In this document: positions 1 through 24,899 of the stretch, piece by piece
Numbering within the stretch: position 1 is the stretch's first letter
How the letters are laid out: each line of letters opens with the position of its first letter
Assembly: GCA_014799585.1 (NCBI GenBank)
Contig: JAAVHU010000023.1
Span: 1 to 24,899, forward strand
Source: Clostridiales bacterium
Lineage (GTDB): Bacteria; Bacillota; Clostridia; Oscillospirales; Acutalibacteraceae
Reading direction: 5' to 3'
DNA length: 24,899 nt
The notes under the pieces: generated by a model
What the model saw: the letters and a program-made list of their open reading frames with translations, nothing else
Database searches by the model: none
What the model was told of the DNA's origin: nothing
Made by a program: the position numbers and the translations under genes

Positions 1-149
1 GCCCGAACTCTTTCCCTGCTTTCCTTAACTGCCGCATCGGGAAGACCAACGATATCAAACCTCGGTAGGCCGCTGCTTAAATCCGCTTCAACAACAACGG
101 AAAAGCTGTTCATTCCGAATATTCCAAGACTTTTTGCCTTTGCAAACAT
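1..149 (-). CDS. ComM/YifB-family magnesium-chelatase-like AAA+ ATPase, N-terminal part
   Basis: The first 49 residues are visible; the gene runs off the left edge of the window. The start reads MFAKAKSLGIFGMNSF, followed by a VVVEADLSSGLPRFDIVGLP stretch. This is the characteristic opening of the YifB/ComM family (an N-terminal Lon-like ChlI domain before the AAA+ Mg-chelatase domain). E. coli-type ComM is a hexameric helicase that helps branch migration during natural transformation; other members are uncharacterised. The ATG at 149 is preceded by GAGGTAAAGGT, a good ribosome site. The gene diverges from the phosphoglucomutase gene and shares overlapping promoter elements with it. Identity at family level is firm; a role in DNA uptake here is only inferred. 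Confidence 0.85.
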   Translation of the reverse strand, partial: MFAKAKSLGIFGMNSFSVVVEADLSSGLPRFDIVGLPDAAVKESRERVR

Positions 150-193
150 ACCTTTACCTCTTAAACCATCTATAATAAATGAATCTAAATAAT

Positions 194-222
194 ACTATAC
201 CAAATCATAAGGATATTGACAA
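194..222 (-). promoter_or_regulatory. Promoter for the ComM-like gene
   Basis: On the minus strand TTGTCA (217-222) and TATAGT (194-199) are separated by 17 bp. The -35 box overlaps the TTGACA of the divergent phosphoglucomutase promoter, so the two cannot easily be occupied together. Confidence 0.5.
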
Positions 223-244
223 CCGATTTTAATAAGATTAAAAT
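216..244 (+). promoter_or_regulatory. Promoter for the phosphoglucomutase gene
   Basis: TTGACA at 216-221 and TAAAAT at 239-244 have a 17-bp spacer. A ribosome site AAGGAG lies at 260-265, just before the ATG at 275. Confidence 0.6.
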
Positions 245-274
245 ATAATTACCAAATATAAGGAGTAAAATTCT

Positions 275-1993
275 ATGAATATCAATGAATTGTATAATGA
301 ATGGCTTGAAAATGCTGATTTTGATCCTGATTTGATTAAAGAGCTTGAAAGCATAAAAGGAAATGAAGAAGAGATTTCAGACAGATTTTACAGATGCCTT
401 GAATTCGGAACTGCAGGCTTAAGAGGTGTTATCGGAGCAGGCACAAACAGAATGAATTACTATACGGTTTGCCAGGCAACGCAAGGCCTTTCAGATTTTC
501 TGAACAAGAATTATGAAAATCCAAGCATTGCTATCGGATACGACAGCAGGATTAAAAGCGAATATTTTGCAAAAGAAGCTGCAAAGGTTTTAGCCGCTAA
601 CGGCATTAAAGTTTATCTTTATGATGCACTTGAGCCAACACCCTGCCTTTCTTACGCAATCAGAAGATTCAAAACATCAAGCGGTATTATTTTAACAGCT
701 TCACACAATCCGGGAAAATACAATGGATATAAATGTTACGACAGCAACGGATATCAGATGACAGACGAGGAAGCTGCCGAAACATATGATTTTATTCAGA
801 AGGTTGATTATTTTACAGGTATTAAAACAACTAATTTTGAAAAGGCTGTTCAAAACGGACTCATTGAATACATAGGTGAAGAAACAATAAACGAATTTCT
901 TGATGAGGTAGAAAAGCAGTGTATAAATCCGGGCATCTGCAAAAAGGCAGACCTTTGCGTTATTTACACGCCGCTTAACGGAACAGGCAACAAACCAGTA
1001 AGAGAAATTCTGAAAAGAATAGGCGTTGAAAACATTCACATAGTGCCTGAGCAGGAATTGCCTGACGGCAACTTCCCAACCTGCCCATATCCAAATCCTG
1101 AAATCAAGCAGGCATTTGAATGTGCACTTAAAATGACAGATAACATCAAAGCTGATATTCTTCTTGCAACAGACCCTGACTGCGACCGTGTAGGCATAGC
1201 AGTTCCAAATAAGAACGGCGAATACGTGCTTATGAGCGGCAACGAAGTTGGTGCAATGATGCTCAATTATCTTCTTTCACAAAAGAAAGAAAAAGGCACG
1301 CTTTCTCCTAATGCAATTGCTGTTAAATCTTTTGTTTCAACAGATTTAGCAGAAGAAATTGCTAAAAAATACGGATGTAGCTTTAAAAATCTTTTAACAG
1401 GCTTTAAATATATCGGCGAGCTGATTACAAATCTTGAAGCTGAGGGTAGGGCTGATGATTTCGTTATGGGCTTTGAAGAGTCTTACGGATATCTTGCCGG
1501 AACACACGCAAGAGATAAGGACGCAGTTGTTGCTTCCATGCTTATCTGCGAAATGGCTGCTTTTTACAAAACACAGGGCAAATCTCTTGTTGATGTAATG
1601 GATGATTTATACAACGAATTCGGTTATTACTGCAACACAGTTAAGAGCTATGAATTTGAAGGTGCTGCAGGAATGGATAAAATGCAGAAGATTATGGACA
1701 CACTTCGCGAAAATCCGCCTAAAGAGTTATACGGTATGCCTGTAACCTATGTTGGAGATTATAAAACAAGCATTGCAAAAGATATTGAAAACGGCACGGA
1801 AGCAGAAATTGATTTGCCAAAATCAAACGTGCTTGCATACAAAATGGCAGGCGGAAACGGACTGATTATCCGTCCAAGCGGAACAGAACCGAAGATTAAG
1901 GCATATATAACTGCAATCGGCGAAAGCAAGGCAGCATCACAGGCACTTGCTGAAAAGCTTATCAAAGAAGCAGATAAGTTTATGGAGGTATAA
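275..1993 (+). CDS. pgcA: Alpha-phosphoglucomutase / phosphomannomutase
   Basis: This 572-residue protein belongs to the alpha-D-phosphohexomutase superfamily, which interconverts glucose 1-phosphate and glucose 6-phosphate in the cytoplasm for glycogen, cell wall and UDP-sugar synthesis. All four signature sites are intact: the phosphoserine loop TASHNP (catalytic Ser143), the metal loop DPDCDR (residues 300-305), the sugar-binding loop EESYG (401-405) and the phosphate-binding loop RPSGTEPK (533-540). Its length fits the long Firmicutes PgcA type rather than the roughly 450-residue GlmM type. The start is fixed by AAGGAG ten bases upstream of the ATG. A small membrane-peptide gene follows after 2 bases and is probably cotranscribed. 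Substrate preference between glucose and mannose phosphates cannot be read from sequence. Confidence 0.93.
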   Translation: MNINELYNEWLENADFDPDLIKELESIKGNEEEISDRFYRCLEFGTAGLRGVIGAGTNRMNYYTVCQATQGLSDFLNKNYENPSIAIGYDSRIKSEYFAKEAAKVLAANGIKVYLYDALEPTPCLSYAIRRFKTSSGIILTASHNPGKYNGYKCYDSNGYQMTDEEAAETYDFIQKVDYFTGIKTTNFEKAVQNGLIEYIGEETINEFLDEVEKQCINPGICKKADLCVIYTPLNGTGNKPVREILKRIGVENIHIVPEQELPDGNFPTCPYPNPEIKQAFECALKMTDNIKADILLATDPDCDRVGIAVPNKNGEYVLMSGNEVGAMMLNYLLSQKKEKGTLSPNAIAVKSFVSTDLAEEIAKKYGCSFKNLLTGFKYIGELITNLEAEGRADDFVMGFEESYGYLAGTHARDKDAVVASMLICEMAAFYKTQGKSLVDVMDDLYNEFGYYCNTVKSYEFEGAAGMDKMQKIMDTLRENPPKELYGMPVTYVGDYKTSIAKDIENGTEAEIDLPKSNVLAYKMAGGNGLIIRPSGTEPKIKAYITAIGESKAASQALAEKLIKEADKFMEV

Positions 1994-1995
1994 AT

Positions 1996-2094
1996 ATGCA
2001 CAGAGGATGGGTTAAAGTTACTGCAATTATTCTTGCTGTTTTAATGGCAGGAAGCGGGCTGATTGGCGGATTATACGCTGTTTTTGCAGGATAA
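1996..2094 (+). CDS. Small single-span membrane peptide (32 aa)
   Basis: This short ORF encodes MHRGWVKVTAIILAVLMAGS, then a glycine-rich end (GLIGGLYAVFAG). A basic N-terminus is followed by one hydrophobic segment covering roughly residues 8-30. This is the profile of a small inner-membrane peptide with its N-terminus inside. GGAGGT lies 7 bases before the ATG, overlapping the end of the phosphoglucomutase gene, and the stop is followed by a terminator hairpin at 2124. I recognise a general likeness to short DUF4044-type peptides of Firmicutes but cannot assign it. No function is proposed. Strong ribosome-site placement argues that it is translated. Confidence 0.6.
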   Translation: MHRGWVKVTAIILAVLMAGSGLIGGLYAVFAG

Positions 2095-2112
2095 TAAATT
2101 TGAATAAAATAA

Positions 2113-2222
2113 ACAAAAAGAAGAAAGGCAGTGCATAACGCACTGCCTTTCCCTCTCTGTCTATAACAAACTATAGGAGGACAAGATACTTAAGGAGCGG
2201 TTGCGGCTCCGTCCTCAAGGTA
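2113..2222 (-). ncRNA. Predicted free-standing small RNA
   Basis: On the minus strand a consensus promoter (2229-2257) is followed by about 110 bases with no usable reading frame and then an intrinsic terminator. The predicted RNA folds into three stems. The first is a long hairpin closed by GAGGAC/GTCCTC (2211-2216 with 2177-2182), with an inner GGAGC/GCTCC stem (2206-2210 with 2194-2198). The second is CTATA/TATAG (2172-2176 with 2161-2165) around a six-base loop. The third is the terminator stem at 2124-2150. The 3' strand of the first stem reads GUCCUCCU, complementary to a Shine-Dalgarno sequence. I do not recognise the family. Transcription is inferred from promoter and terminator geometry. 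Confidence 0.55.
2124..2150. terminator. Terminator hairpin, likely bidirectional
   Basis: A perfect 11-bp stem (2124-2134 with 2140-2150) has a five-base loop. On the minus strand it is followed by CTTCTTTTTG, a reasonable U-tract, ending the small RNA. On the plus strand the trailing sequence is TTTCCCTCTC, so termination of the phosphoglucomutase transcript would be weaker. Confidence 0.75.
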
Positions 2223-2228
2223 AACATC

Positions 2229-2257
2229 ATTATATTTTATTTTGCACAATTTGTCAA
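2229..2257 (-). promoter_or_regulatory. Consensus promoter of the small RNA
   Basis: On the minus strand TTGACA (2252-2257) and TATAAT (2229-2234) are both perfect sigma-A boxes with exactly 17 bp between them. No coding sequence lies downstream before the terminator at 2124-2150. Confidence 0.7.
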
Positions 2258-2415
2258 CCCCTAAGTTGAAAACTTTTGTTAACTATTACAAAACTTAAAA
2301 ACTGTAATCAAATGCTTCTTTTTTGCATGGTGTTTCAAAGGTAACAAATTTTTTTCAAAAAGTGTAAAAAACATCTCTATTCATTTCATTGAAATACAAA
2401 TATCGAAAATCTCTC

Positions 2416-2444
2416 TTGACATCAAACGAATGTTCGACTACTAT
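2416..2444 (+). promoter_or_regulatory. Promoter with a LexA-like box in its spacer
   Basis: TTGACA (2416-2421) and TACTAT (2439-2444) are 17 bp apart. The spacer contains CAAACGAATGTTCG (2423-2436), one mismatch from the Gram-positive LexA/DinR consensus CGAAC-N4-GTTCG. A repressor bound here would block RNA polymerase directly. Start of transcription is expected near 2451, giving a leader of about 90 bases that has a TGCAGA/TCTGCA dyad. Confidence 0.55.
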
Positions 2445-2540
2445 ATTTATTGCAGATGAAAAACCGCCCTTTCCGTCTGCAGCAAATACCCCGCTTTAAA
2501 TATCTTAGAATATTTAATGGATGCGAGAAAGGACAAGGAC

Positions 2541-2768
2541 ATGACGATAGACAGATTAGCAAAAGAATATGAGAACCAATATGATATTTTAAATGCAAAA
2601 ATAGAAGGCTTGCGTCCGCTTTTATATGTTTATACAGGCGAAGATTTATACTTGTTAAGAAGACGATTAAAGGTCTATTACGATATGGAATCTGAATGCA
2701 AACGAATTTCGGCTATGCTTACACATTATTATGACGAAGAGGAGGACGAGCAATATGGACTTCATTGA
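2541..2768 (+). CDS. Small acidic helical protein of unknown function
   Basis: This 75-residue protein has a charged, heptad-like pattern (AKEYENQYDILNAKIEGL, then LYLLRRRLKVYYDMESECKR) and an acidic end (DEEEDEQYG), consistent with a helical hairpin or short coiled coil. I place the start at the ATG at 2541 because AAAGGA lies 7 bases before it; the upstream in-frame ATG at 2517 has no ribosome site. It overlaps the next gene, a sigma-region-4-like protein, by 14 bases, so the two are probably translationally coupled and may act together. Regulation by the LexA-like box upstream is inferred. I do not recognise the family. Confidence 0.7.
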   Translation: MTIDRLAKEYENQYDILNAKIEGLRPLLYVYTGEDLYLLRRRLKVYYDMESECKRISAMLTHYYDEEEDEQYGLH

Positions 2769-3084
2769 GAATTTTTATTATGCACAGGATGAATATTACA
2801 CAGATATTGATGAGCAAAAAATAAGCAGAAGTGCCATTTCAACCGTTCTTCCGCTTATTATGAAAAATGATTTAACAGAGCGGCAAAGAAGCTGCCTTAC
2901 ATTGAAATATGTAAACAATCTTAATCAATCCGAAATAGCAGGAAAACTTAATCTTTCTCAACCAACTGTATGCAGGCATATTTCTACGGCAAAAGACATT
3001 GTAAATAACCGCCTTGCCTACTGCCTTGCGGCACTCAGCAAGGCAAACAAAATGTGGATTGAATTTGAAAATTCAGCTCATTAA
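2755..3084 (+). CDS. Sigma-70 region-4-like helix-turn-helix protein
   Basis: This 109-residue protein carries a helix-turn-helix typical of sigma factor region 4: LTERQRSCLTLKYVNNLNQS leads into EIAGKLNLSQPTVCRHISTA (about residues 42-85). It lacks the region 2 needed for core binding and promoter melting, so it is not a complete sigma factor. It may be a DNA-binding regulator, or the region-4 half of a split sigma whose partner could be the preceding gene; that split-sigma idea is inference. The ATG at 2755 follows GAGGAGGAC at the right distance; the longer frame starting at 2731 lacks this. It ends just before a 12-bp terminator stem. Confidence 0.75.
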   Translation: MDFIENFYYAQDEYYTDIDEQKISRSAISTVLPLIMKNDLTERQRSCLTLKYVNNLNQSEIAGKLNLSQPTVCRHISTAKDIVNNRLAYCLAALSKANKMWIEFENSAH

Positions 3085-3093
3085 TGGAAAACG

Positions 3094-3121
3094 AAAAGCT
3101 GTCTTTCTTAAGACAGCTTTT
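3094..3121 (+). terminator. Terminator after the sigma-like gene
   Basis: A perfect 12-bp stem (3094-3105 with 3110-3121) with a four-base loop ends in CTTTT, ten bases after the stop codon. Confidence 0.8.
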
Positions 3122-3146
3122 GTATATGATTAACAACTGATACAAA

Positions 3147-3187
3147 AACGGCTGTTCTGCGGAACTGATATTATTCAGCTCACCGTT
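3147..3187 (+). other. Foldable segment between two terminators, possible RNA
   Basis: AACGG (3147-3151) can pair with CCGTT (3183-3187). The closed segment holds two further hairpins: GTTC/GAAC (3154-3157 with 3162-3165) and TGA/TCA (3166-3168 with 3175-3177), giving a possible three-way junction. A terminator follows at 3201. I see no convincing promoter directly upstream (only TATGAT at 3125). Stems are short, so this is weak evidence for a functional RNA. Confidence 0.25.
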
Positions 3188-3200
3188 CTCAACAAGTTGG

Positions 3201-3239
3201 AAAGCACACCTTTCTATTTTATGAAAAGTGTGCTTTTTT
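3201..3239 (+). terminator. Second plus-strand terminator
   Basis: AAAGCACAC (3201-3209) pairs with GTGTGCTTT (3228-3236). The stem continues inward by TTTC/GAAA after one mismatch, and the outer side runs into TTT. On the minus strand there is no U-tract, so it does not serve the membrane protein gene at 3260. Confidence 0.7.
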
Positions 3240-3259
3240 GGTTATAGAACAATTCAATT

Positions 3260-4018
3260 TTATATAAAAAATAATTTGATTGCATACATAATTACATAAA
3301 GAACAAGCTGATGCGCAAGATAAAACCACAGGCTGTTTTTTCCCACAAACTGCAAAAACTTTGAATGGCTGTTGTAAGCAAAGGCGGAAAACCTTTCTTC
3401 CTTTGCATATTTGCCGAAAACCGCACCAAACAAAAACATAAAGAGCCACGGAATAAGCGGAAAATAATCAGCCGATTGAAAAGAACTGTTATAAAAACCA
3501 AGAGGGCTGAAAAAATTGCTCTGATATAACACATTCGGAAGCTGAATAAAACCGAACAGAATACTTTTTTCACTTATTTTATATGTTGCAAAAAATAAAA
3601 ATGCAGTAACAAGCATTCCGATTTTTTCATTTCCCTTATTGATAAAAGGCATAAAAATTCCCGTTATAATCATTGAACAGCCAAGGCAGGATAAAATACC
3701 AAAATAGATTTCCGCACCCTTTATTCCGATTGCAGGCATAATCACAGCCGTAACAAAACTTACGGCAAAACCCGCTATCAAAACGATAATTCCCCTTTTA
3801 ACAGGATTTCTGGAAAGACGGGAACATATACCTGAGGTTAAAATAAACAATGCCCAAAAAATCGGCTGAAATGTGCAGAGAAAATCAAACACACGATATC
3901 CCCATTCCATTTCAAGAATAAATCCTATATCATAAAACATATGATGAAAAATCATACATAATATTGCAAAACCCCTGATTTCATCAAGAATCAGAATTCT
4001 TTTTGCTCCCTTTATCAT
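3260..4018 (-). CDS. HGSNAT/DUF1624-family membrane acyltransferase-like protein
   Basis: This 252-residue protein is very hydrophobic, with about seven predicted membrane spans. It begins with the hallmark of the DUF1624/heparan-alpha-glucosaminide N-acetyltransferase catalytic family: LDEIRGFAILCMIFHHMFYD, holding the conserved Arg, paired His and Tyr-Asp. Other members are thought to transfer acetyl groups across the membrane to cell-surface sugars; the substrate here is unknown. The C-terminal FYLAHQLVLYVIMYA is also typical. The ATG at 4018 follows AGGTGATTCA, and a promoter (TTGAGC-17-TAGAAT) lies at 4046-4074. It appears to be a single-gene transcript. Confidence 0.8.
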   Translation of the reverse strand: MIKGAKRILILDEIRGFAILCMIFHHMFYDIGFILEMEWGYRVFDFLCTFQPIFWALFILTSGICSRLSRNPVKRGIIVLIAGFAVSFVTAVIMPAIGIKGAEIYFGILSCLGCSMIITGIFMPFINKGNEKIGMLVTAFLFFATYKISEKSILFGFIQLPNVLYQSNFFSPLGFYNSSFQSADYFPLIPWLFMFLFGAVFGKYAKEERFSAFAYNSHSKFLQFVGKNSLWFYLAHQLVLYVIMYAIKLFFI

Positions 4019-4045
4019 TGAATCACCTGACCTTTAATGAATGAT

Positions 4046-4074
4046 ATTCTATCATAACTTCATATTAAGCTCAA
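4046..4074 (-). promoter_or_regulatory. Promoter of the DUF1624 membrane protein gene
   Basis: On the minus strand TTGAGC (4069-4074) and TAGAAT (4046-4051) are separated by 17 bp, about 30 bases before the start codon. Confidence 0.55.
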
Positions 4075-4090
4075 CACAATTTATATAATA

Positions 4091-4119
4091 TTGTATTATT
4101 TACAATTATATGTTATAAT
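4091..4119 (+). promoter_or_regulatory. Promoter of the thioesterase-to-thiI operon
   Basis: TTGTAT (4091-4096) and a perfect TATAAT (4114-4119) are 17 bp apart. The predicted transcript start near 4126 rules out the in-frame TTG at 4123 as a start codon and supports the ATG at 4177. Confidence 0.6.
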
Positions 4120-4176
4120 TATTTGCTGAATTTATTTGAAAGTCAAATTATTATTTATTTTTCAGGGGTAAAAGAA

Positions 4177-4572
4177 ATGAAAAAAATAATTATAGGCTCA
4201 TCAGCCGAAACTACAACAATTGTGAATTCAACCAATACGGCAATAACCGCGGGAAGCGGAAATCTTCCTGTGTTCGGCACACCGTTTATGATTGCCTTAA
4301 TGGAAAAGGCAACCTGCAATGCTGTTTTTGATTTTCTTGAAGAGGAGGAAACAACCGTTGGCACAAACGTAAGTGTTTCTCACGCAAAGGCAAGCGGGAT
4401 AGGCATGCTTATAACTGCAAAAGCTGTTATAACCGAATGCTGTGAAAGAAAAATCACCTTTGATGTTATAGCAACAGACAGCGAGGGTAACGTTATAGGC
4501 AAAGGAACAATTGAAAGATTTGTTGTAAATAAAAACAAATTTATGAAGAGAGTTGGCACAAATGAGATATAA
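4177..4572 (+). CDS. FlK-like hot-dog acyl-CoA thioesterase
   Basis: This 131-residue single hot-dog protein hydrolyses an acyl-CoA by family inference. It keeps the catalytic trio of fluoroacetyl-CoA thioesterase FlK (Thr42, Glu50, His76) at Thr35, Glu43 and His69, all shifted by exactly seven residues, within VFGTPFMIALMEKA and VGTNVSVSHAKASGIGM. The natural substrate is unlikely to be fluoroacetyl-CoA in a gut organism; a general housekeeping role or detoxifying acyl-CoA hydrolysis is more plausible. The start is the ATG at 4177, with an AGGGG ribosome site. It is the first gene of the operon and its end overlaps the HAD-Nudix gene by 11 bases. Confidence 0.82.
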   Translation: MKKIIIGSSAETTTIVNSTNTAITAGSGNLPVFGTPFMIALMEKATCNAVFDFLEEEETTVGTNVSVSHAKASGIGMLITAKAVITECCERKITFDVIATDSEGNVIGKGTIERFVVNKNKFMKRVGTNEI

Positions 4573-5752
4573 ATCAGTTATTTTCGATTTTGACGGAACA
4601 CTGTGCAACACAGGTGAAGGCGTTATGAAGAGTGCCAAATATGCACTTGAAGCATACGGCTATTCTGTTCCTGAAAATTTAAATGAATTATCCTATTTTA
4701 TAGGTCCTCCGCTTCTGATTACATTTCAGGAAAAGTACGGAGCAGACCCAACACGAGCAGATGAGCTTGTTCAAAAATACCGAGAAAGATATAACGACAA
4801 AGGTGTTTACGAAAGTAAACTTTATGATGGTATTGAAAACCTTTTAAATGCGCTGAAAACAGACGGCTTTAAACTTGCAATTGCATCATCAAAGCCACAG
4901 AAGTATGTTGAAATGCTGCTTGAACATTTTAACATCAAACAGTATTTTGATGTGATTTGCGGTGTATCCTTTAAGGCAGACTGTGAACCGAAATCAGATA
5001 TCATTGTGCGTGCTTTGAAAGAGCTTGAAACAGAAGTTTCCGAAACCCTTGTTGTTGGTGACACACATTTTGATATTGACGGTGCACGAATTAATCATAT
5101 AGACAGTGCCGGCGTTTTATGGGGATTTGGAACAAAATTTGAATTTATTGAAGCAGGGGCAAAATTCCTTGCAGAAAAGCCTGAAGATATAGAATCAATC
5201 GCACTTGGCTTTTTTGAACAGACCGAAGAAACAAATGGAATTTTCAACGGCAGAATTATAACGGTTCACGAAGATACTGTTATGCTTGTTGACGGCTCAA
5301 CAACCAAGCGTGAACTTGTTGACCACAACGGCGGTGTTGGTATTGTTGCTATAACAGACAATGATGAAGTTTTAATGGTGCGTCAATTCAGATCACCATA
5401 TAAAGAAACAATATTTGAAATTCCTGCAGGCAAACTTGAAAAAAATGAAGACCCGCAAAAGGCAGGCGAACGAGAGCTTGAAGAGGAATGCGGCGTTATA
5501 GCCGAAAATATTTTTGAGCTTGGAAAAGTATACCCTACACCGGGATATTGCAGCGAAATCATCCATATTTACGGAGCAACAAATTTAAAAGAAAGTAAGC
5601 AAATGCTTGATGAAGGTGAATTTCTTGAAGTTTACAGAGTTCCTCTTGAACAAGCATTTGAAAAATGTATGAACGGCGAATTTAAAGACGCCAAAACAAT
5701 AATAGGAATTATGAAAATCAGGGAAATGAAGCAAAATGGCAGTTTATCTTGA
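4562..5752 (+). CDS. Bifunctional HAD phosphatase - Nudix ADP-sugar pyrophosphatase fusion
   Basis: This 396-residue protein joins two complete enzymes. Residues 1 to about 215 are a phosphoglycolate-phosphatase-like HAD hydrolase: DFDGT (Asp9, Asp11), the IASS motif II at 107-110, Lys144 in EPKSD, and GDTHFDIDGA (167-175). Residues about 222-390 are a full ADP-ribose-pyrophosphatase-type Nudix domain, with its usual lead-in (FNGRIITVHEDTV) and a perfect Nudix box GX5EX7RELXEEXG at 290-311. No stop or frameshift separates them. If the Nudix half releases ribose 5-phosphate and AMP from ADP-ribose, the HAD half could remove the phosphate; this coupling is inference. The ATG at 4562 overlaps the thioesterase end by 11 bases; a TTG at 4553 is an alternative. 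The gene overlaps the cysteine desulfurase gene by 17 bases. Confidence 0.85.
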   Translation: MRYKSVIFDFDGTLCNTGEGVMKSAKYALEAYGYSVPENLNELSYFIGPPLLITFQEKYGADPTRADELVQKYRERYNDKGVYESKLYDGIENLLNALKTDGFKLAIASSKPQKYVEMLLEHFNIKQYFDVICGVSFKADCEPKSDIIVRALKELETEVSETLVVGDTHFDIDGARINHIDSAGVLWGFGTKFEFIEAGAKFLAEKPEDIESIALGFFEQTEETNGIFNGRIITVHEDTVMLVDGSTTKRELVDHNGGVGIVAITDNDEVLMVRQFRSPYKETIFEIPAGKLEKNEDPQKAGERELEEECGVIAENIFELGKVYPTPGYCSEIIHIYGATNLKESKQMLDEGEFLEVYRVPLEQAFEKCMNGEFKDAKTIIGIMKIREMKQNGSLS

Positions 5753-6872
5753 TAACAGTGCAACAACGAAGCCTTGCAAAGAGGCAACGGCGGCAATATT
5801 AAACGCACTTGAAGAAAATTACGGAAACCCATCAAGCCTGCACAATATCGGTATTGAAGCGGCAAAGTCAGTTATTCAAGCAAGGCAGCGTATAGCAGAT
5901 TTAATGGCTTGCGAAAAGGATGAAATTTTCTTCACAAGCGGCGGAACAGAGGCAAACAACCTTGCCGTTTTTGGTGCTGTATATGCAAACAGAAGAAAAG
6001 GAAACAGAATCGTTACTACTGCAATTGAACACGAAAGCATTATGCAAAGCATAGATAAACTTGAAGAGGAAGGCTTTGAGGTTATCCGCCTTATGCCGGA
6101 TGCATTCGGAAACATCAGCCTGAAAGACCTTGCAGATGCAATCGACGAAAAAACAATTCTTGTTTCCATGATGTATATAAACAACGAGGTTGGCTCTGTG
6201 CTTCCTGTTGAAAAAATCAAGAAGCTGGTTTTAAAAGCAGGCGCCCCTGCCCTCATTCACACAGACTGTGTTCAGGCATTCGGCAAAACAGAGGTTAAGC
6301 CGAAAAAACTTGGAGCAGACCTTGTTACAATTACAGCACATAAAATTCACGGACCAAAGGGCGTTGGTGCTTTATATATTAAAAAGGGGACAAGAATTTT
6401 ACCGCGTACTTTCGGCGGCGAACAGGAAAAGAAAATCCGGCCGGGAACAGAGGCATCCCCGCTGATAATGGGATTTGGTGCAGCAGTTGATGCACTGCCA
6501 GATTTAAAAGAACAAAGCAGTAAAATTACCGAACTGAACGCTTACGCAAAATCAAAACTAAAAGAGATAAATGGCATTATTATTAACAGCGGTGATAATG
6601 CTTCCCCTTATATCATTAACCTATATATCCCTACTTTTATGCGAAGCCAGACTGTACTTCAGGAACTTTCCGCAAATTACGGAATATGCGTAAGCAATGG
6701 TTCCGCCTGTGCAAAGGGCAAAAAAAGCCACGTGCTTTCAGCCATGAAACTGAGCAATGAAATTATTGATAAAAGTATAAGAATCAGCTTTTCAAGATAC
6801 AACACAGCGGAAGATATTGATAAACTGATTAACGCTTTAAAAGATATTATAAATAAACACCCGAGGACTTAA
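5736..6872 (+). CDS. Cysteine desulfurase, ThiI-dedicated NifZ-like
   Basis: This 378-residue PLP enzyme of class V aminotransferase fold takes sulfur from cysteine and holds it as a persulfide. Visible features are the YLDNSATT opening, His99 in AIEHES, the PLP Lys203 in TAHKIHGPKG, and the persulfide Cys325 in SNGSACAKGKKSH. It is slightly shorter than housekeeping IscS and sits 2 bases before thiI, as does B. subtilis nifZ, whose product supplies sulfur specifically to ThiI. That arrangement is the reason for calling it NifZ-like rather than IscS. The start overlaps the Nudix fusion gene by 17 bases, implying translational coupling. Confidence 0.9.
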   Translation: MAVYLDNSATTKPCKEATAAILNALEENYGNPSSLHNIGIEAAKSVIQARQRIADLMACEKDEIFFTSGGTEANNLAVFGAVYANRRKGNRIVTTAIEHESIMQSIDKLEEEGFEVIRLMPDAFGNISLKDLADAIDEKTILVSMMYINNEVGSVLPVEKIKKLVLKAGAPALIHTDCVQAFGKTEVKPKKLGADLVTITAHKIHGPKGVGALYIKKGTRILPRTFGGEQEKKIRPGTEASPLIMGFGAAVDALPDLKEQSSKITELNAYAKSKLKEINGIIINSGDNASPYIINLYIPTFMRSQTVLQELSANYGICVSNGSACAKGKKSHVLSAMKLSNEIIDKSIRISFSRYNTAEDIDKLINALKDIINKHPRT

Positions 6873-6874
6873 AA

Positions 6875-8047
6875 ATGAGAGAAATTATACTTGTAAAAAA
6901 CGGCGAACTTGTGCTTAAAGGATTAAACAGAAATTCTTTTGAAGATGTGCTGATAAAAAATATGAAAAGGCATCTTGCCGATATAGGAAAATTTAATTTT
7001 ACAAAAAGTCAGTCCACCATTATGGTTGAGCCTGAAAATGAGGATACAGACCTTGACGATGCAGTGGAAGCACTTAAAAAGGTTTTCGGCATTGCCGCTC
7101 TTTCAAGAGCAGCCGTTTGCGAAAAAGACATAGACGATATTATTAAAACAACAAAATCATACCTTGAAGATGAGCTTTTAACTGCAAAAACATTTAAGGT
7201 TGAAGCTAAAAGAAGTGATAAAAAATTCCCTCTTAATTCTCCGCAGATATGCAGAGAACTTGGCGGACAGATATTGAAAGCCTTTCATCATCTTAAGGTT
7301 GATGTACATAATCCAGATATTATTGTTACCGTGGAAATCAGAGACAGATTTGCTTTTGTTCGTGGCAACAACATCAAGGGTGCAGGCGGAATGCCGACAG
7401 GCACAAGCGGAAGAGCCGCCGTTTTAATCAGCGGAGGAATAGACAGCCCCGTTGCCGCATATATGATGGCAAAAAGAGGAATAGAGCTTATCTCCATTCA
7501 CTTCGCTTCCCCGCCTTACACAAGCGAACTTGCCGAAATGAAGGTTATGGAGCTTCTGAAAAAGGTTGCCGCATACAGCGGAACAATAACAACTTATGTT
7601 GTTCCGTTCACTGAAATTCAGGAAGCAATACGTGACTACTGCCCTGAGGATTATTTCACACTTGTTATGCGCCGCATAATGATGAAAATAAGCGAACAGA
7701 TTGCTGAAAACCAGAATTGTATGGCACTGATTACAGGCGAAAGCGTTGGTCAGGTTGCAAGCCAGACGATTTATGCACTTGGCTGCACAGACAGTGCAAC
7801 AGATATGCCTGTTTTCCGCCCTTGTATCGGTATGGACAAGGAAGAGATTATTAAAATTTCACGAAACATAGACACTTTTGAAACATCTATTCAGCCATAC
7901 GAAGACTGCTGTACTGTATTTACACCAAAACATCCAAAAACAAAGCCAAGGGTTCAGGATGTTATCGATGCAGAAAATAAAATTCCTAACCTTGATGAAA
8001 TGATGAAAACAGCAATTGAAAATGTAAAACGAGTATTTATCAGATAA
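6875..8047 (+). CDS. thiI: tRNA 4-thiouridine synthetase ThiI
   Basis: This 390-residue cytoplasmic enzyme thiolates U8 of tRNA and may also feed thiazole synthesis. An N-terminal ferredoxin-like/THUMP region (about 1-165) binds tRNA. The PP-loop SGGIDSP at 186-192 adenylates the uridine. The conserved PYEDCCTVFTPKHP places the sulfur-handling cysteine at Cys345/346. The protein ends without a rhodanese domain, as in Bacillus-type ThiI, so the persulfide must be relayed from a partner; the adjacent cysteine desulfurase fits that role. It is the last gene of the operon, and a 13-bp terminator stem begins 10 bases after the stop. Confidence 0.93.
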   Translation: MREIILVKNGELVLKGLNRNSFEDVLIKNMKRHLADIGKFNFTKSQSTIMVEPENEDTDLDDAVEALKKVFGIAALSRAAVCEKDIDDIIKTTKSYLEDELLTAKTFKVEAKRSDKKFPLNSPQICRELGGQILKAFHHLKVDVHNPDIIVTVEIRDRFAFVRGNNIKGAGGMPTGTSGRAAVLISGGIDSPVAAYMMAKRGIELISIHFASPPYTSELAEMKVMELLKKVAAYSGTITTYVVPFTEIQEAIRDYCPEDYFTLVMRRIMMKISEQIAENQNCMALITGESVGQVASQTIYALGCTDSATDMPVFRPCIGMDKEEIIKISRNIDTFETSIQPYEDCCTVFTPKHPKTKPRVQDVIDAENKIPNLDEMMKTAIENVKRVFIR

Positions 8048-8056
8048 AACAAATAT

Positions 8057-8087
8057 AAACGGGTACAGCTTTCCGCTGTACCCGTTT
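8057..8087. terminator. Terminator between thiI and hxlR-like gene
   Basis: A perfect 13-bp stem (8057-8069 with 8075-8087) has a five-base loop, ending in CGTTTGGTTT on the plus strand. The two genes converge here, so it probably serves both. Confidence 0.8.
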
Positions 8088-8090
8088 GGT

Positions 8091-8417
8091 TTATAAACCT
8101 GCCTTATAATTTTCTCCCCATTCCTGCATAGCATTAATAATAGACCGCATAGATTCACCAATTTCAGAAAGAGAATATTCAACTCTTGGCGGCACTTCGG
8201 GATAAACAGTTCTGTTAATTATGCCGTCCCTTTCCATAGAACGCAATGAATCGGTCAATACCTTTTGGCTGATGCCTTCAAGTGATTTTTGCAGTTCATT
8301 AAATCTCCATGGCCTTTGCAAAAGATTTCTCATAATAAGCAGCTTCCATTTACTGCCGATGAGATTAACAGTGGTTGCAACAGGGCAAGCATCAATAATT
8401 TCATCATTATTTTTCAT
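8091..8417 (-). CDS. HxlR-family winged-helix regulator
   Basis: This 108-residue MarR/HxlR-type dimeric DNA-binding protein has the family pattern ACPVATTVNLIGSKWKLLIM near the N-terminus, then LTDSLRSMERDGIINRTVYP (recognition helix and wing start). Cys11 sits in the CP position used as a redox or electrophile switch in YodB, HypR and related HxlR members, so sensing of quinone, aldehyde or thiol stress is likely; that is family-based inference. GGAG lies 8 bases before the ATG. The gene diverges from the ACGX peptide operon, and the shared 212-bp region contains a palindrome over its own promoter plus tandem repeats near the operon promoter. It is therefore the prime candidate for regulator of both. 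Confidence 0.88.
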   Translation of the reverse strand: MKNNDEIIDACPVATTVNLIGSKWKLLIMRNLLQRPWRFNELQKSLEGISQKVLTDSLRSMERDGIINRTVYPEVPPRVEYSLSEIGESMRSIINAMQEWGENYKAGL

Positions 8418-8448
8418 ATCAGTATCTCCATTACATCATTTTAGAATG

Positions 8449-8487
8449 TTACATTAAAATTATAATGTAATACAAAAAATAAGTCAA
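8449..8487 (-). promoter_or_regulatory. hxlR promoter with overlapping palindromic operator
   Basis: On the minus strand TTGACT (8482-8487) and TATAAT (8459-8464) are 17 bp apart. TTACATTA (8449-8456) and TAATGTAA (8463-8470) form a perfect 8-bp inverted repeat with a 6-bp centre covering the -10 box, as expected for autorepression. Confidence 0.6.
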
Positions 8488-8529
8488 ATAATAATTCTGA
8501 TTATTCAATAACGGCTTTCACGAACAAAA

Positions 8530-8567
8530 CTTACAAAAAAGTAACTACCCCACAAAAAAGTGCGTAC
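8530..8567 (+). promoter_or_regulatory. Tandem 19-bp operator-like direct repeats upstream of the ACGX operon
   Basis: CTTACAAAAAAGTAACTAC (8530-8548) is followed with no gap by CCCACAAAAAAGTGCGTAC (8549-8567). They agree at 14 of 19 positions, and each has an internal dyad (TTAC-A6-GTAA and CAC-A6-GTG). They end next to a weak promoter (TTTTCA at 8568-8573, 17 bp, TATGAT at 8591-8596). Two dimers of the divergent HxlR protein are the likely ligands; that assignment is inference. Confidence 0.5.
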
Positions 8568-8629
8568 TTTTCAGCAGGAACAAACTGTTATATGATTAAG
8601 TCAACGATTAAAGGAGGGTGGTGAAAATA

Positions 8630-8776
8630 ATGGCACTTAAGAATTTAGCAGCTTGGAACACAAAGAAGTCTGTAAAGACTCCTTCATCAGCTTGCGGTTC
8701 AGCATGCGGTGCTTCTGACGAAAAGAAAGCATATGCTGCATGTGGTTCTGCTTGCGGCGCAGGCGACAATAAATAA
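8630..8776 (+). CDS. ACGX-repeat RiPP precursor peptide (48 aa)
   Basis: This peptide reads MALKNLAAWNTKKSVKTPSS, then two ACGSACGA blocks (residues 21-28 and 37-44) separated by SDEKKAYA. Cys22, Cys26, Cys38 and Cys42 are its only cysteines. It matches the precursor type annotated as 'ACGX-repeat peptide' alongside a 'radical SAM/SPASM domain protein, ACGX system', recalled from family naming. The N-terminal 20 residues would be the recognition leader and the Cys blocks the modified core. The likely start is the ATG at 8630; in-frame GTG codons closer to the AAGGAGG site (8611-8617) are possible alternatives. No transporter or leader peptidase is encoded nearby, so the product may act inside the cell. 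The final modification is unknown. Confidence 0.85.
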   Translation: MALKNLAAWNTKKSVKTPSSACGSACGASDEKKAYAACGSACGAGDNK

Positions 8777-8780
8777 GAAC

Positions 8781-8872
8781 CTGATTTGCATTCTTTAAAT
8801 CAGAACCTTGTTGGTCTCAAACCTTAATGACCAATAAGTATTGTCTAAAGGGGCAGGTGTATTGTCTGCCCT
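8781..8872 (+). other. Three consecutive stem-loops between precursor and maturase genes
   Basis: The 144-bp gap holds CTGATTT/AAATCAG (8781-8787 with 8797-8803), TTGGTC/GACCAA (8811-8816 with 8829-8834) and GGGCAG/CTGCCC (8851-8856 with 8866-8871). None has a U-tract, so they are more likely RNA processing or stability elements than full terminators. They could keep the peptide mRNA more abundant than the enzyme mRNA, as in many RiPP operons. Confidence 0.5.
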
Positions 8873-8920
8873 GAATTCACGAACAATTCGTTATTACGAT
8901 TTTTATATAGAGGTAGCACT

Positions 8921-9955
8921 ATGAAACAATATTTTGCATTTCAATGGCATATAACAGATGATTGCGACCAGCGTTGCAAGCATTGCTATATTTTTTCAGA
9001 GGACAACTGCAAATACCTTGAGTCGATGACTTGGGGGCAAATGGAAAATACATTTTACAATTGTCTTGATTTTTGTGAAATGTATGACCGTCAGCCGTAT
9101 TTTTACATAACAGGCGGTGATCCTATTCTGCATCCAAATTTTTGGGAACTGCTTGAGCTGATACATAGCCGCAACATTAAATTTACAATTCTTGGAAATC
9201 CATTTCATCTGAATGATGAAGTATGTGAAAGGCTGAAAGCATTAGGCTGTGAAAAATATCAGCTTTCTATTGATGGAATAAGAGAAACGCACGATTGGTT
9301 CAGAAAGTCGGGTTCATTTGATACTACACTTGAAAAGATAGCAACAATAAAAAAAGCAGGCATAAAAGCAGTTATTATGACTACTGTTTCGGGTGTGAAT
9401 ATAAGAGAAATCCCCGATATTATTGATACCGTTGTTGAACGCAAAGCAGATGTTTTTGCCTTTGCAAGATATTGCCCAACAAGTGATGAAAAAGACACAG
9501 GAATGACGCCTGATGAATATCGCAATTTGCTTGATATTTGCTATAAAAAATACACCGAATATGAAAAGCAGGGCTATGAAACTTACTTTAATCGTAAAGA
9601 CCATTTATGGACGCTTTATGAATATGAGAAAGGAATATTCAAAATCCCTGCTGATGCCGAAGAAGGCCTGATTTACGGCGGATGTAATTGTGGTAATTGC
9701 CATATAACGATTCTTCCAAGTGGCGATGTGTTCGCTTGTCGAAGAGTCAGTGACAGTAAAATAGGCAATGTATTTGAGGACAGACTTGCAGATATATGGG
9801 TTTGTGATGCAGAACAATACAGAGATTACAGTAAGTTTGAAAAGTGCTCAAAATGTGAACTGCTTGCATGGTGCAGAGGTTGCCCTGCTGTTGCCAAAGG
9901 AACACACGGCAGTTTTTACGCACCTGACCCTCAATGTTGGAAGGAGATAAAATAA
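8921..9955 (+). CDS. Radical SAM/SPASM peptide maturase of the ACGX system
   Basis: This 344-residue enzyme has the radical SAM [4Fe-4S] motif CX3CX2C at Cys15, Cys19 and Cys22, with aromatic Tyr23 after it, and ITGGDP (63-68) in the usual SAM-binding place. The C-terminal SPASM domain has cysteines at 255, 257, 260, 273, 309, 312, 318, 321 and 339, enough for two auxiliary Fe-S clusters. It is expected to install radical-derived crosslinks or thioethers on the preceding Cys-rich peptide; the exact chemistry is not known to me. AGAGGTAG precedes the ATG at 8921. Its TAA overlaps the ATG of the nitroreductase by one base, showing tight coupling with that gene. Confidence 0.9.
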   Translation: MKQYFAFQWHITDDCDQRCKHCYIFSEDNCKYLESMTWGQMENTFYNCLDFCEMYDRQPYFYITGGDPILHPNFWELLELIHSRNIKFTILGNPFHLNDEVCERLKALGCEKYQLSIDGIRETHDWFRKSGSFDTTLEKIATIKKAGIKAVIMTTVSGVNIREIPDIIDTVVERKADVFAFARYCPTSDEKDTGMTPDEYRNLLDICYKKYTEYEKQGYETYFNRKDHLWTLYEYEKGIFKIPADAEEGLIYGGCNCGNCHITILPSGDVFACRRVSDSKIGNVFEDRLADIWVCDAEQYRDYSKFEKCSKCELLAWCRGCPAVAKGTHGSFYAPDPQCWKEIK

Positions 9956-10533
9956 TGCAGTTAATGGATATTATCAAATCAAGGCATTCCATCAGAAAAT
10001 ATACGAATAAGCAAATACCGAAAGAAGCACTTGAAACAATTATTGAAGCAGGCGTATGTGCTCCAAATGCAGGCGGCAGACAAGGTACAATCATTGTAGG
10101 TGTGCATAATGCTGAGCTTTGCAAAAAAATCGGAATAATGAATATGAATAGCTTTGATAGAAGCAAGCTTCTTGGCTCTTATGTATCAAAAGAACAGCCA
10201 AGTGTTATTGACGATAAGAATATTAAAAACGGTTTTTATGATGCGCCATCTGTAATATGCATTTTTGCACCAAAAGATTTTTTATTCAGCATTCCGGATG
10301 CCTTTTGTGCTGCTGAGAATATCGTTTTGCAGGCAACAGAGCTTGGAATTTCCTCTTGTATTATTTCAAGAGCTGAACAAACCTTTATTGATGATTACGG
10401 CAAGGAACTTTTGAATGAGTGGAATATTCCTGATCATTATATTGCAAGATGTTTTGTTACCCTCGGTTATATTGATGGTGAACAGCCACAGACAAAGCCA
10501 AGGCTTGACGGAAGATGTTTGATTGTGGAATAA
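9955..10533 (+). CDS. Nitroreductase-family flavoprotein
   Basis: This 192-residue FMN enzyme of the nitroreductase superfamily starts MDIIKSRHSIRKYTNKQIPK and continues with IIEAGVCAPNAGGRQ, the usual FMN phosphate and ribityl-binding region, and ends with an RCFVTLGY strand. Such enzymes reduce nitro groups or quinones, but some in peptide pathways oxidise azoline rings or other modified residues. Its one-base overlap with the radical SAM gene suggests a role with the ACGX peptide, perhaps as an oxidase or reductase for the modified core; a general redox-stress role under HxlR control is the alternative. AAGGAG lies 8 bases before the ATG at 9955; the in-frame TTG at 9934 is less likely. 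Confidence 0.87.
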   Translation: MQLMDIIKSRHSIRKYTNKQIPKEALETIIEAGVCAPNAGGRQGTIIVGVHNAELCKKIGIMNMNSFDRSKLLGSYVSKEQPSVIDDKNIKNGFYDAPSVICIFAPKDFLFSIPDAFCAAENIVLQATELGISSCIISRAEQTFIDDYGKELLNEWNIPDHYIARCFVTLGYIDGEQPQTKPRLDGRCLIVE

Positions 10534-10566
10534 TATAAAATACAAAAAGTAATCAGAGGTTAAGCT

Positions 10567-11493
10567 ATGATTTTACAAACAGGAATGAGAACGGATATAC
10601 CTGCGTTCTATTCAGAATGGTTTATAAACAGAATAAAAGAGGGTTATGTTTTAGTGCGTAATCCGTATAACCCATCCGCCGTAACAAAATACAGAATTAA
10701 TCCCGATGTGGTTGATTTAATTGCATTCTGCACCAAAAATCCCGCACCAATGCTGGAGCATATGAATATATTAAAGCCTTATGGTCAATATTGGTTTGTA
10801 ACCATAACGCCTTATGGCAAAGAAATTGAACCGAACGTGCCTGATAAAATGCAAGTTATTGAAAATTTCAAAACACTTTCAAAAACAGTTGGTATCAACA
10901 GCATCGGATGGCGATATGATCCCATATTTATAACAGAAAAGTATTCTCTTGAATTTCATTTGAATGCCTTTGAAAAAATGGCAAAGGCGCTTTCAGGATA
11001 TACAAACACCTGTATTATCAGCTTTGTTGATTTATATAAGAAGGTTATTAGAAATTTCCCACAGGCACAAATGGTAAACAAGGAAGAACGACTGACAATC
11101 GGAAAAGCCTTTGCCGAAATCGGCAAAAAATACAGCATAACAATCAAAGCGTGTGCAGAGGGTGATGAGCTTGCACAATATGGTGTTGACTGTAATGGTT
11201 GTTTAACGCAGGATGTATATGAAAAAGCATTACACACAAAGATGAATATGCCGAAGAGAAAAGGTCAGCGTGGTGAATGTGCTTGCTTTCTTGGTAACGA
11301 CATTGGCGCATATGATACTTGCAAGCATTTGTGTAAATATTGCTATGCAAACACCAACAAGAAAGCTGTTATCAGAAATTCAAAACTGCACAATCCAAAA
11401 TCTCCATTCCTTATCGGGAATCATCAACCTGGGGATAAAATACACGAGGTAAGGCAGGAAAGCTGGATTGATAATCAACTTATTTTAGGGTAA
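10567..11493 (+). CDS. DUF1848 family protein with C-terminal radical-SAM-like cysteine motif
   Basis: This 308-residue protein begins MILQTGMRTDIPAFYSEWF and includes NPAPMLEHM and WFVTITPYG, typical of DUF1848, which has a predicted TIM-barrel-like fold. Near the C-terminus, CKHLCKYCYAN has the exact radical SAM spacing CX3CX2C followed by Tyr, preceded by CACFLGNDIG. The family is known for having its Fe-S-type cysteine cluster at the C-terminus rather than the N-terminus. Biochemical function is unknown. AGAGGTTAAG precedes the ATG. The 33-base gap from the nitroreductase has no terminator, and the macrodomain gene begins 4 bases after the stop, so it links the two halves of the operon. 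Confidence 0.85.
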   Translation: MILQTGMRTDIPAFYSEWFINRIKEGYVLVRNPYNPSAVTKYRINPDVVDLIAFCTKNPAPMLEHMNILKPYGQYWFVTITPYGKEIEPNVPDKMQVIENFKTLSKTVGINSIGWRYDPIFITEKYSLEFHLNAFEKMAKALSGYTNTCIISFVDLYKKVIRNFPQAQMVNKEERLTIGKAFAEIGKKYSITIKACAEGDELAQYGVDCNGCLTQDVYEKALHTKMNMPKRKGQRGECACFLGNDIGAYDTCKHLCKYCYANTNKKAVIRNSKLHNPKSPFLIGNHQPGDKIHEVRQESWIDNQLILG

Positions 11494-11497
11494 TGAT

Positions 11498-12277
11498 ATG
11501 ACACAGAATGAAAAGCTTTTATGGTTAATTAAATATCTGCTTGCAGAAAATCCAAGATACAATGGCGTTGAAATACCTGATTGTATTGATGAGCAGTTTA
11601 ATTTGTATCGCTCACTTGTGAATGTTCGTATGACTAAAGCTATCAGCGAAGAATATCTTGCTGTCGAGGATGAATTTCTGCAAGAAGAAACAAGAAAAAA
11701 AGGTATCAATCATATAAATGAGCTGATACCTTGCAGTGAAGATATGTATTTATGGCAGGGGGATATAACAACGATTGATGCAGACGCAATCGTTAATGCT
11801 GCAAACAATCAGCTTTTGGGTTGTTTTTGTCCTTGCCACGCTTGTATAGATAATTGTATTCATACTTTTTCAGGTGTAAGACTTCGTTTAAAATGCAATG
11901 AAATTATGCAGAAACAGGGATGCAAAGAACCAACAGGCAATGCAAAGATTACTCCGGCATATAATCTTCCGAGCAAATATGTTATTCATACTGTCGGTCC
12001 GATTATAAGCGGTATTCTTACAAAAAGAGATAAAGAATTGCTTGCATCCTGTTATACAGAGTGCCTAAAACTCGCAGATGAAAACAATTTGAACAGCATT
12101 GCGTTTTGCTGCATTTCAACAGGCGAATTCCATTTTCCTAATAACAAGGCGGCACAAATTGCAATAGATACAGTTAAAGAGTATAAAGAAAAAACAAATA
12201 GTAAAATCAAGGTGATATTCAATGTTTTCAAGGATAAAGACTACAAAATCTACAGAGATTTACTCTGTGCAGATTGA
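11498..12277 (+). CDS. Zinc-containing macrodomain, protein ADP-ribosyl hydrolase
   Basis: This 259-residue protein has a helical N-terminal extension (about 1-75) and then a macrodomain: GDIT (88-91), DADAIVNAANN (94-104), the zinc-loop GCFCPCHACIDNCIHTFSGV (108-127) and CISTGEFHFPN. The CFxPxHxCIDNxIHT pattern marks the SirTM-linked macrodomain class of staphylococci and streptococci, which removes the ADP-ribose put on by SirTM. Cys116 and His114/His122 are the likely zinc ligands; the extra Cys111, Cys113 and Cys120 are unusual and could make the site redox-sensitive. It overlaps the SirTM gene by 56 bases, so the writer and eraser are strictly linked. Confidence 0.9.
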   Translation: MTQNEKLLWLIKYLLAENPRYNGVEIPDCIDEQFNLYRSLVNVRMTKAISEEYLAVEDEFLQEETRKKGINHINELIPCSEDMYLWQGDITTIDADAIVNAANNQLLGCFCPCHACIDNCIHTFSGVRLRLKCNEIMQKQGCKEPTGNAKITPAYNLPSKYVIHTVGPIISGILTKRDKELLASCYTECLKLADENNLNSIAFCCISTGEFHFPNNKAAQIAIDTVKEYKEKTNSKIKVIFNVFKDKDYKIYRDLLCAD

Positions 12278-13094
12278 TAAATTAAAAAAGGCACTTGACG
12301 AATGTAATGCAGTGGTTATCGGTGCAGGCGCAGGGCTTTCAACAGCAGCAGGATTTGTCTACAACGGAGAAAGATTTGATAAGTATTTTTCTGATTTCAA
12401 AGCGAAATATGGCTTTGATGATATGTACTATGGTGGATTTTATCCGTATAAAACACAGGAGGAATTCTGGGCATATTGGAGCAGATATATTTATATAAAC
12501 CGCTATATGGATGTTCCATCAGATTTGTATATAAAATTGTTTGATTTGGTTAAAGATAAAGATTATTTTGTTATTACAACGAATGTTGACCATTGCTTTC
12601 AAAGAGCAGGTTTTGATAAAAAAAGATTATTCTATACGCAAGGAGATTACGGACTTTTTCAGTGCAGTGAGCCCTGCTGTCAAGAAACATTTGATAATGA
12701 AGAAATCATCAAAGCAATGTATGAACAGCAAAGAGATATGAAAATATCGAGTGAGTTACTGCCGAAGTGCCCTCATTGCGGAAAACCTCTTACAACAAAC
12801 TTGAGAGCGGATGATAAGTTTGTTCAGGATGAAGGTTGGTATAAAGCAAGCGAAAGATATAGTGATTTTATCCGCAGGAATAAAGATTTGAATATACTTT
12901 ATCTTGAACTTGGAGTGGGCTATAATACACCGATTATTATCAAATATCCCTTCTGGCAGATGACTGCACAAAATTCAAAGGCAACCTATGCCTGTATCAA
13001 TATGGGCGAGGCAGTTTGTCCGATAGAAATCGAACATCAGTCAATACGTATCAATGCTGATATATCAAAGGTAATTGAAAATATAGCAAAATGA
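12222..13094 (+). CDS. SirTM-class sirtuin, protein mono-ADP-ribosyltransferase
   Basis: This 290-residue Rossmann-fold sirtuin has VIGAGAGLSTAAG (32-44), TTNVDH (119-124) and a four-Cys zinc module (Cys148, Cys152 or 153, Cys183, Cys186). The deacetylase His is replaced: the site reads YTQGDYG with Gln140. Asn121, Gln140 and Arg195 match the essential Asn118, Gln137 and Arg192 of S. aureus SirTM at a constant offset of three. It should therefore ADP-ribosylate a protein using NAD rather than deacetylate. AAGGTGA precedes the ATG at 12222, supporting a start inside the macrodomain gene. In described operons the target is a lipoylated GcvH-L; neither GcvH-L nor LplA2 is in this window, so the target here is open. 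Confidence 0.9.
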   Translation: MFSRIKTTKSTEIYSVQIDKLKKALDECNAVVIGAGAGLSTAAGFVYNGERFDKYFSDFKAKYGFDDMYYGGFYPYKTQEEFWAYWSRYIYINRYMDVPSDLYIKLFDLVKDKDYFVITTNVDHCFQRAGFDKKRLFYTQGDYGLFQCSEPCCQETFDNEEIIKAMYEQQRDMKISSELLPKCPHCGKPLTTNLRADDKFVQDEGWYKASERYSDFIRRNKDLNILYLELGVGYNTPIIIKYPFWQMTAQNSKATYACINMGEAVCPIEIEHQSIRINADISKVIENIAK

Positions 13095-13116
13095 GGTAGG
13101 CAATGCCTACCTCATT
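13090..13116 (+). terminator. Terminator at the end of the SirTM gene
   Basis: An 11-bp stem (13090-13100 with 13106-13116), extendable to 13 bp, overlaps the SirTM stop codon at 13092-13094 and leads into an AT-rich tail. Confidence 0.7.
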
Positions 13117-13127
13117 AATTATATAGT

Positions 13128-13331
13128 TTATATGCAGCTTTTATATATAATCTCTCTTGCTTGATTAGAAATGTTATTCATCATTTGCACCCATAATATT
13201 TGATTTTTTACTTTGAGTTCTTCTGTAATACCTTGACTTTCGGCAAGCTGTTTTACAAGCAATTTATATTGTTCTTTTGCCCTAATATCAACATTGTGTA
13301 GATATGAATTGAGCTTACCTTGTGTGAGCAA
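13128..13331 (-). pseudogene. TnpV transposon protein remnant (C-terminal part)
   Basis: The 67 codons read LLTQGKLNSYLHNVDIRAKE and end LWVQMMNNISNQAREIIYK, the recognisable C-terminal half of TnpV, a small accessory protein of Tn4451-like Clostridia transposons. The open frame continues a few codons upstream (NRCYSN) before an in-frame stop, and no ATG is available; only a TTG at 13331 could start it. The N-terminal half is missing, so this is a decayed fragment. It sits exactly between the SirTM operon and the phage-tail island, marking a past insertion boundary. Confidence 0.7.
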
Positions 13332-13356
13332 ATTGGAATAACACCTATTTCCACTT

Positions 13357-14919
13357 TTATATTACATGATAAAAATCAGAATAATCGGTTGGCATAACCC
13401 CTATTTCTAATTTTGGCTTTGCAAATTCAACAATTGCGTGTTGCGGTTCATCACCTGTTCCTGCATTTGCACGAAGGCAAACAGTTAAACCGGCAAAGTC
13501 TTGTTTGTTAACAAAATTTAATGTTAAAAAAATGATCTGCCAAGCGGTATTATCAAAATCCTTTTTAGCATAAAGCTTGCCTTGATTATACGAATTGCCA
13601 TTAATAAAAGCGATTGTGCCACCTGCATTTTTCAAGTTATTCTTCTGTAAAACACGAGCCCATACTGAAAAGGTTATCGGCACTCCCATTAATTCATCCG
13701 CATTTTTAACTGTTTGAATAACATCCATCTGTTCATTTAAAGAATTACCTGAATGCTTAATAGTAATTGAATGATCATTGAAAACAACACTTGTGCTGTC
13801 ATTCGCCAATTTCCAATCTTCATTGAATACTTTATCTTTTCCCATTAAGCCTTTAACACAATCAGATGATTTCACATAGCCCGCTTTAATCTTAGAATAT
13901 GGAAAATCAAAGTTAATTACTTCAGAACTACATTCGAGCATACCTAAGGGATTTTGGCATTCAATATCTCTGTAATACTCGGTATTCTTTTCAACAATAT
14001 AACTATCTTTTGGAGCTGATAAATCATCATTAAGGTATTGTTTGCATACAATGCTGTTTGTAATTAATTTGCTAAGTTTTTTGCAAAGCCAAACTGAATA
14101 TTCTTCTTTCAACTGTGCAATTCTTTCATCCGCAGTTTTTGAATTATCAACAATTAAATTAACACATTTATACATATACTGATAATATTCCTTACAAAAA
14201 TGCAACTCGTGTATCAAACGTGGATGCCTGCCGTCTCCATAAACACCAAAAGGCATCTTTATACTATGACAGCCGGGGCACTTTTCTTTAAATAATTTAT
14301 AGAACTCAACAAGTCTATTATTAACCTTTTCTCTGGCTCCCTTAGGGAAAGTATACAGCTGCTTATCAATTTCATAATGATCTAATCTAAGATTTTCAAT
14401 CATTATGATTTGATCTTCTCTGTAATGCAAATCATTTTTCAGCCAATCTAATAAGCCGTCTATAATTATATTCGCATCTATTTCTCTAAAAATCTTAAAG
14501 CGGCTTATTGCCTCTATCTTACTGCCAGAAAAGAAACTCTTAAGTCCTGCTTTATAAGCACTATTAAACCAAGCAGAGCAGGAAAAATAATGAATAGAGC
14601 CATCTTCATAAGTTTGTTTATACAGATTTGTATTTGCCCAGTCAGCAAAATCAATAATCATATAATCTGATGGCTTCTCATAATAATCAACCAATGTTTT
14701 ATTATAATCGTTAATAATGCACTTCTTTTTGAAATTCGGCATATTTATATTTTCAAAATTTTCCATAGACAGTATGTTTTTTGGTTTATCATTAAAATAA
14801 AAATTCACCATTGGAGAAGATCCCTGAAGAAAATGTATAACTTCGTGCGGATTATTTTCAGCAAAGGTAAATAAATCTCTGCAAACACAACAACCGTATA
14901 TATTAAATGTAGCCATCAT
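13357..14919 (-). CDS. DUF6270-like SGNH-type protein with fibre-like C-terminal domain
   Basis: This 520-residue protein opens with FNIYGCCVCRDLFTFAENN and has SDYMIIDFADWANTNLY and GDGRHPRLIHELHFC, the layout of DUF6270 proteins (SGNH-like, linked to surface polysaccharide modification). The usual GSC nucleophile serine appears as Cys10, so esterase activity is uncertain. From about residue 345 on, a beta-rich region (WKLANDSTSVVFNDHSITIK to FAKPKLEIGVMPTDYS) looks like the carbohydrate-binding ends of phage tail fibres. AGGAG stands 4 bases before the first ATG (14919) and 7 before a second (14916), which may be the true start. It has its own consensus promoter at 14946-14974. The family assignment is moderate. 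Confidence 0.6.
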   Translation of the reverse strand: MMATFNIYGCCVCRDLFTFAENNPHEVIHFLQGSSPMVNFYFNDKPKNILSMENFENINMPNFKKKCIINDYNKTLVDYYEKPSDYMIIDFADWANTNLYKQTYEDGSIHYFSCSAWFNSAYKAGLKSFFSGSKIEAISRFKIFREIDANIIIDGLLDWLKNDLHYREDQIIMIENLRLDHYEIDKQLYTFPKGAREKVNNRLVEFYKLFKEKCPGCHSIKMPFGVYGDGRHPRLIHELHFCKEYYQYMYKCVNLIVDNSKTADERIAQLKEEYSVWLCKKLSKLITNSIVCKQYLNDDLSAPKDSYIVEKNTEYYRDIECQNPLGMLECSSEVINFDFPYSKIKAGYVKSSDCVKGLMGKDKVFNEDWKLANDSTSVVFNDHSITIKHSGNSLNEQMDVIQTVKNADELMGVPITFSVWARVLQKNNLKNAGGTIAFINGNSYNQGKLYAKKDFDNTAWQIIFLTLNFVNKQDFAGLTVCLRANAGTGDEPQHAIVEFAKPKLEIGVMPTDYSDFYHVI

Positions 14920-14945
14920 CGTTCTCCTATTTTAAAATTAAAAAA

Positions 14946-14974
14946 ATTATACCTTAGATAAAACCAATAGTCAA
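14946..14974 (-). promoter_or_regulatory. Strong internal promoter of the DUF6270-like gene
   Basis: On the minus strand TTGACT (14969-14974) and TATAAT (14946-14951) have a 17-bp spacer. It lies in the 67-bp gap before the gene, allowing expression independent of the tail genes upstream. Confidence 0.65.
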
Positions 14975-14986
14975 TACTCGCCATTT

Positions 14987-15094
14987 CTATTCAAAACTTT
15001 TCAAAATAGCAACTACCTCTTTTTTCAGTTTTTTTGGCACATCATTAATCGTTTTTTTACCTTTTCGGATAAGGTCTGCATAAACTTTTGCCAT
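14987..15094 (-). CDS. Small CD1375/XkdX-like phage protein (35 aa)
   Basis: The peptide reads MAKVYADLIRKGKKTINDVP followed by a basic helix and KSFE. This opening is typical of the tiny CD1375/XkdX-like proteins found just after tail-fibre genes in Clostridia phages. GGAGGATAAT precedes the ATG, overlapping the last codons of the preceding gene; the spacing between the two genes is one base. Its role in tail assembly is not known. Confidence 0.7.
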   Translation of the reverse strand: MAKVYADLIRKGKKTINDVPKKLKKEVVAILKSFE

Positions 15095-15095
15095 A

Positions 15096-15359
15096 TTATC
15101 CTCCTATCATTTCGTACACATCACAAAGAGCAAGCTGAGTGTCAGTCAGCTTATCCTCAAGCTGTTTGTTATTTTCATCAATAAGCTGTATATACTCATC
15201 CTTTGTATATTGCTTTTGATTAAATTCGTATTCTGTATGAATACCGTTTTCATCCGTTACCGTTATTTCCTTGATGTCTGAATTGACCCATACTGAATAC
15301 TCGTCAATTTCGATTTCTTTTGGTTTTATTGTGCTTTGCACATTTTTATATTCTGTCAT
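15096..15359 (-). CDS. Small phage tail-module protein (87 aa)
   Basis: This protein has an N-terminal beta-like part (IEIDEYSVWVNSDIKEITVT, then TEYEFNQKQYTKDEYIQLID) and a C-terminal helix (NKQLEDKLTDTQLALCDVYE). Such proteins commonly lie between a baseplate/fibre gene and a CD1375-like gene in Clostridia siphophages, and the C-terminal LEDKLTDTQLALCDVYEMI is the part I recognise. GGAGGTAGAAT gives a clear ribosome site, 11 bases after the BppU-like gene. Function within the tail is unknown. Confidence 0.65.
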   Translation of the reverse strand: MTEYKNVQSTIKPKEIEIDEYSVWVNSDIKEITVTDENGIHTEYEFNQKQYTKDEYIQLIDENNKQLEDKLTDTQLALCDVYEMIGG

Positions 15360-15370
15360 ATTCTACCTCC

Positions 15371-17173
15371 TTAATTCTGCGGTAAATAGATAAGTCTGCA
15401 ACCTGTTTGGCAAAATGTAGATGTTGAATATACATTAAGAGTAGTATTAAATGGCCCGGCACTATTACCACTATACCATCCTCCGCTTGAACACATAATT
15501 GCGTAATCATTTAATTTATTACTTCGGTAGGCAGGGTCGCCTACAGGCAACGCAGTTGTTCCGTTTACTTCAGTAGCACAGAATATCCAATCATATTTTT
15601 CATCATAACCAAAAGCAGAAATACTACCTTTTAAATTTTCTGAATTTATAATTGTAAAACCTATTGGCAAGTAATTATCATTACTTTTATCATCTGCGAA
15701 ATTAAAATCATTACAAATATAAACCAGACCGCCATTATTGGATAAATCAGTTTTATGGCAATTAATACCCTGTATCCAATTAAATACATTACCGTAAGGA
15801 TTTTCAATGCCCCTATATGAAACGGCATTTGCATTAACTGCATTTTTTTCCTCTTTAATAATCGTATTTGTTGACTTATCGTGATACCTATAAACAGTAG
15901 AAACAGCTTCTCCGCTTTTGTTTCCTAATGATGAGGTTGCACCTGTATCAGCACAAAAGTTTAATGACCAATCATTTCCACTGGCACATATACCTCGTCC
16001 CAATGCTTCTTGCATATGCATTGCTCCAAATTCAATCGTCATTAACAATTGTAATGCTGATAAAGATTTGATTGTTTCAATATGCCAGCCTTTACCACGA
16101 TTGGCGGCACAGGTTTCCGCAGTGCTTCTATATAAATTAATACCGTTACCATAATTAGCGGTTGCTTGTCCTGTAATGGGTTTCTTTTCTGCAACTGAGC
16201 TTAGCTTATCAGCACTTGTTACAGTGTGTGTCTGATAATCTGCATCACTGTAATATTCTTCTGCATCTGACATATAAAGACTGCCTTCATATGCGGAATA
16301 AAGGAAATACTCAACCTCATTCCCCTGTTCATTCACAAATGCAGGGTGAAGCTTAAAGCCCACTTTAGGTGCAGATGAAATATAATAATTTGCTTTACGA
16401 ATATGATAACCTGTGCCTTCGTTTATTTTATCAAGTTTAATCGGCACAACCTTGTAATAAAACTTCGGCACGTAAACCATTACCTGCCCGTTTGAGCCGT
16501 CTTCTTTAAAGTTGCTGTCTCCATAATAAGCAGTGATTGTTCCGCCATCCGAAACATTACAGCGTTTCATACCGCCATACATATCAAACTTATCGAAATC
16601 ATCACCTGCGTTTAAGCCGACAGCTCCTGCAAGTCTATTAAATTTTTTGTTTTCATAATCAATCTGTAAACCAAGAATATCACTATCGTTATATCCAACA
16701 AAAGCCTTAACTTCTTCTACTTCGCCTAAAGCATCTTCAATGGAATGAATTGCAGATATAGCATCATTCGTTGCTTTTACAAGAATTAAAAATTCATCAG
16801 AACTTAAAGCACTTCCCTCTGATACAGGAGCGGCTTCAACTATTATGAAAAATGTTGCCGATGATAAAACCGTGCTGCCGTCAAGCAAGGAAACGTCCGC
16901 TCTTACAGTTCCTGCCGAAGCAAGCACTTGCTCTGTTAAAGCTGCAGTTATTGTGCCGTCTTCGTTTATTGTTGATTTATTCATACAGATTCGTCCGTCA
17001 GGCTTAAGGCATCTGAAAGACGCAGTACATCTGTTTGTAGGTTCAATCTTTTCTCCGTTTTCGATTAAAGTTATTCGAAGAAAACGAGAATCAATATCAC
17101 CCTGTTTTGCATTGATATATTTATATTCAACGCAGTTATTCACATCAAGTGTAATACTTTGATAATTTTGCAT
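15371..17173 (-). CDS. BppU-like baseplate protein fused to a C-type-lectin-like receptor-binding domain
   Basis: This 600-residue protein starts with a BppU-type immunoglobulin-like baseplate domain (about 1-120: ITLDVNNCVEYKYINAKQGD, then ASAGTVRADVSLLDGSTVLS), then a short helical linker. The large C-terminal part (about 170-600) looks like the FGE-sulfatase/C-type-lectin fold, with ENPYGNVFNWIQGINC. The last 40 residues (SGGWYSGNSAGPF to CRLIYLPQN) resemble the variable repeat end of diversity-generating retroelement targets. It should be a receptor- or glycan-binding tip protein. AGGAG precedes the ATG at 17173. It heads a three- to four-gene minus-strand cassette with no other phage structural genes in the window. 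Confidence 0.75.
   Translation of the reverse strand: MQNYQSITLDVNNCVEYKYINAKQGDIDSRFLRITLIENGEKIEPTNRCTASFRCLKPDGRICMNKSTINEDGTITAALTEQVLASAGTVRADVSLLDGSTVLSSATFFIIVEAAPVSEGSALSSDEFLILVKATNDAISAIHSIEDALGEVEEVKAFVGYNDSDILGLQIDYENKKFNRLAGAVGLNAGDDFDKFDMYGGMKRCNVSDGGTITAYYGDSNFKEDGSNGQVMVYVPKFYYKVVPIKLDKINEGTGYHIRKANYYISSAPKVGFKLHPAFVNEQGNEVEYFLYSAYEGSLYMSDAEEYYSDADYQTHTVTSADKLSSVAEKKPITGQATANYGNGINLYRSTAETCAANRGKGWHIETIKSLSALQLLMTIEFGAMHMQEALGRGICASGNDWSLNFCADTGATSSLGNKSGEAVSTVYRYHDKSTNTIIKEEKNAVNANAVSYRGIENPYGNVFNWIQGINCHKTDLSNNGGLVYICNDFNFADDKSNDNYLPIGFTIINSENLKGSISAFGYDEKYDWIFCATEVNGTTALPVGDPAYRSNKLNDYAIMCSSGGWYSGNSAGPFNTTLNVYSTSTFCQTGCRLIYLPQN
15374..15493 (-). other. Candidate DGR variable region (VR-like) at the 3' end of the BppU/lectin gene
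   Basis: The last 40 codons follow the DGR target pattern GGxW...AGxF...GxRL, with in-between codons mostly one or two changes from AAT/AAC (TAT, AGT, AAT, ACT, TCT, TTT, TGC, ACA). This is what adenine-directed mutagenesis would produce. No template repeat or reverse transcriptase is in the window, so it may be a distant target or an inactive one. Confidence 0.35.
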
Positions 17174-17245
17174 TCTAATCTCCTGTTTCGTAAATTTTCA
17201 GATAAATAAGATTTTCTAAAACTCACTTTTCCGCCCTGTGAATTT

Positions 17246-17310
17246 AGGCAATGAAGAGTAAGGGCAAATCAGCCAATTTTAACCACGGTTTGGATTTCTT
17301 TTCATTGCCT
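17246..17310 (-). repeat. 13-bp dyad enclosing a 39-base loop, upstream of the tail island
   Basis: AGGCAATGAAGAG (17246-17258) is complementary to CTTTTCATTGCCT (17298-17310) with one G-T pair. The loop holds a small AACC/GGTT dyad. It lies in the 283-bp gap between punA and the BppU-like gene and may be a leader RNA structure or an old recombination site. Confidence 0.45.
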
Positions 17311-17321
17311 TAGACAAAAAG

Positions 17322-17350
17322 AAAAAATGCAGTTAAATTCTGCATTTTTT
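17322..17350. terminator. Terminator downstream of punA
   Basis: A perfect 11-bp stem AAAAAATGCAG/CTGCATTTTTT (17322-17332 with 17340-17350) with a seven-base loop carries A- and T-runs on both sides and lies after the punA stop on the minus strand. Confidence 0.75.
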
Positions 17351-17456
17351 CATAAAATCTATATTCATCTTTGTACACTTTTTGCGAACCTCTGATTTTC
17401 CATATTACATATGAAATGCCGTTCTGTCAACACTTATTTTTAAAAATTGAATTTTT

Positions 17457-18275
17457 TTATATAAGTGAAACAATCTCTTTCATAAATGCGGAAAACTTTT
17501 CTTCAACCATTTTGCCTGTTTCCATAACCTCCTGATGTGTTAACGGCTGATTAAGAATGCCTGCCGCCATATTCGTTATACAGGAAATGCCAAGCACACG
17601 CATTCCGCCGTGCACAGCGGCAACTACTTCGGGAACGGTGGACATTCCAACTGCATCTGCACCAAGAATTTTTACCGCTCTGATTTCGGCAGGGGTTTCA
17701 AACATAGGGCCTTTACAGTAACAATACACTCCGTTTTGAACCTTTATATTTATATTTTCGGCAGCCCTGTTTGCAATGCTGATGAATGCTTTGTCATAAG
17801 CCTCACTCATAGACGGAAAACGAGTTCCGAACCTGTCATCATTTTCCCCTGTTAATGCAGACGGGCAGAAAAAGCTGATATGGTCAGTCATAACCATCAA
17901 ATCCCCTGGTTCGTATGATGTATTCACAGCACCCGAAGCATTTGTTACAATATAATTCTTAATTCCCATAAGCTGAAAAACTCGTACAGGCAGAGTAACA
18001 TCATCTGTTTCATATCCCTCATAAAGATGAAATCTGCCCTGCATTGCAGCAATTTTCTTTCCGCACACTGAACCAAAAATCAGCTTGCCCGCGTGACCTT
18101 TCACTGTTGAAACGGGAAAGCCCTCAATATCCTTGTAATCAATTTCCACATCAACCTTTATTTCATTTGCAAACGCACCCAAGCCACTTCCAAGCACAAT
18201 AGCAATTTCAGGAACATAATCAATTTTATCTGCTAAAAATTCTTTAATTTTATTTGCTCTGTCAAAAAGTTTCAT
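17457..18275 (-). CDS. punA: Purine nucleoside phosphorylase (trimeric, guanosine/inosine type)
   Basis: This 272-residue cytoplasmic enzyme splits inosine and guanosine with phosphate into base and ribose 1-phosphate for purine salvage. Hallmarks are IVLGSGLG (phosphate loop), VKGHAGKL, MQGRFHLYEGY, VTNASGAVN, YCKGPMFETPAEIRA and ADAVGMSTVPE with the base-contacting Glu and Asn in ITNMAAG. The length is normal for the class. I choose the ATG at 18275 because GGTGA lies 5 bases before it; the ATG at 18287 is within that site. A promoter (TTGACT-17-TAAGAT) lies at 18308-18336 and a terminator at 17322-17350, so it is monocistronic. Confidence 0.93.
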   Translation of the reverse strand: MKLFDRANKIKEFLADKIDYVPEIAIVLGSGLGAFANEIKVDVEIDYKDIEGFPVSTVKGHAGKLIFGSVCGKKIAAMQGRFHLYEGYETDDVTLPVRVFQLMGIKNYIVTNASGAVNTSYEPGDLMVMTDHISFFCPSALTGENDDRFGTRFPSMSEAYDKAFISIANRAAENINIKVQNGVYCYCKGPMFETPAEIRAVKILGADAVGMSTVPEVVAAVHGGMRVLGISCITNMAAGILNQPLTHQEVMETGKMVEEKFSAFMKEIVSLI

Positions 18276-18307
18276 CCTAATCACCATACTAAAATAATCT
18301 GTACTTT

Positions 18308-18336
18308 ATCTTAGCATACCTCAAATTTTCAGTCAA
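18308..18336 (-). promoter_or_regulatory. punA promoter
   Basis: On the minus strand TTGACT (18331-18336) and TAAGAT (18308-18313) are 17 bp apart. Confidence 0.6.
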
Positions 18337-18341
18337 TCTTA

Positions 18342-18370
18342 TTGTATAATTTCAGTTTTTGATATATTAT
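18342..18370 (+). promoter_or_regulatory. Promoter of the Cys-rich protein gene
   Basis: TTGTAT (18342-18347) and TATTAT (18365-18370) have a 17-bp spacer, divergent from the punA promoter. Confidence 0.5.
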
Positions 18371-18400
18371 ATAAGCAGATGATTAAAGAGGTATACAAAT

Positions 18401-18724
18401 ATGAAAATTGAAGGTAATCAAAAAGAAATAGACGCAATGACAGAATTCCATAAGGGAAACAGAACAGAAGGATTGAAACTGCAAGAAGAATTTGCGGCAG
18501 AATTCAGAAAAGAATATGAAAATAAAGACCATTGCCCTTGCCGAAAAGCCTGCCGTTATCACGGAAACTGCAAGGAATGTGTTGCCATTCACAGAGCGCA
18601 TCAGGAACATGTGCCAAATTGTATGCGACCAATCATTAATAAAAAAATCAAACTTTTATCCGAATTGACAGAGCATACGATAGCAAACGAAATAGAACCG
18701 CCAAAAGAGATTATGAGAAAATAA
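18401..18724 (+). CDS. Small Cys/His-rich protein, possible metal-binding
   Basis: This 107-residue protein has a charged helical N-terminal half and a central cluster HCPCRKACRYHGNCKECVAI, then HRAHQEHVPNC, giving seven Cys and several His within about 40 residues. The pattern CPC..C..HG.C..C...H..H..PNC recurs in small Clostridia proteins often labelled loosely as LPS biosynthesis protein; that label has no support here. Metal binding is likely but not shown. AAGAGGT precedes the ATG. It lies between punA and tRNA-Ser, with its own promoter. Confidence 0.75.
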   Translation: MKIEGNQKEIDAMTEFHKGNRTEGLKLQEEFAAEFRKEYENKDHCPCRKACRYHGNCKECVAIHRAHQEHVPNCMRPIINKKIKLLSELTEHTIANEIEPPKEIMRK

Positions 18725-18739
18725 AACTATAATATACAC

Positions 18740-18768
18740 TTGACTATTTAATTAAAATGTAGTAAATT
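18740..18768 (+). promoter_or_regulatory. tRNA-Ser promoter
   Basis: TTGACT (18740-18745) and TAAATT (18763-18768) have a 17-bp spacer, ending 31 bases before the tRNA. Confidence 0.55.
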
Positions 18769-18799
18769 ATATGGGCGGTAAAAAACGCGTAAATAATAT

Positions 18800-18892
18800 G
18801 CAGATGTGTCCGAGCTGGCCGAAGGAGCACGATTGGAAATCGTGTAAACGGCGAACACCGTTTCAAGGGTTCAAATCCCTTCATCTGCGCCA
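18800..18892 (+). tRNA. tRNA-Ser(GGA)
   Basis: The acceptor stem GCAGATG pairs with CATCTGC at 18882-18888. The anticodon stem CACGA/TCGTG encloses TTGGAAA, giving anticodon GGA for UCC and UCU serine codons. A long variable arm (AACGGCGAACACCGTT) marks a class II tRNA. The T-arm is AAGGG-TTCAAAT-CCCTT, discriminator G18889, and CCA is encoded (18890-18892). Confidence 0.97.
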
Positions 18893-18895
18893 AAT

Positions 18896-18925
18896 AAAAG
18901 AACATAGCATCAGCTATGTTCTTTT
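18896..18925 (+). terminator. Terminator of tRNA-Ser
   Basis: A perfect 13-bp stem (18896-18908 with 18913-18925) with a four-base loop is followed by GTTTTA, four bases after the CCA end. Confidence 0.85.
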
Positions 18926-18940
18926 GTTTTACATAATTAA

Positions 18941-19080
18941 AAGGGATTTGAACACGAGCTCCAAAAACAAAGCCGTCAGGCGCATGCTTTTGGGAGAAAG
19001 GTACAGTGTACCTTTCGATAGCGAGTTGATAACTTTATCTGCATTTTTTCATTATATGATATTCAACACGAGCTCCAAAA
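18941..19080. repeat. Direct repeats and dyads after tRNA-Ser, possible element remnant
   Basis: AACACGAGCTCCAAAA occurs twice (18951-18966 and 19065-19080), extended to 18 of 19 matches from 18948 and 19062. The first copy is joined to AAGGGATTTGAAC (18941-18953), the reverse complement of the tRNA T-arm at 18869-18881. Between the repeats are CTCCAAAA/TTTTGGGAG (18959-18966 with 18988-18996) and a palindrome with AAAGGTACA/TGTACCTTT arms (18997-19015). There is no credible gene; the 104-codon frame here runs through the tRNA. Confidence 0.5.
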
Positions 19081-19088
19081 CATAAGTC

Positions 19089-19116
19089 TTGAATAATCAA
19101 TATATTGTGATATACT
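19089..19116 (+). promoter_or_regulatory. Promoter of the GH43-like gene
   Basis: TTGAAT (19089-19094) and TATACT (19111-19116) have a 16-bp spacer. Confidence 0.5.
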
Positions 19117-19149
19117 GAGATGAGTATATAAATATAAGGAGGGTACGTT

Positions 19150-20028
19150 ATGTTAAAACCCAACAGTAATATAGCAAAAACGAATCACGCAGATCCTGAA
19201 GCAAGACTATATAACGGTAAATATTATATTTACGCTACAAAGTCACGACCATATAATCAGCAGAAAAATATAGATTTATATATCAGTGATGACGGAGAGC
19301 ATTGGCGTGAGAAGAAAGATATTATTGATATGTCCACCTTTCCTTATACGAAAAATGCAGTATGGGCACCGTCTGTTATTGAAAAGAATGGATTATACTA
19401 TCTCATTTTTGCAATCAACGATATTCAGAATAATAATGAAGACGGCGGACTTGAAATTGCTGTTTCATCCTCTCCCGAAGGGCCATTCGTAAATCATATC
19501 GGAACACATTTAATTGATAAATTTATAAACGGTGCACAGCCGATCGACGCACATTTCTTTAAAGACGATGACGATAAGATTTATCTGTTTTACGGCGGCT
19601 GGGATCATTGCAATGTTGCAATGATGAATGAGGATATGAATGGATTTGTGCCATTGCCAAATGGAGAACTTATAAAGGAAATCACGCCCCAAGGCTATCA
19701 CGAAGCACCTTGTATGTTCAAAAGAAATGATGTGTATTACTTTATGTGGTCAACAGGCAATTGGATGGATGGCACATATAAAGTTTTATATGGAATGGCA
19801 GATAGTCCACTTGCTACCTTTGAGCCGATAGATGAAATTTTAAATAATGATAATGATGTTGCTAAAGCACCGGGACACAACGGATATATTGAAGATATTG
19901 ACGGTCAGTATTATGTTTTCTATCATCGCAGACCGCTTGATAAAACGATGTGTCACTGCCGTATACTTGCTATTGATAAAATGAATTTTGATGATAACGG
20001 AAGAATTCAAAAAATTCAGATGACATAA
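19150..20028 (+). CDS. Glycoside hydrolase family 43-like enzyme, cytoplasmic
   Basis: This 292-residue protein has the five-bladed beta-propeller pattern of GH43/clan GH-F. Candidate catalytic residues are the general base Asp15 in NHADPEARL, the pKa-modulating Asp133 in GAQPIDAHFF, and the general acid Glu185 in GYHEAPCMF, each in its usual context. KYYIYAT, VWAPSVIEKNGLYYLIFA and APGHNGYIEDIDGQYYVFYH repeat the blade signatures. No signal peptide is present, so it acts on imported oligosaccharides, for example arabino- or xylo-oligomers; the sugar cannot be told from sequence. It is a single catalytic domain without a carbohydrate-binding module. AAGGAGGG precedes the ATG. Confidence 0.88.
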   Translation: MLKPNSNIAKTNHADPEARLYNGKYYIYATKSRPYNQQKNIDLYISDDGEHWREKKDIIDMSTFPYTKNAVWAPSVIEKNGLYYLIFAINDIQNNNEDGGLEIAVSSSPEGPFVNHIGTHLIDKFINGAQPIDAHFFKDDDDKIYLFYGGWDHCNVAMMNEDMNGFVPLPNGELIKEITPQGYHEAPCMFKRNDVYYFMWSTGNWMDGTYKVLYGMADSPLATFEPIDEILNNDNDVAKAPGHNGYIEDIDGQYYVFYHRRPLDKTMCHCRILAIDKMNFDDNGRIQKIQMT

Positions 20029-20077
20029 TGATTGAAATACTTACTTCACCAAAATGGCTCAACGTTTATAAAATTGT

Positions 20078-20106
20078 TTGACAAAGCGGTGCATTTCGTC
20101 TATACT
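20078..20106 (+). promoter_or_regulatory. Promoter of the glycerophosphodiesterase gene
   Basis: TTGACA (20078-20083) and TATACT (20101-20106) are 17 bp apart. Transcription from here would begin near 20113, so the upstream in-frame start at 20032 is not used. Confidence 0.7.
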
Positions 20107-20121
20107 GTTCACAGAGGGGTG

Positions 20122-21147
20122 ATGATTTTGGAAACTACGATAAAAAAACCAAAAAAGAAAACTTGGAAAAAGGTGCTTGCCGTAATCGGAATCATTCTTT
20201 TGGCACTTATTGTTGCTAAAGTTATTGCGTTTAACTGGCATTCTAATCCAAAAAACATTAAAACATACGAAACCAAAAACAGCTACATAATGGATATGGG
20301 TGAAACACAAATTAGTGCTCACCGCAGCGGCGGCGGAATTATGCCTGAGGAAACACTGATGGCATTCAAAAACTGTGCTGAAAATCCTGCTTTCAATATA
20401 GACGTTTTTGAATTTGACCTTCATATAACAAAGGATGACGTTCTTGTTCTTCTTCATGATGACACACTTGACAGAACATCAAACAGTGCCGAAATCTTCG
20501 GCAAAGAAGAAGCAAGACCGGAAGAATACACATATGAAGAATTACGCACACTGAATATGGGTGCAAAATTCAAGGATGAAGATGGCAACATGCCTTATGC
20601 AGGTATTGATAAGGACAATGTACCTGATGACATTAAGATTTTAAGAATAGAAGACGTGCTTGATTACTTAACTTCTGTTGGTGATTACGATTACATCATT
20701 GAAATCAAAAACAGCGGAGATTTAGGCAAAAAGGGTGTTGATATTCTTTACAACATTCTTGTTGAAAAGAACCTGCTTAACAAAGTAATTTTCGGTTCCT
20801 TCCACGAGGAAGTTTCTCATTATGTTGATGAACAGCATCCTGATTTACTTCGCAGTGCAACAATAAAAGAGGTTCTTACCTTCTGGCTTGCAGCACTCAG
20901 ACATGATACTGATTTTAACCCAAGCTATTCTGTTTTACAGATACCTTACAGCATGCCGTTCAAACTTGCTGCAAACCTTGGCACAGCACAGGTTATCAAC
21001 TATGCACACGAAAAAGGAATTGCTGTTCAGTATTGGACAATCAACAGCGAAAAGGATATGGAATATCTGATTTCCGTTGGTGCAGACTGCATTATGACAG
21101 ACTATCCTGATAAACTTTACGCAGTTGATCAAGCAACAAAAGAATAA
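20122..21147 (+). CDS. Membrane-anchored glycerophosphodiester phosphodiesterase
   Basis: This protein of about 341 residues has a Lys-rich N-terminus, one membrane span (about 18-37) and an outward-facing GDPD TIM barrel. Catalytic-site features are SAHRSGGG with His67 and Arg68, PEET (76-79), EFDL (Glu97, Asp99) and LHDDTLDRTS with His112 and Asp113. It hydrolyses glycerophosphodiesters from lipids or teichoic acids to glycerol 3-phosphate and an alcohol. AGAGGGG (20113-20119) sits only 2 bases before the ATG at 20122 and 8 before an in-frame TTG at 20128, so the TTG may be the real start. It is followed by a strong terminator. Confidence 0.88.
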   Translation: MILETTIKKPKKKTWKKVLAVIGIILLALIVAKVIAFNWHSNPKNIKTYETKNSYIMDMGETQISAHRSGGGIMPEETLMAFKNCAENPAFNIDVFEFDLHITKDDVLVLLHDDTLDRTSNSAEIFGKEEARPEEYTYEELRTLNMGAKFKDEDGNMPYAGIDKDNVPDDIKILRIEDVLDYLTSVGDYDYIIEIKNSGDLGKKGVDILYNILVEKNLLNKVIFGSFHEEVSHYVDEQHPDLLRSATIKEVLTFWLAALRHDTDFNPSYSVLQIPYSMPFKLAANLGTAQVINYAHEKGIAVQYWTINSEKDMEYLISVGADCIMTDYPDKLYAVDQATKE

Positions 21148-21163
21148 TTAAAATCCACATATG

Positions 21164-21191
21164 AAAAGCCCCTTGAACAAGGGGCTTTTTT
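21164..21191 (+). terminator. Terminator after the glycerophosphodiesterase gene
   Basis: An 11-bp stem AAAAGCCCCTT/AAGGGGCTTTT (21164-21174 with 21179-21189) with loop GAAC runs into a T-tract. Confidence 0.92.
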
Positions 21192-21215
21192 GTTGCGTAA
21201 AATCAAAATAAAACA

Positions 21216-21232
21216 GGCGGATACTATCCGCC
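21216..21232. repeat. REP-like hairpin
   Basis: GGCGGAT/ATCCGCC (21216-21222 with 21226-21232) followed by CCTACG resembles short intergenic palindromes scattered through many Clostridia genomes. Only one copy is in this window, so its repeat status is inferred. Confidence 0.35.
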
Positions 21233-21253
21233 CCTACGAATGTTTTTATGAAT

Positions 21254-21628
21254 TTACATATTATACATAAATTTATATATGACTTTAAATTTTATAAAAT
21301 GAAAAAGGCAGTATTTTACAGAAAATTCCTCAATCGAAATAAAGTCATCAACAAAATCTTCCATTGGAATTTCAAAATATTTTGCATACAGAAACAAAAC
21401 GATTAACGGCGGTTGAGAAATATCTTTTTCATAATTTGCAAGACTTCTTGGATTGATTTCAAAAACATCAGCCATTTCTTTGCGTGTAAATTTAATAATT
21501 TCCCTGCAATATGCCATTTTTGATCCTACTGAGGTTATTTTTTCAGTTTGCTTTTTTATCACGCTATCCTCAATCTTTTCTTCATCTATACATTTATTAA
21601 GTTTTTCAATTGCTTCATTTTTATCCAT
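21254..21628 (-). CDS. XRE-family helix-turn-helix regulator
   Basis: This 124-residue protein has a charged helical N-terminus (about 1-35) and then an XRE/Cro-type DNA-binding domain (about 38-90): REIIKFTRKEMADVFEINPR, then SLANYEKDISQPP. The hydrophobic aromatic tail (FHFIKFKVIYKF) is unusual. AGGAGAAG precedes the ATG at 21628. Its promoter at 21683-21711 has a perfect palindrome filling the spacer, so repression by this protein or by the divergent XRE protein is likely. Confidence 0.8.
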   Translation of the reverse strand: MDKNEAIEKLNKCIDEEKIEDSVIKKQTEKITSVGSKMAYCREIIKFTRKEMADVFEINPRSLANYEKDISQPPLIVLFLYAKYFEIPMEDFVDDFISIEEFSVKYCLFHFIKFKVIYKFMYNM

Positions 21629-21682
21629 AATACTTCTCCTAAATTAAAACTTCACCTGCAAATGTAATTTATTCTTTTTGTT

Positions 21683-21711
21683 ATTATACTGCAATTTGCA
21701 GTATAAGTCAA
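21683..21711 (-). promoter_or_regulatory. Promoter with 23-bp palindromic operator between divergent XRE genes
   Basis: On the minus strand TTGACT (21706-21711) and TATAAT (21683-21688) are 17 bp apart. Arms TTATACTGCAA (21684-21694) and TTGCAGTATAA (21696-21706) form a perfect inverted repeat about one central base that fills the whole spacer. On the plus strand TATAAT at 21732-21737 could serve the other gene, but it lacks a good -35 box. Confidence 0.7.
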
Positions 21712-21752
21712 TACAACAAAACGCAGTTACATATAATACTATTGGTGATAAT

Positions 21753-21962
21753 ATGTATCAGAGAATACGTGATTTGCGTGAAGATGCTGATTTAACTCAA
21801 AAAGAATTAGCTAAAATTTTGAATTGTTCTCAGCAAGTATATTCAAATTATGAATTAGGTCAAAGAGATATACCAACAGCAATTTTAATTGAGCTTGCGA
21901 AAATCTATAACACTACCACTGATTATATTTTAGGCTTAACGGATAACCCAAACAAATATTAA
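21753..21962 (+). CDS. XRE/Cro-like helix-turn-helix regulator (69 aa)
   Basis: This compact single-domain Cro/CI-type repressor reads MYQRIRDLREDADLTQKELA, then KILNCSQQVYSNYELGQRDI, and ends TTTDYILGLTDNPNKY, the standard short XRE layout. The ATG at 21753 has GGTGAT upstream; the longer frame from 21678 crosses the operator and is not credible. It diverges from the other XRE gene across the palindromic operator, so the pair may form a small switch. A terminator follows directly after the stop. Confidence 0.87.
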   Translation: MYQRIRDLREDADLTQKELAKILNCSQQVYSNYELGQRDIPTAILIELAKIYNTTTDYILGLTDNPNKY

Positions 21963-21967
21963 AAAAT

Positions 21968-22005
21968 AAAGTGCCATTGCGAACAATAAGCAACGGCACT
22001 TTTTT
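21968..22005. terminator. Bidirectional terminator between xre and glnA
   Basis: AAAGTGCC-A-TTGC pairs with GCAA-C-GGCACTTT (21968-21980 with 21990-22002) with one mismatch. T-runs lie on both strands, serving the convergent xre and glnA genes. Confidence 0.8.
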
Positions 22006-22036
22006 AATGGCATTTCTGCCAAACAGAGAGGGCAGA

Positions 22037-23374
22037 TTATTTCTTTAAATATCTATCTACTTCCCACTGAGAAATCTGTGTGCGGTATTCATCCCATTCA
22101 CGCTTTTTACCTTCAATATAAGCATTGAATACGTGATCGCCAACAGTTTCTTTTACGAACGGATCTGCTTCAGCTTCATATACAGCTTCAATAAGGCTGC
22201 CAGGAAGGCAATCAATGCCGTGTTCCTTAAGCTCAGCAGCAGTTAAATCAAATACATTGAAATCAACAGCGGCAGGCGGTGTCATATTCTTCTTAATACC
22301 ATCAAGGCCTGCTGCAAGGCAAAGAGCCATTTCAAGATATGGGTTACAGGTTGGATCCGGGTTACGAAGCTCAACTCTTGTTCCCTTACCTCTTGCTGCA
22401 GGAATACGAACAAGAGAAGATCTGTTTGAAGCAGACCAAGCAATGTAGCAAGGAGCTTCATAGCCCGGAACAAGTCTTTTATATGAATTTACAAGAGGAT
22501 TTGAGAAAGCTGCAATACCCTTAACGTGCGCAATAACACCTGCAATGAAAGCATATGCTTCTTTTGAAAGACCAAGCTCATCATCTTTATCAGCAAAAGC
22601 ATTTGAACCGTCTGCAAGTCTGTAAAGGCTCATATTGGTATGCATACCTGAGCCGTTGATACCATAAACAGGCTTAGGCATAAATGTTGCATGAAGACCG
22701 TGCTTTGTAGCATATGTTTTAACAACGTGCTTAAATGTCATACATCTATCAGCAGTAGTCATAACATCGCCGAAACGGAAATCAATTTCATGCTGTGATT
22801 CAGCAACCTCATGGTGTGAAGCCTCAATTTCAAAGCCCATATCTTCAAGAGCAAGGCAGATATCACGGCGGCAGTTTTCACCTGCATCAATCGGGTTAAG
22901 ATCAAAGTAACCGCCAAGGTCTGTCATTTCAGTTGTTGGGTTGCCGTTTTCGTCTTTCTTGAAAAGGAAGAATTCAAGCTCAGGGCCAACATTAAAACCA
23001 TAGCCCATTTCTGCTGCTTCATCAATAACCTTTTTAAGTACATTTCTTGGGTCACCCATAAAAGGTGTTTGATCTGCCTTATAAACTGAGCAGATAAGAC
23101 GAGCGGTTGTTTTGCCGCCAAAAGTTCTCCAAGGGAATAAAGCCCATGAATCAAGATCAGGGCGAAGATACATATCTGATTCATCAATACGAACATAGCC
23201 GTCTATTGAAGATCCATCAAACATACATTCATTATCAAGTGCTTTTTCAAGCTGTGATACAGTAAGAGAAACATTTTTCATAAGACCGAAAACATCAGTA
23301 AACTGAAGTCTTACGAATTCAACGTTTTTGTCTACCGCATCCTTAAGTATATCCTCTTTCGTTAACTTGCTCAT
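22037..23374 (-). CDS. glnA: Glutamine synthetase type I (alpha subtype)
   Basis: This 445-residue dodecameric enzyme makes glutamine from glutamate, ammonia and ATP. Signature parts are [20 protein letters not shown], the metal and glutamate site [22 protein letters not shown], the [14 protein letters not shown]-loop, [17 protein letters not shown] and [12 protein letters not shown]. The length and the absence of the adenylylation-loop tyrosine segment place it in the short GSI-alpha class, feedback-controlled rather than adenylylated. The ATG at 23374 follows GGAGGATATATT; the longer frame to 23392 is not supported. Its own promoter is at 23452-23481, and a terminator-like hairpin (23405-23434) lies in the leader, suggesting attenuation. 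Confidence 0.96.
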
Positions 23375-23400
23375 AATATATCCTCCAAGCAAAATAAATT

Positions 23401-23434
23401 AAAAAAAGGCATCCCGAATAATCGGAACGCCTTT
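23401..23434 (-). terminator. Terminator-like hairpin inside the glnA leader
   Basis: On the minus strand a 13-bp stem (23422-23434 with 23405-23417, two G-T pairs, loop TTAT) is followed by a run of seven Ts including the stem end. It lies after the glnA promoter and before its ribosome site, so full glnA mRNA must read through it. It starts only about 11 bases from the predicted transcript start. Confidence 0.7.
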
Positions 23435-23451
23435 GTTCTTACTACATCATC

Positions 23452-23481
23452 ATTATATACTCTGAATGCAAAAAATGTCAA
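23452..23481 (-). promoter_or_regulatory. glnA promoter
   Basis: On the minus strand TTGACA (23476-23481) and TATAAT (23452-23457) are both perfect boxes with an 18-bp spacer. Confidence 0.75.
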
Positions 23482-23560
23482 CACTTTTTTTAATTTTATA
23501 CACATTGTGCCTTTTGACAGAAAACTTGCATCCGTTTTTGTGCAAATTAAACCACAGGTT

Positions 23561-24778
23561 TTAGCTCATTTCAATAAATTCCTCAGGGATAACCTCTTCT
23601 ACATACTTTTTAAAATTAGCAGGTGTTGCACCCTTATCCTTTTGGGCATGAGTTTTTGCAATTTCATTTGTGTAATCTGAAAGTTTATATACAGTATATT
23701 CCCACTTACCGTTTATCTTTTCATACCAGCTTACAACAGGAACAAGCTTTGCAGACACAACGGATACACCATCTGCATTTTTTTGGATTTGAATTTTAGC
23801 CATACCGCCGCAAAGCTGATTAATATTAAGCTGATGAGAAATGAAATTGCCCAGAGAATAATAAACAAGCATCTTTTTGCCCGAAGCCTCATTCACAACC
23901 CATTCAATCGGCTGAAGCACGTGCGGATGACCGCCGATAACAATATCAACGCCTAAATCTGAAAAGAGCTTAACATAATCCTTTTGATAATCAGACACAC
24001 TTGTGCTGTTTTCAGTGCCCCAATGCGGGAAAACCACGATAACATCACAGTTGCCCTTTGCCTTATTTACATCAGCGGTTATCTTTTCCTTATCCATCAT
24101 ATTGACACACCACTGCTTATCATTCGGAAGAGGGATACCGTTTGTGCCGTAAGTATAATTCAGAATGGCAAATTTTATACCGTTTGCCTCATAATAAACG
24201 ATTGAATTATAATCATCCTCTGTATCATTTGAGCCAACGTGCTTTACTTCAGGATGCTTATCAAAAAAGGCACATTCATTTTGAATGCCTTTAAAGCCCT
24301 TATCCATTGTATGATTTGTTGCACAGAGGAAAACATCAAAGCCTGCATCTATGGCAGCATCGCCAACAGCCCAAGGTGTGTTAAACACAGGATAGCCTGT
24401 ATACTCAAATTCCTCACCGCCAAGGATTGTTTCCTGATCTATAACAGCTATATCAGCAGCAGAAATATCTGCCTTAATATTTTTATAAAAGGAAGTATAA
24501 TCCTCTGAGCCGTCATCCATCTGACCTGCTGTTATCATCGTGTTATGAATCAGATTATCCCCAACTGCAACAAGCGTTACCTTTGCATTAACGGGAGCAG
24601 GAGCCGTTTGCTCCTCTGTTTGCTCTTCCGTTGCAGGCTCGGTTGGTTTATCTGAATCAAGATTTCTTGTTATATGTCCGCTGATAGCAAAACCCGAAAC
24701 AACAAAAACAGCAAGTATAACAGGGATTAATATTTCAAAAAGCTTCTTTTTATCTTTAGCACTTTTCAAATTCAACAC
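23561..24778 (-). CDS. CapA-family membrane-anchored metallophosphoesterase-like protein
   Basis: This 405-residue protein has one N-terminal membrane span (about 13-33), an acidic Thr/Pro/Glu linker (about 40-62) and an outward CapA/PGA_cap domain. Metal-site motifs are VAVGDNLIHN, CATNHTMDKG, VVFPHWGTE and GGHPHVLQP, typical of the calcineurin-like fold. CapA relatives act in poly-gamma-glutamate export or surface anchoring, but no capBC genes are nearby, so the substrate is unknown. It uses a GTG start at 24778 with only a weak upstream ribosome site. A promoter (TTGCTA-17-TAGAAT) lies at 24805-24833. No clear terminator separates it from the glnA promoter, so some transcripts may continue to the leader hairpin at 23401-23434. 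Confidence 0.88.
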   Translation of the reverse strand: MLNLKSAKDKKKLFEILIPVILAVFVVSGFAISGHITRNLDSDKPTEPATEEQTEEQTAPAPVNAKVTLVAVGDNLIHNTMITAGQMDDGSEDYTSFYKNIKADISAADIAVIDQETILGGEEFEYTGYPVFNTPWAVGDAAIDAGFDVFLCATNHTMDKGFKGIQNECAFFDKHPEVKHVGSNDTEDDYNSIVYYEANGIKFAILNYTYGTNGIPLPNDKQWCVNMMDKEKITADVNKAKGNCDVIVVFPHWGTENSTSVSDYQKDYVKLFSDLGVDIVIGGHPHVLQPIEWVVNEASGKKMLVYYSLGNFISHQLNINQLCGGMAKIQIQKNADGVSVVSAKLVPVVSWYEKINGKWEYTVYKLSDYTNEIAKTHAQKDKGATPANFKKYVEEVIPEEFIEMS

Positions 24779-24804
24779 TTCATTTCATCAATTTATTGTA
24801 TATT

Positions 24805-24833
24805 ATTCTAACATATGACATTTATTTTAGCAA
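24805..24833 (-). promoter_or_regulatory. Promoter of the CapA-like gene
   Basis: On the minus strand TTGCTA (24828-24833) and TAGAAT (24805-24810) have a 17-bp spacer. Confidence 0.5.
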
Positions 24834-24899
24834 CAAGGAAAATATTTCTGAAATATAATTCCTTTTCATTGACAAGTAGGCAAATAAAAGATAAAATTA

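Follow-up and report, generated by a model that had tools for sequence, protein, structure and literature searches.

SirTM/zinc-macrodomain pairs that occur without GcvH-L have, to our knowledge, no established substrate. What such a pair might act on is the question raised by a locus of a Clostridiales bacterium (contig JAAVHU010000023.1 of assembly GCA_014799585.1; the whole stretch analysed, 24,899 nucleotides, is called the window here), in which six plus-strand genes behind a divergent HxlR gene encode an ACGX peptide, an ACGX radical SAM enzyme, a nitroreductase, a DUF1848 protein, a zinc-macrodomain and SirTM.

Layout of the locus

Gene order, coordinates and spacings given in the initial annotation proved exact to the base. 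The regulator gene (8091-8417, minus strand; PF01638, 112.5 bits, cut-off 20.8) encodes an HxlR/DUF24 (MarR-type) protein with one cysteine, C11 in DACPV. On the plus strand, the gene for a 48-residue ACGX-repeat precursor peptide with CX3CX3D repeats (8630-8776; TIGR04341, 29.4 bits, cut-off 28) is followed after 144 bases by that for an ACGX radical SAM/SPASM maturase (8921-9955; TIGR04340, 609 bits, cut-off 400; PF04055 and PF13186; C15-C19-C22), which overlaps by 1 base the gene for a nitroreductase-family flavin oxidoreductase (9955-10533; PF00881, 85.6 bits, cut-off 23.5). A gap of 33 bases leads to the DUF1848 gene (10567-11493; PF08902, 345.6 bits, cut-off 30.5) and one of 4 bases to that for a zinc-macrodomain ADP-ribose hydrolase (11498-12277; NF003163 protein-ADP-ribose hydrolase, 360.7 bits, cut-off 272), which overlaps by 56 bases the gene for SirTM, a class M sirtuin and predicted protein ADP-ribosyltransferase (12222-13094; PF02146, 26.7 bits, cut-off 24). 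An overlap of 50 or 56 nt between the last two genes was the commonest arrangement among the 58 relatives scored.

A terminator scan of positions 7500-14000 called no plus-strand site, and a T-poor hairpin at the SirTM stop codon (13092-13114, plus strand), which was inspected by eye and is a possible end of the operon, was also left uncalled. Between 7900 and 13300, no Rfam family matched at the gathering threshold, the intergenic hairpins included. Downstream of the operon lie a TnpV fragment and a gene for a BppU-type phage protein.

A redox-type regulator and a shared putative operator

The regulator combines an HxlR domain with a conserved N-terminal cysteine, as in HxlR/DUF24 redox regulators; among related HxlR proteins, 72 of 74 carry an N-terminal C[PA] and 65 of 74 have exactly one cysteine. 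A putative two-box HxlR-type operator, CTTACAAAAAAGTAACTA plus CCCCACAAAAAAGTGCGTACTT, is located at 8530-8569. In an anchored alignment it precedes the ACGX genes in 72/74 loci, and its 8-mer GTACGCAC is found in 70/74 ACGX upstream regions as against 0.5 expected from shuffles (both counts cover 74 of 76 upstream regions, L150 and L127 being left out). The same operator also stands upstream of some SirTM operons without ACGX genes (L067, L071 and L087), and an 18-base piece of it has one exact copy in the bacterium's own genome, which is 67.6% complete. From its sequence and position, the operator would be bound by HxlR. A divergent promoter-like TTGACT-17-TATAAT lies at 8487-8459; the promoter scan that listed it gave overall no more than the background number of sites (28 versus 25.1 in shuffles).

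The ACGX peptide and its maturase

An ACGX-repeat peptide adjoining an rSAM_ACGX maturase, both above the curated cut-offs, identifies an ACGX RiPP system, and the maturase presumably modifies the peptide. In 72 of 76 peptides (excluded were L150, miscalled; L120 and L170, whose frames overrun the repeats; and L127, whose contig is shared with L018), there are 450 cysteines, of which 241 have D or E four positions on and 184 have C, so that CX3C and CX3[D/E] together account for 425/450. The donor-acceptor spacing of PapB-type CX3D/E is thus present in ACGX peptides, which by analogy resemble cross-linked ranthipeptides with their CX3C/CX3[D/E] repeats; the maturase itself falls outside the PapB family (NF047865, 68 bits, cut-off 340).

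Hairpins in the 144-nt gap between peptide gene and maturase gene (8781-8872, plus strand; z -2.69 versus dinucleotide shuffles) are a feature that the initial annotation lacked, and they are common to relatives: of 61 homologous gaps, the first 30 were folded, and each gave a negative z against plain letter shuffles (mean -3.3).

Bacteriocin loci often pair a precursor with a radical SAM maturase, and in their likeness the peptide could be an exported antimicrobial or signal, with SirTM and macrodomain serving for self-protection. We regard this as very improbable, as the window's operon genes include no exporter or leader peptidase, the neighbours are redox enzymes, and the peptide sequences show conservation and a high content of Ala, Gly, Cys, Ser, Lys, Glu and Asp.

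SirTM and zinc-macrodomain

The nearest solved relative of the window's SirTM is that of Streptococcus pyogenes (SpySirTM, 5a3a; E 6e-69). It has the class M sirtuin motifs GxGAGxS (as GAGAGLS) and TTNxD (as TTNVD), both of which are present in 44/47 SirTMs of ACGX loci if STNAD is counted. The macrodomain is nearest to the zinc-macrodomains 8rsi and 5kiv, and its N-terminal extension aligns to 8rsi from residue 4 of the latter; the Cx4HxC loop and Dx3H dyad of zinc-macrodomains are present in it and occur in 39/39 ACGX-locus macrodomains of at least 240 residues.

Linkage of the two halves across genomes

Among 391 genomes of the class, 12 that lie outside the window's order sample encode an ACGX radical SAM enzyme; all 12 have a SirTM homologue (that of G529 is only 43% identical), which in 10/12 follows the ACGX gene at a distance of up to 5 kb and in the same orientation. 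Among 245 genomes of the order, a full zinc-macrodomain is present in 10 of 11 with ACGX versus 35 of 234 others (p 1.7e-7, a statistic that ignores phylogeny; the count takes in the window itself and G201, the maturase of which is a fragment of 220 bits, under the family cut-off). In these 45 macrodomain genomes, the ACGX maturase is within 5 kb of the macrodomain in 6/10, window included, whereas the SCIFF maturase, used as control, is within 10 kb of it in 0/35, a figure that could miss proximity across contig ends, since both genes share a contig in only 2/35. These order and class counts are the unbiased figures because the loci scanned individually, the most similar 80 of at least 561, were picked by similarity.

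The relation is asymmetric: a SirTM homologue is encoded in 22 of 23 genomes with ACGX (17 of 18 searched, plus G000, G031, G067, G136 and G161 by locus), whereas 35 of 45 macrodomain genomes are without ACGX, and many SirTM pairs occur without it. ACGX genes without SirTM or macrodomain within 6.5 kb were found in 27/63 scanned loci (those among the best 80 with at least 5 kb downstream, L127 kept), and in G076 the macrodomain is linked to ACGX while SirTM is on a separate contig.

One might suppose that the halves met by chance or by hitchhiking on a mobile island, with no functional link. The TnpV fragment and phage protein downstream would suit such an origin, as would the DUF1848-macrodomain-SirTM pieces on the IMG/VR contig L029; SirTM was present in three viral-contig loci, inspected for these genes only. 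This explanation is nevertheless highly unlikely, as several families share the layout, with gene order, operator and overlaps maintained, and the SCIFF control gave 0/35; chance linkage is rejected by the class and order counts together with that control. The layout also occurs in records without a metagenome-assembly label, e.g. Agathobaculum sp. Marseille-P7918 (L127). The co-occurrence check proposed with the initial annotation thus came out in favour of linkage: both halves are joined beyond chance, and the idea of one HxlR-headed redox-type operon is supported across several families.

Direct co-evolution of peptide and SirTM is weak, given the low distance correlation of maturase and SirTM (r 0.31) and at least 16 changes of the SirTM-ACGX linkage on a weakly resolved tree; tight co-evolution was not found. 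SirTM and macrodomain correlate at r 0.69, and maturase and nitroreductase at r 0.04 (not significant). Co-variation gives no clear preference to either the peptide or a partner enzyme as ADP-ribosylation target.

The flavin/Fe-S slot

The gene after the maturase encodes a nitroreductase or an MDR quinone-reductase-like protein in 52/62 loci (at least 5 kb downstream, among the best 80; L161, whose contig is shared with L017, left out and L127 included). Directly before the macrodomain, 49 ACGX loci have PNPOx-ferredoxin in 29 cases, nitroreductase in 5 and DUF1848 in 3 (the window, L205 and L149), and 36 scored macrodomain loci without ACGX have PNPOx-ferredoxin in 13 and DUF1848 in 1. A standard DUF1848-macrodomain-SirTM trio is therefore rejected, and DUF1848, taken at first for a regular partner, is a minority part of a slot usually filled by the flavin-ferredoxin protein. 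A search of the bacterium's own genome (67.6% complete), run without positive control, found no PNPOx-ferredoxin. DUF1848 is a large family, with at least 7,999 scored candidates, all of them matched. The cysteines of its C-terminal CX3CX2CYAN are invariant in 24 aligned rows and in the 120 closest homologues among the matches listed. By sequence, the motif alone aligned with radical SAM enzymes; judged from a structure model and a structural alignment, the protein is possibly a circularly permuted radical-SAM-like one.

These enzymes could themselves be the targets. SirTM and macrodomain would then act on PNPOx-ferredoxin, DUF1848 or nitroreductase in a shared regulon, and the peptide would be a separate thiol/metal buffer. 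The position of PNPOx-ferredoxin in 29/49 and 13/36 loci and its correlation with both halves (r 0.58 with the maturase, 0.59 with SirTM, 0.60 with the macrodomain) speak for this explanation. On the other hand the occupant varies, no enzyme being constant, and the near-restriction of ACGX to SirTM genomes would go unexplained, so that we hold this alternative to be serious and yet rather unlikely.

The lipoyl carriers

Family profiles detected neither GcvH-L nor LplA2, members of the SirTM extended operon, in the window's operon. Full-length GcvH (GCV_H) was found in none of 16 linked genomes, i.e., the bacterium's own (67.6% complete), where a gcvH elsewhere had been a concern, and 15 relatives; a lipoate ligase was present in G098 only among 11 order genomes. 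The claim that the carriers are missing holds in this respect. Their absence is not peculiar to ACGX, because few macrodomain genomes without it have GcvH either (5/35; the remaining 30/35 had no GCV_H match at 1e-10), and an ACGX-specific absence is rejected.

Discussion

The genes probably form a single anaerobe electrophile/thiol-stress operon in which the modified peptide takes the position of lipoyl-GcvH-L. With its lone N-terminal cysteine, HxlR would sense oxidants or electrophiles and then free the two-box operator at the promoter; the peptide gene and the stable hairpins after it might yield peptide in excess over the enzymes; the radical SAM enzyme would cross-link or otherwise alter the CX3C/CX3D repeats, and the nitroreductase, judging by its family, would provide flavin-based reduction. 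An operon product would be ADP-ribosylated by SirTM and freed of the modification by the zinc-macrodomain. In position, the ACGX peptide would match lipoyl-GcvH-L and the radical SAM enzyme LplA2, followed by flavin oxidoreductase, macrodomain and SirTM.

This stress-operon reading draws on the class and order linkage with the SCIFF control, an operator found with and without ACGX, the oxidoreductase beside the maturase in 52/62 loci, the asymmetry between genomes, the absence of full-length GcvH in the 16 linked genomes and the layout in records without metagenome-assembly label. It also draws on the reported activity of zinc-macrodomains on Asp/Glu-ADPr and Cys-ADPr (PMC11490716), residues that the peptide core offers. 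Counted against it are the 27/63 unlinked ACGX loci, the ACGX-free SirTM pairs, G076, G529 and the weak co-variation.

The peptide is tentatively our leading candidate for the ADP-ribosylated partner, the flavin or Fe-S partner enzymes being about equally likely. That it is a ribosomal thiol/thioether redox carrier replacing lipoyl-GcvH-L and switched by reversible ADP-ribosylation of Asp or Cys is a more speculative proposal. The recurrence of this stress-type gene set in gut-Clostridia-related anaerobes suggests an undescribed on/off switch that acts on a modified peptide or on the enzymes associated with it. We know of no other RiPP controlled by reversible ADP-ribosylation; if the proposal is true, RiPP chemistry would be connected with this modification. 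The operon would also place ACGX peptides in a probable physiological context, the thiol/electrophile stress of Clostridia. In either case, conserved operon partners are testable substrate candidates for SirTM/zinc-macrodomain pairs without GcvH-L.

A literature search found no paper naming TIGR04341/TIGR04340 ACGX peptides or their pairing with SirTM/macrodomain. Both of these NCBIfam models score above cut-off here, and they span peptide and maturase only. With the ranthipeptide system PapA/PapB, for which a CX3D thioether is described (PMC9413430), the ACGX peptides share repeated CX3[D/E] with nested cysteines, whereas the maturase is far under the PapB cut-off. In the YodB, CatR and HypR regulons of Bacillus subtilis, a DUF24 sensor with N-terminal cysteine likewise controls nitroreductase and other reductase genes; RiPP and SirTM genes, present here, do not figure in these regulons as described (PMC6943732). 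Lone SirTM/Zn-Macro pairs (minimal operon) have the enzyme pair in common with the window, where a RiPP system and an HxlR-type operator accompany it; in the account of PMC11490716, MorMacro is the sole minimal-operon macrodomain assayed and was inactive on SpyGcvH-L, and substrates of the fusion proteins are still to be identified. A close parallel in layout is the extended operon of Staphylococcaceae and Lactobacillales, described as GcvH-L, LplA2, OYE/LLM, Zn-Macro and SirTM (Rack 2015, PMC4518038). Both share SirTM and zinc-macrodomain, a flavin oxidoreductase, a redox-stress setting and a small carrier that bears a thiol and has a dedicated modifying enzyme; here, an HxlR regulator heads the genes, nitroreductase stands for OYE/LLM, DUF1848 or PNPOx-ferredoxin is added, and ACGX peptide and radical SAM maturase stand where GcvH-L and LplA2 stand there.

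Composition of the operon and families of its products

The initial annotation had described six same-strand genes, with their spacings and overlaps, behind a divergent HxlR gene, and re-reading of the sequence bore this out. Curated models match the six products as an ACGX peptide, an ACGX radical SAM maturase, a nitroreductase, a DUF1848 protein, a protein-ADP-ribose hydrolase (zinc-macrodomain) and a divergent SIR2 protein. The structure nearest to the SIR2 protein is SirTM from S. pyogenes (5a3a), and those nearest to the macrodomain are the zinc-macrodomains 8rsi and 5kiv. A Cx4HxC zinc loop and a Dx3H dyad, given as zinc-macrodomain features in excerpts of PMC11490716, are both present in the window's macrodomain. 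Both are also kept in 39/39 ACGX-locus macrodomains of at least 240 aa.

The DUF1848 protein (10567-11493) carries a C-terminal CX3CX2CYAN motif, found in all of its best 120 homologues, and the best 30 structural alignment rows for its model are all radical SAM entries. Residue 1 of the model aligns to radical SAM barrel positions that presumably lie after the cluster loop. By motif and model together, DUF1848 would possibly be a radical SAM protein whose fold is circularly permuted. Another CX3CX2C family, DUF5131 (PF07505), adjoins SirTM at L018:14697-15611, L087:11032-11904 and L206:140-1009 and lies inside the ACGX operon at L107:10529-11434, the profile scan having been done in L018 and L107. 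The Agathobaculum-type operon of L018 also contains three consecutive nitroreductase-family genes, one with a ferredoxin domain (L018:11008-13110). In the window, 3 kb upstream of the operon and on the same strand, 4553-5752 encodes a HAD phosphatase-NUDIX fusion with a likeness, by eye, to ADP-ribose pyrophosphatases; it is possibly a disposal route for freed ADP-ribose, or a mere coincidence.

Linkage of the ACGX genes with SirTM and the macrodomain

Among 245 genomes of the window's order, the window counted in, rSAM_ACGX (E <= 1e-60) was found in 11, 10 of them above the family cut-off, and a zinc-macrodomain above the curated cut-off in 45. The macrodomain is present in 10/11 ACGX genomes, the exception being G151, versus 35/234 others (Fisher p 1.7e-7, kinship ignored), and in 6/10 (window, G161, G076, G136, G067 and G031) it is no more than 5 kb away from the maturase; in G076 the SirTM gene is on a different contig. 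In G094 the maturase gene reaches the end of one contig and the macrodomain gene opens another, which is compatible with one operon split between contigs. In G201 the maturase is present solely as a fragment situated at one contig end, and the 10 kb that were read beyond it lack a macrodomain; in G098 and G036 the two genes are separated.

In a class sample of 391 genomes, rSAM_ACGX occurred in 16, of which 12 lie outside the window's order. All 12 possess a SirTM homologue, and in 10 SirTM is located no more than 5 kb downstream of the maturase on the same strand, a result that, like that of the order, favours the linkage described in the initial annotation. Of the two exceptions, G529 has its sole SirTM match, 43% identical, on another contig, and G563 carries its SirTMs on other contigs than its maturase, which is 1.7 kb from an end of its own. 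The ACGX peptide and, after the maturase, a nitroreductase or MDR quinone-reductase-like gene are present in 12/12, a divergent HxlR upstream in 10/12 and a gene for PNPOx-ferredoxin, the flavin-ferredoxin protein that usually occupies the DUF1848 slot in relatives, downstream in 8/12. Locus L205 (genome G346) has the order HxlR, ACGX, radical SAM, MDR reductase, DUF1848, macrodomain, SirTM, which is the window's order with the single reductase swapped. The SCIFF maturase (TIGR03974) served as control: of the 45 genomes of the order sample that have a macrodomain, 35 also have this maturase, and it lies at most 10 kb from the macrodomain on the same contig in 0/35, both being on one contig in only two.

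With each GTDB species represented by one genome, a wider scan yielded at least 561 stretches encoding a maturase relative, and the best 80 were taken, which makes a biased set (L018 and L127 are taken to be one and the same, L127 being kept in the two counts that follow). Among these best 80, SirTM or macrodomain lies within 6.5 kb in 36 and is absent there in 27 of 63 loci with at least 5 kb downstream, and a nitroreductase or MDR gene adjoins the maturase in 52/62. Linked systems also occur in records without a metagenome-assembly label (L127, Agathobaculum sp. Marseille-P7918; L123, Blautia sp. An249), which makes a binning artefact less likely.

A shared putative operator

A two-box motif (approximately GTTACAAAAAGGTRACTA, an A/T-rich run and AAAAAAGTGCGTACTT) was aligned in 72/74 loci, mostly 80-99 bases upstream of the peptide start, and the 8-mer GTACGCAC occurs in 70/74 upstream regions versus 0.5 expected from shuffles. 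From this alignment, 8530-8569 of the window is a putative HxlR operator; it borders a promoter-like site (8568-8596), such sites occurring here at background number, and an 18-base piece of it has a single exact copy in the window's genome assembly. The same motif is found in three SirTM operons without ACGX that have close HxlR relatives (L067, L071 and L087), and a related motif in several with remoter HxlRs. An N-terminal C[PA] is present in 72/74 related HxlRs. Excerpts of PMC6943732 describe DUF24 regulators as sensing quinones, diamide and HOCl through an N-terminal Cys of this kind and, in B. subtilis, as governing a nitroreductase and an azoreductase. We infer that the window's HxlR senses stress.

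Evolution of the linkage between the two halves

On a quickly built tree of 81 SirTM rows (47 linked to ACGX genes, 29 unlinked, 5 unclear), in which 35/78 inner branches are open, the linked state requires at least 16 changes versus a shuffle mean of 26.2 (0/500 shuffles as low), and four changes are forced by well-supported branches. Distance correlations were 0.69 for SirTM-macrodomain, 0.58 and 0.59 for PNPOx-ferredoxin with maturase and SirTM, respectively, 0.31 for maturase-SirTM and 0.04, not significant, for maturase-nitroreductase. From these tree changes and correlations, the ACGX and SirTM halves seem to unite and separate repeatedly with PNPOx-ferredoxin as hub, which favours a functional module whose parts can be exchanged and disfavours an obligatory peptide-SirTM pair.

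Directly after the window's SirTM gene, on the opposite strand, 13128-13331 encodes a TnpV transposon protein fragment (profile positions 46-111 of 111), and 15371-17173 encodes a BppU-type phage protein. The IMG/VR contig L029 (4-1588) contains DUF1848, macrodomain and SirTM pieces in that order, and this module may thus be carried on mobile DNA.

The peptide and its predicted modification

ACGX leaders mostly have the form MAL.NL..W. In 72 peptides with 450 Cys, position Cys+4 holds Asp/Glu for 241 Cys and another Cys for 184, which puts 425/450 in a CX3C or CX3[D/E] pattern. The window's operon genes include no exporter or peptidase. According to excerpts of PMC9413430, PapB forms Cys-Asp links within CX3D motifs, and does so in nested motifs too. 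The ACGX maturase is outside the PapB family (68 bits versus a cut-off of 340) and scores higher with other maturase models, the best being SbtM (174 bits versus a cut-off of 350), which makes the type of modification a prediction. A stem after a precursor gene is usually read as keeping the precursor mRNA abundant; all 30 peptide-maturase gaps folded, out of 61, had a negative folding z against letter shuffles (mean -3.3), and the window's gap had -2.7 against dinucleotide shuffles.

Precedents in the literature

In the open-access literature searched, which leaves subscription journals mostly uncovered, neither TIGR04340, TIGR04341, rSAM_ACGX or target_ACGX nor DUF1848 occurs in any paper, and no open-access paper combines four or more of radical SAM, macrodomain, sirtuin, RiPP and precursor peptide. 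Among the open-access matches listed, the string ACGX is used only for the peptide AcGXGNH2, 'radical SAM' is absent from those on sirtuins, ADP-ribosylation and RiPPs, and no ranthipeptide title concerns an ACGX-SirTM pairing. As far as seen, each half is known and their union is new.

Possible targets of SirTM

The initial annotation had noted missing carriers, and no full-length GcvH was found elsewhere in the window's genome (67.6% complete). Full-length GcvH was found in 0/16 linked genomes (window, G031, G067, G136, G161, G076 by its macrodomain, and ten class genomes); G161, G346 and G490 have short matches at or above the cut-off, that of G161 only after summing with neighbours, which we take to be biotin-carrier-like. 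Among the 11 ACGX order genomes, searched for both proteins, G098 alone has a full-length GcvH and a lipoate ligase; among the 12 class genomes outside the order, searched for GcvH, G529 alone has it in full length. In both G098 and G529 ACGX is unlinked to SirTM. Since GcvH is present in just 5/35 macrodomain genomes without ACGX, its lack is general in the group and not ACGX-specific, and shows only that SirTM must have some other target. That target may be an enzyme rather than the peptide, a reading favoured by the hub position of PNPOx-ferredoxin in the co-variation.

In the other reading the ACGX peptide would be the ADP-ribosylation target, the leading candidate although less likely than not, by analogy with the GcvH-L operon and because ACGX is nearly confined to genomes with a SirTM homologue (22/23, order and class together). 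Its Cys and Asp/Glu residues are attachment types from which zinc-macrodomains are reported, in excerpts of PMC11490716, to hydrolyse ADP-ribose; the same excerpts describe one minimal-operon macrodomain and fusion-protein macrodomains as inactive on SpyGcvH-L. In SirTM extended operons the substrate is GcvH-L (Rack 2015, PMC4518038, in part), and the ACGX operon parallels their layout: a thiol carrier, a carrier-modifying enzyme, a flavin reductase, a macrodomain and SirTM.
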